A stretch of 63,437 nucleotides of DNA. Source: an uncultured Methylococcaceae bacterium. GTDB lineage: Bacteria; Pseudomonadota; Gammaproteobacteria; Methylococcales; Methylomonadaceae. Shown piece after piece: positions 1-63,437 of this stretch (position 1 is its first letter; each line of letters begins with the position of its first letter). The translations under genes and the position numbers were made by a program. The DNA is taken from assembly GCA_903945375.1 (NCBI GenBank), contig CAJAVP010000121.1, forward strand, positions 1 to 63,437, given 5' to 3'. The notes below the pieces were generated by a model. That model worked only from the letters and a program-made list of their open reading frames with translations. It ran no database searches and was not told the origin of the DNA.

Positions 1-929
1 GAAAATGGATAACCTCTGATTTAGGCAAACCGGCCTGTATGGTCATGCGTAAACGCCTGATCGACCAGAACGCCAAGCCGTTTTTATATCAAGCTATTGG
101 CGATTATCAAGTGGAAGCTGCCAAATCCACGCTGGGACGTAAGTTCCGTATCGGCGATTTGTCCACGATTGTCTTGCAATTGTTCGGCGCATTGCCATTG
201 TCGCCCGAAGACAACCCCAACCGTAACTTGGGCTATCTCCCCTCAAACCAAACTTCCAGCAGCAAAAAGACGCTGGTACTTGCCGATTCACCCAATAAAT
301 TGACGGGTGCGGCAACTCTTAAAAAAGCCATAGCTCAACGCGATTCGTTAATGGGTGGCTGGGATAAAGTAGTGGTGTTGGGCTGGAATTTTGAGCCGTC
401 TATCGGGCATGACATTCAGGCATTAAACGATTCCGGCTTGGAAGTGTTAGTGATTCCGCCGGATTTGCTGGATCGTTTAAAAAAGAAAGGCGGTTTGGAG
501 AAGTTAAAAGGTTCGGTGCGCTTTGCCAGTTTGCAATATTTGACGCTCAAACCAGTGCAACGTAAAAAGGTCGCGAATGCTGCTAATGCGGAGGACATCT
601 TGATAATCGAACTCGACAACTACGTGTTGTTGTCGCCCGAAGCCATTAATCTCGATGAAGCCAACCGTAAAAAATTGCAAGGGGTCATGAATGCCGAGCC
701 TTTGGCGTTGATTGAATATTGGGCGATAGACCCCGCTTACGACGGTCAGTTGTTTCGTTCAATCTGGCAAGATTATCGCGGCAATACCGCCAATGACGGC
801 GATCCGTTGCGTGTTATCACCCGAGCTGAGTTGACGCTCCCCGCCCAAACCGGCACTCGAACAATTTGTGTACGAGCCGTGGATGTGTTTGGTTTTGAAG
901 CGGAAGTGATGGTTGAGGTGGGACATTAG
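1..929 (+). CDS. Type III-like adenine-specific DNA methyltransferase, C-terminal part (cut by window edge)
   Basis: The frame is open back to the first bases of the window, so this is the 3' end of a longer gene and the first internal ATG at 39 is not the start. About 305 residues are visible. They resemble the C-terminal region of COG2189-type (Mod-like) N6-adenine methyltransferases, including the segment around GHDIQALND and [12 protein letters not shown] followed by [10 protein letters not shown]. The catalytic DPPY and FxGxG motifs must lie upstream of the window. Mod proteins methylate the target sequence and supply recognition to the restriction complex. The helicase-nuclease gene at 1611, same strand, is the expected Res partner, with a toxin-antitoxin pair between them. 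Family assignment rests on residue pattern recognition, not on a visible catalytic site. Confidence 0.75.
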
Positions 930-967
930 TTACGTTGCCGTTAAATGCCCAGAGTAGTCAACATGCG

Positions 968-1264
968 TTATGCGGCAATCAATGAACGAACGCTATCAAG
1001 GCTGTCTTTTAATTGGAGTTGAGCGATTTTTAGGTCGTAACTGCTTTGTAAATTTAACCAATACTGCGGTGATTGCCCGAGTGCCCGACCTAATCGCAAT
1101 GCTATTTCAGCCGTTATGGGACGGTCACCTTTCAGTAAATGCGATATTCGCATGGGTGAAACACCTAAGGCATCGGCAAAAGCCGTTTGGTTTAAACCGA
1201 GTTCTGCCACTATTTCACGCAAAAATTCGCCTGGATGAATGGCTGGCAACGCATTGTTTATCAT
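968..1264 (-). CDS. higA: HigA-family antitoxin (XRE helix-turn-helix)
   Basis: This is a 98-residue HigA-type antitoxin. It starts with the typical HPGEFLREIVAELGLNQTAF segment (residues 10-29). A helix-turn-helix follows (about 22-65: LNQTAFADALGVSPMRISHL), then the GQSPQYWLNLQ segment common to HigA. HigA proteins bind and neutralise the RNA-cleaving toxin HigB and repress their own operon. The gene lies 8 bases after the toxin gene on the same strand, in the usual HigB-HigA order. The pair sits on the opposite strand between the methyltransferase and helicase genes of the restriction system. Since the toxin gene is interrupted, this antitoxin may persist only as a repressor or as an antidote to related toxins (inference). 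Confidence 0.9.
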   Translation of the reverse strand: MINNALPAIHPGEFLREIVAELGLNQTAFADALGVSPMRISHLLKGDRPITAEIALRLGRALGQSPQYWLNLQSSYDLKIAQLQLKDSLDSVRSLIAA

Positions 1265-1272
1265 TATTTTTC

Positions 1273-1554
1273 TCAGTGGTAATCGATTATTTCAACGTCA
1301 AATGCCTCGCCTTCGACAAAGCGAAAACACAAACGCCATTGCTCATTGATACGAATACTCCAGAAGCCCAGCCGGTTGCCGAGCAAGCTCTCCAGATGAT
1401 TGGAAGGCGGTCAGCGTAAGTCGTTTAGCGTGGTTGCGGCCTCCAGTTGCGTCAGCCGCATCGTCGCACGGCGCAAAATATCAGGCGGCAAACTTCGAGA
1501 TTTACTCGTAGTTAAGAAGTGTTCTGTTTCGGTATCTGCGAAGTTACGTATCAT
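1273..1554 (-). pseudogene. higB: HigB-family toxin gene interrupted by an in-frame TGA
   Basis: Reading from ATG at 1554 gives a RelE/HigB-superfamily toxin of 93 codons ending just before higA. It begins MIRNFADTETEHF, contains PPDILRRATMRL, and ends with NRLGFWSIRINEQWRLCFRF and VEIIDYH. Codon 48 (plus-strand positions 1411-1413) is TGA in the conserved stretch LNDLR-stop-PPSNHLE, where family members usually carry Val, Ile or Leu. The frame is otherwise intact on both sides, so this is one nonsense change and not a frameshift. The conserved catalytic-region Arg residues lie after the stop, so a terminated product should be inactive. A single-base sequencing error is the main alternative. 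HigB toxins are ribosome-dependent mRNA endonucleases. Confidence 0.85.
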
Positions 1555-1610
1555 GGGAAAGCAATTTAAACATTTTGTTTATAACTGTCAATTATTCACT
1601 TGGAGTCTTT

Positions 1611-4535
1611 ATGTCGCAATTAGAATTAGCCCACTGTTTAACCACCAAAACCCAACAACTCTGCATTGGTCTTGCCGATGGCGTTGCGGATATTCTCGAT
1701 CTGGTCACGCCGACTACCGCCGAGCTGTTACGGTTCTGGTTTGGCGATGAGGCGCAAGCGACTCGCCGCCTGAATTTTCATGAGGGGCAACGACAAGCGA
1801 TTTTAAACACTATTGTTGCCCATGAAGTACTGAATACGGCAGATTTAAAAAGCCTGTATCAAGCCGTTGCACCGGACGCACTGTTAGCCGGTAATCGATT
1901 AGCGGAAGTTTCCGCCAGCAAACACGGTTATCCCAAATATTGCCTAAAAATGGCAACCGGCACGGGCAAAACCTGGGTGCTGCAAGCCTTGTTAGTTTGG
2001 CAGTTGTTGAATAAAAATGCGGCAATCGCTGAAGGTGTGGATGATGCTCGCTTTACGCGGCACTTTTTATTGGTCGCGCCCGGGCTGATTGTTTACGAGC
2101 GTTTGTTGGATGCGTTTTGTGGCAAGCTCAAGAGCGGGGTGCGTGATTTTTTAAGCTCGGATGTCGCGTGTTGTGCCGAGTTATTTATTCCCGAAAATCA
2201 TCGTGAGACGGTGTTTAATTTTGTACGCGGCAATGTGTGCAGCAAAGCTGAAATAGGCTTGAAAACTACGGGTAACGGCATGATTGCCATTGCCAATTGG
2301 CATTTGTTGAAAGAGGCGGGAGAAGATGAGTCGGATGACGGCGAGCTAGAAACCTTGGGCGTTGATGTCGATCCGGTTGCAGTGGTTAATTCTTTGTTTC
2401 CGATACAACCGGGTAAAGCAACAGGGAATAGTTTGGAGGTGTTAGATCGGCGTTTTGCTCGCGGTGGTGTGTTGGATTATTTAAGTGGGCTGGCAGAGTT
2501 GATGGTGTTTAATGATGAGGCGCACCATATCCATGATTTTAGACGTGAAGGCGAAACGACCGAAGTCGAATGGCAAAAAAGCTTGTCGCGCATTGCCGAG
2601 TCCAAGGGGCGGCGTTTTGTTCAAGTGGATTTTTCAGCAACGCCTTATAACGATGTCGGCACTGGAAGAACGAAACGTAAAGTCTATTTTCCACACATCG
2701 TCACAGATTTTGATTTAAAAACAGCCATGAAAATGGGCTTGGTTAAATCGCTAGTATTAGATCGGCGTAAAGAAATTGGCGCGTTGCCGTTGGAATTTAA
2801 GGCAGAACGCGATGAAAACGGCAATCCGAAGTTAAGTGCTGGGCAACGGGTGATGTTACGCGCTGGTTTACAAAAGCTGCGTAAATTGGAAGCGGATTTT
2901 GCTGGTATCGACCCTAACCGTCATCCGAAAATGTTGGTGGTTTGCGAGGATACGACGGTATCTCCTTTAGTTGTGGCATTTTGCTGCGATGAAGGCTTGG
3001 GTAAAGAGGAGGTGATGGCGATTGATTCTGGCAAAAAAGCCGAGTTGGGTGAAAAGGATTGGGCGGTGGTACGTGAAAAACTGTTTAATGTCGATAACCA
3101 TGCGTCGCCGCGTGTGATTGTCAGTGTGTTGATGCTGCGCGAAGGTTTTGATGTCAATAATATTTGCGTGATCGTGCCGTTGCGTTCTTCGCAAGCGCAA
3201 ATTTTGCTGGAGCAAACCCTTGGACGCGGTTTGCGATTGATGTGGCGTGACGTAGAGTTTACCGACAGTAAGCGCGAAAACCGTGAACGAATCACCGCCG
3301 GTCAAGAGCCTAATAGTTTGATTGATATTTTGACGATTGTTGAACATCCGGCGTTTCAGTCATTTTATGATGAGTTGATGCAGGAAGGCTTAGTGGGTAC
3401 AAGCTCTGAGGAGAGCGAAACTCACAGCGGCGTTGGCGATTTAATGACAATCGGTTTGCGTGAAGGCTATGAAGCCTTTGATTTTGCCATTCCATTTATT
3501 TTGCGTGAAGCAGAAGAATGTTTGGAACATCAAACCTTGGATATCACAACATTACTGCCATTTTCAGCACTGAATTTAATGCAACTCAAAGCCTTGTTAG
3601 GTAAGGGGGATGTGTTTATTTCTCAGGATTTACAAAGCAGTACGCTGTTTGGCGATTATCGCATTGATGGTGAAATAATGAATATCGGGGGTTATAACGA
3701 TTATTTGTCACGACTGACGCGGCGTATCGGTCAAGCGTTAAGTCAACCTTTGCCCAAAGGCAATAAAATTGCCGTGCATCTGGCTAATCCGTATTTACAA
3801 GTCAATACGGCTGAACTGACCGGCTGGTTGGATGATTACATTCGCTGGCAATTATTTTCAGGTGAGTTTGAGCCGTTGGACGATGAGAATTGGCGGGTCT
3901 TGCTATTACAACCCGTACTTGACCATATTTGTAAAGTCATTGCGCTGGCGTTAATCGAGGCGGAAGACAAACCGCTGCTTGGTGAGACCGAGGTACGTTA
4001 TCGGTTGTTATCTGAAGTGAGCAAATTGACAATGCGCGAGAGTAGTTCGATAGAAGTCAGTAAGTGTATTTATGAACGCTTGCCTTATCCTGCACGCAAT
4101 GGAGGCTTAGAAAAGGCGTTAATTGAATGGGCAAATGCTGATAGTCAAGTGCTGGCTTTTTGTAAAATCAGCGAGAATCGCCACGATTTTGTACGCTTGC
4201 GTTATGTTAAAGAAGATGGTTTGCCTGCTTTTTATTCGCCGGATTTTTTACTGCGCACGGAGCAAGCGATTTATTTGCTAGAAACCAAAGCACAGGCACA
4301 AACCACGCATCCGAATGTACAACGTAAGTTAAAGGCCGGTGCTGCGTGGTGTGAGCGAATTAATGCACTGCCTGAAGCCAGTCGGTCAACAGTAAACTGG
4401 AGCTATGTATTACTTGGTGAAGATGCCTTTTGGGAGTGGCGCAACACAGGTGAGCGATTATCCGCTTTGTGTGAATTTGCCAAAGTGCGTAGTAAACCCT
4501 TAGGTGCGGCTCAACAAAGCTTGTTCGCCGATTAA
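1611..4535 (+). CDS. Type III restriction enzyme-like DEAD/DEAH helicase-nuclease (Res)
   Basis: This 974-residue protein has superfamily 2 helicase motifs: Walker A MATGTGKTW (about 114-122), a DEAH box in FNDEAHHIHD (about 300), SATPYND (motif III), and LREGFDVNNICV with LEQTLGRGLRLMWR (motifs V-VI). Near the C terminus, PDFLLRTEQAIYLLETKAQ (about 875-893) fits a PD-(D/E)xK endonuclease site. In type III systems Res uses ATP to act on DNA recognised by Mod and cleaves when methylation is absent. The ATG at 1611 is preferred over an in-frame TTG at 1575 because GGAG lies 5 bases upstream of it. The probable Mod partner ends at 929. The gene ends 40 bases before the convergent nasA gene. Confidence 0.85.
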   Translation: MSQLELAHCLTTKTQQLCIGLADGVADILDLVTPTTAELLRFWFGDEAQATRRLNFHEGQRQAILNTIVAHEVLNTADLKSLYQAVAPDALLAGNRLAEVSASKHGYPKYCLKMATGTGKTWVLQALLVWQLLNKNAAIAEGVDDARFTRHFLLVAPGLIVYERLLDAFCGKLKSGVRDFLSSDVACCAELFIPENHRETVFNFVRGNVCSKAEIGLKTTGNGMIAIANWHLLKEAGEDESDDGELETLGVDVDPVAVVNSLFPIQPGKATGNSLEVLDRRFARGGVLDYLSGLAELMVFNDEAHHIHDFRREGETTEVEWQKSLSRIAESKGRRFVQVDFSATPYNDVGTGRTKRKVYFPHIVTDFDLKTAMKMGLVKSLVLDRRKEIGALPLEFKAERDENGNPKLSAGQRVMLRAGLQKLRKLEADFAGIDPNRHPKMLVVCEDTTVSPLVVAFCCDEGLGKEEVMAIDSGKKAELGEKDWAVVREKLFNVDNHASPRVIVSVLMLREGFDVNNICVIVPLRSSQAQILLEQTLGRGLRLMWRDVEFTDSKRENRERITAGQEPNSLIDILTIVEHPAFQSFYDELMQEGLVGTSSEESETHSGVGDLMTIGLREGYEAFDFAIPFILREAEECLEHQTLDITTLLPFSALNLMQLKALLGKGDVFISQDLQSSTLFGDYRIDGEIMNIGGYNDYLSRLTRRIGQALSQPLPKGNKIAVHLANPYLQVNTAELTGWLDDYIRWQLFSGEFEPLDDENWRVLLLQPVLDHICKVIALALIEAEDKPLLGETEVRYRLLSEVSKLTMRESSSIEVSKCIYERLPYPARNGGLEKALIEWANADSQVLAFCKISENRHDFVRLRYVKEDGLPAFYSPDFLLRTEQAIYLLETKAQAQTTHPNVQRKLKAGAAWCERINALPEASRSTVNWSYVLLGEDAFWEWRNTGERLSALCEFAKVRSKPLGAAQQSLFAD

Positions 4536-4575
4536 GTAAATGACGCTTCTCTCACCAGGTTTCTAACCTATTGAA

Positions 4576-7251
4576 TCAAGGCAGTGTTTTAACGGATAGT
4601 GTCCTTTTTAATAACACGTTAATTTCTGGTACACATGAGCCACAGTTGGTGCCTGCTTTTAGGCATTGTCCCACGGCAGCGGCGGTGGTTAAACCTTGTT
4701 CTTTGATTGCATTCACTAGGGTTTTTTCACCGACACGAAAACAGGCACACACCATAGTGCCGACATCCACTTTACCTAAGGGCGGACAGCCGGTTAATAG
4801 GGCGCGATGCTCGTCGTCATCGAGCTGAGGTTTACTGAATAAACCACTTAACCAAGTGCGTTCGGGTAAGTCTTTTTGGCGACTGATAAATAGCACACTT
4901 TCTAGGCGTTGTTTGATGACCTGCGCGGTGCGGTAATTACCCAAATGATAGTCTTGGTATTCTAAGCAAGGTGTCGAAGATAGCCGTCCAAGTTGTTGCT
5001 GCGCCCAGCTGGGCCAATGCTCCGGTAAGTCATGACCGGCGAGTTCGTAACGATAAAACTGCTCACCTTTGATTTTCACCCAATAGTCTTTATGGTTTAA
5101 CGATAATGCCTTGCGTGACAAAATAAAACCAACCCACTGTGGTTGATACGGGCTAATGTGTACGGGTGTATATTTGCTTTCCGGTTGTTTAGATAAGGCA
5201 TCCACTGCTGGATTAACTAAGCTTCCCATTCGACCATGACTAGCGTATTGAGCCGTCCAGTGCATGGGGACAAACAGGTTGCCGCGTTTTTGAGTATCGG
5301 TTATTTGCACTCGCGCCAACATTGCACCCCAGCGGCTGTTGATATGCGCGAGTCCGTTATGCGTTAAATGATACTGTTTGGCATCCTGCGGATGAATCTC
5401 CACAAAGGGTTCTGGCTTATGTTGATTTAATTTAGCGGCAATCGCGGTGCGGGTCATGGTGTGCCATTGATCCCGCAAACGACCAGTGTTTAATATCAAG
5501 GGATACTGTGCATCGGGTAGGTGCTGTGGAGGTTTGGGTGTAATGGCTATAAAGTGTGCTTTGCCAGAGGGGGTATAAAATTTCCCATCAGCAAAAAAGC
5601 GGGCTTTTCCGTGTGGATGACTCGCATTAACGGGCCATTGTATGGGTACTAATTGTTCATAATCCGTATCGCTCATGTCTGCAAAGGCAGAAATATCAAA
5701 ATCCCGTGTACCGTTATTTTCATAACCCGATAATGCGGCATGTTCACGAAAAATATCCGCAGCAGTTTGGTAGGCAAAGGCTTGTTCAAACCCCATGCGT
5801 TGGGCAACTTGCGAGATAATCCACCAATCTGGCATCGCTTCACCTGCGGGTGTTAATAAGCGTCGTTGACGTGAGATACGCCGTTCAGAATTAGTCACCG
5901 TGCCGGTTTTTTCACTCCAGGCTTGCGCGGGTAATAACACATGCGCCAACGCGGTAGTGTCTGTATGGGCAATACAATCTGAAACGATGACTAACTCGCA
6001 GCGTTGTAAGGCTTGTTTGACTTTATCGGCATTGGGCAAACTGACCACAGGGTTAGTGCCCATAATCCAAACGGCTTTAATACGTCCGTCATAAATGGCA
6101 TCAAATAGCTCCACTGCGGGTAAGCCGGGTTGTTGAGCTATACGGTCGCTGCTCCAGAATTGTGCGACACGCTGAATGTCGTCTGGCTTAGAAAAATCCA
6201 TGTGTGCGGCTAATTGGTGTGAGAGTCCGCCGACTTCACGACCGCCCATGGCATTAGGCTGACCGGTCAGTGAAAAAGGTCCCATGCCAGGTTGACCAAT
6301 GCGCCCAGTGGCTAAATGGCAATTGATAATGGCATTGACTTTATCCGTGCCGCTGGTGGATTGATTAACCCCTTGGCTATACAGGCTCATGGTCTTGTTA
6401 GTTTGTGCAAACCACTGATAAAACTGTTGCAGGTCTTCGCTATTGATTTGGCATTGTGCCGCAACGTGTTCGGTGCTTTGGGTGGTGGCTAACGCGCTGT
6501 TTAAGGCGGCTGAAAAGCCTTCGGTTTGTTGGTCAATATACGCTGAATCCACAGCATCATGGTCTGCCAAATAAGCCAGTAAACCATTAAATAACAGCGT
6601 ATCGCTGCCTGCAGCTAGGGGTAAATGTAAATCGGCAATCGCACAGCTGGCGGTTTTTCTAGGATCGATGACGACAATTTTTAACGCCGGACGCGCTTCT
6701 TTGGCAGCACGAATACGCTGAAAAATAACGGGATGACACCATGCGGCATTAGACCCAATGAAGACAATCATATCGGCTAGCTCAACATCCGCATAGCAGC
6801 CCGGTACGGTATCGGCACCAAATGCGCGTTTGTGTCCAGCCACCGATGACGACATACATAAACGACTGTTGGTATCCATATTGCCGCTACCGATAAACCC
6901 TTTCATCAACTTATTAGCCACGTAATAATCTTCAGTCAGTAATTGCCCTGAGCCATAAAGTGCCACTGCTTCTGGGCCGTGTTGCTCAATTACCTTTAGA
7001 AACGCTTGGGCAACCCAATCTAAAGCGTTTGACCAGGTGCTTGTTTGCCCAAAGAGTTGTGGCTGTAATAAGCGTCCGTTTACTTCTAAGGTTTCAGCTA
7101 AAGCGAAACCTTTTGAGCAAAGTCGCCCAAAATTAGCAGGATGGTTTTTATCGCCAGCAATCGTAACGTGGCTATGGGTCTTATCTACGGTCGCGCTAAT
7201 ACCACAGCCGACCCCGCAATAAGGGCAAGTGGTTTGTATTGTGTCAGACAT
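4576..7251 (-). CDS. nasA: Assimilatory nitrate reductase catalytic subunit
   Basis: This cytoplasmic molybdopterin enzyme reduces nitrate to nitrite. The 891-residue protein opens with the 4Fe-4S cysteine motif CPYCGVGCG (about 9-17) and the later RLCSKG cysteine. Long molybdopterin oxidoreductase and dinucleotide-binding domains follow (for example YSQGVNQSTSGTDK and GMGPFSLTGQPNAMGGREVG). The C-terminal BFD-like [2Fe-2S] domain (about 830-885) carries CACFRVGE and GTNCGSC, a feature of many NasA proteins. ATG at 7251 is chosen over an in-frame TTG at 7263: GGACGGG precedes it and it overlaps the stop of the upstream reductase gene by 8 bases, indicating translational coupling. It is the last gene of the leftward nirB operon. 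No dedicated terminator was seen after it. Confidence 0.95.
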   Translation of the reverse strand: MSDTIQTTCPYCGVGCGISATVDKTHSHVTIAGDKNHPANFGRLCSKGFALAETLEVNGRLLQPQLFGQTSTWSNALDWVAQAFLKVIEQHGPEAVALYGSGQLLTEDYYVANKLMKGFIGSGNMDTNSRLCMSSSVAGHKRAFGADTVPGCYADVELADMIVFIGSNAAWCHPVIFQRIRAAKEARPALKIVVIDPRKTASCAIADLHLPLAAGSDTLLFNGLLAYLADHDAVDSAYIDQQTEGFSAALNSALATTQSTEHVAAQCQINSEDLQQFYQWFAQTNKTMSLYSQGVNQSTSGTDKVNAIINCHLATGRIGQPGMGPFSLTGQPNAMGGREVGGLSHQLAAHMDFSKPDDIQRVAQFWSSDRIAQQPGLPAVELFDAIYDGRIKAVWIMGTNPVVSLPNADKVKQALQRCELVIVSDCIAHTDTTALAHVLLPAQAWSEKTGTVTNSERRISRQRRLLTPAGEAMPDWWIISQVAQRMGFEQAFAYQTAADIFREHAALSGYENNGTRDFDISAFADMSDTDYEQLVPIQWPVNASHPHGKARFFADGKFYTPSGKAHFIAITPKPPQHLPDAQYPLILNTGRLRDQWHTMTRTAIAAKLNQHKPEPFVEIHPQDAKQYHLTHNGLAHINSRWGAMLARVQITDTQKRGNLFVPMHWTAQYASHGRMGSLVNPAVDALSKQPESKYTPVHISPYQPQWVGFILSRKALSLNHKDYWVKIKGEQFYRYELAGHDLPEHWPSWAQQQLGRLSSTPCLEYQDYHLGNYRTAQVIKQRLESVLFISRQKDLPERTWLSGLFSKPQLDDDEHRALLTGCPPLGKVDVGTMVCACFRVGEKTLVNAIKEQGLTTAAAVGQCLKAGTNCGSCVPEINVLLKRTLSVKTLP

Positions 7252-8458
7252 AAGCCCGTCCAAAAATTAACGCCTCTCGCATGGGGGCAATATCCTGACC
7301 TTGCTCCAGCAATTCTTGATACCAAGCCCCGTCTCCGGTATCGCCATACAAAACTGCACCAATCAATTTATTGGCTTTGATAACCAGTTTTTTATAAATA
7401 CTCGCGTTTGGATCACTTAAATAAATACTTTCACTGTTGGCATCCCCTTGAAAGTCGCCGACCGAAAAAACGTGGATGCCGGTGACTTTGAGCTTAGTTG
7501 CCGTGGGTTGCGTAAGATAATTGGCGACACCATGAGCACTTAAATGATTGGCACAGACTTTGGCTTGTTCAAACAAAGGCGCGACTAAGCCAAACGTTTC
7601 CCCACGATGTTGAATGCACTCGCCGACGGCATAAATACTAGGGTCATAGGTTTGCAGGGTATCATTGACGACAATACCCCGTTCACAATACAACCCTGCG
7701 GCTTGAGCTAAGGCCATATTTGGTCGTACACCAATGGCGACAATCAGGACATCACAGGCTAGCTCGCTGTTGTCTTCTAGGGTTAAGGCTCGGATATGAC
7801 CCTTTGCATCACCAACTAAGGCCTTGAGTTGGCTTGCCATGTTAAAGCGCATGCCGCGTCGCTCAAGCTCGGCTTGTAATAATTGACTCGCCGGCTTATC
7901 CAATTGGCGATTTAATAAGGCTTCATGATTATGCAGCACGGTAACTTCCATGCCTTGACTCAGCAAGCCGTTTGCCGCTTCTAGGCCCAATAAACCGCCG
8001 CCTAATACCACCGCTTTACGATGACTACGGCTGTATGACAACATCGTATCAACATCAATGACCGCTCTAAAACGCAGTACACCGTCTAAATTGATGCCTT
8101 CCAATTCAGGCATCACTGCATTCGAGCCGGTCGCAATCAGTAAACGATCATAATCAGCTACTGTGCCATCTTGAGCCATTACCTTTTTATTGCGCCGATC
8201 AATCTGCACAATGGTTTTGTTCGCACCGACATGCAGCGTGATGTGATTGTCGCTGTACCATTGCCGATCATTGATAACAATCTCGGTCATCGCTTTTTCG
8301 CCAGACAGCAGTGATGACAACATAATACGGTTGTAATTTCCGTGCGGCTCTGCACCAAAAACAGTAATACGATAAGCCTGAGGCGCAGCGGCTAATAACT
8401 CTTCTATTGTGCGCATACCTGCCATGCCATTTCCGATAACTACTAATTTCTTTTTCAC
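7244..8458 (-). CDS. FAD/NAD(P)-dependent oxidoreductase, probable nitrate reductase electron-transfer subunit (NasB-like)
   Basis: The 404-residue flavoprotein belongs to the NirB/rubredoxin-reductase fold. Its N-terminal FAD-binding motif is VVIGNGMAGMRT (about 6-17). A second Rossmann motif for NAD(P) is VVLGGGLLGLEAANG (about 145-160). A flavin-contacting segment, YDPSIYAVGECIQHRGE, lies in the C-terminal third. It matches the N-terminal flavin module of NirB but lacks the BFD and siroheme domains. Its position between nirD and nasA, with ORF overlap into nasA, suggests it passes electrons from NAD(P)H to the nitrate reductase, as NasB (NasC in Klebsiella) does. The partner assignment is inferred from context. 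A second, independent reductase serving nitrite is less likely, because NirB has its own flavin module. Confidence 0.8.
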   Translation of the reverse strand: MKKKLVVIGNGMAGMRTIEELLAAAPQAYRITVFGAEPHGNYNRIMLSSLLSGEKAMTEIVINDRQWYSDNHITLHVGANKTIVQIDRRNKKVMAQDGTVADYDRLLIATGSNAVMPELEGINLDGVLRFRAVIDVDTMLSYSRSHRKAVVLGGGLLGLEAANGLLSQGMEVTVLHNHEALLNRQLDKPASQLLQAELERRGMRFNMASQLKALVGDAKGHIRALTLEDNSELACDVLIVAIGVRPNMALAQAAGLYCERGIVVNDTLQTYDPSIYAVGECIQHRGETFGLVAPLFEQAKVCANHLSAHGVANYLTQPTATKLKVTGIHVFSVGDFQGDANSESIYLSDPNASIYKKLVIKANKLIGAVLYGDTGDGAWYQELLEQGQDIAPMREALIFGRAYV

Positions 8459-8472
8459 GCGTCCCCCTTCGG

Positions 8473-8796
8473 TTAACTATGCAAATAAACCCAGTTATCT
8501 TGGATAAACACCGGATACGTGGGGATAGAAACTTGCTCATCTTCCAAACAAACGCCTGTTTCTAAATTAAAATGTTGCTTATAAAGCGGCGATGCCACCA
8601 CGGGTTGACCCTGTAAATCACCCATTAAGCCGCGTGATAACACGTTGACTTGACTAAAAGGATCATAATTTCCAATGGCATAAATGGCGTTATCATCGGG
8701 ATGATAAAAAATCGCCACTTGCACTCCGGCAACCGTTACACAAATACCCGCATTGACTAATAAGTCACTGACTTCACAGACGGCAATTGACTTCAT
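8473..8796 (-). CDS. nirD: Nitrite reductase [NAD(P)H] small subunit
   Basis: This 107-residue NirD has the Rieske-like fold of nitrite reductase small subunits. Visible family signatures are QVAIFYHPDDNAIYAIGNYDPFS and GDLQGQPVVASPLYKQHFNLETG, ending in the short YPVFIQDNWVYL strand. The Cys/His cluster ligands of true Rieske proteins are absent, as is usual for NirD. It works with NirB in reducing nitrite to ammonium in the cytoplasm. The ATG overlaps the nirB stop by 4 bases (ATGA), so the two are almost certainly translationally coupled. The flavoprotein gene follows after 14 bases. Confidence 0.95.
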   Translation of the reverse strand: MKSIAVCEVSDLLVNAGICVTVAGVQVAIFYHPDDNAIYAIGNYDPFSQVNVLSRGLMGDLQGQPVVASPLYKQHFNLETGVCLEDEQVSIPTYPVFIQDNWVYLHS

Positions 8797-11327
8797 ACCA
8801 CATACTCCGTAAGCGTTAGTAATTGACGTTCAGCGGGGGTTGCGGGGCGGTGTTGTCCGCGTGTTTCGACAAACACAATTTGCTCATCAGACTGGTCACT
8901 ATTAACGAAATGTCGGAAGCGTTTAAGCTGTTGCTCATCTTCAACCGTTGTTTTCCACTCACATTGATAACTGTCCACAATATGCTGTAACTGCTGTTCT
9001 AATTGACTGGCTAAATCCAGTTTGTCATCTAAAATCACTGCTTTAAGATAATCCAGTCCACCATCTAAACTGTCTAACCAGGTTGAGGTGCGTTGCAGAC
9101 GATCGGCAGTGCGGACATAAAACATCAAAAACCGATCAATGGTTTTAATTAAGTCGATTTTACTTAAATGAGTTGCCAGTAAATCAGCATGGCGTGGCTT
9201 CATACCGCCATTACCACAGACATATAAATTCCAACCTTTTTCCGTGGCGATAATGCCGACATCTTTACTTTGTGCCTCGGCGCATTCACGGGTACAGCCG
9301 GACACGCCAAATTTAAGCTTATGCGGTGAACGCAAACCTTTATAGCGGTTTTCCAATTCAATCGCCAAGCCTACGCTGTCATCAACACCATATCGACACC
9401 ACGTACTCCCGACACAGGATTTGACTGTGCGTAGGGATTTGCCATAGGCATGACCGGATTCAAAACCAGCTTGAATTAATTCCTGCCAAATCGGTGGCAA
9501 CTGATCGACCCTCGCGCCAAATAAATCAACCCGTTGTCCGCCAGTAATTTTGGTATAAAGTTGATATTTTTTGGCAATTTGACCCAATGCAATTAATTTG
9601 TCCGGCGTGATTTCGCCACCCGCAACACGCGGAACAATTGAATACGTGCCATCTTTTTGGATATTCGCAAGATACGCATCATTACTATCTTGCAGACTTT
9701 GATGTTCGGTTTTTAAAATGTAGTCATTCCACTGTGAGGCGAGAATGGAGGCAACGGTCGGTTTGCAAATTTCACAGCCTTTGCCTTTGCCGTGTTTTGT
9801 CAATAATTCGGCAAAGGTTTGGATACGTTCTACGCAGATTAGGTGATACAAGTCTTGACGTGAATACGCAAAATGTTCACATAAATCAGTGTTGATTGTA
9901 TGCCCTTGTTGGAGTAGCGCGGCGTTTAAGACGGATTTGATTGAAGGAACACAGCCACCACAACCACTGCCTGCTTTCGTTTCATTTTTCAAGGCATTGA
10001 CGGTACAACAGCCAGCGGCTATCGCGTTGCTTAATGTGCCTTTGCTGACATCGTGACACGAACAGATTTGTGCCGAATCGGGTAAACCATCTGTGCCTAA
10101 GCTTATCGACGCGCCAGAGCGTGCCGGTAAAATCAACTCATCGGGTTGTTCTGGCAAGGCAATACCATTTAAACAGTATTGCAATAAACTGCCATAAGCC
10201 GAGTTATCACCAATCAGTACCGCGCCTAAGAGTTGTTGTTTATCGGCACTGACGACTAGCCGTTTATACACATCGTGTTCGCTATTTTGGTAGGTATACA
10301 CCAGCGCACCTTGGGTTTTGGCATGAGCATCACCAATACTGGCGACATCAACACCCAATAATTTCAGTTTGGTACTCATGTCTGCACCACTAAAACTGCC
10401 TGAGACTCCCGCTAAATCTGCTACGACTGCCCGAGCCATTGCATAACCTGGGGCAACAAGTCCGTAAATCATGCCATTCCATAACGCGCATTCACCTATG
10501 GCATAAATGGCCGCATCGGAAGTTTGGCACTGATTATTGATGACAATGCCACCGCGTTCACCGACCGATAAGCCACACGCTCGGGCTAACTCATCACGTG
10601 GACGAATACCGGCTGAAAATAACACCACATCCGTTTCTAGTTCTTCACCATCAGCAAAGCACATTTTATTAACACACTGCTCACCTGCACTAATTTGACT
10701 GGTATTCTTGCCAGTATGCACGGTGACATCTAAGGCTTCAATTTTGCGCCTAAGCATTGCGCCACCTAGCTCGTCAATTTGTACCGCCATTAAGCGCGGT
10801 GCAAATTCCACAATATGGGTTTGCAAACCCAAATCTTTTAACGCTTTAGCCGCTTCAAGTCCAAGCAATCCCCCGCCGACCACGGTGCCAATTTTGGCGG
10901 TTTTAGCGGCAAGCAGCATCGCTTCTAAATCTTCAATGGTGCGGTACACCAAGCATTGCGGGCGATTATGTCCGGGAATCGGCGGTACAAAAGGATAAGA
11001 GCCTGTGGCTAAGACCAGTTTGTCATAACGAATGCAGCGTCCTTTTGCCGAAGTGACGGTTTGGGTTACACGATCAACCGCGACCGCTTTGTCACCTAGA
11101 TGAATGGTGATGTTGTGTTCAGTAAAAAAGCCCTCAGTCACTAAAGATAACTCGTCAGCCGTTTTACCCGAGAAAAATTCAGATAAATGCACACGGTCAT
11201 AAGCCGCTCTGGGTTCTTCACAGAAAGTAATCACCTCATAGTCTGCACGTGCTGGACTGTTGATTAATTCGGTCAAAAAATACTGACCGACCATACCATT
11301 ACCTATTACTACTATTGTTTGTTTCAT
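8793..11327 (-). CDS. nirB: Nitrite reductase [NAD(P)H] large subunit
   Basis: This 844-residue enzyme performs six-electron reduction of nitrite to ammonium. In order it shows an FAD motif (VVIGNGMVGQYF, about 5-16), an NAD motif (VVGGGLLGLEAAKAL, about 148-162), and a BFD [2Fe-2S] domain with CSCHDVSKG and GSGCGGCVPS (about 420-470). A second BFD-like domain has GKGCEICKP (about 515), followed by a ferredoxin-like half domain. The siroheme/4Fe-4S region reads SCVGSTWCRYG and SGCTRECAEAQSKD (about 640-700). ATG at 11327 is preceded by GAGGTGG; the longer frame starts at a TTG with no ribosome site. It is the first gene of a leftward operon controlled by the sigma54 promoter and ANTAR leader at 11356-11485. 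Confidence 0.96.
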   Translation of the reverse strand: MKQTIVVIGNGMVGQYFLTELINSPARADYEVITFCEEPRAAYDRVHLSEFFSGKTADELSLVTEGFFTEHNITIHLGDKAVAVDRVTQTVTSAKGRCIRYDKLVLATGSYPFVPPIPGHNRPQCLVYRTIEDLEAMLLAAKTAKIGTVVGGGLLGLEAAKALKDLGLQTHIVEFAPRLMAVQIDELGGAMLRRKIEALDVTVHTGKNTSQISAGEQCVNKMCFADGEELETDVVLFSAGIRPRDELARACGLSVGERGGIVINNQCQTSDAAIYAIGECALWNGMIYGLVAPGYAMARAVVADLAGVSGSFSGADMSTKLKLLGVDVASIGDAHAKTQGALVYTYQNSEHDVYKRLVVSADKQQLLGAVLIGDNSAYGSLLQYCLNGIALPEQPDELILPARSGASISLGTDGLPDSAQICSCHDVSKGTLSNAIAAGCCTVNALKNETKAGSGCGGCVPSIKSVLNAALLQQGHTINTDLCEHFAYSRQDLYHLICVERIQTFAELLTKHGKGKGCEICKPTVASILASQWNDYILKTEHQSLQDSNDAYLANIQKDGTYSIVPRVAGGEITPDKLIALGQIAKKYQLYTKITGGQRVDLFGARVDQLPPIWQELIQAGFESGHAYGKSLRTVKSCVGSTWCRYGVDDSVGLAIELENRYKGLRSPHKLKFGVSGCTRECAEAQSKDVGIIATEKGWNLYVCGNGGMKPRHADLLATHLSKIDLIKTIDRFLMFYVRTADRLQRTSTWLDSLDGGLDYLKAVILDDKLDLASQLEQQLQHIVDSYQCEWKTTVEDEQQLKRFRHFVNSDQSDEQIVFVETRGQHRPATPAERQLLTLTEYVV

Positions 11328-11355
11328 AACCACCTCTACAGGCTTTTTGTCAGGC

Positions 11356-11407
11356 AAAAAAAAAGGTATCTAAAACACATGCTCGGCATGAGTTCTATGA
11401 CACCTTT
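11356..11407 (-). terminator. Attenuator terminator in the nirB leader
   Basis: On the minus strand a 9-bp stem pairs AAAGGTGTC (11407-11399) with GATACCTTT (11370-11362), with one G-U pair. It encloses a second 5-bp hairpin CATGC-CGA-GCATG (11390-11378) and ends in a run of nine T (11364-11356). This is a strong intrinsic terminator placed 29 bases before the nirB ATG, inside the 5' leader and not after a gene. It should abort transcription unless antitermination occurs. The ANTAR-type hairpins lie immediately upstream. Confidence 0.85.
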
Positions 11408-11414
11408 GTCTGAT

Positions 11415-11456
11415 CAGTTCTGCATTGAACTGGGGATATGACTCCATCGTTGGAGC
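11415..11456 (-). promoter_or_regulatory. ANTAR-type two-hairpin RNA motif in the nirB leader
   Basis: Two small hairpins lie in tandem on the minus strand. P1 (11456-11441) has stem GCTCC/GGAGT and six-base loop AACGAT. P2 (11432-11415) has stem CAGTTC/GAACTG and six-base loop AATGCA. Both loops have A at position 1 and G at position 4, the published signature of RNAs bound by ANTAR antiterminators such as NasR, NasT and EutV. P1 begins a few bases after the predicted sigma54 start point, and the attenuator follows P2 by 7 bases. The likely ligand is the ANTAR protein encoded at 11757. The fold was done by eye. Confidence 0.82.
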
Positions 11457-11469
11457 TTACATGTTAATT

Positions 11470-11485
11470 AGCAATTACTGTGCCT
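11470..11485 (-). promoter_or_regulatory. Sigma54 (-24/-12) promoter of the nirB operon
   Basis: The minus strand reads AGGCACAGTAATTGCT. It contains the GG and GC doublets with exactly 10 bases between them and matches the sigma54 consensus TGGCAC-N5-TTGC at all but the first base. Transcription should start near 11459, just before the first ANTAR hairpin. A probable NtrC site lies about 120 bases upstream. This arrangement indicates nitrogen-limitation control of nitrite and nitrate reduction. Confidence 0.8.
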
Positions 11486-11570
11486 AATTATTTTGAGCAC
11501 GTATTGTTCAACAAAATGCGGACTTCTGTTGTGATGCGGCGAATTGGCTTAGAGGATTGAGTTCAATAAT

Positions 11571-11585
11571 GCACCGATGTTGTGC
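11571..11585 (-). promoter_or_regulatory. Probable NtrC enhancer site
   Basis: GCAC-CGATGTT-GTGC (11571-11585) has the dyad GCAC-N7-GTGC expected of NtrC binding sites (consensus TGCACC-N5-GGTGCA). Its centre is about 119 bases upstream of the predicted sigma54 start of nirB, a normal enhancer distance. It also lies in the divergent region upstream of the ANTAR regulator gene, so it might influence both. No clean second dyad was seen nearby; an imperfect one may exist around 11495-11509. Confidence 0.6.
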
Positions 11586-11756
11586 TAGATAGGTTTTTTT
11601 GTTGTGCATGACGTGGAGAAAGTGTCTTTCCGCACACTTATAAAATTAAGCGCGTGTGTGTTTTAGCTAAGAATGCTTTCATTGGTGCATAAGTTGCTTA
11701 GTAGACTACACACTCTATATTTTATAAGCCATCACAGCAGATGCCCGCACATCATT

Positions 11757-12329
11757 ATGCTTAATATCGTTTTAATTGAATTTGATCCTCAACATACGTT
11801 GCTGGAACACAGCTTATCGCTGTGTGGTTTTAATTGCCTCAAACTTTCGGACAACGAGGATTTTCTTGCTCAGCTTAAGCATTATTCCGCTGATGTGCTG
11901 ATGTTTAATGTAACCACTCCCTCAACAAAATTAATTGCTGATTTACAACGACTTAATAAACAATCACCCTTACCAGTGGTGATCTTCGCCACCGATGAAC
12001 AGACCGATACGATTCAACACGTTATCAACGCGGGTGTCAGTAGCTTTATTGTATGTGACACTGTGCCTATTGTTAGGCTAAATAGCATTATCCACGTCGC
12101 TATCGCACGCTTTAAACAGCAGCAAGTACTCAAAACCGCCTTAGAAGAAGCGCGTGTACAATTGGAAGACCGTAAACAAATCGATCGGGCGAAAGCGATT
12201 TTAATTCAAACCCGAAATTTCACTGAAAACGAGGCCTACCACACCTTAAGAAAGCTGGCGATGGATAGGAATATTACTTTGGGAGAGATGGCTAAGAATG
12301 TCATTGCAATGGCGGAATTACTCAAATAA
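11757..12329 (+). CDS. nasT: NasT-like ANTAR-domain transcription antiterminator
   Basis: This 190-residue protein has an N-terminal receiver-like domain (LNIVLIEFDPQHTLL, about 2-16) and a C-terminal ANTAR domain (about 135-188: RKQIDRAKAILIQT then AYHTLRKLAMDRN). The usual phosphoacceptor Asp appears to be replaced in ADVLMFNVTTP, as in other NasT pseudo-receivers, so regulation is probably by partner binding and not by phosphorylation. ANTAR proteins bind tandem hexaloop RNA hairpins and prevent leader termination. Two such leaders flank this gene (11415-11456 and 14644-14685). ATG 11757 is chosen because the receiver fold begins there; an earlier in-frame ATG at 11673 adds 28 residues unlike the family. 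Neither start has a strong ribosome site. Confidence 0.9.
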   Translation: MLNIVLIEFDPQHTLLEHSLSLCGFNCLKLSDNEDFLAQLKHYSADVLMFNVTTPSTKLIADLQRLNKQSPLPVVIFATDEQTDTIQHVINAGVSSFIVCDTVPIVRLNSIIHVAIARFKQQQVLKTALEEARVQLEDRKQIDRAKAILIQTRNFTENEAYHTLRKLAMDRNITLGEMAKNVIAMAELLK

Positions 12330-12383
12330 CACGAATGCCCGATTGTTCGGGATTTACCCTCATTTATCGACGACTTAACACCC

Positions 12384-13301
12384 ATGAAGACCTTTATTAA
12401 AGTCACTGAACTATGGATTCCTGACAAAGAACGCACTCAATTGGAATTTGGCTCCGGTTTATATGGCTCGCTTTTAGACTTTAAAGCCGCGAGTGAACAA
12501 CAACGCTTTGCTTTCAATGAAGGCTTACCGGGCAAAGCGTGGGCGCAGCGACAACCTGTCATACTCACCGAATTTGAACATTCCTATTTTAAACGCACCG
12601 CTGCCGCAAAACAGGCAGGGCTAACATGTGGCATTGCTATTCCTATTTTTTCGGGTGATTTTTTAATGGCGGTGGTGATGTTTTTATGTGGCGATGATGA
12701 AGAACACGCAGGTGCTATTGAAATATGGAGCAATACAGCAACCAATCGGCTTGCGGTTAATGAAGGTTATTACGGCACACTGCATCATTTTGAAACGTTC
12801 TCACGTCAAATGACGTTAGCTAAAGGTGAAGGTATTCCGGGCTTGGTTTGGCAAAACAAGATGCCGGTATTAATCGAAGATATGGGGCAAACTGAACAGT
12901 TTGTGAGAGGCTTAGAGGCGCAGCAAGCGGGCATCACCACCTGTTTAGGTATTCCCGTCAGTAGTTATGACAATCAGGTCTGTATGATGACGTTCTTATC
13001 TGCCAAAGCCACGCCAATTGCTAAACGTATTCAAATTTGGATACCAGATGCGCTGGGCCAACAACTCATTTGCCAACAAGGTTATAGTAAAAATACCAAT
13101 GACTTAGCGCAGTTATTTGAAACCATACCCGTAACTAAAGGCGAAGGCGCGTTAGGTCGAGTTTGGCTGACCGGTATGCCGGTCATCAGTGGTTGCCAAG
13201 TCGCTCACTATAAGCCTGAATTAGATGATTTAAGCGCGATGCTAGCTATTCCGGTGATAGATAACGGGCACTTAAGTGCAATTGTGAGTTTTTTGTTTTA
13301 A
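12384..13301 (+). CDS. Triple tandem GAF-like repeat protein, candidate sensor partner of NasT
   Basis: The 305-residue protein consists almost wholly of three repeats of about 95-100 residues (about 8-105, 112-208, 214-305). Each starts with an xIW(I/S)P-like strand, carries a GEG(I/L)PGxxW-like segment (NEGLPGKAWAQRQP, GEGIPGLVWQNKMP, GEGALGRVWLTGMP), and ends with GIxIPxxx..xxMxxFL. This is the pattern of compact GAF domains, which bind small ligands or flavin/haem. No output domain, kinase, transmembrane segment or signal peptide is visible, so it is probably a cytoplasmic sensor acting through a partner. It lies 54 bases after nasT on the same strand, and no NasS is encoded in the window. 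A role as the signal-sensing partner of the ANTAR protein is inferred from position only. Confidence 0.75.
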   Translation: MKTFIKVTELWIPDKERTQLEFGSGLYGSLLDFKAASEQQRFAFNEGLPGKAWAQRQPVILTEFEHSYFKRTAAAKQAGLTCGIAIPIFSGDFLMAVVMFLCGDDEEHAGAIEIWSNTATNRLAVNEGYYGTLHHFETFSRQMTLAKGEGIPGLVWQNKMPVLIEDMGQTEQFVRGLEAQQAGITTCLGIPVSSYDNQVCMMTFLSAKATPIAKRIQIWIPDALGQQLICQQGYSKNTNDLAQLFETIPVTKGEGALGRVWLTGMPVISGCQVAHYKPELDDLSAMLAIPVIDNGHLSAIVSFLF

Positions 13302-13396
13302 GGTCAGAGCTTGATAGGCTGTGCGGTATCTGTGCAGTTTTTATCACTGCACAGTGCCAAAATTCCAGCAATACACACCAGTGTTATAAGCAGGAA

Positions 13397-14377
13397 CTAC
13401 TCTATTTTGCGTAGATTTTCAATTTCAGCATGTGTTAGGTTTGTGACTTTAGCAATCATGTCAATATCTAAACTTGTGGTGAGTAAATTTTTTGCAATTA
13501 GACGTTTTTCTTCTAGTTTGCCTTCTAGATTGCCTTGTTGTATACCTTCTTGTATACCTTGTTGTATACCTTCTTGTATACCTTGTTGTATACCTTCTTG
13601 TATACCTTGCTGTATACCTTGTTGTATACCTTCTTGTATACCTTGTTCAAGACCATCCATTCTAGCCGTTGCAATAACATTTTGAGCACGATGGATTTCC
13701 ATTTCTTGAGCATCATAAACCGCTAATTCTTCAGCCGACCATTGATGTTGTTCTGCTATTTCATAAGCTAATTTCAATGCCGCTGTGTTAGCGTGTTCTG
13801 GAACATGATCTAAATCAATGGCTTGTTGAATAAAGTAAATCCATTTGTCAGCAACTGTGTCAAGATCGGATTCCGTTTTTTTGAACTTTTTTAACTCAAT
13901 AAAATTCCATTCCAAATCGTGTAAATCATGTTGATGGGTTTCGCGGTTGATAATCAAATGTCGTGAAAAATACTGCGTGTTTTTCTCAAACGCATCGAAA
14001 TTTAAAATCCCTAAAAAAATAACAGGTTTGAGTTTATAGTAATTTTGACCAATTGGTAGCTGCTGGCTGTAAGCTTTAGATGTGTAATACATCGCCCGTT
14101 GTGAAAACCACGCTTCTTTTGCTACTTGCATTTCAACGATAAATTCCCGCTCAGAGCTGTCTTTGGCTTTGACATCGAGGCCGGTAGTTTTTAAACCAGC
14201 AAATTTTGGCGGCTGATAACTGTTCAAAATTTCAACGCTTTCTATTGGATAATCAAGTTCTAGTATTTCATTCAAAAACTCAATCAAGATACTTTTATGG
14301 GCATCATTGCCAAAGATTTTTTTAAAGGCAATATCGGTTTTGGGATCTACAAATTTCATGGGCAGTATGTTTTCCAT
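13397..14377 (-). CDS. Rpn-family (PD-(D/E)xK) recombination-promoting nuclease/putative transposase
   Basis: The 326-residue protein begins with the family signature FVDPKTDIAFKKIFG (about 9-23), followed by the probable catalytic segment EFIVEMQVAKEAWF (about 78-91) and YYTSKAYSQQL. Rpn/PDDEXK-2 proteins are RecA-independent DNA nucleases that promote recombination and are often present in many copies. Residues about 245-285 are an uninterrupted run of GIQQ/GIQE units encoded by 24-bp DNA repeats. Such a Gly-Ile-Gln linker is common in the family before the short C-terminal helical domain. It sits on the opposite strand between the ANTAR/GAF regulator pair and the nitrate transporter, with no apparent link to nitrate, so it is probably an insertion. 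Confidence 0.9.
   Translation of the reverse strand: MENILPMKFVDPKTDIAFKKIFGNDAHKSILIEFLNEILELDYPIESVEILNSYQPPKFAGLKTTGLDVKAKDSSEREFIVEMQVAKEAWFSQRAMYYTSKAYSQQLPIGQNYYKLKPVIFLGILNFDAFEKNTQYFSRHLIINRETHQHDLHDLEWNFIELKKFKKTESDLDTVADKWIYFIQQAIDLDHVPEHANTAALKLAYEIAEQHQWSAEELAVYDAQEMEIHRAQNVIATARMDGLEQGIQEGIQQGIQQGIQEGIQQGIQEGIQQGIQEGIQQGNLEGKLEEKRLIAKNLLTTSLDIDMIAKVTNLTHAEIENLRKIE
13535..13648. repeat. 24-bp tandem repeat within the Rpn nuclease gene
   Basis: About four to five copies of a 24-bp unit (12-bp half units such as CTTCTTGTATAC and CTTGTTGTATAC) encode alternating GIQE and GIQQ on the minus strand. Copies are nearly identical at the DNA level. Gain or loss of half units by slippage would stay in frame and only change linker length. 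Confidence 0.9.
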
Positions 14378-14613
14378 AAAAAAAGAAATTAGTTTAAATT
14401 AAAAACGGGTGTGATGCAGGTTTTAAGTCAGTTGTCCCCCCTTACAGTTAAGCGATTACGGTTTTTTTGGTGCAATGTGCATTTTATTGCACAACACCGA
14501 AGCAAAGACTCGCCCATATGTTGTGTTGGTTTGTTTTTGATCTAGTGATTTATATGTTCCTAATATGCTGTTAATTAATGAAATTATATATAATTATTCA
14601 ATGGAATATAATC

Positions 14614-14629
14614 TGGCACAAAACCTGCT
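14614..14629 (+). promoter_or_regulatory. Sigma54 (-24/-12) promoter of the nitrate transporter operon
   Basis: TGGCACAAAACCTGCT has the perfect -24 element TGGCAC and a -12 GC doublet, with 10 bases between GG and GC. Transcription should begin near 14640, directly before the first ANTAR hairpin. Further upstream (14467-14500) a larger imperfect palindrome with GGTGCAA and TTGCAC halves might bind an activator, but it does not have the standard NtrC half-site orientation. Confidence 0.8.
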
Positions 14630-14643
14630 TTAACTATTTCAGT

Positions 14644-14685
14644 GGTTCTAATGAGGGAGCCAAACTACTAAGCTCATTGCTGAGT
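14644..14685 (+). promoter_or_regulatory. ANTAR-type two-hairpin RNA motif in the nrtA leader
   Basis: P1 (14644-14661) pairs GGTTCT with GGAGCC around the six-base loop AATGAG. P2 (14672-14685) pairs GCTC with GAGT around ATTGCT. Both loops have A1 and G4, as in the nirB leader, although the stems are weaker and contain G-U pairs. P1 starts close to the predicted sigma54 transcription start and the attenuator follows P2 by 8 bases. This repeats the nirB layout with different stem sequences, which supports conserved structure over chance. Confidence 0.78.
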
Positions 14686-14693
14686 AAACAGAC

Positions 14694-14759
14694 AAAGGCG
14701 TCGATTAAATTGCTTACGTTATTCATAACCTAAGCAATTTCTGAGACGCCTTTTTTTTT
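14694..14759 (+). terminator. Attenuator terminator in the nrtA leader
   Basis: An outer stem pairs AGGCGTC (14696-14702) with GACGCCT (14745-14751). An inner stem pairs AAATTGCTTA with TAAGCAATTT. A run of nine T follows (14751-14759). It ends 30 bases before the nrtA ATG, so it is a leader attenuator and not the end of a gene. Confidence 0.88.
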
Positions 14760-14789
14760 GCCCGATTGTTTTTAACAGGAAATTTCATC

Positions 14790-16172
14790 ATGAAAATAAG
14801 CACAATGAAGCTAACTCAAAAGATAAGAACATTAGCTGCTATGACTGCATTAAGTGTTGCCGCCAATGTGGGGGCGGTGACAACTATTGAAAAAGAAAAC
14901 CTTAAATTTGGTTTTATTAAACTGACCGATATGGCACCGTTAGCGGTTGCATTTGAAAAAGGTTTTTTTGAAGACGAAGGGCTTTACGTGCAATTGGAAG
15001 CGCAGGCGAATTGGAAAGTTGTAATGGATCGGGTGGTGAGTGGTGAATTAGATGGTTCGCACATGCTAGCCCCAGCGCCATTAGGTGCCAGTATCGGTTT
15101 TGGTACACAGGCTGATATTGTGACGGCGTTTAGTATGGGTTTTAACGGCAGTGCAATCACCGTATCCAATGATATTTGGAAATTAATGAAACCTAATGTG
15201 CCAATGGACGCGGGTAAACCCATTCATCCGATTAAAGCGGATGCACTAAAACCAGTGGTCGAAAAATATAAAAGTGAAGGTAAGCCGTTTAACATGGCGA
15301 TGACCTTTCCTGTTGGTAGTCATAATTTAAAGCTTCGCTATTGGTTAGCCGCAGGTAGGATCAATCCAGGATTTTACGCGCCACCACAAGACAATTCTGG
15401 TCAGGTAGATGCGGATGCACTGTTATCCGTTACGCCACCACCACAAATGCCCGCAACACTGGAATCTGGCACTATTTTGGGTTACTGCGTTGGTGAGCCC
15501 TGGAATCAGCAAGCCGTGATTAAAGGCATCGGTGTCCCCGTTGTCACTGATGACGAATTATGGAAAAACACACCGGAAAAAGTGTTTGGCGTGACTAAAG
15601 CATGGGCGGATAAAAATCCCAATACACATTTGGCGGTGGTGAAAGCCTTGATTAGAGCATCGATTTGGTTAGATGCAGAAAACAACAAAAATCGCAAAGA
15701 AGTCATAGAGATGCTGTCACAAAAACACTATGTGGGCGCGGATGTTGAGGTGTTAGCCAAGAGCATGAACGGCACGTATGACTATGAAAAAGGCGATACA
15801 CGAAATTTGCCTGATTTCAATACGTTTTTCCGCAATGGCGCAAGTTACCCTTCTTACAGCAGTGCCGTTTGGTATCTAACGCAATTACGTCGTTGGGGCA
15901 TGATTAGTGAATTTAAGCCAGATAGTTGGTATTTAGACACCGCAAAAAAAGTCTATCGTCCTGATATTTATTTAACAGCGGCAACAGCCTTAGTCGCAGA
16001 AGGTAAAGCGAAAGCGGCTGATTTCCCAACGGATACCGCGCTGAATCCGCCGCAAAATTTCTTTATTGATAAAATCAGCTTCGATGCCAACAAACCCAAT
16101 GACTATTTAAATCAATTTGCAATTGGTTTGAAGGCGAAGCAAAAAATTGTGGGTGGGAAAGTGGTGGACTAA
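14790..16172 (+). CDS. nrtA: Nitrate ABC transporter substrate-binding protein
   Basis: The roughly 460-residue protein has a basic N terminus and hydrophobic signal segment (about 1-30, KIRTLAAMTALSVAANVGA). The NrtA/SsuA-like binding fold follows (LKFGFIKLTDMAPLAVAFEKGFF, GELDGSHMLAPAPL, FPVGSHNLKLRYWLAAG, GYCVGEPWNQQAV). NrtA-type proteins bind nitrate (and often nitrite) and deliver it to the NrtB permease. ATG 14790 is preferred over 14766 because AGGA lies 9 bases upstream and the signal peptide starts there. It opens the rightward operon and is preceded by the sigma54 promoter, ANTAR hairpins and attenuator. The signal peptide argues against this being the cytoplasmic NasS sensor, which is a homologue. 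Confidence 0.93.
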   Translation: MKISTMKLTQKIRTLAAMTALSVAANVGAVTTIEKENLKFGFIKLTDMAPLAVAFEKGFFEDEGLYVQLEAQANWKVVMDRVVSGELDGSHMLAPAPLGASIGFGTQADIVTAFSMGFNGSAITVSNDIWKLMKPNVPMDAGKPIHPIKADALKPVVEKYKSEGKPFNMAMTFPVGSHNLKLRYWLAAGRINPGFYAPPQDNSGQVDADALLSVTPPPQMPATLESGTILGYCVGEPWNQQAVIKGIGVPVVTDDELWKNTPEKVFGVTKAWADKNPNTHLAVVKALIRASIWLDAENNKNRKEVIEMLSQKHYVGADVEVLAKSMNGTYDYEKGDTRNLPDFNTFFRNGASYPSYSSAVWYLTQLRRWGMISEFKPDSWYLDTAKKVYRPDIYLTAATALVAEGKAKAADFPTDTALNPPQNFFIDKISFDANKPNDYLNQFAIGLKAKQKIVGGKVVD

Positions 16173-16192
16173 AGACCGCTTGTCTTATATCT

Positions 16193-16216
16193 AGGCAAGT
16201 GCAGCAAGACTTGCCT
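16193..16216 (+). promoter_or_regulatory. Intercistronic hairpin between nrtA and nrtB
   Basis: AGGCAAGT (16193-16200) pairs perfectly with ACTTGCCT (16209-16216) around an 8-base loop, with no T run behind it. A hairpin without a U tail between a binding-protein gene and its permease gene typically protects the upstream message, giving more binding protein than permease. That role is inferred. Confidence 0.6.
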
Positions 16217-16257
16217 CGTTTAAATCCTTTGTTTACTAAAAAATTAACGGTGTCATT

Positions 16258-17274
16258 ATGAGCAATCAACTGATTAAATTTTTAACCATCACCGGTTTAA
16301 CTTGGTTTGTGCCTTTGGTCAAATTGGCTAACGGCGAGAATCCAAACCAACAAGTCCGTGAGTTATGGCTGATTATGGGTACGCCGATTATTGCGTTTAT
16401 GTTGTTTTTGGCGATGTGGAGTTTTTCCTCCTCTAAAATTAATACTAGCCTTGGGGCAATTCCAGGGCCATCTGCGGTATGGGTGGAGGCGGAAGGACTA
16501 TTGACAGCACATTATGCTGAGCGTCAAAAAGAGCTTGAATTTTATCAGCGACAAGCTACACGTAATGAAAAAGTATTAGCAGAATCACCCAATGCAGATA
16601 TTAAAAAACGTCCTTACACCGGTAAGCCGACATATGTTGATCAAATTTTTACCAGTTTGTATACGGTATTTGCCGGTTTTATCATTGCTACGTCAATCGC
16701 TATTCCGTTGGGTATTTTGTGCGGTATGAGTACCACGATTAATAACGCACTCAATCCGATTATCCAAATTTTTAAACCTGTATCACCGTTGGCTTGGTTG
16801 CCGATTGTTACCTTAATCGTTAGTTCAATGTATGTGACGACTGAAGACTCGTGGTTTGAGAAATCTTTTTTGACCTCGGCGATTACGGTCACCTTATGTT
16901 CATTATGGCCAACCTTAATTAATACCGCTGTTGGCGTATCATCCATTGATAAAGATTTGGTGAATGTCGGTAAAGTGTTGCGTCTTAGCTGGTTTACGCA
17001 AATCAAAAAAATCATTTTACCGTCCGCATTACCGTATATTTTTACCGGCATGAGATTGTCCTTAGGGGTGGGCTGGATGGTGCTGATTGCCGCTGAAATG
17101 CTGGCGCAAAATCCTGGTTTAGGCAAATTTGTCTGGGATGAATTTCAAAACGGCAGTTCTAATTCGTTAGGGCGCATTATGGTCGCGGTATTTACAATTG
17201 GCATTATTGGCTTCATTCTCGACCGTATCATGCAGTCATTGCAAAATGTATTTGCTTTTGGTCGAGCTCTTTAA
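16258..17274 (+). CDS. nrtB: Nitrate ABC transporter permease
   Basis: The 338-residue inner-membrane protein has an N-terminal hydrophobic segment (about 32-55: LWLIMGTPIIAFMLFLAMW) and a charged region (about 75-130). The BPD-transporter permease domain with several membrane helices follows (about 130-330). The EAA loop, which contacts the ATPase, is in NVGKVLRLSWFTQIKKIILPSALPYIF (about 238-264), and GLGKFVWDEFQ follows in the last third. It pairs with NrtA and the fused ATPase to import nitrate. It lies 85 bases after nrtA with a hairpin between, and 13 bases before the ATPase gene. Confidence 0.93.
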   Translation: MSNQLIKFLTITGLTWFVPLVKLANGENPNQQVRELWLIMGTPIIAFMLFLAMWSFSSSKINTSLGAIPGPSAVWVEAEGLLTAHYAERQKELEFYQRQATRNEKVLAESPNADIKKRPYTGKPTYVDQIFTSLYTVFAGFIIATSIAIPLGILCGMSTTINNALNPIIQIFKPVSPLAWLPIVTLIVSSMYVTTEDSWFEKSFLTSAITVTLCSLWPTLINTAVGVSSIDKDLVNVGKVLRLSWFTQIKKIILPSALPYIFTGMRLSLGVGWMVLIAAEMLAQNPGLGKFVWDEFQNGSSNSLGRIMVAVFTIGIIGFILDRIMQSLQNVFAFGRAL

Positions 17275-17287
17275 TCAGGAATTATTT

Positions 17288-19042
17288 ATGAACGCTGTCA
17301 TGAAAATACAATCCGATGACTATCAACTCACTCAGCCTCGCCTTCGACCTTCTAATGATGCAGATTTGCCGATTGTTGAGTTAATCAATGTCAGTAAATC
17401 CTATGGTGAAGGTAGGGAAAAAAACTGCATTTTAAAAAACATTAACTTATCCATTAAACAAGGCGAATTTATCGCTATTGTTGGCTTTTCTGGCAGTGGC
17501 AAAACCACGCTGATCTCAACGATTGCCGGCTTAATCCAAGCCGATAGTGGCGAGGTCTTAAAACAAGGTAAACCAATAACCCAGCCCGGGCCTGATCGTG
17601 GCGTGGTTTTTCAAAATTATTCGCTGATGCCGTGGTTGACGGTTTATGAGAACGTCGCATTGGCGGTCGATGAGATTTTTAAAGACTGGTCGGCCGAACA
17701 ACGCCGTCTACATACCGAACATTATGTGCGAATGGTGAATTTGAGCGCGGCAATGGCGAAGCGTCCAGCTGAACTATCTGGAGGGATGCGTCAGCGCGTT
17801 AATGTGGCACGGGCATTAGCGGCTAACCCAGACATTTTATTGCTGGATGAGCCGCTGAGCGCGTTGGATGCGTTGACGCGTGGCAATTTACAAGATGAGA
17901 TTTTATCCATTTGGGAACAAGAGCGAAAAACCGTCATTCTGATTACCAATGATGTGGATGAGGCAATTTATATGGCGGATCGGGTGATTCCATTAAACCC
18001 AGGTCCGGAAGCGACCTTTGGCCCAAGTTACCCCATTACTCTCCAACGACCTAGAGATCGTACTGCGTTAAATCATAATCCTGAATTTAAACGCCTGCGG
18101 GCTGACATCACGCAGTATTTAATGCAGGTCGGCGCGGGCAAAACACAAGCCGTTATAACCGACAAAATCCTCTTGCCTCAGGTTAAACCCAATACCAGTT
18201 CGGATTGGCAGTTGAATCATGCCATTGTAAAAACACCCCAAGAACATCTGGAGCGACCCCGGTATTTAGAGTTCTCACAGCTATCCAAAAGTTATCCTAA
18301 AGCCGGGGGCAATGGCACGGTAAAAGTAGTTGATGGCTTTGATTTAAAAATGAAAAAAGGCGAGTTTGTTGCCATTATTGGCCATTCTGGCTGCGGTAAA
18401 TCAACTGTTTTATCCATGGCGGCTGGGTTAACCTCGATTAGCGAAGGGGGCATTATTTTAGATAATCGCGAAGTCGATAGTGCTGGGCCAGACAAAGGTG
18501 TGGTGTTTCAAGCACCGAGTTTGTTTCCTTGGTTGAGTGCGTTTGACAATGTGATGTTAGGCGTTGATAAAGTTTATCCCCATGCCAGCCAAGCCGAGCG
18601 AGAAGATATTGTGGGCTATTATTTATCGCGTGTCGGGCTGGGTGATGCTATGCGTAAGAAGGCCATTGAATTATCCAATGGTATGCGTCAACGTGTGGGC
18701 ATTGCGCGTGCGTTTGCACTATCGCCCAAGCTGTTATTGTTGGACGAACCTTTTGGAATGCTGGATTCGTTGACGCGCTGGGAATTGCAAGAAGTGTTAA
18801 TGGAAGTTTGGGAGCGCACCCAAGTGACTGCTGTGGTGGTTACGCATGATGTTGATGAGGCAATTTTGCTGGCGGATCGTGTGGTGATGATGACGAATGG
18901 TCCACACGCTAAAATTGGCAAAATTCAGACGATTGATTTACCCAGGCCGCGTACTCGTCAAGCCTTGCTATCACACGATGATTATTATGCCTATCGAGAA
19001 AGTATCCTCAGTTTTTTAACCGACTGTGAGCATACGCATTAA
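17288..19042 (+). CDS. Nitrate ABC transporter ATPase with two fused nucleotide-binding domains
   Basis: A 584-residue polypeptide carries two complete ATPase domains joined by a linker (about 260-325). Domain 1 has Walker [11 protein letters not shown], signature LSGGMRQRV and Walker [13 protein letters not shown]. Its switch segment reads ITNDVDEA, with Asn where the H-loop His is expected. Domain 2 has [31 protein letters not shown] and a normal THDVDEA. In cyanobacteria these functions are split into NrtC and NrtD; here they are one chain without an NrtA-like tail. The substitution suggests unequal ATP sites (inference). ATG 17288 has AGGA 7 bases upstream; the longer frame overlaps nrtB and lacks a ribosome site. 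Confidence 0.9.
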
Positions 19043-19078
19043 TAGCAATAATATTAACGATTTAAACGAGGAGGCACT

Positions 19079-20365
19079 ATGCCTAAGCAAGCAATATCAC
19101 GTAACTCATTATCGGTCATCGCTTTATTATGGCTAACGACAGGTGTTGAACCGGCTGCCGCCGGATTAACCCAAGACATTGAAGATGCACTGAATTTTTA
19201 TCATTACGGGCATAATGGTGCGATTAAATTTGATTTGAATTATCGCTACGAAAATGTCAATCAGGATGCCGGTATCACACAAACTGCAAATGCTAATACG
19301 GCAAGATTACGATTGGGTTTTTTAACCCCCAAATTTTATGACTTACAGGCTTATGCCGAGTACGAAGGTAATCTGGCGATGCAGGATGAATACAACGACA
19401 CTTTGCTAACAGGCAATGCCTTATATTCAAGGGTTGCCGATCCTGATCGTAGTGAATTAAACCAATTTTGGTTGGCCTATACGGGCATTACTGACAATAT
19501 CGTTAAAGTCGGCAGACAGCGAATCAAGCTTGATGATGATCGCTTCATTGGTAACGTTGGTTGGCGACAACTGGAAGCCACCTATGATTCGGTATTAATT
19601 ACCCATAATAACAATACCTTATTTGGTTTAGTGGCGAATGTTGGCTATCTTGCTAATGTACAAACGTTTACGGGCTTAACTGAAAACGTTGAGGCACCGA
19701 TTTTGAACCTTAACTATAAAATGGGTGATTTGGGTAACGTGGTGGGTTATGGCTATTGGTTGGATTACACTGAGCGAGAAAATTATGAAAAATCCAATCA
19801 GACTTATGGCTTACGGATGGCGTGTTGTGCTAAACCCTTGGAGTCTTACAAACTGAGCGATCATTTTGGCTGGGTTTATACGGCGGAATGGAGTCATCAA
19901 AGTGATTACGGGCATGGCGCGGTAGCGTATGATGCCGATCGCTATAATTTGATGAGCGGCATCAGTGCTTATGGTGTTTTGTTTCAAGGCGCAATGGAGC
20001 AGCTTGATGGTTTGGGTGTTAATCAACATTTTGATACGCCATTGGGCACGAATCACGCCTTTCAGGGTTGGGCAGATTTGTTTTTAATCACGCCAAATAA
20101 TGGTATACGTGATGTCTTTGGCTCGGTTATCGTACCTTTCCAGCGCGGCGATCTCGTTTTTACTGGCGTGTATCATGATTTTTCTGATGATACCGGACGA
20201 TTGGATTACGGTAATGAATGGGATTTCCAAGTGCTTAAAAAATTCGGCAAACATTATTCTGTGCTTGCGAAATATGCGACCTATAATGCGGGTGCAACGC
20301 CCGCTTATGCTACGGCTAGCACCGATACTCAGAAGATATGGCTACAAGGTAATATCAGTTTTTAA
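19079..20365 (+). CDS. Outer-membrane porin-like protein (alginate-export family), probable nitrate porin
   Basis: The 428-residue protein has a signal peptide (about 1-28, ending PAAAG). Many alternating hydrophobic strands with aromatic residues follow (IKFDLNYRYENVN, DNIVKVGRQRIKLDD, WRQLEATYDSV, GNVVGYGYWLDYTERENY), ending in WLQGNISF with the terminal Phe expected for BAM recognition. The GRQRIKLDDDRFIGNVGWRQ segment is typical of the Alginate_exp/OprE-like beta-barrel group. A strong ribosome site (GAGGAGG) precedes the ATG. It is the last gene of the nitrate transporter operon, 36 bases after the ATPase, so passage of nitrate across the outer membrane is likely from context. Substrate specificity is not visible in sequence. 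Confidence 0.8.
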   Translation: MPKQAISRNSLSVIALLWLTTGVEPAAAGLTQDIEDALNFYHYGHNGAIKFDLNYRYENVNQDAGITQTANANTARLRLGFLTPKFYDLQAYAEYEGNLAMQDEYNDTLLTGNALYSRVADPDRSELNQFWLAYTGITDNIVKVGRQRIKLDDDRFIGNVGWRQLEATYDSVLITHNNNTLFGLVANVGYLANVQTFTGLTENVEAPILNLNYKMGDLGNVVGYGYWLDYTERENYEKSNQTYGLRMACCAKPLESYKLSDHFGWVYTAEWSHQSDYGHGAVAYDADRYNLMSGISAYGVLFQGAMEQLDGLGVNQHFDTPLGTNHAFQGWADLFLITPNNGIRDVFGSVIVPFQRGDLVFTGVYHDFSDDTGRLDYGNEWDFQVLKKFGKHYSVLAKYATYNAGATPAYATASTDTQKIWLQGNISF

Positions 20366-20389
20366 TGGAGGAATGATGTAGTGAGCGAT

Positions 20390-21205
20390 TTACCGCTGGC
20401 ATTGTTTACAAAATACGGTGGAGCGGTTGGCTAAGCGGATTTCTTGTAAGGGGCGTTCGCAGCGTCGGCACGCTAAACCTGCACGACCATAGACTTGTAG
20501 TGATTGTTTGAAATAACCTGGTTTGCCGGATTCGTTGACAAAATTGCGTAAAGTGGTGCCGCCTTGGTCGATGGCATTTTGTAAGACCTTGATAATGCTG
20601 TCGGCCAGTTTTTCATAACGTGCTAAGGCAATTTTTCCGGCATGGCGTGAGGGCAAAATGCCGGACATAAACAAGGCTTCGTTAGCATAAATATTACCTA
20701 CGCCGACAACGATATGGCTATCCATGATGAACGATTTAATCGGGATTTTACGATTTCTGGAGGCTTGGTAAAGCCGTTCACCGGTAAACATCGGTGATAA
20801 GGGTTCGGGCCCTAGGTCTTTTAATAGGGGATGCGACAAAATTGGCTCGGATGTCCAGAGCACCGCGCCAAAACGACGCGGGTCGTTAAAGCGCAGCACG
20901 GTGTTTTCATTTAAGACAAAATCGATATGATCATGTTTACCGGCGGCTTGAGCTACTGACACTATGCGTAAGCTGCCAGACATGCCTAAATGGATAAGTA
21001 AAGCGCCCGATGTCATCTGGATTAAGAGATATTTGGCACGTCGGGAGACGTGTTGAATGCGTTGACCGATGAGTATGTCAGCTAATTGTTCGGGTATAGG
21101 CCAGCGCAGTTTAAACTGGCGAATGATGACGTGTTGAATGGTTTGCCCCTCAATATGGGGGGCAATACCGCGACATGTTGTTTCAACCTCGGGTAATTCG
21201 GGCAT
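20390..21205 (-). CDS. mutM: Formamidopyrimidine-DNA glycosylase
   Basis: The 271-residue base-excision repair enzyme begins PELPEVETTCRGI, where Pro2 is the catalytic nucleophile and Glu3 the proton donor. It contains the helix-two-turn-helix segment (VVGVGNIYANEALF, about 165-178) that binds DNA. The C-terminal zinc finger has the expected four cysteines in CRRCERPL and FCKQCQR. It removes 8-oxoguanine and ring-opened purines. It is convergent with the porin gene (24 bases apart) and lies 3 bases downstream of metH on the same strand, so probably shares its transcript. Confidence 0.97.
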   Translation of the reverse strand: MPELPEVETTCRGIAPHIEGQTIQHVIIRQFKLRWPIPEQLADILIGQRIQHVSRRAKYLLIQMTSGALLIHLGMSGSLRIVSVAQAAGKHDHIDFVLNENTVLRFNDPRRFGAVLWTSEPILSHPLLKDLGPEPLSPMFTGERLYQASRNRKIPIKSFIMDSHIVVGVGNIYANEALFMSGILPSRHAGKIALARYEKLADSIIKVLQNAIDQGGTTLRNFVNESGKPGYFKQSLQVYGRAGLACRRCERPLQEIRLANRSTVFCKQCQR

Positions 21206-21208
21206 GAA

Positions 21209-24200
21209 TTATTGGTGTAAATGTGCCGCCAACCAACGTTCCGCATCGGCTTCACTCATACCTTTGCGTTGAGCATAATCGGCTAATTGATCTTTGTCGA
21301 TTTTGCCGACATTAAAATATTGCGCTTCGGGATGTGAAAAATACCAGCCACTGACCGCCGATGCCGGATACATAGCAAAACTTTCCGTGAGTGAAATACT
21401 GGTATTTTCAGTCGCCTTGAGTAAGTCAAATAATTTGGCTTTTTCCGTGTGGTCTGGGCAAGCGGGATAACCTGGGGCAGGGCGTATGCCTTGATACGCT
21501 TCTTTGATCAGTTGCTCATTATCATGATTTTCTTCTTCAGCATAACCCCAGTAGTCTTTTCTAACCACTTGATGCAAGTATTCGGCGAATGCTTCGGCTA
21601 ACCGATCAGCTAAAGCTTTGAGCATAATCGCGCTGTAATCGTCGTGATCTTGCTCAAATTGCTGGAGTTTTGCTTCAATGCCGATGCCGGTCGTGACGGC
21701 AAATGCGCCGAGATAATCGGGTTTACCGCTGTCAATCGGTGCGATAAAGTCCGATAAGCAGTAATTGGGTCGTCCCGGTGCTTTAACGTTTTGTTGACGC
21801 AAGTGATGCAATATCTCAAGTGTTTGGTTGCGCGTTTCATCGGTGTACAGCACCACATCATCGCCATCGCTTTGTGCCGGAAAGAAGCCAATGACGGCAC
21901 GTGCGCCAAGCCATTGTTCTTGAATCAGCTGCTTCAGCATGGATTGGGCATCGGCAAATAATTTTCTAGCTTCTTCGCCAATGATTTGATCGTCGAGTAT
22001 TTTGGGATAACTACCAGCCATTTCCCACGTCTGGAAGAACGGCGACCAATCAATGTATCGGGCTAAGGTTGCCAAAGATACGTCGTCAATCACTTTAATC
22101 CCTAAAAACGACGGGCTTATGGGTTGGTAATTACGCCATTGATAACGATTTTGACGCGCTTGTTCAATCGGATGTTGCTTGGTTTTGGCTTCTTTGCCTT
22201 TATGACGCTCGCGAACTTCAGCATATTCTTGACGAAGGTTTTGTTTGAAGTTTTCTTGTAACTCCGTGCTTAACAAGTTGCTGGCGACACCGACACCCCG
22301 TGAAGCATCCGTCACATACACGGTTGCACCTTGATAATGCGGCTCAATTTTGACAGCGGTATGGGCGCGGGAGGTGGTTGCACCACCGATCATTAAGGGA
22401 ATGGTGAAGCCTTGACGTTGCATTTCTTTGGCGACATGCACCATTTCATCTAACGACGGTGTGATTAAACCGCTCAAGCCAATAATATCGACATTTTCTA
22501 ATCGAGCCGTTTGCAAGATTTTTTCGGCAGACACCATAACTCCTAAGTCGATGACATCGTAGTTATTGCATTGCAAGACTACGGCGACGATATTTTTACC
22601 AATATCATGGACATCACCTTTAACGGTTGCCATTAAAATTTTACCGTTGGTTTGTCTGTCGCCTGCCGCTTTATCGGCTTCCATGAAGGGCATTAAGTAG
22701 GCAACGGCTTTTTTCATGACTCGTGCAGATTTTACAACTTGTGGCAAGAACATTTTGCCGTCACCAAATAAATCACCGACGACATTCATGCCGTCCATTA
22801 ACGCGCCTTCGATGACATGTAAAGGACGCTCGGCTGCAAGACGCGCAGCTTCCGTGTCTTCGTCGATATAATCCGTGATGCCTTTGACTAGGGCGTGTTC
22901 TAGGCGTTTGTTGACCGGCCAGCTGCGCCATTCTAGGTTTTCTTGTTTGGTCTCGCTACTACTGCCATCGCCTTTGTATTTTTCGGCTAACTCCAGCAAT
23001 TTCTCCGTGCCACTGCCGTCGTGCGTATTGAGAATCACCGCTTCAACGGCATCACGCAAATCGTCGGGAATATCGGCATAAATTGCTAATTGACCGGCGT
23101 TGACAATACCCATTGACATACCGGCATGAATCGCATGATAAAGGAATACTGCATGGATTGCCTCGCGCACGGGATTATTGCCACGGAATGAAAACGAGAC
23201 ATTAGAGACACCACCGGAGATTAGGGCATACGGCAGGGTTTGTTTGATTGCTCGCGTTGCTTCGATGAAATCAACTCCATAATTGTTGTGCTCATCAATG
23301 CCGGTGGCAACAGCGAAAATGTTGGGATCGAAAATAATGTCCTCTGGCGGAAAACCGACGTGTTCAACCAAAATTTTATAAGCGCGTTGGCAGATGGCTA
23401 TTTTTCGGTCTTTAGTATCCGCTTGCCCCTCTTCATCGAAAGCCATAACGATGACCGCTGCGCCGTAACGTCGAACCAATTTGGCATGTTTGATAAAAGC
23501 CGCTTCGCCTTCTTTTAAGGAAATGGAATTAACCACACCTTTGCCTTGAATACATTTTAACCCCGCTTCTAAAATGTCCCATTTTGACGAGTCCAGCATG
23601 ATTGGTATTTTGGCAATATCGGGTTCAGAGGCAATAAGCATTAAAAAACGCACCATCGCCTCTTTGGATTCCAACATGCCTTCGTCCATGTTGATATCGA
23701 TAATCTGAGCGCCATTTTCTACTTGTTGCTTAGCAACGTCTAAAGCATCTTCAAAATTACCTTCAATAATCAAGCGTTTAAAAGCAGCCGAGCCAGTGAC
23801 ATTGGTGCGTTCGCCGACGTTGACAAACAGCGTGTCATTGCCAATCGACATGGGTTCGAGTCCGGCTAAGCGGCACTGCTTTTCAATATCAGGGGTTTTT
23901 CTGGGGGTGTATTGGTGTACCGCGTCTACAATTGCTTTGATATGTGCAGGTGATGTACCACAGCAGCCACCGATAATATTCAGAAAGCCATTAGCGGCCC
24001 AATCGGCAATTTCTTTTGCCATTGCTTCAGGTGATTCATCGTATTCGCCAAATTCATTGGGCAAGCCCGCATTGGGATGGGCGGAAATGTGCGTATCCGC
24101 AATATTGGATAATTCTTCGATGTGTTGACGTAATTCTTTGGCGCCTAAGGCACAGTTAAAACCAAAGGAAATGGGGCTGACGTGTTTGAGCGAGTGCCAA

Positions 24201-24889
24201 AAAGCCGTCACTGTTTGTCCTGATAGCGTACGCCCTGATGCATCGGTAATCGTGCCCGAAATCATCACCGGCAAGCTGTAGCCATTATTTTCAAAAACGT
24301 GTTCTACTGCAAAAATAGCGGCTTTGGCATTTAACGTGTCGAAAATGGTTTCAATGAGAAGCAGGTCAGCTCCGCCATCGATTAAACCTTGTGCGGCCTC
24401 GGTATACGCTTGCACTAAATCATCGAAGAAAATATTACGAAAACCGGGGTCGTTTACATCCGGCGACATGGAGGCCGTGCGGTTGGTAGGGCCGAGCACA
24501 CCGGCCACAAAGCGCGGCTTTTCCGGTGTTTTCGCCGTAAATTCGTCGGCCGCTTGCCGAGCTAGTCGGGCGGATGCCTGATTGATTTCATAAGCCAAAG
24601 ATTCCATGTGGTAATCGGCCATAGCAATCGTTGTGGCGTTGAAGGTATTGGTTTCAACAATATCGGAGCCAGCGTCATAATAAGCGCAGTGAATTGCTTT
24701 GATAATATCGGGTTGAGTCAAGGATAATAGGTCATTATTGCCTTTGAGGTCGACATCCCATTGAGCAAAGCGTTCGCCACGATAATCTTTTTCGTCCAAT
24801 TTGTAGCTTTGGATCATCGTTCCCATTGCACCATCAAGAAATAAGATACGTTGGGTTAATTGTTGTTTAAATAATTCTGTTCTGCTCAT
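21209..24889 (-). CDS. metH: Cobalamin-dependent methionine synthase
   Basis: The 1226-residue enzyme is full length for MetH. It shows the homocysteine-binding domain with zinc cysteines (NCALGAK about 245, [10 protein letters not shown] about 310), the folate-binding pterin domain ([15 protein letters not shown] about 355), and the cobalamin-binding cap and Rossmann domain with DVHDIGKN (about 760, the histidine that coordinates cobalt). The C-terminal activation domain follows ([12 protein letters not shown] and [12 protein letters not shown]). It transfers the methyl group of methyltetrahydrofolate to homocysteine. No cobalamin riboswitch was recognised in the 96-base gap upstream, which is shared with a divergent small gene. 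Confidence 0.98.
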
Positions 24890-24985
24890 GAGTGATATTA
24901 GTTTAAGAGTGGAGGGTTTTTTGCCATATAATCTCGGCGCAAATGCGAGACAGCACTATAATTTAAAAATTAAATTGGAGATAAC

Positions 24986-25174
24986 ATGCCAAAACCAAGT
25001 CTATTTGAAGTTATCAAAAGCGTTTTTTCCGCCTTTATTGGTGTACAAAGCGATATAAATCGACAAAAAGATTTTACTCAAGGTTCTTTAAAAATATATC
25101 TGATTGTCGGTGCTATTTTTACAATTGCCTTTATTGCCAGTTTGATATTTGTCGTTTCAGTTGTGATTGGCTAA
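24986..25174 (+). CDS. DUF2970 small membrane protein
   Basis: The 62-residue protein begins PSLFEVIKSVFSAFIGVQSD (about 4-23), the hallmark of the DUF2970 family, and ends in a single transmembrane helix (about 37-61: YLIVGAIFTIAFIASLIFVV). Function of the family is not established. GGAG lies 7 bases upstream of the ATG, which supports a real gene. It is divergent from metH. Confidence 0.85.
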   Translation: MPKPSLFEVIKSVFSAFIGVQSDINRQKDFTQGSLKIYLIVGAIFTIAFIASLIFVVSVVIG

Positions 25175-25237
25175 GACCCGTGTAATGTTAGCAATTTTGA
25201 ACATTGACTGGGTGACACAATCAGCCGCGCAGGTTTA

Positions 25238-25466
25238 AAATTTTTTGTAATCGTTTAGCCCCTTGCGGTTAACCTAAGGAGCGAGCATGAAATAGAGTGG
25301 TTGGAGTGCAGGCAAAGCCTGCGCTCCAACTATTGGCAACTTGCCTAATAGTCCATGCTCATTCCTAAGCATTTCGGCTACCAACTAATACGCGACACTC
25401 AAACAAGGCTTAGCCGTTCGTCCTGAGCTTGTCGAAGGATGGAGGGCTAAACGATTACCAAAATTT
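25238..25466. repeat. Short element with terminal inverted repeats (MITE-like)
   Basis: The 15-bp sequence GTAATCGTTTAGCCC at 25247-25261 is repeated exactly in inverted orientation at 25444-25458, and similarity extends outward imperfectly (AAATTTT...) to about 25238 and 25466. Between them is a strong internal hairpin, GTTGGAGTGCAGGC (25300-25313) against GCCTGCGCTCCAAC (25317-25330), and no open frame. This looks like a nonautonomous mobile element or structured intergenic repeat. A right-end-like copy occurs at 57689-57703. Clear target duplications were not identified. Confidence 0.65.
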
Positions 25467-25468
25467 CA

Positions 25469-25503
25469 TAAAAAAAGCCCAAGCAATTGCTTGAGCTTTT
25501 TTA
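25469..25503. terminator. Bidirectional intrinsic terminator
   Basis: A run of A, then AGCCCAAGCAA pairing with TTGCTTGAGCT across the centre, then a run of T, gives a symmetrical hairpin with U tails on both strands. It ends the leftward gene at 25519 and could also stop rightward transcription leaving the repeat element. Confidence 0.75.
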
Positions 25504-25518
25504 TGACAACTAACCTAA

Positions 25519-25965
25519 TTAAGATTTTTTAATACCTTGTTTCAGGGTATCAATAATATTTTTAAAGCCATTAACAATAATCGCTGTTGCACCGTCAAAT
25601 AAGGTTGGCAATGCGATTTTTTGTTTAAGTATAAATTGTGAGCGAATTAACGCCACAATAACTAAACCAACGATTGGCGGCATTAACTCCATAAAGACCG
25701 ACAAAAACGCACCGCCACCGCCTTGAAAACCACCCTCATTTTTTCTGTCGCCAATACTTGCTAAATCGCGTTCGTAATTTTCGCCACCCTCACTACTTCT
25801 AAAGGCTTCTAATAAATAAACATTGACATCAATTAACAAAACTTGCGACACCAAAAAGACACCGGCACAAATGCCAACCCACATGATGACATTATTAACA
25901 CCTGCTTTCATGGCTGATTGATAAATCCAGACAGCCGCAAAAATCATTACCATAGCACCAATCAT
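25519..25965 (-). CDS. Uncharacterised three-helix membrane protein
   Basis: I do not recognise the family. The 148-residue protein has hydrophobic helices at about 2-18, 26-48 and 90-108. The loop between helices 2 and 3 is charged and Gly-rich (RSSEGGENYERDL then GGFQGGGGAF), and the tail is basic-amphipathic (about 125-148). A ribosome site GAAGGG precedes the ATG. It is 25 bases downstream of a secreted-protein gene on the same strand and ends at a clear terminator, so the two form a likely bicistronic unit. Confidence 0.65.
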   Translation of the reverse strand: MIGAMVMIFAAVWIYQSAMKAGVNNVIMWVGICAGVFLVSQVLLIDVNVYLLEAFRSSEGGENYERDLASIGDRKNEGGFQGGGGAFLSVFMELMPPIVGLVIVALIRSQFILKQKIALPTLFDGATAIIVNGFKNIIDTLKQGIKKS

Positions 25966-25990
25966 AGTTAAACCCTTCTCTTTTAAATTA

Positions 25991-26380
25991 TTATATTTTT
26001 GTTAGAAAATAAAACAGGAACGTACATTTCAACGTCATATTGTCTGCTGCTTTTTCAACGACTTTGCATGATTCGTATTTTTCTTGTCCCGGCTTGGTTT
26101 GCTTTTTTATTTCGCCATTTTCAACTGCGTATTTGATGGCGATTTTCATTTCCTTAGTTCTGCCAACTGAATCCGTTGACGTCGTTTGTAATACCCCGTT
26201 ATCTTTGAAATCCCACTCAACTTTAACTGCTTTTTTTTCTCCGTCAATTTTGGCTGCTTCCGCATAAAGATTCCATCTTCCCAAAAGTTCGGTGTTGTCT
26301 TTTAATAGAATGTCGGCTTGTGCAGAAAATGCTATAAAGGACCCTAAAACTGTAAGTATTTTTATATATTTTTTTATCAT
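25991..26380 (-). CDS. Uncharacterised small periplasmic protein
   Basis: The 129-residue protein has a signal peptide (about 1-22: MIKKYIKILTVLGSFIAFSA, cleavage after AQA). The mature domain is Lys-rich with predicted beta strands and two cysteines (ESCKVV and LKCTFLF) that could form a disulfide. The ATG at 26380 is chosen because GGTGAGAG lies just upstream; an in-frame ATG at 26395 lacks a spaced ribosome site. It probably precedes the membrane protein at 25519 in one transcript. No family was recognised; the lipocalin-like layout (LLGRWNLYAEA) is only a weak impression. Confidence 0.6.
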   Translation of the reverse strand: MIKKYIKILTVLGSFIAFSAQADILLKDNTELLGRWNLYAEAAKIDGEKKAVKVEWDFKDNGVLQTTSTDSVGRTKEMKIAIKYAVENGEIKKQTKPGQEKYESCKVVEKAADNMTLKCTFLFYFLTKI

Positions 26381-26395
26381 ATCTCTCACCCTCAT

Positions 26396-26702
26396 AACCT
26401 ATAGTAAGCATTAAAATATGAAGTGTAAACTATACCACAATAGCTATCGAGCTTTAAATTTTCAAATTCTATAAAAACCCCAAACATCATCTTTTTTACG
26501 GTTTTAAATATCGTGTTGTTTTTCTATAAAACTATTAATAATCAATAGGATATTTGTTGATTGTGGGGCTTTGTTTTAATGCTTTTTCAGCAGTGATAAA
26601 CAATTAGCTCTTGACATTAATGTCCTCTAAAGTATTATGTCGCTTCCCTTTGCTATGAAACTAGCAATTTCTAAAATACAAAAAATACAGGTAGGACATC
26701 TC
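26396..26702. other. Intergenic, no gene seen
   Basis: This AT-rich divergent gap of about 300 bases separates the leftward secreted-protein gene from the rightward small membrane gene. I see no coding frame, RNA gene or clear promoter that I would defend. The upstream in-frame ATG at 26637 is treated as non-coding because the internal ATG at 26703 has a much better ribosome site. Confidence 0.5.
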
Positions 26703-26834
26703 ATGGGGTTCATCTTAGATCTCACTTCAATGTTAAAAGAACCAGCTGGTATGGTTGGTGCGGTAGTTGTTATAGGTGCTGTTTATTTCTTAGCAAAATG
26801 GGTATTCGCTGAGCACCCAGACGACGAAAAATAA
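26703..26834 (+). CDS. Small single-pass membrane protein (43 aa)
   Basis: The 43-residue protein has one transmembrane helix (about 17-34: MVGAVVVIGAVYFLAKWVF) and an acidic tail ending EHPDDEK. GGTAGGA seven bases upstream of ATG 26703 gives a strong ribosome site and decides the start over ATG 26637. An intrinsic terminator follows directly, which supports an independent short transcript. Function unknown; homologues would have to be sought by context as well as sequence because of the size. Confidence 0.6.
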   Translation: MGFILDLTSMLKEPAGMVGAVVVIGAVYFLAKWVFAEHPDDEK

Positions 26835-26858
26835 GCTGTACGCAGGAATCGCTAAACG

Positions 26859-26907
26859 TAGAGCCACTATCAGCCTTAATTAAGTTGGTGGTGGCTTTAG
26901 TTTTTTA
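26859..26907 (+). terminator. Intrinsic terminator after the 43-aa gene
   Basis: AGAGCCACTATCAG pairs imperfectly (G-U pairs and mismatches) with TTGGTGGTGGCTTT, followed by AGTTTTTTAG. The stem and T run lie 25 bases past the stop codon. Confidence 0.6.
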
Positions 26908-26978
26908 GTTAGCTCAAACTTTTTATATCTTAATTCCACATTTATTTTATACTTTATACATTTGGACATTCGTTTAAA

Positions 26979-28886
26979 ATGTATAAACACCTCTTCTCTA
27001 AACTCAATTCTCTTTTACAAAAGAAAGTTCCTGCAACTGGTATTGGTTTATTCCGAATACTTTATGGATTAGTTACCTTACAGGAAATTATTTTTCTCGG
27101 TTATTTTAACCACTTAATATTCGATCCTATTCCGTACATTGATATGGAATTTCCTATGGTCACATTTTTCTTGTGCCTTTGGGGAATTATTGCAGGATTT
27201 ATTATTTTAGCTTATCGCTATCAATTTGCTGTTATCAGTAACTATATTTTCTGGATAGTTTTTGTCAATTTCACTTCCATGCAACGCGATTTTGATGGTG
27301 GTTTTGATTTATTCATGATTGGTCTTGGCTTCTTTTTGCTATTTATGCCTGGAGACAGCGCATTTTCAATCGACAATCTACGAAAAAAATTAAGTTCACC
27401 CATGACGCATTACCAACACTATCAGGCGGCAAATGTTTCGGTATTAGCGTATTATGTGCCAATTATTCTTTGTCTTGGTTTTCTGTATTTTGACTCCGCA
27501 ATCCATAAGTTATTTGCCGAACATTGGCGTAATGGCTTGGGGTCTTGGCTACCCGCCACACAGCCTTATTATGTTTCTGCGCTGGATATGTCCGTTTTTC
27601 TTAATAATGAGTTATTAGAAAAAACTATCGGCTATACCATTTTGGTTTTTCAATTCACGTTTATGTTCCTGTTTTGGCATCGATGTTGCCGAGTCATCTA
27701 TTTGTTGATTGGCATTGGTTTGCATCTTGGCATTACCTTATCCTTAAATATTTACCCTTTTGGTATGGGGATGCTGATATGTTACAGCTTACTCGTGCCA
27801 TTTAGCTGGTACCGTGCCATAGGACGAATTTTTACCTATAAGCAGCCCGTTTTGACCGTATTTTATGATCAGTTCTGCCCACTTTGTAACCGCACCGTAC
27901 TTATTCTTAATCATGTTGATATTTTTCAAGCGATTGAATTTAAAAATGCTCAAGAATACGCAAAGGATTATTCCGCTCTCGCAGCGATTACGCCAGAAAC
28001 CTTATTGACCGATTTGTATGCTGTAGATGCTCAGCAACGAGTCTATGCGGGTTTAGATACTTATATCCAGATTGGTATGAAGATGCGTTATTTAATGCCT
28101 ATCAGCTTACTTTTAAGTCTGCCTGGTATTTATCAGCTTGCCGCCCAAAATTATCGACGGATTGCAGAAGGTCGCAGACGCTTGGATCCGTGTGATACGC
28201 AATGTTTATTGCCCGCACAATGCCCAAAGGCGAGCTGGTATCAACAGATTTTTGAACAACTGGGTAGCCAAAAACCCAAATCGCTATCCAGAAAATTGAC
28301 CAAAATTCTTATAGCTATTGTTATTCTGCAATTAAATAGCACCATTCATTACGGTATTGTTTATCGGCTGCATATCGATCCTCATCAAAATCAATGGAGT
28401 GACATGCTGTCTAAGGGCAGTAATGCGCTTTTGGCACTCTCTCAGACCTTTTTGGGTATAGCACCCCATGCGCTCTATTTACATGACCATTTCGCGGGTT
28501 ATGATCGGATTATTGCGATTACATACACCGATCAAAATGGCGTTGAACAATGGCTGCCTTTTGTTAATGAGCAAGGTCGGTTATTAGCGCCAAATTGGGG
28601 CAGGGTGCATTCGATGTGGGCCAATATTGCGGTTACACCGACTATAAATAACGTGCGCTTACAAAAGTTTCTTATGAAGGTCACAGCATTTTGGGGCCCG
28701 AACATAGGTTTAGATATCAATAAAACGGTCTTCCATATTAAGCTAAAAAAGATTGATGCACCTTCGCACTGGGTATACAACCAATTACAGCTTAACTTTG
28801 CCGCCCCTTGGTCTACGATTGGAACAGTGACTTGGAATAATAATGTCATCAATTTCGATATACCTAAAGATATCAATTCCTTGTAA
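26979..28886 (+). CDS. HTTM-domain membrane protein fused to a DUF393 (DCC) thiol-disulfide domain
   Basis: The 635-residue protein has an N-terminal HTTM-type membrane region (about 15-285, multiple helices, starting TGIGLFRILYGLVTLQEI and including FDSAIHKLF and WRNGLGSWLP). HTTM domains are related to vitamin K-dependent gamma-carboxylase. Residues about 292-410 form a DUF393 domain with VFYDQFCPLCNRTV, the DxxCPxC thioredoxin-like site. A C-terminal periplasmic-looking region (about 445-635) follows another hydrophobic helix. Fusions of HTTM and DUF393 are known, but their substrate is not established. The ribosome site is weak (GGAC 11 bases upstream). It lies between two small membrane or lipoprotein genes with their own terminators. 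Confidence 0.8.
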   Translation: MYKHLFSKLNSLLQKKVPATGIGLFRILYGLVTLQEIIFLGYFNHLIFDPIPYIDMEFPMVTFFLCLWGIIAGFIILAYRYQFAVISNYIFWIVFVNFTSMQRDFDGGFDLFMIGLGFFLLFMPGDSAFSIDNLRKKLSSPMTHYQHYQAANVSVLAYYVPIILCLGFLYFDSAIHKLFAEHWRNGLGSWLPATQPYYVSALDMSVFLNNELLEKTIGYTILVFQFTFMFLFWHRCCRVIYLLIGIGLHLGITLSLNIYPFGMGMLICYSLLVPFSWYRAIGRIFTYKQPVLTVFYDQFCPLCNRTVLILNHVDIFQAIEFKNAQEYAKDYSALAAITPETLLTDLYAVDAQQRVYAGLDTYIQIGMKMRYLMPISLLLSLPGIYQLAAQNYRRIAEGRRRLDPCDTQCLLPAQCPKASWYQQIFEQLGSQKPKSLSRKLTKILIAIVILQLNSTIHYGIVYRLHIDPHQNQWSDMLSKGSNALLALSQTFLGIAPHALYLHDHFAGYDRIIAITYTDQNGVEQWLPFVNEQGRLLAPNWGRVHSMWANIAVTPTINNVRLQKFLMKVTAFWGPNIGLDINKTVFHIKLKKIDAPSHWVYNQLQLNFAAPWSTIGTVTWNNNVINFDIPKDINSL

Positions 28887-29012
28887 CCTTACTGTCACGG
28901 ATAATGACTTTAATTATTGCATCAGTATTCTAGTCATGATATAAATTCACTGTGCTTTCATTGATTGACGCACAATAAATAAAATAAGTTAAACCCTTTG
29001 GAGGATAATATT

Positions 29013-29126
29013 ATGAAGAAGATTGTAGCACTTTTGGCTATGGCATTAATGGTAGTTGGCTTATCTGGCTGTATGGATGATCCAGATGGTTCAAAGCAAA
29101 AAGTTTCTAGTTCAATCGAACTGTAA
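29013..29126 (+). CDS. Small lipoprotein (37 aa)
   Basis: ATG 29013 follows a strong ribosome site (GGAGG, 29000-29004). The product starts MKKIVALLAMALMVVG and has the lipobox LSGC (Cys20). The mature tail is short: MDDPDGSKQKVSSSIEL. Asp after Met at the +3 position may favour inner-membrane retention (inference). A perfect intrinsic terminator begins 17 bases after the stop, so it is an independent or last gene. Size and composition resemble entericidin-like small lipoproteins, but no specific family was recognised. Confidence 0.75.
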   Translation: MKKIVALLAMALMVVGLSGCMDDPDGSKQKVSSSIEL

Positions 29127-29142
29127 TTTAACGCTTTAAATC

Positions 29143-29175
29143 AAAAAACCCAGCTTTTTATAAGCTGGGTTTTTT
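29143..29175. terminator. Bidirectional intrinsic terminator
   Basis: AAAAAACCCAGCTT and AAGCTGGGTTTTTT form a perfect 14-bp inverted repeat around a 5-base loop, serving the rightward lipoprotein gene and the leftward rimO gene that ends at 29193. Confidence 0.92.
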
Positions 29176-29192
29176 GTGTTTTGAGAGTCTAA

Positions 29193-30506
29193 TTAAATCA
29201 AACGTCCCCACAAATCATACTCGTCCGCTTCTTCAATTTCTACCTCAACAAAATCCCCCACGTTTAAATGAGTCGCTCCATCAATAAAGACTTGACCATC
29301 TATTTCAGGTGCGTCGGCCTTGCTTCTGGCGACCGCGCCTTCTTCAACCACTTCGTCAATCAATACGGTTACAATGTTACCGACGCGTTGTTGTAAACGA
29401 TTTGCGCTAATCACTGCTTGATGTGCCATAAAACGGGTTAGGCGTTCTTGTTTGATTGCTTCAGGAATTGCCCCGGGCAAGTCATTAGCAGCCGCACCTT
29501 TTACGGGCGAATAGGCAAAACAACCTACACGATCGAGCTGAGCCTCACTGAGAAAGGCCAATAATTCGTCGAATTCCTGCTCTGTTTCCCCAGGAAAACC
29601 GACAATAAAGGTACTGCGTAAGGTGATATCTGGACAGATTTCCCGCCAAGCTCGTATGCGTTCCAAATTATTTTGAGTTGCCGCAGGTCGCTTCATTTGT
29701 TTTAAAATGCGGCTATTGGCATGTTGGAAAGGAATATCCAAATACGGCAAAATTTTCCCATCCGCCATCAGCGGAATAAGCTCATCAACATGTGGATAAG
29801 GGTAGACATAGTGCATACGCACCCAAATACCCAAGTCACCTAATTCTTTGGCTAACTCATAAAATCGAGTCTTTACTTCAATATTTTTCCAAGTACGGCT
29901 TTGATATTTCAAATCTAAGCCATAGGCACTGGTATCTTGAGAAACAACGAGTAATTCTTTAACCCCAGCGTTACGCAGTTGTTCCGCTTCCCATAGTACC
30001 TGATCAATAGGTCGACTCACTAAATCACCACGCAGAGAGGGAATAATGCAGAATGTACAGCGATGATTGCAACCCTCAGCGATTTTTAAATACGCATAGT
30101 GTTTTGGTGTTAATTTGATGCCATGAGGTGGCACTAAGCTGGTAAATGGATCATGTCGGGGTGGCAAATGCTCATGAACTGAGGCGACGACTTCTTCCAG
30201 CGCGTGAGCGCCTGTGACTTTTAAAACTTGGGGATGGCGCTCGCGTATTTCGGCTTCTCGGCTACCTAAACAGCCGGTTACAATGACTTTGCCATTTTCG
30301 GCAAGCGCTTCACCGATACTATCTAATGATTCTTCAACGGCTGCATCGATAAATCCACAAGTATTGACTACAACAAGGTCTGCATCTTGATAGGTGGAAG
30401 AAATGTTATAGCCTTCGGAGCGAAGCTGGGTCAAAATTCTCTCGCTATCGACCAAGGCTTTGGGGCAGCCTAGGCTGATAAAGCCAACGGTTGGTATGTG
30501 TGTCAT
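29193..30506 (-). CDS. rimO: Ribosomal protein uS12 methylthiotransferase
   Basis: The 437-residue radical-SAM enzyme adds a methylthio group to an aspartate of ribosomal protein S12. It has the N-terminal MTTase domain with cysteines in [25 protein letters not shown] and VTGCLGSRE. The radical-SAM motif [11 protein letters not shown] (about 147-157) follows, and a C-terminal TRAM domain ([10 protein letters not shown] to [13 protein letters not shown]). The [13 protein letters not shown] segment is characteristic of RimO as opposed to MiaB. It lies downstream of gmk on the same strand. Confidence 0.97.
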
Positions 30507-30541
30507 AGCGTATAAAAAAATAAAAGGTTAGGGCAAATCAC

Positions 30542-31156
30542 TTAGGCGATTAAGGATGTCAGCAAGGGTTTAAGTTGAATTTGTTGTCGGTGACGGGTTA
30601 AACGGTGGCTGATAATGATGCTTTTCAGCTCGGTAAGCGCATTCTCAAATACATCATTGACTATCAGATAATCAAATTCTTCAAAGTGGCGCATTTCCGC
30701 AACGGCATCTAACATGCGACGCTCAATAATCTGTTCATCATCTTGTCCTCGGTCAGTCAGTCGCTTATGTAAAACGGCAATTGAGGGCGGTAAAATGAAG
30801 ATGGATAGGCTATCGGGAATGATTTGTTTAATTTGTTGGGCGCCTTGCCAGTCAATTTCTAGGATGACATCCAACCCCTGACTTAAGTTTTCTTCAACGG
30901 TTTGTTTGGCGGTGCCATAAAAATTATCAAATACTTGGGCATGTTCAAGAAATGCGTGTTGCTTGAGCATGGCTTGAAATTCAGGTATGGTCACAAAAAA
31001 ATAATCCTGTCCCTGTATCTCACCCGGTCGCATGGCACGGGTTGTATGAGAAATAGAAACTGAGACGTGTGCAGTTTGCATCAGTAACTGTTTGACTAAA
31101 CTGGTTTTGCCTGCGCCGGAGGGAGCAGAAATGATATAAAGTTTACCTATTGTCAT
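30542..31156 (-). CDS. gmk: Guanylate kinase
   Basis: The 204-residue enzyme phosphorylates GMP to GDP. The P-loop SAPSGAGKTSLVKQL (about 9-23) and the GMP-binding segment ISHTTRAMRPGEIQGQDYFF (about 35-54) are intact, as is DVILEIDWQGAQQI. Length is normal for the family. It is followed by rimO after 35 bases and preceded by queC. Confidence 0.97.
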   Translation of the reverse strand: MTIGKLYIISAPSGAGKTSLVKQLLMQTAHVSVSISHTTRAMRPGEIQGQDYFFVTIPEFQAMLKQHAFLEHAQVFDNFYGTAKQTVEENLSQGLDVILEIDWQGAQQIKQIIPDSLSIFILPPSIAVLHKRLTDRGQDDEQIIERRMLDAVAEMRHFEEFDYLIVNDVFENALTELKSIIISHRLTRHRQQIQLKPLLTSLIA

Positions 31157-31227
31157 TATTATAAAATATATAAAATTCAGAAAAGTTTTGGTAACACTGG
31201 CTAAACAAGCCAGAATAGATAATCTGT

Positions 31228-31902
31228 TTAGGACGCATACAGCGTGGGGTCTTTAATGCCGGCATCTAAAAACCCCGTTTTTCTTAAACGGCAGGCATCA
31301 CAAACGCCACAGGCTTCGCCTTGCGCGTTGGCCGAATAACAGGAGACCGTTTGTTGATACTCGACACCCAATGCCACCCCGGTTTTTATAATATCGGCTT
31401 TTGTTAAAGTCATTAATGGGGTGTGAATCGTAATCGTCTGACCTTCGACACCGGCCTTGGTCGCCAGATTAGCCAATTGTTGAAACGCCTCAATAAATTG
31501 CGGTCGACAATCGGGATAGCCTGAATAATCGACCGCATTAACGCCAATAAAAATATCTTGTGAGTGAATGACTTCTGCCCAACCTAAGGCAAAAGATAAA
31601 AATATTGTGTTTCTTGCCGGTACATAGGTCACGGGAATCCCAGCTTGTAGGCTATTGGGTACGGCAATTTGGCTATCAGTCAAAGCCGAACCGCCGATTG
31701 AATCCAAGCCAAGCTTAATGATTTTATGCGCTTCGACTTGATAGGCTTTAGCTATTTGTGCAGCGGCGATGAGTTCTGCATTATGTCGTTGACCATAATC
31801 AAAGCTTAAGGCATAACACTGAAATCCTTGTTGCTTGGCTAAGGCAAGCACGGTTATGGAGTCTAAGCCGCCGGAGAGTAAAACAATGGCTTTTTTTTGC
31901 AT
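31228..31902 (-). CDS. queC: 7-cyano-7-deazaguanine synthase
   Basis: The 224-residue enzyme makes preQ0 from 7-carboxy-7-deazaguanine with ammonia and ATP. The PP-loop [15 protein letters not shown] (about 8-22) and the zinc-binding cysteines in [20 protein letters not shown] near the C terminus are present. It lies 8 bases after queE, which makes its substrate, so the pair acts in sequence in queuosine precursor synthesis. Both are downstream of the tol-pal genes. Confidence 0.97.
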
Positions 31903-31910
31903 GATGATCG

Positions 31911-32558
31911 CTATTTACCTTGGGCATCATGCCAAAGCAGTTTATGAAGTTGAATTTGAAAACGAACCGGTAGCTGGTCTTGAAGGATTTTTTCTGCCAG
32001 TTCAGTGGGATTTTGCTTGCCCATGACAGGGGAAAATAAAATCTCGCAAACGCTGGGTAAATGGTATTGAGACAGTAAGGTCTTTGACCATGCGTAATCT
32101 TCGTCATCCGCAATGACAAACTTGATTTGATCCTTAGGGTTTAGATGCGAGATGTTGTCATAACGATTTTTATCCAGCTCGCCTGAACTAGGTGTTTTAA
32201 AGTCCATGACTTTGACAACCCGAGGATCAACGGCTGCGACATCGAGTGCGCCGCTGGTTTCTAGCGATACAAAATACCCTTGGTCGAGCAACTGACACAT
32301 TAAATCAAGACAACCCGGTTGTGCCAAAGGCTCGCCACCAGTCACGGTAACATATCGACAAGCGTACTGTTTGACCTCGTCGAGGAGGTTGCTTATGCTG
32401 CGCTTTTTTCCACCCGTGAACGCATAAGCCGTATCGCAATAGACACATCTTAACGGACAGCCGGTGAGGCGAATAAACACCGTTGGCAAGCCGACCGTGT
32501 TGGATTCACCTTGCAGGGAATAAAAAACTTCTGTGATACGCAAAGAGTCCAGAATCAA
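31911..32558 (-). CDS. queE: 7-carboxy-7-deazaguanine synthase
   Basis: The 215-residue radical-SAM enzyme has the substrate-side segment [20 protein letters not shown] (about 10-29), then the cluster cysteines in [15 protein letters not shown] (about 33-47). [13 protein letters not shown] follows (about 71). It converts carboxy-tetrahydropterin to 7-carboxy-7-deazaguanine. The start directly abuts the cpoB stop, indicating co-transcription with the tol-pal cluster. Confidence 0.96.
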
Positions 32559-33446
32559 TTACTGATTACCGCCATTCAGTATGAGCAGTTTCTTAACCGC
32601 CAAATGAGCCGCCGGTGAGTCAGGATACTCCGTGCTGACTCGTGTGAGGTATTCACGAGCTTTGTCGGTGTTTTTAAAATCCATCTCGACGTAGCCTAGC
32701 TTTAACAAGGAATCAGGCAATTTGGGGCTATTTGGATATTTTTCTAAAACCTCAGAAAAAGCTTTTCTAGCCGACTCATTATCTTGTTTTACACGATAGG
32801 CTTCGCCTAGCCAATATTGTGCATTGCCGGCTAAGCCACCGCTTGGATATTTACTCACGTAAGCTTGCAAATCATTGATGGCCTGATCGGTATGACCGTT
32901 TCTCAGCGCAATATAGGCTTGTTGATATTCCTGATTTTCAGCCTCAGAAACCGCTGGCATTTTAACTTTAGGTTGTGCCGCAGGTTTATCTGCTACGGGT
33001 GCAGCGGGTGGATTAGGTGAGCCGATGTCGGCATCAATTGGGCGCGGCTTTTGTTCAACGCTAGGCTCTGGCTCAGCGGCGGCTGGCGGAGGCGTAGAAC
33101 TCTCTTGGGCGGTCTGTGGACTGCTTTCTGATTTGCCCTCAAACCGTTGTATGCGATCATCAAAATCGGAATACATTGTGGATTGACGTTTTTTGAGTTC
33201 AGCAATCAAATTAGCCTGCTCCTCCACTCGACCGGTTAATTGCTGAACATCCGCTTGTAATTGCTCTATACGTGCCGTAATTTCCAGCAGTGTATTGGTT
33301 GATGAGGAAGGCGTTGCGGCAATAATCGAATTGGCCGGTGCAGCGGATGCCGGATAAGCCGAATTGTCAATGACTTCTGGTAGCGCAAACGCGGTAACCG
33401 GAAGACATCCAATCGTGCATAACAAAACAGCGGAACGTAGCTTCAT
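32559..33446 (-). CDS. cpoB: Cell division coordinator CpoB (YbgF)
   Basis: The 295-residue periplasmic protein has a signal peptide (about 1-22), a coiled coil (about 52-95: ARIEQLQADVQQLTGRVEEQ), and a Pro/Ala-rich linker (about 110-165). C-terminal TPR repeats follow (about 170-290: AYIALRNGHTDQAINDLQAY, NAQYWLGEAYRVKQDN, PDSLLKLGYVEMDF). CpoB binds TolA and couples peptidoglycan synthesis to outer-membrane constriction. The linker is longer and more Ala/Pro-rich than in E. coli. It follows pal with no gap. Confidence 0.95.
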   Translation of the reverse strand: MKLRSAVLLCTIGCLPVTAFALPEVIDNSAYPASAAPANSIIAATPSSSTNTLLEITARIEQLQADVQQLTGRVEEQANLIAELKKRQSTMYSDFDDRIQRFEGKSESSPQTAQESSTPPPAAAEPEPSVEQKPRPIDADIGSPNPPAAPVADKPAAQPKVKMPAVSEAENQEYQQAYIALRNGHTDQAINDLQAYVSKYPSGGLAGNAQYWLGEAYRVKQDNESARKAFSEVLEKYPNSPKLPDSLLKLGYVEMDFKNTDKAREYLTRVSTEYPDSPAAHLAVKKLLILNGGNQ

Positions 33447-34040
33447 TTATCGACCTTGGTAATCAATCTCGACACGACGATTTAATTCCCATGCCGCCTC
33501 ATCATTACCCAGCGCGGCAGGTTTTTCTTCACCGTAACTGACAATACCAATTTGACTTTCAGACACGCCCTGGATTTTCATCATACTGGCAACAGATTTT
33601 GCACGTTGCTCACCTAATCCAACATTGTATTCCCGCGAGCCGCGTTCATCACCGTGACCTTCCAGCGTAATATGTTGCGAAGGATTAGCCAGCAAATATT
33701 GTGCATGTGCCGCCACGACGGGTACAAAGTCTTGTTGTACTTGGCTACTATCCAGCGTGAAGTAAATGGTACGTTTTGATAGTGGATTATTAGGGTCGCT
33801 AAACTCAGGGCCTAAACTGTTTGCGCCGCCGCCAGTGCGACCGTACATGCCAGAGCCACCCATTTCTGAGCCATTAAAACCGGCACTATTGTTTAAGCCA
33901 TTGGTTGACGCATCATTGATGCCGTTAGTGCCAGCTTTACTGCCGTCTAATAAATTAGGGTCTTTTTCTTCTGTATCAGCACAGGCGCTTAAAAAAAGCG
34001 TACAGATGGCTAATGCCAAAGCGGTTTTATTCAATTTCAT
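33447..34040 (-). CDS. pal: Peptidoglycan-associated lipoprotein
   Basis: The 197-residue protein has a lipoprotein signal with lipobox LSAC (Cys20), a Gly/Asn-rich spacer (about 25-85), and an OmpA-like peptidoglycan-binding domain. That domain includes LEGHGDERGSREYNVGLGEQ (about 124-143) and RAKSVASMMKIQGV, ending NRRVEIDY. It anchors the outer membrane to the wall and binds TolB. The spacer is longer than in E. coli Pal. Position between tolB and cpoB is canonical. Confidence 0.97.
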   Translation of the reverse strand: MKLNKTALALAICTLFLSACADTEEKDPNLLDGSKAGTNGINDASTNGLNNSAGFNGSEMGGSGMYGRTGGGANSLGPEFSDPNNPLSKRTIYFTLDSSQVQQDFVPVVAAHAQYLLANPSQHITLEGHGDERGSREYNVGLGEQRAKSVASMMKIQGVSESQIGIVSYGEEKPAALGNDEAAWELNRRVEIDYQGR

Positions 34041-34121
34041 TATAAATTTCCAAAGACAAGTGGTTAATAAAAACGGTTTTACTCTACATAAATAGATGGG
34101 CTGTCAGGTATTTTTTGCTAA

Positions 34122-35387
34122 CTAGGGTGACCATGCGGGTTCACGCACTTCACCGCTGTTAAATACCAGTTTTTGTTGCATTTTACCATCTAATGACACG
34201 GCCGATAAGAAGCCGGTGCGACCTTTTTTCGAGGCATACAAAATCATGCTGCCATTAGGGGCAAAACTAGGGGATTCATCTGATGGCCCTGAGGTTAATA
34301 CGTTAATGGCTTTCGTTGCCATATCCATAATCGCGATACGATAACCGCCACCGCTGCCGTGCACCATAACAATATTTCGACCGTCTGATGAAAAACTGCC
34401 TCGGGCATTATAATCGCCGGTAAAGGTTAATCTTTTTTCAGTACCGCCTTGACTAGATACCATATAAATTTGTGGTTTACCGCCTCGATCAGACGTGAAG
34501 ATAATGCTGCTGCCATCCGGTGACCACGACGGCTCAGTATCAATCGCCATATTTTTGGTCAATTTAGATAAGGAGCGACTGGCTAGATTCAAAACATAAA
34601 TATCAGGGCTACCGTCTTTAGATAAGGTTAATGCTAAGCGTGTGCCGTCAGGAGACCACGACGGTGCGCCATTAATGCCGGGAAATTCGGCAACGCGTTC
34701 GCGTTGACCGGTCGCCAAGGTTTGTACATAAATTGCTGCAGATTTTCTTTCAAATGAGACATAGGCAATACGCTTGCCATCAGGTGACCACGATGGGGAC
34801 ATCAAAGGCTCAGGTGAGCCGGCGATCGTTTGTGGGTTAAAACCGTCTGCATCAGCAACTTGTAACTGATGATTAGCCGAACCGCTACTGGTGATATAAG
34901 CAATGCGACCGCTGAAAGCCCCTTTTTTGCCCGTTAGTTTTTCAAAAATCAAATCGCTAATGTGATGAGCGGTACGGCGCAAGTCGGCTTCTGACGATGC
35001 CATTTTATAACCTAATAATTGACCATTTTTATAAACATCCAATAATTGAAATTGAACATCGTACTGACCACCGCTGTTATTCACTTTGCCAACGACCATG
35101 TAATTCTGGTTTAAGGCTTGCCATTCTTTAAAATTGACTTCTTGTGAGGTGCTTGGGCGATTGGGCATAGCGTGTTGCGCCAGCATTTTAAAATAGCCGC
35201 TGCGTTCTAAATCGGCATTGACCACCGCGCTGATGTCAACAGGTGCTCCGGATGAGGCAAAAGGTACAACCGCTACGGGTAGTGCACTTTCTACGCCTTC
35301 CGTTATTTCAATTGTTAATGCAGCAAACGTCATTGGCGTATAGATACAACACCATGCGATCAATAATAAATTTCTTAAAAAAACCAT
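34122..35387 (-). CDS. tolB: Tol-Pal system protein TolB
   Basis: The 421-residue periplasmic protein has a signal peptide (about 1-22), an N-terminal alpha/beta domain (about 25-160), and a six-bladed beta-propeller. Its repeats include [49 protein letters not shown] and [17 protein letters not shown]. TolB bridges Pal and TolA. Length is normal. A 144-base gap separates it from tolA and an 81-base gap from pal; no clear terminator was seen in either. Confidence 0.97.
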
Positions 35388-35531
35388 GATAGTTACCTTT
35401 AGTAGCTCGGCGATGATAAATCAGTAATAGTTAATGCGTGTCGTGAGAGTTCTATTATACCCAAGCTCTAGCAAGAGGAGGCGGGTTTGGGCAATTGAGT
35501 GTTTTGCAAACACACAGAAAATCTAAAACGA

Positions 35532-37343
35532 CTATTTGGGGTTGAATACAAATGTCAGCGGTCTAAATTCTTTGGCGAACAATTCTTTATCATTAGGAAC
35601 GGGTAATGGCGAAGCCTTGTTAACTGCATTCACCGCTGAATTGTCAAACATTTCATCCCCGCTACTGGCGATGACTTCTGCATCAGTCACTGTCCCATCG
35701 GTTAATAATCTAACACGGATCGTACATTTCATGCCTTGCATTGCATCCGGTGGACGAATCCAACTTCGATTGACTTTTTGCATTAATGCCTTTTTTAGCT
35801 CAGCTAATTCTGATTTGGCTTGTGCCGCTTTTGCTTCAGCATCCGCTTTAGCCTTAGCCTCCGCATCGGCTTTAGCTTTTGCTGCGGCTTCCGCTGCTTC
35901 GACTTTTGCTTTGGCATCTGCTTCGGCCTTAGCGGTGGCGTCGGCTTTTGCTTTGGCATCTGCTTCGGCTTTGGCCTTAGCGGTGGCGTCGGCTTTTGCT
36001 TTGGCATCTGCTTCGGCTTTGGCTTTAGCGGCGGCGTCGGCTTTTGCTTTGGCATCTGCTTCGGCTTTGGCCTTAGCGGTGGCGTCGGCTTTTGCTTTGG
36101 CATCTGCCTCGGCTTTGGCCTTAGCGGCGGCGTCGGTTTTTGCTTTGGCATCTGCTTCGGCTTTGGCCTTAGCGGCGGCGTCGGTTTTTGCTTTGGCATC
36201 TGCTTCGGCTTTGGCCTTAGCGGCGGCGTCGGCTTTTGCTTTGGCATCTGCCTCGGCTTTGGCCTTAGCGGTGGCGTCGGCTTTTGCTTTGGCATCCGCT
36301 TCGGCTTTGGCTTTAGCGGTGGCGTCGGTTTTTGCTTTGGCATCTGCCTCGGCTTTGGCCTTAGCGGCGGCGTCGGTTTTTGCTTTGGCATCCGCTTCGG
36401 CTTTGGCTTTAGCGGCGGCGTCGGTTTTTGCTTTGGCATCTGCCTCGGCTTTGGCCTTAGCGGCGGCGTCGGTTTTTGCTTTGGCATCCGCTTCGGCCTT
36501 GGCTTTTTCGGCAGCGACGGCTTTTGCTTTGGCATCTGCCTCGGCTTTGGCCTTAGCGGCGGCGTCAGTTTTTGCTTTGGCATCCGCTTCGGCCTTGGCT
36601 TTTTCGGCAGCGACGGCTTTTGCTTTGGCATCCGCTTCGGCCTTGGCTTTTTCGGCAGCGACGGCTTTGGCCTCGGACTGAGCTTTTGCAGCCGCCTCGG
36701 CTCTGGCTTTTTCAGCAGCGTTGGCCTTTGCTTCAGCTTCCGCTTTTGCAGCCGCCTCGGTTTTGGCTTTTTCAGCAGCGAGGGCTTTTGCCTCGACCTG
36801 AGCTTTTGCAGCCGCCTCAGCTTTAGCCTTTTCAGCAGCAATGGCTTTTGCCTCGGCCTGAGCTTTTTCAGCAGCGAGGGCTTTTGCCTCAGCCTGAGCT
36901 TTTTCAGCCGCCTCAGCTTTAGCCTTTTCGGCAGCTAGGGCTTTTGCTTCAGCTTGTGCTTTTTCAATAGCTTCATTTTTGATTTTTTCTAAGGCATTAG
37001 CTTTCGCTTTGGCTGCCGCTTCAATCTTTGCCTTTTCGTCGGCTTCAGCTTGTTCAGCCTCGGCTCTGGCTTTTTCAATGATCGCGCGTTGACGTGCTTG
37101 CTCCGCTTCAAGTTGGTCTTTTATCGCTTTTTGTTTTGCCGTTTCAGCTTGTTTAACGGCTTGTTCTTGGGCTTCAATTTCAGTCGCGTCAAACATCGTC
37201 GCATGGATGATTTCAGGTGCGGGTTTAGATAACTCTTGCTTGGCGGGTTTGATTAGGGCGCTGATTGCAAATAAAGCCAGCAAGCTCAGATGTAGACTAA
37301 GTGCTAGTAAAAAAGGGCGCGAGTATCGCTTTGGTTTTTCCAT
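35532..37343 (-). CDS. tolA: Tol-Pal system protein TolA with a greatly extended Ala/Lys repeat domain
   Basis: The 603-residue protein has an N-terminal membrane helix (about 9-30: FLLALSLHLSLLALFAISAL), a very long helical domain II rich in Ala, Lys, Glu and Asp (about 55-505), and a C-terminal domain III (about 510-603). Domain III carries KCTIRVRLLTDGTVTDAEV and the conserved ASPLPVPNDKELF. E. coli TolA has 421 residues, so the extra length is mostly in domain II, which spans the periplasm. Much of it is encoded by near-identical 48-bp repeats (16 residues, such as AAAKAKAEADAKAKTD). TolQ-TolR energises TolA at the septum. It starts 5 bases after tolR. Confidence 0.95.
   Translation of the reverse strand: MEKPKRYSRPFLLALSLHLSLLALFAISALIKPAKQELSKPAPEIIHATMFDATEIEAQEQAVKQAETAKQKAIKDQLEAEQARQRAIIEKARAEAEQAEADEKAKIEAAAKAKANALEKIKNEAIEKAQAEAKALAAEKAKAEAAEKAQAEAKALAAEKAQAEAKAIAAEKAKAEAAAKAQVEAKALAAEKAKTEAAAKAEAEAKANAAEKARAEAAAKAQSEAKAVAAEKAKAEADAKAKAVAAEKAKAEADAKAKTDAAAKAKAEADAKAKAVAAEKAKAEADAKAKTDAAAKAKAEADAKAKTDAAAKAKAEADAKAKTDAAAKAKAEADAKAKTDATAKAKAEADAKAKADATAKAKAEADAKAKADAAAKAKAEADAKAKTDAAAKAKAEADAKAKTDAAAKAKAEADAKAKADATAKAKAEADAKAKADAAAKAKAEADAKAKADATAKAKAEADAKAKADATAKAEADAKAKVEAAEAAAKAKADAEAKAKADAEAKAAQAKSELAELKKALMQKVNRSWIRPPDAMQGMKCTIRVRLLTDGTVTDAEVIASSGDEMFDNSAVNAVNKASPLPVPNDKELFAKEFRPLTFVFNPK
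35900..36660. repeat. 48-bp tandem repeats inside tolA
   Basis: About fifteen copies of a 48-bp unit encode the 16-residue Ala/Lys/Asp helical repeat of TolA domain II. Neighbouring copies are nearly identical, differing mainly at Thr/Ala codons and synonymous sites, which suggests recent expansion or gene conversion. Copies near the 36480-36660 end alternate with a variant containing AVAAEKAKAEAD. The opposite strand stays open for over 1 kb because of codon composition. Confidence 0.93.
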
Positions 37344-37348
37344 CTCAC

Positions 37349-37801
37349 TTATTGATTTTGTTCAACTGGCTGTGTCATAAGTCCCACCGTCGGTACGCCG
37401 GCATTTTTTAATGCCGCCATGACAGTAACCACGGCACCGTAATCGACACCTTTATCCGCATTAATCAGGACTTGAGTTTTAGGTTTTGCCTGTAATATAG
37501 CAACGACTTGAGTGTTGATTTCTTCCGCTTGTACCGGCTCATCTTCCTGATAATTGGATTTTATGAAATATTGCCCATCTTCTTTAATCGAAACAACGAT
37601 TGGCGGATTATTTTCGCCGCCAGTTTCGGTTTCGACCACTTTAGATTCGGCTTCAGGCAGATCAACATCGACGCCGGTTTGTAACATAGGTGTTGTAATC
37701 ATGAAAATAATCAATAAGACCAACGTAACATCAATATAGGGGACGACATTGATTTCAGCCATAGGCTTTCTACGGCCATTTTTTTTGATGATATAGCTCA
37801 T
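37349..37801 (-). CDS. tolR: Tol-Pal system protein TolR
   Basis: The 150-residue ExbD/TolR-family protein has a basic cytoplasmic N terminus and one membrane helix containing the functional aspartate in NVVPYIDVTLVLLIIFMI (about 19-36). The periplasmic domain includes VLINADKGVDYGAVVTVMAAL. With TolQ it forms the proton-driven motor that energises TolA. Its ATG overlaps the tolQ stop (ATGA). Confidence 0.97.
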   Translation of the reverse strand: MSYIIKKNGRRKPMAEINVVPYIDVTLVLLIIFMITTPMLQTGVDVDLPEAESKVVETETGGENNPPIVVSIKEDGQYFIKSNYQEDEPVQAEEINTQVVAILQAKPKTQVLINADKGVDYGAVVTVMAALKNAGVPTVGLMTQPVEQNQ

Positions 37802-38475
37802 TTGCTGTGTGCCTGACGTTGTAATAGGACGACAAATTCTTCTACGAATAACTCATAGCGTCCTGTTAGCCGATCAAGTCGGGTAGAAAATCGGTTATAG
37901 GAGACAACAGCGGGAATTGCGGCAAATAAACCAATAGCGGTGGCAATCAGCGCTTCGGCAATGCCGGGCGCGACTTGTGCCAGTGTTGCTTGTTTGACAT
38001 TGCCTAAAGACATAAACGAATTCATGATGCCCCAAACCGTGCCAAATAGACCGATATAAGGACTGGTTGAACCGACGGTTGCCAAAAACGCTAAATGCTC
38101 ATCCAAACGATCGAGTTCACGAGACAATTCAATCCGCATAGCGCGTTGTGCGCTCTCTACTTGCACCATAGGTTCGACATTACCGCTTTGGCGCATACGG
38201 GAAAACTCTTTATAACCCGCTAAAAATATTTTTTCGATGCCTTCTGGCTCAAAATCTTTTGCCGAGAGCTTTCTGAACAAATCTGCCAAGGCAATCCCCG
38301 ACCAGAACTGCTCTTCAAATTCATCAGTAATTTCAATTGCACGGTTGAGTTCTTTGCGTTTAGCAAAGATAAAAGTCCAGGATGTCACCGAGGCGGCGGC
38401 TAAAATCAGCATGACAAATTGGACGACAAAACTGGCTTCGGTAATTAATCGAAAAATAGATAAATCAGTATTCAT
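37798..38475 (-). CDS. tolQ: Tol-Pal system protein TolQ
   Basis: The 225-residue MotA/TolQ/ExbB-family protein has three membrane helices (about 14-36, 133-155, 168-190). It includes TVGSTSPYIGLFGTVWGIMN and IAEALIATAIGLFAAIPAV, the conserved proton-channel helices. It forms the stator with TolR. It overlaps ybgC by 11 bases and tolR by 4, so the three genes are tightly coupled. Confidence 0.97.
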   Translation of the reverse strand: MNTDLSIFRLITEASFVVQFVMLILAAASVTSWTFIFAKRKELNRAIEITDEFEEQFWSGIALADLFRKLSAKDFEPEGIEKIFLAGYKEFSRMRQSGNVEPMVQVESAQRAMRIELSRELDRLDEHLAFLATVGSTSPYIGLFGTVWGIMNSFMSLGNVKQATLAQVAPGIAEALIATAIGLFAAIPAVVSYNRFSTRLDRLTGRYELFVEEFVVLLQRQAHSK

Positions 38476-38866
38476 GCTTTAACTGCTCAAGTAGGTATTT
38501 AGGAATCGCTTTAGGACGCAGGGTGTTTGCATCCAGACAGGCAATGCGGATGATGCCGGTGCTGATCATGTCATCGTTTCGGCTTATCGTTTGGCTGAAA
38601 GTGAGGCTGGCTTTTTTAGCGTCACTCATTTCGGCACTCACCTGTAATAGTTCATTAAAACGGGCAGGTAATAAGTAGTCAACCTGTACCGTGCGGACAA
38701 CAAAGATTATACCTTCTTTGTTTAACAGTTCATCCTGTTCGTAGCCTAAAGCTCTTAATTTTTCAGTGCGGGCACGTTCATAAAATTTTAGATAATTGGC
38801 GTAATACACCACACCACCGGCATCGGTATCTTCATAGTAAACGCGGACAGGCAAGTAAAAGCGCAT
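38465..38866 (-). CDS. ybgC: Tol-Pal-associated acyl-CoA thioesterase
   Basis: The 133-residue hotdog-fold 4HBT thioesterase has the active-site segment VYYEDTDAGGVVYYANYLKF (about 9-28), with the catalytic Asp. Family members hydrolyse short-chain acyl-CoAs and are almost always the first gene of the tol-pal cluster; the cellular substrate is uncertain. It overlaps tolQ and lies 5 bases after ruvB. Confidence 0.95.
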   Translation of the reverse strand: MRFYLPVRVYYEDTDAGGVVYYANYLKFYERARTEKLRALGYEQDELLNKEGIIFVVRTVQVDYLLPARFNELLQVSAEMSDAKKASLTFSQTISRNDDMISTGIIRIACLDANTLRPKAIPKYLLEQLKHEY

Positions 38867-38871
38867 AAGTT

Positions 38872-39906
38872 CTAATCAAATATGTCAGTTGCAGCGCCCT
38901 GTAAACGGGGCACGGGCAGGCCAAAATGTAAATAAGTGTTGTCGGTAACCACACGTCCACGCGGCGTTCGCATAATAAAACCTTGTTGCAGTAAATAAGG
39001 CTCTAAAACATCTTCGATAGTGCCGCGCTCTTCACTGATAGCGGCGGCTAAGGTATCTAAGCCGACGGGGCCGCCACCAAAATTCTCAATCATGGCTAAC
39101 AATAATTTTCTATCTAAGGCATCAAAACCATTGCTATCGACTTGCAGCATATCCAAGGCTTGCATGGCGATATTTTCGCTGATAACACCGTCCCCTTTAA
39201 CTTCTGCAAAATCACGTACGCGTCGCAATAAGCGGTTGGCAATGCGCGGTGTGCCACGGGCGCGTTTGGCGATTTCGATAGCGCCTTGAGATTCAATACC
39301 AATGCCCAGCATTTTTGCCGAACGTAGCACAATACTGCAAAGTTCATCGATGGTATAAAACTCCAAACGCTGCACAATACCAAAACGATCGCGTAATGGT
39401 GAAGTTAATAAGCCGGCACGAGTCGTTGCGCCCACCAAAGTAAACGGTGGCAAATCCAGCTTAATAGAACGCGCCGCCGGTCCTTCTCCAATCATGAGGT
39501 CGAGTTGATAATCTTCCATCGCCGGATACAAAATTTCCTCAACCGCTGGACTTAAACGATGGATTTCATCAATAAACAGTACATCATGGGCTTCTAAATT
39601 CGTCAACAATGCAGCCAAGTCGCCCGCTTTTTCTAAGACGGGCCCTGAGGTTTGGCGGATATTCACCGCCATTTCAGCCGCTATTATATTGGCAAGTGTC
39701 GTTTTACCCAAGCCAGGAGGGCCAAAAATTAAGACATGATCCAGTGCTTCACTACGTTTTATTGCGGCGGCGATGAAAATTTCCATCTGAGCGCGTAACT
39801 GCACCTGCCCGACATAATCGGCTAAACGCTTAGGCCGAATGGCGCGGTCTTGACGTTCTTCATCCGTATGTTGGCGAGCTGTGATGAGGCGATCACTTTC
39901 TATCAC
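38872..39906 (-). CDS. ruvB: Holliday junction branch migration helicase RuvB
   Basis: The 344-residue AAA+ ATPase has Walker [14 protein letters not shown] (about 61-73), Walker [12 protein letters not shown] (about 110-120), and sensor segments [18 protein letters not shown]. The C-terminal winged helix ends in TPRGR. It drives branch migration with RuvA. The start is GTG at 39906, overlapping the ruvA stop (GTGA), with AAGGAG 7 bases upstream; this fits the family start [11 protein letters not shown]. Confidence 0.97.
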
Positions 39907-40502
39907 CTAATAGCTCCTTGTAAGGCCAGTCGAATAATGTCTTCACAGCTTTTATCTTCAGTGCTAATCGCTTGCACCATTTTGCTGGCATCTAAGGGTT
40001 TATAACCTAATGAACATAACGCGCTAATGGCTTCTTGTTTAGGATTGCCAATGTTACTTGTAAGAGCAGGACGGGTTTCACCTGCTTCGAGTGTGCTCTG
40101 TTCAGGCAAACGGTCACGCAGTTCAATGACTAAGCGTTCAGCAGTTTTTTTACCTACGCCCGGCAGACGGACTAAAGCTTGAGTATCGTTGTTTTGGATA
40201 CAACGTTGAAATTCTTCAGCACTTTGCCCAGACAAAATAGTTAATGCTAGTTTAGGGCCCACTCCATTGACTTTAATGAGCGTTCTAAATAAACCACGAT
40301 CCGCTTCATCAATAAAACCAAATAGACTATGAGCATCTTCGCGGACGACTAAATGGGTATGTAAGGTCATTTCAGCACCGAGCAGCGGCAGATGATAAAA
40401 CGTGGTCATCGGGGCTTCGAGTTCATAACCTACGCCTTGCACATCCAAAACTAAAGACGGCGGTGCTTTATGTACCAGTTTGCCACGCAAAAAACCGATC
40501 AT
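39903..40502 (-). CDS. ruvA: Holliday junction DNA-binding protein RuvA
   Basis: The 199-residue protein starts [15 protein letters not shown], the usual RuvA N terminus. It has the acidic-pin domain, helix-hairpin-helix motifs ([19 protein letters not shown] and [16 protein letters not shown]), and a C-terminal RuvB-binding domain. ATG 40502 overlaps the ruvC stop (ATGA); the longer frame to 40556 runs into ruvC and lacks family similarity. It binds the four-way junction and recruits RuvB. Confidence 0.97.
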
Positions 40503-40996
40503 CTCAATTGTCCTTGCTGTAAGCGCAATGCCGTTTGTTGGTAATGGGCATGGCAAATACTAATCCCCAACGCATCGCTGGCATCAATTTGTAGTTCGCC
40601 TTGTAGGTTTAAAATAATTTTTACCATGTGTTGAACTTGCAGTTTATCGGCATTGCCTTTCCCTGCTACGGCTTGTTTAACTTGTCGCGCGGCATATTCA
40701 AACACTGGCACGTTGTTGGTTTGTACCGCACAAATTGCCGCGCCTCGAGCTTGTCCCAGTTTGAGTGCAGAATCGGCATTTTTGTGCATAAACACCTGCT
40801 CAATCGCCATGCAATCGGGCTGATAAAGAGTAACGATTTCGACAATTCCATCAAAAATTTGCTTGAGCCGATCGGGAAAATAATCGGCTTTAACCCTAAT
40901 GCAGCCGCTTGCGATATAGCGATAGCTGCTGGCAGAGCCTTCTATAATGCCGTAACCCGTAAGTCTGGAGCCTGGGTCTATTCCTAAGATTTTCAT
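40499..40996 (-). CDS. ruvC: Holliday junction resolvase RuvC
   Basis: The 165-residue endonuclease starts [18 protein letters not shown], with catalytic Asp7. It contains [20 protein letters not shown] (catalytic Glu about 67) and [20 protein letters not shown], ending with the [14 protein letters not shown] motif that supplies the final acidic residues. It cleaves Holliday junctions. First gene of the ruvC-ruvA-ruvB run, which continues into ybgC-tol. Confidence 0.97.
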
Positions 40997-41077
40997 GAGT
41001 TAAGTGATTGTTTAGTTGTTTTTTTGCCATTTATGACGATGACGCTGTGTTGGCTGTTATCTAACGCGCCGAACCGG

Positions 41078-41713
41078 TTATAAATAGTCTAATACTCGCT
41101 TTAAATCAGCCTCTGCAATAAAGACATCTGCTAATTTCCGCACGATAGGTCGATCTACCACGCCACCAAAACCGATAACAAAAGCCCCTGCTTGTTTAGC
41201 TTCCATATCGGTATTGCCGTCACCAATCATGGCTAATGAACCACTGCCGGTGAGTTGACGGACAATATCGGCTTTGCCGCCATTTCGAGCCAGTGGAGAA
41301 TTTTGCTCGTAATGATCATAACTGCCGTCGTCATTAAAATAAATATCAACGGCGTGAACATGGGTCTCAGTTAAACCCAGCCAGCGGGCTAATGGTAAAA
41401 TAGCGGGTCGTAAGCCACCGCTGATAATATGAACGTGTCGACCTTGCGCTAATAACTGAGCAAAAACTTCTTTTACGCCTGTCACTTGTTCGGCAATGTA
41501 CAACTCAGACAGCCAATCAATACTGTCTTTATTGGGTTTTATCAAAGCCAAACGTTGTCCGTAAACCGCTTCTAAAGACACCGTGCCATTCATTGCCGCA
41601 TCCGTTAATGCGGCCATTTCATCGCCTAAGCCGGCACGTTTGGCGAGTTCGTCGATACCTTCAATGGTGCTTAAGGTGCTATCGCAGTCAAAGCAGATGG
41701 TATTGAATTTCAT
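41078..41713 (-). CDS. HAD-family phosphatase, probable phosphoserine phosphatase
   Basis: The 211-residue HAD phosphatase has motif I FDCDSTLSTIEG (about 8-19), motif II HIISGGLRPAI (about 95-105), and motifs III/IV ADIVRQL and MIGDGNTDMEAK (about 157-172). The DCDSTL form and IEGIDELAKRAG are typical of SerB-like enzymes. Its ATG overlaps the serA stop (ATGA), so it most likely removes phosphate from phosphoserine in the same serine pathway. The intermediate transamination gene serC is not in the window. Confidence 0.88.
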   Translation of the reverse strand: MKFNTICFDCDSTLSTIEGIDELAKRAGLGDEMAALTDAAMNGTVSLEAVYGQRLALIKPNKDSIDWLSELYIAEQVTGVKEVFAQLLAQGRHVHIISGGLRPAILPLARWLGLTETHVHAVDIYFNDDGSYDHYEQNSPLARNGGKADIVRQLTGSGSLAMIGDGNTDMEAKQAGAFVIGFGGVVDRPIVRKLADVFIAEADLKRVLDYL

Positions 41714-43293
41714 AAGTTGATTTGTCGTATTTGATGAACGGCGGCAATATCGCCTAGCTGTTGAATTAAATCGCCATTAAGTGGCGCAGAGATGCTAATA
41801 ACCGCCATCGCTTGTTGTTGCTCATCGGCATTGCTAACCTGCATACGGGTAATATTGATATTGGCATCGCCTAATACGGTACTGATGGCGGAAATTACAC
41901 CCGGTCTATCGTCATGGCGCGTGACCAATAAGGTTCCTTCGGGCACGACTTCAATTTCATAGTGATTGATGCTTACTAAACGCGGTTGCTTGCCGCCTAG
42001 TAACGCACCGGATAACGTGACTGCTTGCTTGCCAAAATGCCCCGTGAGTTGGATTAAGGAAATATAATCGTGGGATTCGTGAGTCACCGATTCAGTTAAA
42101 GTAATTCCTTGACGTTTAGCGATATTTTCCGCATTCACGCGATTAACTGGCGTAGCAAGTTGACCACTTAGCAAGCCGACTAAGGCGGATACGGACACTG
42201 GGCGAATGCTAACGTCAGCCGCTTTGCCAAACAACGCTACTTCCAGATGTTCCAAAGGTTGACTGATTAAACCCGCCAGCACGTTGCCAAGAATACTTGC
42301 CAAGTTCATATATTCCTGTGATTTTTTAAGCTCTTTAGCAGAAAGTCTGGGAAGATTTAGGGCGTTAATCGCCTCGCCAGTTTTTAGAAAAGTGACCGCT
42401 TGCCTAGCAATTTCGACACTGACGGCGACTTGAGCTTCGCTGGTGGAAGCGCCCAAATGCGGCGTAAAAACCATATTGCTCAATTCCAGCAAAGGGGAAT
42501 CAATCGGTGGTTCTATTTCATAGACATCTAATGCAGCACCTGCTAAACGACCTTCTTTGAGTGCATCATAAAGCGCGTCTTCATCAATCAAACCACCACG
42601 GGCGCAATTGATAATCATGGCTTCTTTTTTCATCAAAGCTAATTGTGGCGCGTTGATAATATGGCGTGTTTTGTCAATCAATGGACAGTGCAAAGTTAAA
42701 TAATCGGCCCGATGCAGTAAGTCATCCAGACTAACGGCTTCTACGCCTAATTCCGCAAATATTTCCGGAGCAACAAACGGATCATAAGCAATGACCTGCA
42801 TTTTTAGCCCAATACCCCGTTGTGAAACAATGCGTCCGATCGTACCAAAGCCGAGGATTGCCAGTGTTTTGTTGGCGACTTCTGTGCCCATAAGTTTTGA
42901 ACGCTCCCATTTACCTTCACGTACAGAACGATCCGCCGAGGGCAAATGGCGACTAAGTGACATTAAATGGGCAATGGCTAATTCAGCGGTGGTGGTGGCG
43001 TTGGCATCGGGCGTATTCATCACGATGATGCCTAGTTCGGTTGCCAGAGGAATATCGACATTATCGACACCAATCCCCGCACGACCAATGAGTTTTAGAT
43101 TTTTGGCAGCTTTCAATACCGTGGCGGTCACTTGGGTATCGCTACGAATCAGTAACGCATCGTAATCGGCGATAATATGACAAAGACGGGTCTCATCCAG
43201 TCCAGTCTTAATATGTATATCAACGCCCGATTGAGCCGTTAAGTAATCAATGCCAGCTTGTGCCAATTTGTCAGAGATAAGGATTTTTATCAT
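41710..43293 (-). CDS. serA: D-3-phosphoglycerate dehydrogenase (long form)
   Basis: The 527-residue enzyme has a catalytic and NAD-binding domain with IGRAGIGVDNVDIPLATELG (about 73-92), the Rossmann motif LGFGTIGRIVS (about 147), and the catalytic region HCPLIDKTRHIIN. An intervening domain (about 320-450) and a C-terminal ACT domain (about 455-527: VTRHDDRPGVISAISTVLGD) follow. This is the long form, regulated through the ACT domain in many bacteria. It commits 3-phosphoglycerate to serine, which would feed one-carbon metabolism. It is translationally coupled to the phosphatase gene. Confidence 0.96.
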   Translation of the reverse strand: MIKILISDKLAQAGIDYLTAQSGVDIHIKTGLDETRLCHIIADYDALLIRSDTQVTATVLKAAKNLKLIGRAGIGVDNVDIPLATELGIIVMNTPDANATTTAELAIAHLMSLSRHLPSADRSVREGKWERSKLMGTEVANKTLAILGFGTIGRIVSQRGIGLKMQVIAYDPFVAPEIFAELGVEAVSLDDLLHRADYLTLHCPLIDKTRHIINAPQLALMKKEAMIINCARGGLIDEDALYDALKEGRLAGAALDVYEIEPPIDSPLLELSNMVFTPHLGASTSEAQVAVSVEIARQAVTFLKTGEAINALNLPRLSAKELKKSQEYMNLASILGNVLAGLISQPLEHLEVALFGKAADVSIRPVSVSALVGLLSGQLATPVNRVNAENIAKRQGITLTESVTHESHDYISLIQLTGHFGKQAVTLSGALLGGKQPRLVSINHYEIEVVPEGTLLVTRHDDRPGVISAISTVLGDANINITRMQVSNADEQQQAMAVISISAPLNGDLIQQLGDIAAVHQIRQINL

Positions 43294-43361
43294 AGTGTTG
43301 AATTCGTAACGGCAATCTAAAAAAAGGATAGTTTACCAGCTTTGTTATAATCATCGTAATT

Positions 43362-43910
43362 ATGCGTGTTTCATCAGCGCGACTCTTTAACGATGTATTT
43401 TTTAACAATTACACAATGCGACGAATTCCTTTACTGGCGCAGTTACTGATAAGCTTAACCGGCGTGTTGTGGCTAATCAGCATGTTTTCACCGCAGATGA
43501 TGCCTGATGATCGCTTGACCAGCGTGACGGGAGCGCAATTTGATTTAAAAGATTGGCGAGGCAAACCCGTTTTAGTGACGTTTTGGGCCAGTGATTGCCC
43601 CAGTTGTTTGCAAGAAATACCGATACTGATTGACCTTTATCGGCAATACCATGCTCGAGGTTTGGTAATGATCGCCATTGCCCAGTACTACGATCCACCT
43701 AGTCACGTCATGGCAATGACGGAAGCACAGCGATTACCTTATCCGGTGGTTTTGGATCTCACCGCGCATCATGCCGAGGTGTTTGGCGGCATTAGCTTAA
43801 TACCCAGCACACTGTTAATAAGCCCTGATGGCGTGGTCGTCAAACGTACGACAGGGTTGCTTAACGTACCTGAAACCCAACGTTTAATTGAACAATTCTT
43901 ACAAGGATAA
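43362..43910 (+). CDS. TlpA-like thioredoxin-fold membrane-anchored protein
   Basis: The protein is 182 residues from ATG 43362, or 164 from ATG 43416; the latter puts the membrane anchor (LLAQLLISLTGVLWLISMF) at the N terminus as usual. The thioredoxin domain follows: PVLVTFWASDCPSCLQEIPI with the CPSC redox site, a cis-Pro segment SLIPSTLLISPDG, and GVVVKRTTGLL. Family members reduce or oxidise periplasmic disulfides, often for cytochrome c or copper-site assembly. It lies 5 bases upstream of hemJ on the same strand and is divergent from serA. Confidence 0.85.
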   Translation: MRVSSARLFNDVFFNNYTMRRIPLLAQLLISLTGVLWLISMFSPQMMPDDRLTSVTGAQFDLKDWRGKPVLVTFWASDCPSCLQEIPILIDLYRQYHARGLVMIAIAQYYDPPSHVMAMTEAQRLPYPVVLDLTAHHAEVFGGISLIPSTLLISPDGVVVKRTTGLLNVPETQRLIEQFLQG

Positions 43911-43914
43911 TTTA

Positions 43915-44340
43915 ATGCTCTGGCTAAAAGCGTTTCATCTTATTTTTATGGTGACCTGGTTTGCAGGTTTATTTTATTTACCACGATTGTTTGTTTATCA
44001 CGCCATGAGCAGTGATGAGATCAGTCATGAGCGTTTTAAAGTGATGGAGCGCAAACTTTATTTTGGCATTATGACACCAGGTATGATTGTAACCTTGGTA
44101 TTTGGTATTTGGATGTTAGTCGATTATGCCTGGTTATTGTATGCTGGCAGTCTATGGCTACATATCAAGTTGTTCTTGTTGGCATTATTAGTGGTTTACC
44201 ATATTTATTGCGGAATATGGCTAAATGCGTTTAAGCACAATCGCAATCGACGCTCGCATATTTATTACCGCTGGATGAACGAAGTACCGGTGTTGTTTTT
44301 GCTAGCGATTGTTATTTTAGCGGTCGTTAAGCCGTTTTAG
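43915..44340 (+). CDS. hemJ: Protoporphyrinogen oxidase HemJ
   Basis: The 141-residue membrane protein starts LWLKAFHLIFMVTWFAGLFYLPRLFVYH, with the conserved His and Arg of HemJ. Four hydrophobic helices are seen (about 3-22, 46-66, 76-98, 120-140), with the conserved LKLFLLALLVVYH-like helix. HemJ oxidises protoporphyrinogen IX in haem synthesis where HemG and HemY are absent. ATG 43915 has AAGG 7 bases upstream; the longer frame starts at TTG inside the preceding gene. A thioredoxin-like gene directly upstream suggests a haem-protein maturation pair (inference). Confidence 0.9.
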   Translation: MLWLKAFHLIFMVTWFAGLFYLPRLFVYHAMSSDEISHERFKVMERKLYFGIMTPGMIVTLVFGIWMLVDYAWLLYAGSLWLHIKLFLLALLVVYHIYCGIWLNAFKHNRNRRSHIYYRWMNEVPVLFLLAIVILAVVKPF

Positions 44341-44922
44341 CATTATTAATAGATTCAGTCCTTTGGGATATCCCCTAAAATTAACTCAGGGCAAACGCAT
44401 TAAAATTCAAAACCAAATATGACGTTAGCGCGATAATCATCATTTAAAGCGGCTTTCACCCATTTTCGCCTAAGGTTTAGTTTTGAAGGTTGGATTAGAG
44501 TAAGTCCTGTGCACTTTCCAGTCCGGTAAAAGCGTCCACAAAAAACGTGAATATCCAAAGGCTGCTAACCGGCATTCCAACACTAATTTTAAAAATGTTT
44601 CCGCTTGGATGTGTTCTTCTGGGGGGTAATTGCGGCGCTCGTCTTGATGAAGGTAAAAAATGTTTTTTGTCGTCGTCAAAACGACACAGACTTTTTTCGA
44701 TGCCTTACTGGACAGCAATTCTCATTATGACATTCAACGTAACTCTAGTAACTATTCAGATCCCTGCCGGAATGACGACTTAATCGCAATAATTTTAGAG
44801 GGGGCTGAATAATTACGAAAACTAAACACCTTGAACGATAATAGACTACTTAATGGTCAACTCAACGGCATTATGACCGGTACACCCGCAAGGTTGACTC
44901 CGCTATTTACCAGAAGGATCAT
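44341..44922. other. Intergenic region with no convincing gene
   Basis: Short frames exist on both strands (44470-44718 minus, 44547-44783 plus), but neither has a ribosome site or recognisable protein features. The segment around 44740-44785 (CCCTGCCGGAATGACGAC) resembles a widespread class of intergenic repeat; a related segment (CTGCCAGAATGAC) is at 52218-52230. No RNA gene was recognised. Confidence 0.5.
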
Positions 44923-45984
44923 ATGAATACCCTGTTGAACAGCTCGACCCTCCGCTTGATCATTCCTGCACTTTTCTTTTTTGGCATTGTGTTGTTAAGC
45001 CTGATGATTATGCGAGATTTTTTTCTCATTTTAAGCTGGTCATTTATCTTGGCTTATGTCGTTTGGGCACCGTTTAAGGTCGTCAAAAAACGCTGTCATG
45101 GTCGCGCTACTCTGAGCGCGGCAATTATGACCGCTTTGATTGCCTTATTCATAGCGCTTATGCTATTTGGCTTAATGGCTATGCTGCAAAATGAAGTTAA
45201 ATTAGCGTATCAAACTTTAATTGAAAACTTTGCCGCTCAACCGTATCGTTTACCCGATTCCTTAAAGCGTATTCCTTGGCTGGGTAATGAATTACAATTA
45301 GGGCTGCATCGATTAGGGTCAGATAAAGCTGAATTGACAGCAGAATTCATTGATTGGGCCAAACAATGGTTGGGTGAATTAACCCAATTCTTCCGTAATA
45401 TGGGACGCAATTTCATGAAATTGGGGTTTGTGCTTGTCACGGTATTTTTTTGTTTCCGTGATGGTGAGACAGTCATCAGGCAATTTCAAAATGGCATCAT
45501 TCGGTATCTCGGTGATGCTCAGCAAAGCTATTTACACGTTGCCGGTGATACAACACGGGCGGTTGTTTACGGCATTGTCCTAGCGGCATTGGGTCAAGGT
45601 ATTACAGCGGGACTGGGCTATGCTGTTGCAGGTGTTCAAGCGCCTATATTACTGGGCGCAGTGACAGCAATTTTCGCGTTAATTCCAATGGGGGCTATGC
45701 TGATATGGGTCTCGGTCGGATTGATGCTTATTGCAACGGGTGAGCTTTGGTCAGGATTGGGCTTGTTACTCTGGGGTATGCTCGCCATCAGCACGGTCGA
45801 TAATGTGATACGTCCATTAGTTATTAGTGGTACCAGCAACGTGCCATTTTTGGTCGTCATGTTTGGTATTTTTGGCGGGCTGTCTGCCTTTGGCTTAATT
45901 GGTTTGTTTATCGGCCCGGTTATTCTGTCCGTTATGCTGGCTATCTGGCAAACTTGGTTAAAGCAATCAGAACATCTGCGTTAG
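44923..45984 (+). CDS. AI-2E family transporter (YdiK/PerM-like)
   Basis: The 353-residue membrane protein has the layout of the AI-2E transporter family. Paired helices lie at the N terminus (about 10-50, 65-90), followed by an amphipathic loop domain (about 90-155). A run of helices follows (about 205-345) with GQGITAGLGYAVAGVQAP, LIPMGAMLIWV, DNVIRPLVISGTSNVPFLVV and GLIGLFIGPVILSV. The DNVIRP motif is diagnostic. Substrates in the family vary (autoinducer-2, Na+/H+ exchange, unknown), so none is assigned. GAAGG lies about 8 bases upstream of the ATG. Confidence 0.88.
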   Translation: MNTLLNSSTLRLIIPALFFFGIVLLSLMIMRDFFLILSWSFILAYVVWAPFKVVKKRCHGRATLSAAIMTALIALFIALMLFGLMAMLQNEVKLAYQTLIENFAAQPYRLPDSLKRIPWLGNELQLGLHRLGSDKAELTAEFIDWAKQWLGELTQFFRNMGRNFMKLGFVLVTVFFCFRDGETVIRQFQNGIIRYLGDAQQSYLHVAGDTTRAVVYGIVLAALGQGITAGLGYAVAGVQAPILLGAVTAIFALIPMGAMLIWVSVGLMLIATGELWSGLGLLLWGMLAISTVDNVIRPLVISGTSNVPFLVVMFGIFGGLSAFGLIGLFIGPVILSVMLAIWQTWLKQSEHLR

Positions 45985-46086
45985 ATGGTGTTGGCTTTGA
46001 TAATTTCGACACGGTACATGGCGTGTGGACACCAACGAATAGACTCATGCCCGCCACATGACTAGCAATCTACCGTTCGGTGTTAG

Positions 46087-46166
46087 TGTAGGGTGCATAA
46101 GCGTTAGCGTCATGCACCTTACTTAAGGGGTGTTGGTGGATGACGCTAACGCTTATCCACCCTACA
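46087..46166. repeat. Inverted pair of 27-nt palindromic repeats
   Basis: Two 27-nt hairpins lie in opposite orientation: GGTGCAT...ATGCACC (46092-46118) and GGTGGAT...ATCCACC (46135-46161). They share the central AAGCGTTAGCGTC (one copy reversed), and TGTAGGGTG-type flanks extend the similarity to a 30-bp inverted repeat. The copies differ at one base pair on both sides of the stem (C-G against G-C), so each still pairs with itself. It lies between convergent genes and may act as a terminator. Palindromes of this type are common in bacterial intergenic DNA. Confidence 0.85.
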
Positions 46167-46178
46167 GCAGCTCTAAAC

Positions 46179-46385
46179 TTAATGTTTAGTCAATTTGCTT
46201 TTGACAAAGTGGATAACCTTCTCAGCGAAATCATTAATCATCGACGGACTGTCGCCGTGTGGTTCGATTTCACCAAAAGGTTCGGCATTTTTTTGCGTGA
46301 ATTTGTAAATAAAATAACCTAACGGTGCAAAGGCAACCGTTGCAATAACCAACATAAGTATAAATATCTCAGTGACTTCAACCAT
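46179..46385 (-). CDS. Small single-pass membrane protein (68 aa)
   Basis: The 68-residue protein has one N-terminal transmembrane helix (about 6-27: IFILMLVIATVAFAPLGYFIY), a charged linker with GEIEPHGDSPS, and an amphipathic C-terminal helix (DFAEKVIHFVKSKL). A strong ribosome site (GAGGAGGA) precedes the ATG by 5 bases, which convinces me it is expressed. No family recognised. It is convergent with the AI-2E transporter gene across the palindromic repeat pair. Confidence 0.7.
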   Translation of the reverse strand: MVEVTEIFILMLVIATVAFAPLGYFIYKFTQKNAEPFGEIEPHGDSPSMINDFAEKVIHFVKSKLTKH

Positions 46386-46705
46386 GATTCCTCCTCAGGT
46401 TTTAAAATGGATCTCTTATTATTCTAGGTGAAATTGGATGATACACGGTTCTGTTTTAAAAAACATCTTGTCATATCGGGGTAATATATCGTTATTCTGT
46501 TTTGCTCGGTTACAATAACTATAAACAACCAGTAGCATCAATGCCCTAACGAACACGCCTAAAAGATTGTCGGTGAATTTGCAAATTAAATATGGAAAAG
46601 CTTGAGCTGGTTCACACTATTTAATTACAAGCGTTTAGATATCGATTTGATGCATCAATAATCCATGCGTTTGTGTTCTAATACAGAAAAAGTTTAAAAC
46701 CACTA
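46386..46705. other. Intergenic, nothing recognised
   Basis: This divergent gap of about 320 bases separates the 68-aa membrane protein gene and apbE. It is AT-rich and presumably carries promoters for both, but I see no element strong enough to call and no coding frame. Confidence 0.4.
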
Positions 46706-47614
46706 ATGCTCCGGCTTATGAAATATTACCACTATAAATTCAAAGCAATGGGGACACCTTGCGATATACAGTTGTTTGCAAGTTCATTACTGCGGGCTAA
46801 ACAAGTGAGCGCATTAGCCGCAGCAGATGTCGCTCGCCTTGAAGCTCGCTATTCACGTTATCGCAGTGACAGCTATTTATCTCAGATTAATCAAGTAGCC
46901 GCCAAAGGTGGCAGTCTTGATGTGGATGCAGAAACGGCGGGCTTGCTTAATTATGCCGATACTTGTTATCAACAAAGCGATGGTTTATTTGATATTAGCT
47001 CTGGACTATTACGCCAAGTGTGGCGATTTGATCAACAGGATTTACCTGACACGGATCAAATTCAAGCGTTATTAACCAAGATTGGCTGGCATAAACTGTG
47101 CTGGAAGTCGCCCACTTTAAGCTTTTTAAGCGCAGGAATGGCGCTTGATTTTGGGGGTATTGTGAAAGAATATGCCGCTGATCGGGCGGCAGCGTTGTGC
47201 CGATCTGAAGGCATTCGACATGGTGTGGTTAATTTGGGCGGAGATATTAAAATCATTGGGGCACGTCCAGATGGCAGCCCGTGGCGTATCGGTATACGGC
47301 ATCCGCGCCATGAAGAACAGCTCTTGGAAACGCTGTCATTGCACGAAGGGGCATTGGCGAGTAGTGGGGATTATGAGCGCTGCCTGGTCGTGGACGGTAA
47401 ACGCTACGGGCATGTTCTTAACCCAAAAACGGGTTGGCCAGTGAGTTATTTAGCCTCCGTCAGTGTGGTCGGTGAGTTTTGTGTGGTTGCTGGCAGTGCC
47501 TCAACGATTGCCATGCTAAAAGAAGCGGACGGGGTTGATTGGCTGGCAAATTTGGGTTTGCCGTATTGCTGGATGGCTGTTGATGGCACATCAGGTGGCT
47601 CTTTAATTCAATAA
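46706..47614 (+). CDS. apbE: FAD:protein FMN transferase (ApbE family)
   Basis: The 302-residue enzyme attaches FMN to threonine residues of target flavoproteins. It shows the family start KAMGTPCDIQLFA (about 13-25), the FAD-binding segment MALDFGGIVKEYAADRAAAL (about 145-164), and VVNLGGDIKIIG (about 173-184). The DYERCLVVDGKRYGHVLNPKTGWPV region (about 222-246) includes the metal- and FMN-binding site. No signal peptide or lipobox is seen, unlike secreted ApbE forms, so it is probably cytoplasmic. The ATG at 46706 or 46718 may be the start; neither has a clear ribosome site. No flavinylation target is encoded nearby. Confidence 0.92.
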   Translation: MLRLMKYYHYKFKAMGTPCDIQLFASSLLRAKQVSALAAADVARLEARYSRYRSDSYLSQINQVAAKGGSLDVDAETAGLLNYADTCYQQSDGLFDISSGLLRQVWRFDQQDLPDTDQIQALLTKIGWHKLCWKSPTLSFLSAGMALDFGGIVKEYAADRAAALCRSEGIRHGVVNLGGDIKIIGARPDGSPWRIGIRHPRHEEQLLETLSLHEGALASSGDYERCLVVDGKRYGHVLNPKTGWPVSYLASVSVVGEFCVVAGSASTIAMLKEADGVDWLANLGLPYCWMAVDGTSGGSLIQ

Positions 47615-47651
47615 CAAAAACGTACCATTGGGTACCGTGATAAATGTAAAA

Positions 47652-49202
47652 ATGAACAAAAAATCAACACTCTATAATCATATTGCCCTGTTTTTCATTG
47701 TCTTTTTAACCGGCGCGTCGGTCATGGTCATCGAATTATTGGGTACGCGGATGATCGCCCCATTTTATGGTGCAAGCCTTTATGTTTGGTCATCGTTAAT
47801 TTCTGTGACTATGATTGCCTTGGCCATTGGCTATTTTGTCGGCGGGCGTTGGGCAGATCGCGCTAAACGCACCGGCTTGTCGCTGATTATCGCGCTGGCG
47901 GCTTTGTTTACCTTATTAATTCCCTTAATGACGCGGACAGTTTTATTAGCAACCGATCCGTTAGGCTTGCGTACCGGCGCATTTGTCAGTGCTTTAGTAT
48001 TGTTTTCGCCCAGTTTGACTTTGTTGGGGATGGTTGGCCCTTTTGCGATTAAATTATCCACGTCACAACTGGAAGGCGTAGGAAATAGTGCAGGGTCTAT
48101 TTACGCGGTTAGCACGTTAGGCAGTGTGATTGGTACCTTAGTTTTAGGTTTTTACTTATTCCCAATGATTGGTTCGCGGCAAATTTTAGTGGGGCTGGGG
48201 CTGTTGTTATTAGCGTTGGCGATTGTCGTTGCCCTGTACGAGCAAAAAAAGTGCAATATCCCAGCAGCCATGCTGCCCAGCGTACTTTTGGCTATTGTAG
48301 GCTTATCCTTACTACCAAAAATTGTTGGAGCAGGGCACACCTATACCGGCGGCAATCAATTTAAAATTCAATCTGAACGTGAAAGTTTATATGGCTGGGT
48401 GCGCGTCATTGATCAACCCGCTCGAGATTTACGCTTATTGACGGCAGATGCCTCAACAATTGGGGCTTCAGGCATTAGTGACGGTGAAAGTCGTCTTAGT
48501 TATCAAGATATTGTGGGTTTAATACCTGCGCTTGCGCCAAACAAAATGCAACGTGCCTTAATCATCGGCTTAGGTGCGGGTCATATGGCGAAAGTGTTAC
48601 AGGATCGCTATGGCATCACAACTGACACCCTAGAAATTGATCCAGCGGTCGCTGAAGCGGCATCGCGCTATTTTGGCTTTAAACCTACCGGACAAGCGAT
48701 TGTTGGTGATGCGCGTTATGAAATCCGCCATTTGCAAGGCCCTTATGACCTGATTATTCATGATTGTTTTACTGGAGGTTCTGAGCCCGCGCATTTATTG
48801 ACCGTTGAAACACTCACGCAATTACGCGGTCTGCTGGCGGATCAAGGAATTTTGGCATTGAATTTTGTTGCTTTGCAGGGTGAAAAAAGTGTCGCCTTAG
48901 CCTCGGTGTCACGCACTATTGCGGAAGTCTTGCCTGAGCAAACCGTGTTTGTTTCCGAGCCCGGTAAAGACTTTAACGATTTTATTTTTCTGGCCAGCCG
49001 TCAGCACATTGATTTAAATTCAAAAAATCTGTTAAGCGATCAGAAAGCGTGGTTGCAACAGCGTATTTTTCCCGTTGATAAAGCATTAGGGCTTATTTTG
49101 ACGGATGATTTAAATCCCTTAGAACACCTACAAACCGCTAAAGCCGAACATTATCGACGGTTTATTGTCGATTGGTTTGGACCCGATTTATTGGTTCGTT
49201 AA
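47652..49202 (+). CDS. Membrane-embedded spermidine synthase-like methyltransferase-fold protein
   Basis: The 516-residue protein has an N-terminal membrane half (about 10-235) with several helices, including FFIVFLTGASVMVIELLGTR and APFYGASLYVWSSLISVTMI, as in fused MFS/spermidine synthases. The C-terminal Rossmann domain (about 240-510) has ALIIGLGAGHMAKVL (S-adenosyl group-binding loop), LEIDPAV, GDARYEIRHL and YDLIIHDCF. Members are annotated as spermidine synthases, though polyamine activity is unproven for most membrane forms. ATG 47652 is preferred over an upstream TTG at 47628. It follows apbE on the same strand after 37 bases and precedes the GGDEF/EAL gene by 17. Confidence 0.85.
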   Translation: MNKKSTLYNHIALFFIVFLTGASVMVIELLGTRMIAPFYGASLYVWSSLISVTMIALAIGYFVGGRWADRAKRTGLSLIIALAALFTLLIPLMTRTVLLATDPLGLRTGAFVSALVLFSPSLTLLGMVGPFAIKLSTSQLEGVGNSAGSIYAVSTLGSVIGTLVLGFYLFPMIGSRQILVGLGLLLLALAIVVALYEQKKCNIPAAMLPSVLLAIVGLSLLPKIVGAGHTYTGGNQFKIQSERESLYGWVRVIDQPARDLRLLTADASTIGASGISDGESRLSYQDIVGLIPALAPNKMQRALIIGLGAGHMAKVLQDRYGITTDTLEIDPAVAEAASRYFGFKPTGQAIVGDARYEIRHLQGPYDLIIHDCFTGGSEPAHLLTVETLTQLRGLLADQGILALNFVALQGEKSVALASVSRTIAEVLPEQTVFVSEPGKDFNDFIFLASRQHIDLNSKNLLSDQKAWLQQRIFPVDKALGLILTDDLNPLEHLQTAKAEHYRRFIVDWFGPDLLVR

Positions 49203-49219
49203 AATGGTAAATTGACTGG

Positions 49220-52123
49220 ATGTTTTTTATGTTTAAGACCCTTAGGCAGATTGTTTTATTGTTTTCAATACTAATCACAAGCTTTCCCCTATTAGCCCAT
49301 CCTGTCCTATTAGAGCCAACCCATGAACAGCCTTCATTAGCGGGTCATCTCTCGTGGTTAAATGATGCACAACAATTAAGTTTCGAGCAAATTGTCAAAG
49401 CCTACCAAAACAGTGAATTTGTCAGTATTCCGATTGATGAAATATCGGCGGGTTATCAACATGGCCATACGATTTGGGTGCATTTTTCTGTGAAGCGTGA
49501 TCTAACTGCCGGTGATGATTGGTGGTTGGCGATTGATAATGATCCGATTGATATAATCGACCTCTATATCGAACAAAACGATGGGGGTTATGCTCAACGT
49601 CACGGTGGTAGAGCCTTGCCGTTTAAGCAGCGTGAAGTTTTTTGGCGGGCACATGCGTTTAAATTGACTTCCGATAAACAGGGTGAAATTCACATATTTC
49701 TGCGGGCTCAATCCGTTGGGAGTTTGCGTTTACCTTTGCAGCTGTGGCAAGGAAAAGATTTTCAACGATACCGCACCGAAGAATCTTTGGGATATGGCGT
49801 ATTTTTTGGGGCGGTTAACCTCGTCTTATTATTCAGTGTGTTTCGGGCGCTTTATTATCGCTCCCGCGTCGATGCGTGCTATTCAGGGTATGTGTTTGGC
49901 ATTAATTTAGCCTACCTTGTCGCATTAGGTTGGTGTCAACAATTAGGCTGCTCAGATAATCTGCAACTACGTATTAGCTTGCATGCTATTGGCGCTGTAT
50001 CCGCAGGAATTTCAATTTTCTGGTTTTTGCTAGAGCTTGTCGAGTGGCCGACTCATTGGCGACGTATTCTGACGAAGATAGCTCAACTTATCAGTGTCAG
50101 TTATTTGGTAAGTGTTGCCCTCGTTTGGGTATTTTTTTCACAACACCTATCGCAATGGGTCATTGGCGTTTCGACATTATTTGTATTGTTTACGTTTTCT
50201 ATTGCCAGTTGGGCCGCGTTTCAAGCTTGGCATAATGCTAGGGTATATGTATTAGCGTTCTTGCCCTTTTTTTTCTTTACCGGTTTATCGCATTTAGGCA
50301 TATTTGGTATTATACAAAATACGGGGATTTTGAGAGATCAATTGTTATGGTCTATTGTTTTTCATTCCTTGGCATTAACCGCCGTCATTCTTTACCGAGA
50401 ACTACAACTACGCAAACGCACACAAGAGAGCTTACAAATCGCTGCGACCACCTTTGAAACCCCACATGAGGCTATCGTCATCACCGATGTTGCCGGCAAC
50501 TTAGTTCAGGTCAATCACTTTTTTGAGCGTGTGACCGGCTATGATCAAAGCGAAGTACTGGGTAAATCGATAGCACTTTTCGACACTCAACAATATGACT
50601 TTAATTTTTATCAACAGATTATTAAAATCTTGCACACCACGGGACTTTGGTCTGGCGAACTGTGGATAAAACGCAAAAATGGCGGTCAATACCTCGCTCA
50701 GCTCAATGCCACCGCAGTAAAAGACGCATGTAATCAACTTACACACTTTGTGGCAGCGTTTAGAGATATCTCAGAAATCAAAAAAACCGAAGAATTATTA
50801 CATAATCTAGCTTTCTATGATGCCCTAACCTTATTACCAAATCGACAACTCTTAATCACTCGTCTCGCACTTGCCGTAGCCAGCGCGGCACAAAACAAAC
50901 ACTATACGGCTGTCTTATTTTTGAATGTTGATAACTTTAAGCAATACAACGATACCCAAGGACAGCACGCTGGTGATAGGCTTCTCGTCCAAATTAGTCA
51001 CCGCATACAATCCTGCTTAGCAAGCACGAATACTTTAGCGCGACTGGGTGCGGATGAATTTGTCATTGTGCTAGAAAACCTAGACGTGCATCTATTACGG
51101 GCAACACGCCTTGCATCAGAAACGGCGGAGATTATTCGCGTTGCTGTCGGTCAGCCGTACCTTATCGACCAACAGGAGTTTCATTTATATTCGAGCATCG
51201 GCATCGTTCTTTTTAACGACGACTTCCAATTGACCGAAGACCTGCTGAAACAAGCGAGTATCGCCTTGAGTGCTGCCAAAAAAGCCGGTGGCAATCGTGT
51301 GCGTTTTTTCAACCCTGACTTGTTGCAACAAACCAGACAACGCGCCGCGCTAGAAACGAATCTTCATGATGCGATTATCAAACAACAATTGCAGTTATTT
51401 TATCAAATCCAAGTCGATCAAAATCGACGCCCGATAGGCGCCGAGGCACTGCTGCGTTGGCGTATGAGCAATGGAGAGTGGTGTTCCCCAGCCGACTTTA
51501 TACCCGTAGCCGAACAATCAGACTTAATCTTAAACCTAGGGGCGTGGGTTTTAGAAACGGCTTGTCAGCAATTAGTTAATTGGAGTCAAGATGAATACAC
51601 CAAAGATTTGGTGCTAGCTATCAATATTAGTGCTAAACAATTTAAGCAAGATTATTTTATCGCACACGTTAAGTCTCTGATTCAGCGTTATGGTATTGTA
51701 CCTAAGCGTTTAAAATTTGAGCTTACTGAGAGCTTAGCCTTAGAAAACCTAGATGCGGTTATTGTCAAAATGCAAGAAATCAAACGCGTATTTGGCATAA
51801 AACTCTCCTTGGACGATTTTGGCACTGGCTTTTCAAGCTTGTCTTATTTGAAACGCTTGCCGGTCGATCAAATTAAAATAGATCAAAGTTTTGTCAAAGA
51901 CCTGACGATCGATACGGATGACGCTATGATGGTCAAAACCATTATTGATATGGCAAACAATTTTGGTCACGAAGTGATTGCCGAAGGTGTGGAAACCGAA
52001 GCTCAGTTGAGTTTTCTGCGCCAATACGGTTGTAAAAGTTATCAGGGCTATCTGTTTGGCAGGCCAATGCCCATTGAGGAGTTTGATAAGCAGGTAGCCT
52101 TATTGAGTAAAAAGTTGTCTTAA
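49220..52123 (+). CDS. 7TM-receptor GGDEF/EAL protein, probable c-di-GMP phosphodiesterase
   Basis: The 967-residue protein has a signal peptide (about 1-26) and a periplasmic 7TMR-DISMED2 domain (about 40-170: [20 protein letters not shown] then [20 protein letters not shown]). Seven membrane helices follow (about 185-390), a PAS domain (about 405-520: [20 protein letters not shown]), a GGDEF domain (about 535-700) and an EAL domain (about 710-960). The cyclase signature is altered to GADEF and no I-site RxxD precedes it. EAL residues appear intact ([38 protein letters not shown]), so breakdown of c-di-GMP is the more likely activity. ATG 49220 and 49229 are both possible starts. Confidence 0.9.
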
Positions 52124-52249
52124 TTGCAAAATTAGGTAACTCACAATAACTACTTCCCACACCGCGTATAGACTCGTCATACCCGCCGCCTAGATTCCGG
52201 CAAGGATGTACTATTGCGCTGCCAGAATGACAAAATAGTTACCGTTACT

Positions 52250-55200
52250 TTACTTGGCTACGGCATCATCCCACGCTTTTTCTAAGCGCTTGGCTGAAAT
52301 CGGATACGCGGTTTTCAATTGCTGGGCAAATAATGACACTCTAAGCTCTTCTAGCATCCAACGAAAAGGTTCATGCTCTGGACGCACAGTTTCTTTTTTG
52401 GCGCGTTTTGCTACATCTTGCCAATAACGTAGCGCATAACGGTTGATTTCTTGCGTCTTTTGCGGCGTATTATCCAGCTTATCCAGCCGATATTGCATGG
52501 CTTTGAGATAACGGGGAATCGCTTTTAACTGAGGATACGGGGTATTACGGATGAATCCTGCATAAATCAGCAAAGCTAATTGTTCACGCAGTTCTTTAGC
52601 CAGCGGATCGGTGGCTTTAAAGCGCGTTAATTGGGTTTGCAGGTTGTTATAACTCGCCATTATTTCCAACGATAATTGACTGACATCATGGGCCATTGTC
52701 AGTAAACCTTGTCGATGTTGAGCAACCGATTCTTCAAAAGCTTGCTGAGTGCGGATGCTACTCTGACCTTCGATAAAGACGCTATATAAAATCAAACTGA
52801 GCGTGTCGTCTTTGTACGAACGGCTCTCGCCACCGAGTAAAGGGTGTGCAGGTAAACGCCCATAACTGAGTTCAGCGGCAGCCGATTGCAGCGCATTTTT
52901 AAGCAGATAGGTACACTCTTTACGCAGTTTGAGCTGGAATAATCGCATTAGCCCCGCTAAATGTTGCGCGTCGGCTTTGCTTTGCGTATCAAATATCCGC
53001 ACACCGACGGTATCGCCTTCGTCAACGAGTGCCGGAAAACCGACGACCGATTGCCCTTGCTGGATAAAGCTATAGGTCGCTGGCAAATCATCAAAAGCCC
53101 ATTGAATGCAGCCGGTGTGATGAAGTTCATCAGCAGCAATTTGATCAAAGCTAGTCACCGCTGTCAGACTGTATTTTTGCTGAAGCTGTTTTAAATCTCG
53201 CCCGTAATCTAGCAAATGGCCTTGATCGTCTATCACGCGAAAATTCATTTTTAAATGCTCACTGATGCTATCCATGACCCAGGCATTTAAGGGAATGGCC
53301 TCGCCGGTGAGTTTGCGTAAGCGATTGCTCAACCATTCTTGCAGCAAACCTTTAAAATCAGGCTCAATGTCTAGGCAACGTTTAACGGTCTCTGGCACAG
53401 GAACAAAATGTTTGCGTAAGTTTTTGGGCAAGGCGCGTATTAAGGCAATACATTTTTCTTCCAACATGCCGGGTACTAGCCATGCAAACGGCGCTTCAGT
53501 AAGTTGATTTAATTGATGTACTGGAATAATGGCGGTTACACCATCTTCATCATGTCCCGGTTCAAATCGATACGTTAAGGGAATGCTCAAAGGTACTTTC
53601 ATGCCCAGACAGCTGCGTGGAAAAGTATCGGGAAAATCCCATTCATTAACGTAATTTTCGTTTTCCCGTGTTAAATCTTCACGGGTTAAAAAGAGAATAG
53701 TGGGGTTGGCTTTCTCCGCTGTCTTGCGCCATTTATCTAAGGTGATGCCATTAACGACTTCGGCGGGCAATTTGTTGTCGTAAAACGAATAAAGCCATAA
53801 TTCATCTTCAACCAAATCAACACGACGACCTTTGTGTTGAATCATGCCGACTTCTTCCAGCAATTTTTGATTCGCTCTAAAAAATGGTGCATTGCTGTGA
53901 TAATCATGGCTGACTAAGGCAGATTGGATAAACAGCTCGCGAGCTGATTTAGCATCCACACGTTCATAAGGAATTTTACGTCCTGCTTGCAAGGTCAAGC
54001 CGTATAACAAAGTTCGCTCATACACGGCACTGCGACCGGCTTTCTTTTCCCAGTGCGGGTCATAATGCGTGTGTTTAACCAAGTGTCCCGCGCAATGTTC
54101 AATCCATTCCGGTTCGATGCGAGCCACCGTTCGCGCATAAACCTTACTGGTTTCTACCTGCTCGGCTGCCATAATCCATTTGGGCTTGAGCTTATGTAAA
54201 CCTGAACCGGGGAAAATATAAAATTTTAGACCGCGTGCGCCTAAATATTCATATTGCTCATGACGAAAGCCGATGTTGGATAATAAACCGGTCAATAGGG
54301 CGCGGTGAATATTCTCATAACGCTCATCAGCAATTACCACATCTTGGGATTCGGCTTTTTTCTGCTCAGTAGGCGTTTTAGCTGTGTGGGGCAGGGCGGT
54401 CTCATTAACGTGTAGTTTTAAATCGCCTTTCACGACTTGCATGATTTGGGCATGACTATCAAACCATTCACGCATTCGTAAATAGGACAAATAATTTTCA
54501 GTGCAATATTTGCGTAGCTTGCTATTGGACAGGTGCTTTTTTTGCGCCTCAAAGGTATTCCAAATCGTTAATAAGGTTAAAAAATCAGATTCAGGATGAC
54601 GGAAGGCGGCGTGTTTGGAGTCGGCTTGAGACATTTTATCAGCGGGTTTATCACGAGGGTCTTGCACACTTAATGCGGCTACGATAATCGCCACTTCCTG
54701 TAAGCAACCCTCGTCATGCGCGGCAATCAACATGCGTGCGAGTTTAGGATCGGTCGGGAATTTTGCTAATTGTCGCCCTACCTCGGTGAGCTTGCCCGAT
54801 TTATCCAGCGCATTAACTTCCTGTAACATGGTTTTGCCATCACGAATCATTTTATCGTCTGGCGGTTCAATGAAAGGAAAATCTTCGATATCGCCTAACT
54901 TCAAGACCGCCATTTGCAAAATGACCGCCGATAAGTTAGTTCGCATGATTTCTGGCTCAGTAAACTCCGGTCTGGCTAAATAATCGTCATGCGAATAAAG
55001 ACGTATACAAATACCTTCGGCAACACGTCCGCAACGTCCCGCCCGTTGATTGGCACTCGATTGTGAAATACACTCGATGGGTAAACGCTGAATTTTACTG
55101 CGATGGCTATAACGACTGATACGCGCATGACCGGTATCAATCACGCCACGAATGCCCGGTACGGTCAATGAGGTTTCCGCGACATTGGTTGCTAGCACAA

Positions 55201-56269
55201 TACGCAGTTTGCCACCTTTGGGATTAAAAACCCGCTCTTGTTCACTCACGCTGAGTTTGGAATACAGCGGTAAAATGTCGTATTGCGTCGGATGGTGCTT
55301 TTTTAAAGAATCGGTGGTTTCTCTAATTTCACGTTCACCGCTAAGAAAAATAAGCACATCACCACGCAAATCACGATATAACTCATCAACAGCATCTAAG
55401 ATGGCGTGTTGTAAATCGTCAGTGGTTTCATCTTCTTCAGAATCATCATCCGCGTCTTTAGGTTCAAGCGGTCGATAACGAATATCGACAGGATAAGTGC
55501 GTCCTGATACTTCAATAATCGGCGCATGGTTAAAGTGTTCTGAAAAACGTTGAGTATCAATTGTTGCCGAGGTAATGATTAATTTTAAATCGGGGCGTTT
55601 GGGCAGCAGCCACTTCATGTAGCCAATCAGAAAATCGATATTTAGACTGCGCTCATGTGCTTCGTCGATGATAATTGTATCGTATTGATTTAAATAGGGA
55701 TCATTTTGTGATTCAGCAAGCAGAATACCATCCGTCATCAGTTTTATCAGCGAATCGGCATGGGTTTTATCATTAAATCGAATTTTATAACCAACCGATT
55801 TACCAATGGTTTCACCCAATTCTTCGGCAATCCGATCGGCAACCGTCCGAGCGGCAATGCGTCGAGGTTGCGTATGACCAATCATTCCCGCTGCGCCACG
55901 CCCGATAGATAGGCAAATTTTAGGTAGCTGCGTGGTTTTTCCGGAACCGGTTTCGCCGCACATAATGACCACTTGATGGTCGCTAATCAGCTTGGCGATG
56001 TCTTCTTTTTTTTCGGTGACCGGCAAGTCTGGAAAATTAAGTGCAGGAATGCTGGCGAGTCGTCGCTGCCTTGCGGCAACCGATTTTTCAATTCGAGCCG
56101 CCAGTGAGTGGAGAGCATCAGGCGAGGCCTTAGCTTTCTGATAATCACCGCGCAATTTATCCAATTGCCGTTTGAGTGGATGACGGTCTTGGTTTAAACA
56201 AAGGGGTAATTGTTGCGTGAGTTGTTTAAGCTGAAGGGGGAGGGTATTTACATCTAAGACTTTATTCAT
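52250..56269 (-). CDS. hrpA: ATP-dependent RNA helicase HrpA
   Basis: The 1339-residue DEAH-box protein has Walker A MCGETGSGKTTQLPK (about 100-114), TQPRRIAARTVADRIAEELG, the DEAH box IIIDEAHERSLN (about 196), SATIDTQRF, and NVAETSLTVPGIRGVIDTG with QRAGRCGRV (motif VI). The HA2/OB region and the long DUF3418 C-terminal domain that distinguishes bacterial HrpA follow. ATG 56269 is chosen; the frame extends 3 codons further only to a TTG. HrpA acts in mRNA processing and ribosome-associated surveillance. Confidence 0.96.
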   Translation of the reverse strand: MNKVLDVNTLPLQLKQLTQQLPLCLNQDRHPLKRQLDKLRGDYQKAKASPDALHSLAARIEKSVAARQRRLASIPALNFPDLPVTEKKEDIAKLISDHQVVIMCGETGSGKTTQLPKICLSIGRGAAGMIGHTQPRRIAARTVADRIAEELGETIGKSVGYKIRFNDKTHADSLIKLMTDGILLAESQNDPYLNQYDTIIIDEAHERSLNIDFLIGYMKWLLPKRPDLKLIITSATIDTQRFSEHFNHAPIIEVSGRTYPVDIRYRPLEPKDADDDSEEDETTDDLQHAILDAVDELYRDLRGDVLIFLSGEREIRETTDSLKKHHPTQYDILPLYSKLSVSEQERVFNPKGGKLRIVLATNVAETSLTVPGIRGVIDTGHARISRYSHRSKIQRLPIECISQSSANQRAGRCGRVAEGICIRLYSHDDYLARPEFTEPEIMRTNLSAVILQMAVLKLGDIEDFPFIEPPDDKMIRDGKTMLQEVNALDKSGKLTEVGRQLAKFPTDPKLARMLIAAHDEGCLQEVAIIVAALSVQDPRDKPADKMSQADSKHAAFRHPESDFLTLLTIWNTFEAQKKHLSNSKLRKYCTENYLSYLRMREWFDSHAQIMQVVKGDLKLHVNETALPHTAKTPTEQKKAESQDVVIADERYENIHRALLTGLLSNIGFRHEQYEYLGARGLKFYIFPGSGLHKLKPKWIMAAEQVETSKVYARTVARIEPEWIEHCAGHLVKHTHYDPHWEKKAGRSAVYERTLLYGLTLQAGRKIPYERVDAKSARELFIQSALVSHDYHSNAPFFRANQKLLEEVGMIQHKGRRVDLVEDELWLYSFYDNKLPAEVVNGITLDKWRKTAEKANPTILFLTREDLTRENENYVNEWDFPDTFPRSCLGMKVPLSIPLTYRFEPGHDEDGVTAIIPVHQLNQLTEAPFAWLVPGMLEEKCIALIRALPKNLRKHFVPVPETVKRCLDIEPDFKGLLQEWLSNRLRKLTGEAIPLNAWVMDSISEHLKMNFRVIDDQGHLLDYGRDLKQLQQKYSLTAVTSFDQIAADELHHTGCIQWAFDDLPATYSFIQQGQSVVGFPALVDEGDTVGVRIFDTQSKADAQHLAGLMRLFQLKLRKECTYLLKNALQSAAAELSYGRLPAHPLLGGESRSYKDDTLSLILYSVFIEGQSSIRTQQAFEESVAQHRQGLLTMAHDVSQLSLEIMASYNNLQTQLTRFKATDPLAKELREQLALLIYAGFIRNTPYPQLKAIPRYLKAMQYRLDKLDNTPQKTQEINRYALRYWQDVAKRAKKETVRPEHEPFRWMLEELRVSLFAQQLKTAYPISAKRLEKAWDDAVAK

Positions 56270-56378
56270 GATTATCAAAAAAACTTACTGACTTTAACGA
56301 TTTTGTACGCATTTCCAAGCAGTATTTTAAATAGAGCTTGGAAACGAGTAAAAAAATCGGGTATCGAGCCTATGCCGC

Positions 56379-57416
56379 TTACGAATAAACAACTTCCGGT
56401 TTACCTTCCGCCGCAATCAGTTCACCGATGGAAAACACGGTTTCACCTGAGGCGATTAACTGGGCTTTGGCGGTTGCTTCATCGTCAGGTGCAACGCATA
56501 CAATCATACCGATACCACAATTGAACGTGGTCAACATATCCGCGAGTGACACGTTGCCTTGTTCTTGCAGCCATTTAAATACGGGTGGAAATTCCCAGCT
56601 TGATAGTTGGATGTTGGCATGGATGCCTGGCATTAAGACACGGGGTAAGTTTTCAGTTAAACCACCACCGGTAATATGCGCTAAGGCATGGACGGGAACG
56701 CGCTCAAGCAAGCTTAATAAGGATTTAACATAGATTCGAGTGGGTGTTAACAAAACCTCGCCCAACGTGCTATCAGCAAACGCAGTGTCAAGTGAGGCAC
56801 CACTATGGTCAACAATTTTTCTTATTAACGAATAGCCGTTTGAATGTGGTCCTGAAGAGGCAATGCCGATTAATTTATCGCCCACCTTAACTTGACTGCC
56901 ATCTAACACCTTGGATTTTTCGACGATACCAACACAAAATCCCGCCAAATCGTATTCACCATCAGCATACATGCCGGGCATCTCGGCCGTTTCGCCGCCG
57001 ACTAAGGCTGCGCCTGCTAATTCGCAGCCCTTGCCAATGCCGGCAATAACGGCTGTGGCAGTATCGACATCTAATTTACCGGTAGCAAAATAATCCAGAA
57101 AAAAGAGTGGCTCGGCGCCTTGTACAATAATGTCATTCACGCACATGGCGACTAAATCAATGCCAACCGTATCATGTTGGTTTAAGTCGATTGCTAATTT
57201 CAGCTTAGTACCCACGCCATCGGTGCCTGATACCAAAATCGGCTGCTGGTAGCGATCTAATGGTAATTCAAATAGCGAACCAAATCCGCCAAGACCAGCC
57301 ATAACACCTGGAATACGAGTTCGCGCGGCAATGGGTTTAATCCGCTCGACCAGTTCGTTGCCAGCGGCGATATCCACACCGGCACTTTTATAGTTCAAAC
57401 TTTCTTGGTTTTTCAT
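56379..57416 (-). CDS. purM: Phosphoribosylformylglycinamidine cyclo-ligase
   Basis: The 345-residue AIR synthetase starts [20 protein letters not shown] (about 8-27). It has the ATP-binding stretch [20 protein letters not shown] (about 58-77), [39 protein letters not shown] and [15 protein letters not shown]. It performs the fifth step of purine synthesis. ATG 57416 is used; the longer frame starts at TTG. It lies 109 bases upstream of hrpA on the same strand. purN, its frequent partner, is not adjacent. Confidence 0.97.
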
Positions 57417-57422
57417 ACTCAA

Positions 57423-57827
57423 GGCGTACTCTTCAAATAGTAAATGATGGGTTTATTGTACAAGACAATTTATGCTTTGTGTGCAGAACTATTGCTTAGC
57501 GACGTGTACGACATGATGGATCTATCGCGCTAGATTAGAAGCAACCCGATTACTTACACGGGTCAGTAGAATAGAAAAGTCTTCCAAGTTATACTTCATG
57601 CAGCGGCTACTAAGGTAAGGCAGGTTAAGCCGTAAGACATAAGCGTTTGCTCTGAGTCTCCTTCGATACATTCGGACAGAACGGCATAGGGCTAAACGGT
57701 TACACTATCCAGCGATTTTCAGTCGTTGTTGATGATGGTCTAATTTCGAGTAAAACAGCTTTAGCTGTTTTATTTCAATAACTAAAGCGATTGAATACCA
57801 AGCAAAGCTTACTGACGCAATCTAAAT
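57423..57827. other. Intergenic region with a partial copy of the inverted-repeat element
   Basis: No gene seen in this gap of about 400 bases. GGGCTAAACGGTTAC at 57689-57703 differs by one base from the right terminal repeat of the element at 25238-25466. The preceding 57640-57688 carries sequence related to its inner part (CCTTCGA...GGACAGAACGGC), apparently inverted. No matching left end was found, so this looks like a decayed remnant. Confidence 0.5.
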
Positions 57828-58103
57828 ATGAACCAAGACCCTTTAAAACAAGAAGCCATAACACCGACCCAGCGCAATAACCCATTGCACGGTATCACGT
57901 TGCAAACAATCGTTACCGAGTTGGTCGCCCATTATGGTTGGGTCGATTTGGCTGAACGCATTCCCATTCACTGCTTCAGTAGCAACCCTAGCATGTCTTC
58001 CAGCTTAAGGTTTTTGCGAAAAACACCTTGGGCGCGTGAAAAAGTAGAGGCATTGTACTGTGTGATGCGCTATCAGATAGATCACGCCAAGATCAGCGAT
58101 TAA
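57828..58103 (+). CDS. VF530-family (DUF2132) putative DNA-binding protein
   Basis: The 91-residue protein has the diagnostic family sequence [20 protein letters not shown] (about 17-36), then [14 protein letters not shown] and [20 protein letters not shown] (about 57-76). The family, named from a Vibrio fischeri structure, is proposed to bind DNA, but its biological role is unknown. It is divergent from purM and convergent with the flavin reductase gene. Confidence 0.92.
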
Positions 58104-58128
58104 ATGTTTGCTCTGAAAAGGCTACCCA

Positions 58129-58599
58129 TTATTCATAACATTCTTGGCTACCATCCATATTGCCAGTTTGAGCATATAACAGGGGTTGCCCCTGATTGAG
58201 TTTTGCGGCGGACAGCACATGGCATACCGCAATCTGATGATCGCCCGCTTCGGTGTAATGACTCACTTCACAATCAAAATAAGCGAGACTGCTGGTTAAA
58301 ATAGGTGCGCCGGTTGTTTTGGTTTGCCAATTAAATCCGCTCATCTTGTCTGCAATGTCTGAGCGACCAAAATGCTCCGCAAGGGGCATCTGATGTTGAT
58401 CCAGCACATTAACCGAACAAATCCCACTTGCCTGCATCAATTGAAATGAATAATGCTGTGGATTAATGCTGATTGCCAGCAAGGGTGGCTTAAATGAGAC
58501 TTGCATTACCCATGCAGCAGTAAAGGCATTACGTCGCTCGCCATCGGCGACACCTATGACATAAACGCCGTGATTAATTAATTTAAATAGAGTGTCCAT
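58129..58599 (-). CDS. Flavin reductase family protein (FMN-binding split barrel)
   Basis: From ATG 58599 the product is 156 residues. It has the family start KLINHGVYVIGVADGERRNAFTAAWVMQVSF, whose N/A-rich loop contacts FMN. Then come PPLLAISINPQHYSFQLMQASG, SVNVLDQHQM and a C-terminal YFDCEVSHYTEAGDHQIAVCHV. Such proteins reduce flavin with NAD(P)H or act with oxygenases and flavodoxin-like partners. The frame is open to ATG 58722, but the extra 41 residues do not match the fold, so the shorter start is used; no strong ribosome site marks either. Physiological partner unknown. Confidence 0.85.
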   Translation of the reverse strand: MDTLFKLINHGVYVIGVADGERRNAFTAAWVMQVSFKPPLLAISINPQHYSFQLMQASGICSVNVLDQHQMPLAEHFGRSDIADKMSGFNWQTKTTGAPILTSSLAYFDCEVSHYTEAGDHQIAVCHVLSAAKLNQGQPLLYAQTGNMDGSQECYE

Positions 58600-58949
58600 A
58601 AGATTTGATATAGGCTTGTTTGTTAAAGATGAGTCCAATACGGCTACCAACGTAAATTCAAGGCGTGCAGGCTCTGCCGGCAAGTCAATAGGTGCAAGCA
58701 GAGCTTGTCCTCCACACGTCATAGCCTATTCACGCTGCCCCGTCTTAAATTGGTAGCCTAAAGGGGTAAAAGAGCATGAACTAAATTCAGAAATGGTAAT
58801 CCAAGACCTGCTTTTACTTGTTATATAATAGGCTAAAAGATGCGGTGGTTCTTAACATACCGTCGACAAAAAAGTGTTTTAAGCTGTTTTTAACAAGGAT
58901 TGGGCTAAAACAATAACGATAGACCTGAATAATTCATCGGGAGAAGACC

Positions 58950-61900
58950 ATGAGCGAACAACAAGGCCACCAACAACAAGAATCGCCACCCGATCAGGTC
59001 AATGCAGAATCCATAGATACTGGCACGAATGCCAATACGGCCGCATTTCTTGAAGCGTTTCAACATGCCGCTGAACAAGGCGCAAGTCTTGATGATGCGT
59101 TTAGTCAAGGGCAACACGCGCAAGAGACCGCCAATACCGTTCAGTCTCAAATTCAAAAGGACGTACCGGCTAGTGGAGAATTACTAAGTCATCTCGCCAG
59201 CGGTAATCAAATCAGTGAAATCTTAGCCCAATTTACGCAAGGCTTTGATCCGAGCCAGGCGGCAAGTTTCATGAATAGTTTGATCGCCAACTTAAATAGT
59301 GGCGTTGATGTGAATGAAGCACTTAATCAGGCGCAAGGAGAAGCGCAAGCCATCGCGCAGGCGCAGACCGCTACGGCAGTGCCAGTCTCGGCTGAAAATG
59401 CGTTGATTAATGCGTTGTCTAATCCGAACAGTGTTGATGGTGCTATTGCCAGTTTGCCTGGCAATTTAGCCGATAGTTCCGCGTTACAGAATGCCTTAGC
59501 CTCAGGGGGTAATCTTGCTGAGGCGTTAGCGCAAGCGACAGCACAAGTTGCGGCAACGACTAACGCCGAAGCCGCTGTAGTCGGAACGCCCAACGCTCTT
59601 TTAAATGCACTGGCATCGGGTGACAATGTCGCTAATACGATCAGTGCCATGTCGCCTTCCGCCGAAAATTTATCGCCTGCTCAAGCGCAGGCAATGATGC
59701 AAAATTTTCAAGCCAATCTCAGTAATGCACTCGCAGAAGGCAAAGACTTAAGCAGCGCAGTGAATAGCTCGCAAGCCGCAGCCACCGCTACCGCCAATAG
59801 CATGGCGGAAGTTCAAACTGGCTCAGCAAGTGCTAATCTTATGAATGCCTTGGCGTCAGGCGAAAATGTCGCCGATACACTCAACGCTTTAGCGCCTAAT
59901 ACGTCTGGATTGTCCCCTGATCAAGCGCAAGCTATGGCGGGTAATTTTGAGGCAGCGCTAAACTCGGCCCTAACCAGCGGTCAAGATATCGCCGGTGCGG
60001 TACAGACTTCGCAAGCCGCCGCCGAAGTTGTTGCAAGCGTATCTCAACAAATCCAAAGTAGTGCGCCAGCATCGCCGGAAGCGGCTTTATTGCAAGCCTT
60101 AGCCAGTGGACAAAATGCCACCGAAGTCATTAATGCCATGAGCAGCGGTGCGGACGGAGTTGCACCTGAGCAAGTCGCTAATGTCGCTGAACAATTCCAG
60201 CAATCACTGACGACTGCCCTAGCGCAAGGTGCGGATATTCAAACTGCCACCGCACAAGCGCAAACCCAAGCCGTCGAAGCCGCACAAGTGCTTAATCAAG
60301 TTCAGAGCAATGTCGCCAGTCCAGAGACTGCATTGCTGAATGCCCTCGCATCGGGTCAATCTGTTGAAAATATTGCCAATCCCGCCGTTATACAAAATGT
60401 AGTCAATACTGTCGCTGCGCAACCTGATACTCAAAATTTAGCTCAGGCACTGAGTCAAGCGCAGGCGGCGGTTGCCGTTAATAATGCCGTTTTAGTAGAA
60501 GTTCAACACGGGGCGCCGGAATCCGCTCTAATGAACGCGCTTGCTTCAGGTCAGAATGTGGTGCAAGTTGCAGCGGTGCTTGCAAACAATCCATCCGTTA
60601 TCGCGCAACTCGATAATATGGGCGATTTAGCAACCAGTGAGACGTTCCAAACGGCGCTAAACAAAGCCTTAGAGGCTGGCAATAGCGTCGAATCGGCGGT
60701 CACAAAAGCCGTGAATGCCACATCTGGACAGGCTGACGCCACGCCTGATTCAACGCAAGCACCGGCGACAACACCGGCAAGTGTCGCAGCTGCCACACCG
60801 CCCGCAACACCTACGACCGTTGCCGAGCAGCAGGTGACGCCACCGCCCGTACCGGTTATCGCAACTAACCCAATAATGGTGCTTCTGACACAAGTGCGGC
60901 AGGAAAATGCGCTTGCCACTGTAAAAGCACAGGAAGAAAGTGTGCTCGAAGAGCAAGAAGAGGCTGAACAAAAAGCCGATGATGTTGAAAAACTTATTGA
61001 GAAGCAGGTTGCGACGGAGCAAGTTGCCGCTAAAGTACAACAAGCTACACAACAGGCCACTCAAGCCGCACAGCAGCTTTCACAAACCAATGTCATTCAA
61101 GTGCAAGTGGAAGTTCAGGAGCAGATAAAGGAACAAGAACAAGCCCAAAAACCCATTGCCCAGAATGATAATGCCAGTGCGACCGAAGCCGGTGGCATCA
61201 ATAACGCCACAGTCGGTATTAATCCTGAAGGCAATGTGATTAACGGTGTCGGTGCGGATACCGGGACAAATATTCGGGTTAGCAATGCAAGCGTATCAAT
61301 ATCTGGCGTTTACGGAAGTTTGCAGTTAAATGCCGATGGTCGTTTTGTCTACACTGTTGATAATGCAAATAGTTCGGTGCAGCAACTGAATGTCGGCGAT
61401 ACCTTAAGCGATATTTTTAGTTATCAGATTAGCGATCAAAATGGACAAACAGCAACGGCAACACTGACGATTACCCTGAATGGCGCTAACGATAATCCTG
61501 TTGCAGCAGGTAGCTACGCAAGCACGGTCACAGACACCAGCGTTTTGGATAGTTTTGATGCAATCACTGGCAATTTGATTGCCACGGATGTTGACAAAGC
61601 GGATCAATTAATCTGGCAAGGTAGTTCAGTCGGACTATATGGCAGCTTAACCGTCAATCCCGATGGCAGTTACCGTTATCAACCCGATGCCACGGCTATT
61701 AATGCGTTGCAAAGTGCTCAGGATGCCAGTGACTTGTTCACCGTAATGGTGACCGACAGCCAAGGTGCGACCGATACCCGCTCAATGACTATCACTCTCA
61801 TTGGTGCGAATGATCTGCCTGTTATCACAAATATCCCAACGGCACTTACTGGCAGTATCATTGAAGCCGCTACGCAAACCGATGGTACAGCAATCGCTAC

Positions 61901-63437
61901 CGGCACACTCAGTGCCAGTGATGTCGATGCCAATGCAACCCAATCTTGGAGTCTGCAAGGCAGCCCCAGCACCACCTACGGCACGATGAGCATTGATGCC
62001 AGCACTGGTGTATGGACGTACACCCTAGACAACACCAAAGCTGAAACCCAAGCCTTAAAAGACGGTCAAACCGTCATCGAAACTTACACTGCCCGCGTCA
62101 CTGACGATTTTGGTGCATTTGTCGACCAAACCCTAAGCATCACGATCACCGGCAGCAACGATGTTCCGATCGTCACGACTGTGATTCTCAATGGCATAGC
62201 ACACACCTATGTCTATGATAGTGAAGCCGATGCCACTGCGATACTCCATAACCCATTGAAATACCCTGACGATTTTATAAATAATGGCATCAGCCCTAAT
62301 GATACCATTGGCATGGTGATGGCTAATGTAAGTAGAAATGGACAAACTATTATTCTGGTTAGAACGGATGTCCACACGATGGTTATTGGTGAGGAAAATG
62401 GCGATAGTTTTTCATTTCAACAAGTTTCAGATATCTCACCATCGAATGCGCTTAATCATACAAGGCTTAGAGCGGCTACCGCTGACTTAAATGATTTAGT
62501 TGACAAATTTTTAGGCATAGGCGGACAACCTCGACAATTAAATTTGGGTACTGCACCTAGTGCGGACACTTTAGCTAAATTAAATACAGCACTTGCTTCA
62601 GTCAAAGGTATTTTCGGCATTCCAGCTGATTTGGTAGATCATTTAAACCAAGCAAGTGATGCGGCAGCTACCGCCCTAGATCAAGTCACTTCTGAGATAA
62701 TTACCAATTCCGACGCTGCGCTCATCGGCAGTGTCACCGAAGCCGGCAGTCAAGCCGATGGCACTGTACTTGACGGCAACGCCACGACCACCGGCACTTT
62801 GAGTGTCAGCGACACAATCGTAAGCCCCAGCTGGAGCTTGCAGGGGACACCCAGCAGCACCTACGGCACGATGCTCATCAATGCCAGCAGCGGTGTGTGG
62901 ACGTACACCCTAGATAACAGTCTAACCACAACTCAAGCCCTCAAAGAAGGACAAACGGTTACCGAGACCTACATCGCACGTGTCACTGACGACTTGGGTA
63001 CTTATGTCGATCAAACCGTCACGATCACGATTACCGGTACCAATGACGTGCCGGTCATTACTCATACTCCCACCGCGCTCGTCGGTAGTGTCACGGAAGA
63101 TAGCACAGCAATCGCCACCGGCACACTCACTGCCAGTGATGTCGATGCCGGAACGATCCAAACCTGGAGTTTGCAAGGCAGTCCCAGCACCACCTACGGC
63201 ACACTGGCACTCGATGCCAGCACGGGCATCTGGACGTACACCCTAGACAACAGCAAAGCCGAAACCCAAGCCCTAAAAGACGGACAAACCGTTACCGAAA
63301 CCTACACCGCCCGCGTCACCGACGCCGCTGGGAGCTTTGTTGACCAAACGATCACGATCACCCTCAACGGCACGAATGACCTACCGGTTATCACCAACAC
63401 CGACACCGCACTCAGCGGCACAGTCACCGAAGCCGGC
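58950..63437 (+). CDS. Giant VCBS-repeat surface adhesin, N-terminal part (continues past window edge)
   Basis: An uninterrupted frame of 1496 codons runs from ATG 58950 (GGGAG upstream) to the window edge. Residues 1-75 are Gln/Asn-rich and hydrophilic, with no Sec signal. Residues about 77-594 hold seven imperfect repeats of 65-82 residues, each starting with xALLNALASGQNV-like sequence. A Pro/Thr-rich segment (about 595-645) and a Glu/Lys/Gln coiled coil (about 650-735) follow. From about 736 there are VCBS domains (NDNASATEAGG, YGSLQLNADGRFVYTVDN, WSLQGSPSTTYGTM, VWTYTLDN, NGTNDLPVIT), broken at about residues 1072-1250 by an unrelated insert. Such proteins are usually exported by type I secretion as biofilm adhesins; the C-terminal signal and secretion genes would lie beyond the window. 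Confidence 0.9.
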   Translation, partial: MSEQQGHQQQESPPDQVNAESIDTGTNANTAAFLEAFQHAAEQGASLDDAFSQGQHAQETANTVQSQIQKDVPASGELLSHLASGNQISEILAQFTQGFDPSQAASFMNSLIANLNSGVDVNEALNQAQGEAQAIAQAQTATAVPVSAENALINALSNPNSVDGAIASLPGNLADSSALQNALASGGNLAEALAQATAQVAATTNAEAAVVGTPNALLNALASGDNVANTISAMSPSAENLSPAQAQAMMQNFQANLSNALAEGKDLSSAVNSSQAAATATANSMAEVQTGSASANLMNALASGENVADTLNALAPNTSGLSPDQAQAMAGNFEAALNSALTSGQDIAGAVQTSQAAAEVVASVSQQIQSSAPASPEAALLQALASGQNATEVINAMSSGADGVAPEQVANVAEQFQQSLTTALAQGADIQTATAQAQTQAVEAAQVLNQVQSNVASPETALLNALASGQSVENIANPAVIQNVVNTVAAQPDTQNLAQALSQAQAAVAVNNAVLVEVQHGAPESALMNALASGQNVVQVAAVLANNPSVIAQLDNMGDLATSETFQTALNKALEAGNSVESAVTKAVNATSGQADATPDSTQAPATTPASVAAATPPATPTTVAEQQVTPPPVPVIATNPIMVLLTQVRQENALATVKAQEESVLEEQEEAEQKADDVEKLIEKQVATEQVAAKVQQATQQATQAAQQLSQTNVIQVQVEVQEQIKEQEQAQKPIAQNDNASATEAGGINNATVGINPEGNVINGVGADTGTNIRVSNASVSISGVYGSLQLNADGRFVYTVDNANSSVQQLNVGDTLSDIFSYQISDQNGQTATATLTITLNGANDNPVAAGSYASTVTDTSVLDSFDAITGNLIATDVDKADQLIWQGSSVGLYGSLTVNPDGSYRYQPDATAINALQSAQDASDLFTVMVTDSQGATDTRSMTITLIGANDLPVITNIPTALTGSIIEAATQTDGTAIATGTLSASDVDANATQSWSLQGSPSTTYGTMSIDASTGVWTYTLDNTKAETQALKDGQTVIETYTARVTDDFGAFVDQTLSITITGSNDVPIVTTVILNGIAHTYVYDSEADATAILHNPLKYPDDFINNGISPNDTIGMVMANVSRNGQTIILVRTDVHTMVIGEENGDSFSFQQVSDISPSNALNHTRLRAATADLNDLVDKFLGIGGQPRQLNLGTAPSADTLAKLNTALASVKGIFGIPADLVDHLNQASDAAATALDQVTSEIITNSDAALIGSVTEAGSQADGTVLDGNATTTGTLSVSDTIVSPSWSLQGTPSSTYGTMLINASSGVWTYTLDNSLTTTQALKEGQTVTETYIARVTDDLGTYVDQTVTITITGTNDVPVITHTPTALVGSVTEDSTAIATGTLTASDVDAGTIQTWSLQGSPSTTYGTLALDASTGIWTYTLDNSKAETQALKDGQTVTETYTARVTDAAGSFVDQTITITLNGTNDLPVITNTDTALSGTVTEAG
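59169..60730 (+). repeat. Seven-unit N-terminal protein repeat array in the giant adhesin
   Basis: Units begin near 59178, 59398, 59593, 59833, 60078, 60324 and 60520, giving spacings of about 195-246 bases. Each unit opens with L(L/M)xALASGxxV and most contain a second half-motif such as LSNALAEGKDLSSAV or LNSALTSGQDIAGAV. DNA identity between units is low, so the array is old and under protein-level constraint. I do not recognise it as a named domain. Confidence 0.75.
61156..63437 (+). repeat. VCBS repeat array in the giant adhesin
   Basis: Units of about 105-115 residues occur at roughly 61156-61488, 61489-61810, 61811-62170, 62701-63047 and 63048-63377, and another starts at 63378. Later units share long stretches of near-identical DNA (for example around 61960-62110, 62850-63000 and 63180-63330), consistent with duplication and gene conversion. 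The gap between units three and four is filled by non-VCBS sequence (about 62171-62700). Confidence 0.85.

Follow-up and report, generated by a model that had tools for sequence, protein, structure and literature searches.

The NasS-NasT system is found in Azotobacter, Pseudomonas, Paracoccus and Bradyrhizobium, and NreA, a nitrate-binding GAF protein of Staphylococcus, partners with a histidine kinase. As inputs to nas genes, the passages drawn on here describe NasS-NasT and NasR (PMC3795266, PMC3369931), and in P. denitrificans the loss of nasS is described to deregulate the nas genes (PMC3795266). For EutV, the cited section places the second hexaloop within the terminator and mentions an extra single hexaloop for EutX (PMC8934654), and one-component proteins combining GAF and ANTAR domains were reported as uncharacterised in 2012, according to the part of that account used here (PMC3369931). 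The titles and abstracts retrieved on this subject from open-licence literature yielded neither a pairing of a triple-GAF protein with an ANTAR protein nor a GAF partner of NasT.

As such a pair had been proposed for an uncultured Methylococcaceae bacterium, we analysed the whole stretch of 63,437 nucleotides that carries it (contig CAJAVP010000121.1), called the window in the following. Both ORFs (11757-12329 and 12384-13301) are present as first described, and the second begins 54 nt downstream of the first. The names nirB, nirD, nasA, FAD oxidoreductase, nrtB, nrtCD, globin, nif flavodoxin and Rieske are used here for what we take these genes to be from their family appearance. The relevant features are:

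4576 to 8458, minus strand: FAD oxidoreductase (7244-8458) and nasA nitrate reductase (4576-7263), presumed names (ORFs, homologues)
8473 to 8796, minus strand: nirD-like small subunit, presumed name (ORF, homologues)
8793 to 11357, minus strand: nirB, presumably the large subunit of assimilatory nitrite reductase, predicted target operon 1 (ORF, homologues; TTG start at 11357, ATG at 11327)
11356 to 11465, minus strand: nirB leader (script, fold, covariance model 79.3 bits, with the window sequences in the model), with hexaloops P1 (loop 11451-11446), P2 (11426-11421) and P3, GAC[AAAGGT]GTC (loop 11407-11402)
11470 to 11485, minus strand: sigma-54-type -24/-12 site AGGCACAGTAATTGCT, upstream of the nirB leader
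11683 to 11698, plus strand: weaker sigma-54-like site with 2 mismatches, upstream of the ANTAR gene
11757 to 12329, plus strand: NasT-type REC-ANTAR protein, 190 aa (Pfam, structure-profile match, residue table)
12384 to 13301, plus strand: triple-GAF protein, 305 aa, 3 repeats of about 104 aa, without output domain (Pfam, repeats, AlphaFold2)
14614 to 14629, plus strand: sigma-54-type -24/-12 site TGGCACAAAACCTGCT, upstream of the nrtA leader
14636 to 14759, plus strand: nrtA leader (script, fold, covariance model 96.1 bits, with the window sequences in the model), with hexaloops P1 (loop 14650-14655), P2 (14676-14681) and P3, GAC[AAAGGC]GTC (loop 14694-14699)
14790 to 16172, plus strand: nrtA, nitrate-binding protein with an N-terminal signal-like sequence (PF13379, NasS profile)
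16258 to 19042, plus strand: nrtB permease (16258-17274) and fused nrtCD ATPase (17198-19042), presumed names, predicted target operon 2 (ORFs, homologues)

The initial annotation had assigned a degenerate receiver to the ANTAR protein, and Pfam analysis agrees with this. The ANTAR domain (PF03861) was found at the C-terminus (residues 131-183) with 64.6 bits at a cut-off of 27.3, the receiver (PF00072) reached 26.4 bits and thus stayed under its cut-off of 30.2, and the phospho-acceptor position is occupied by Asn (N51) instead of Asp. The family profile matches REC-ANTAR structures end to end (1s8n, residues 4-182; EutV 6wsh, residues 4-184). The start at 11757 was preferred over 11673 because relatives align from 11757 and the sigma-54-like site lies at 11683-11698. 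A NIT domain (PF08376) gave no match in this protein with the same Pfam library that detects NIT in a Variovorax protein. The genome encodes a second ANTAR protein (L002 on G000:C39, 1468-1860, minus strand, 130 aa, ANTAR 46.8 bits), in which the ANTAR domain follows a coiled-coil-like stretch and whose gene adjoins, as judged by eye, a glutamine-synthetase-like gene.

For the triple-GAF protein, Pfam led to three GAF_2 stretches (78.4 bits) and otherwise, above cut-off, just to GAF and the GAF-like bHLH-MYC_N; neither an output domain nor PF13379 (NrtA-type fold) was found above cut-off. Repeats 1 and 2 are identical at 31 of 94 positions, with a score of 136 compared to a shuffle maximum of 36 (n=200). 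The three repeats are homologous to one another, and the description as tandem GAF-like repeats without output domain is therefore upheld. The AlphaFold2 model (pLDDT 84.6, pTM 0.86) shows a similar series of strands and helices three times. Many of the fold alignments join residues 1 to about 291 of the model with just about 100 residues aligned, others are contiguous over residues 1-116, and the N-terminal strands of the model could pack on the last repeat to give a closed ring. R71 and R175, 104 residues apart, are invariant across 16 relatives. The closest named relatives by GAF sequence are from Methylovulum and other Methylococcales MAGs (62-84% identity), which places the host in Methylococcales. 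No ligand was assignable by homology, as NreA and the GAF domain of plant NLP match weakly (the latter below the Pfam cut-off with E 0.0015); many other GAF proteins fit the fold as well or better, and NreA is not the best match.

The absence of NasS, initially noted for the window, extends to the entire genome, in which no NasS-class protein was detected by profile. The sole match of the NasS profile is the NrtA of the window with 371.8 bits, and NasS-class proteins of the order Methylococcales score at least 572 bits (27 of 151 genomes; the one of G033 with an internal stop), separated from all others at 426 bits or less. A mis-annotation of NrtA, which might itself be NasS, was ruled out by its signal-like N-terminus and its position before nrtB and nrtCD. 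A hidden NasS elsewhere in the genome was likewise rejected, since PF13379 led to NrtA (315.8 bits) and two weak matches (58 and 38.3 bits) with leader-like N-termini, located by eye beside response-regulator/HD-type genes. Nor does any of the 30 genomes of the order with a triple-GAF gene encode a NasS. By eye, no kinase gene was noticed among the ORFs neighbouring the pair. Between the triple-GAF gene and nrtA, the minus strand carries an ORF with a QQGIQEG-type repeat run (13397-14377), which resembles Rpn/PD-(D/E)XK transposase-nuclease proteins.

As no Rfam family reached its gathering score anywhere in the window, leaders were located by script. Searching both strands for two hairpins with A1/G4 hexaloops followed by a T-run led to exactly two sites, before nirB and before nrtA, and the same hexaloop scan on 30 two-base-block shuffles gave a mean of 0.47 and a maximum of 2. 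P3 of both leaders sits within the 5' arm of an intrinsic terminator, and leaders of relatives show P1, P2 and GAC[AAAGGC]GTC, also an A1/G4 hexaloop, in the terminator 5' arm. Each leader has three conserved hexaloops, two upstream and one in the terminator arm, compared to the usual two. A folding z of -5.16 was obtained for the nirB leader, and a genome-wide search with the covariance model returned the two window leaders, both part of the model, one antisense echo of 22 bits and nothing else. RNAalifold, blind to this scheme, recovered P1, P2 and the terminator, with 4 of 18 pairs changed on both sides. For the three-hairpin structure as named, 97.4% of the cells are paired, compared to 22-46% when slid, and the covariation is 0.235, compared to a shuffle mean of 0.169 (reached by 0/500) and 0.011-0.104 when slid. 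The number of pairs with two-sided change (3) was matched by 143/500 shuffles and that of further pair types (9) by 441/500. P3 is outside the covariation test because it never varies. In a hand-picked alignment of 19 leaders, the first loop base of P1 is A in 16 (G in L022, L031 and L008) and the fourth is G in all 19.

A GG-N10-GC site (up to 2 mismatches) was present upstream of 34/34 chosen leaders compared to 30/1700 random 90-nt segments, the 34 having been taken from 60 sites, of which the other 26 were near-duplicates, chance sites or belonged to other groups of leaders. The distance from this sigma-54-type site to P3 is 58-71 nt, and 80 nt in L014. Similar sites precede the ANTAR gene in 9/22 loci including the window, compared to 32/1100 random segments. 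Window-wide, the two-mismatch pattern occurs 50 times with 45.1 expected and thus shows no excess over chance, so that the evidence for these sites is their position. In 26 differently arranged loci, the script detected no ANTAR leader in the 400 nt directly before the GAF gene. Applied to 36 loci at E 0.05, the covariance model gave no leader in L122 and L141-L143 and weak matches in L037, L071, L080, L086 and L124. In genus g3, ANTAR-type leaders (L089 14901-15018 plus, L090 16014-16131 plus, L094 7267-7385 minus; L090 12807-12926 plus) were also located ahead of two other kinds of gene. One encodes a chemotaxis receptor and runs divergently from the triple-GAF gene, the other an EAL-domain protein (identified with Pfam in L090 and otherwise by eye), and the regulon of this genus therefore seems to extend to chemotaxis and c-di-GMP turnover.

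We were interested in how the pair is distributed and searched 151 genomes of the order for triple-GAF, ANTAR and NasS-class proteins. Full-length triple-GAF proteins were found in 30 of them, with an additional partial match of 45.7 bits in a 1306-aa frame of G076, and ANTAR proteins in 95, including all 30. The ANTAR gene lies directly upstream on one strand in 22 of the 30; the remaining eight all belong to genus g3, with the GAF gene unlinked from ANTAR or, in two of the eight, as its convergent neighbour. An independent contig scan gave ANTAR followed by GAF on the same strand for 27 of 32 triple-GAF loci; in L032 the ANTAR gene lies 1.2 kb downstream of the GAF gene on the opposite strand, such an ANTAR gene is absent from the loci L033, L036 and L037, and L038 is cut off. 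The 95 ANTAR genomes divide into 30 with GAF, 27 with NasS, none with both and 38 with neither; for the window's family (58 ANTAR genomes) the numbers are 30 with GAF, 1 with NasS and 27 with neither. Pairs of nasS and nasT are present in other genomes of the order.

Loci were also compared at the phospho-acceptor position. The 40 stretches taken from genomes of the order had been chosen by hand to span the arrangements and are hence a non-random set. Asp is kept in 11/11 loci with a NasS or NrtC type of protein (5 with NasS adjacent, 2 with NasS further off, 4 with the NasS/NrtC type and GAF). Across 34 NasS-less ANTAR loci of the window's family the residue is Asn, except in L031 (Asp), L103 (His) and L092 (Gln), and this holds with a GAF neighbour, an MFS neighbour or neither of them; NasS-less L083 and L088, both of other families, have Ala. 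From this pattern, the loss of Asp tracks the loss of NasS and not the GAF gene. L069-L073, L075, L076 and L087, which belong to several genera, have an MFS gene immediately 5' of their NasS-less ANTAR gene.

One explanation would be that the NasS-less ANTAR protein is constitutive or otherwise governed, for example by the MFS transporter in some genera, with nitrate control lost and the GAF protein as bystander. The 27 same-family genomes with ANTAR and neither NasS nor GAF agree with this, as does the deregulation of nas genes upon nasS loss described for P. denitrificans in the passage cited (PMC3795266). Among the nine inspected out of these 27, the MFS gene is directly 5' of ANTAR in eight, L078 has neither MFS nor GAF, and all nine have Asn, so that an Asn-ANTAR can live without either partner. 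The presence of ANTAR in 47/47 GAF-positive genomes tested and the clustering of the pair in several lineages speak against a bystander, and we regard this explanation as very improbable.

Outside the order, 4 GAF-positive genomes were found in a class sample of 369 genomes and 10, besides the window's genome, in a phylum sample of 397. All 14 carry an ANTAR gene, as do Thiogranum and two Variovorax genomes with GAF. At genome level, the triple-GAF gene is hence not one that occurs mostly without nasT, an ANTAR gene being present in 30/30, 14/14 and 3/3 named genomes. The base rate of ANTAR in the phylum sample is 150/397 genomes or 90/223 genera; as related species are counted, the co-occurrences are non-independent, and both genes may just accompany nitrate assimilation. 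Matches to the triple-GAF protein were also obtained in 5 of 72,556 plasmid records, one of which (Ponticoccus alexandrii, 37.3%) covers 80% or more of its length.

The gene order outside Methylococcales differs. In L141-L143, from three genomes of another class, probably Alphaproteobacteria, the order is nasT-nasS-nrtA-nrtB-nrtCD-GAF-nirB-nasA, and in G484 (L122) it is nrtA-nrtB-NrtC type fusion (ABC and PF13379)-ANTAR-GAF-nirB-nasA; among the genomes seen outside the order, G484 alone shows ANTAR-GAF adjacency. The fusion of an ABC ATPase with an NrtA-type domain in L122 (4862-7126, directly before the ANTAR and triple-GAF genes) is NrtC-like and possibly a transporter-borne NasS. A Variovorax cluster (L037) combines NIT-ANTAR, nrt genes, a globin-like gene, GAF, nirB and nasA, and Variovorax PMG_217 has GAF (L036) and NIT-ANTAR (L124) on separate contigs. 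In all six such loci (L141-L143, L122, L036 and L037) the GAF gene lies directly 5' of nirB.

This position may reflect a function of the triple-GAF protein in the assimilation machinery itself (NirBD, NasA or the Nrt transporter), which it would serve as a sensor or bind as an allosteric partner, with the adjacency to ANTAR as an accident of operon history. Five of these six genomes indeed carry NasS or NIT-ANTAR in the locus or on a companion contig, and G484 has the NrtC-type domain. In the window's family, however, the GAF gene adjoins ANTAR and not nirB (22/30), and many nas loci of the order have no triple-GAF gene. Such an enzyme- or transporter-side role ranks second, after an input to ANTAR, with an appreciable though minor chance of being correct. 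Because the protein is also found in nas loci elsewhere, before nirB and together with another sensor, it is no simple replacement of NasS. The proposal of the initial annotation that it controls the antiterminator is thus backed in part, by conserved linkage and co-occurrence; read as an exclusive substitute for NasS it fails, since GAF also occurs beside nasT-nasS, the NrtC type and NIT-ANTAR.

Two further copies, the second one of G124 (L095 6708-7607) and that of G327 (L120 7396-8298 minus), lie beside genes resembling nif flavodoxin and Rieske ferredoxin, and in six genomes of genus g410 (L135-L140) no nas gene was found near GAF, just generic ABC-ATPase matches. Contexts of L033, L118, L119, L121 and L144 are short or unclear stretches. 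Both the nif-side copies and the g410 genomes would fit a protein that senses a general nitrogen or redox signal (e.g. NO, 2-oxoglutarate or a nucleotide), serves nas or nif depending on the host and has its targets elsewhere. The nif-side copies have diverged, though (54% and 41% identity to the window's protein), and branch outside the ANTAR-side clade, so that their role may differ, and we consider a general-signal sensor of this kind unlikely. In a tree of 44 GAF rows, where L144, L122, L095 and L033 are flagged as long branches, the ANTAR-adjacent methanotroph proteins form one supported clade with 16 members. Its sister clade has 9 members (g3 and L032), and G484 groups with L141-L143. 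Adjacency to ANTAR therefore arose or was kept at least twice.

Judged by sequence, three features of the locus are solid: a putative antiterminator of NasT type in a genome that has no NasS, a pair of conserved leaders with hexaloops and sigma-54-type sites upstream, and the conserved presence of the triple-GAF gene as neighbour. The ANTAR protein would act as transcription antiterminator of nirBD-nasA and nrtABCD, with transcripts that would start at the sigma-54-type promoters, presumably under nitrogen limitation. The leader RNA is predicted to fold into hexaloop hairpins, and the intrinsic terminator would stop transcription unless the ANTAR protein binds the hexaloops; as the last one (AAAGGY) is in the terminator 5' arm, holding it open would block termination. 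With Asp lost from the receiver and NasS gone, the ANTAR protein would need another input. The triple-GAF protein is probably a nitrogen-pathway sensor, and might be a soluble one for a small molecule of the nitrate/nitrogen pathway that restrains or activates ANTAR by direct contact, depending on nitrate, nitrite or nitrogen status. We infer antitermination at this locus, as well as the ligand, the ANTAR-GAF contact and its sign. An input to ANTAR, direct or indirect, is the likeliest role of the triple-GAF protein in the window's family, with a probability of about 45%; against it stand the 65 of 95 ANTAR-positive genomes of the order that have no GAF gene, 27 of which, in the window's family, have no NasS either, as well as the coexistence of GAF with other sensors, the unlinked or convergent GAF genes of g3 and the GAF genes of g410 away from nas genes. 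A more specific scenario is rather doubtful: the three-GAF protein would bind cytoplasmic nitrate or nitrite and gate the Asp-less NasT, having taken over the role of NasS in methanotrophs after a stage as second nas sensor beside NasS or NasR, and members of its family would act at nif clusters in response to a different ligand.

The initial annotation is extended by the finding that nas loci elsewhere include the GAF gene as well, and that it precedes nirB in those with another sensor. A sensor-like gene has been pinpointed in nitrate-assimilation loci of several proteobacterial groups. In addition, a single order offers a natural series in which the same antiterminator is accompanied by NasS, by a triple-GAF gene, by a transporter gene or by none of them, which makes phosphorylation-free ANTAR signalling directly testable and bears on how methane oxidisers use nitrogen.

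Compared to the known systems, the locus shares with NasS-NasT the NasT-type REC-ANTAR protein, the nas/nir and nrt targets and a hexaloop leader before the terminator, but its genome is without NasS, the receiver Asp is changed to Asn and a triple-GAF gene is the neighbour. With NasR of Klebsiella (NIT-ANTAR) it would have in common the ANTAR antitermination of a nitrate-assimilation operon, whereas the NIT domain is absent from the ANTAR protein of the window; Variovorax clusters NIT-ANTAR and triple-GAF. NreA has the GAF fold as well, but as a single domain instead of three fused repeats, and the sequence match has an E of 0.79. EutV resembles the ANTAR protein in its REC-ANTAR architecture and in a hexaloop embedded in the terminator, and differs by two conserved hexaloops instead of three and with respect to a kinase gene, none of which was noticed near the pair. 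Finally, GAF sensing and ANTAR output are combined in GAF-ANTAR one-component proteins as they may be here, where they are encoded by two separate genes.
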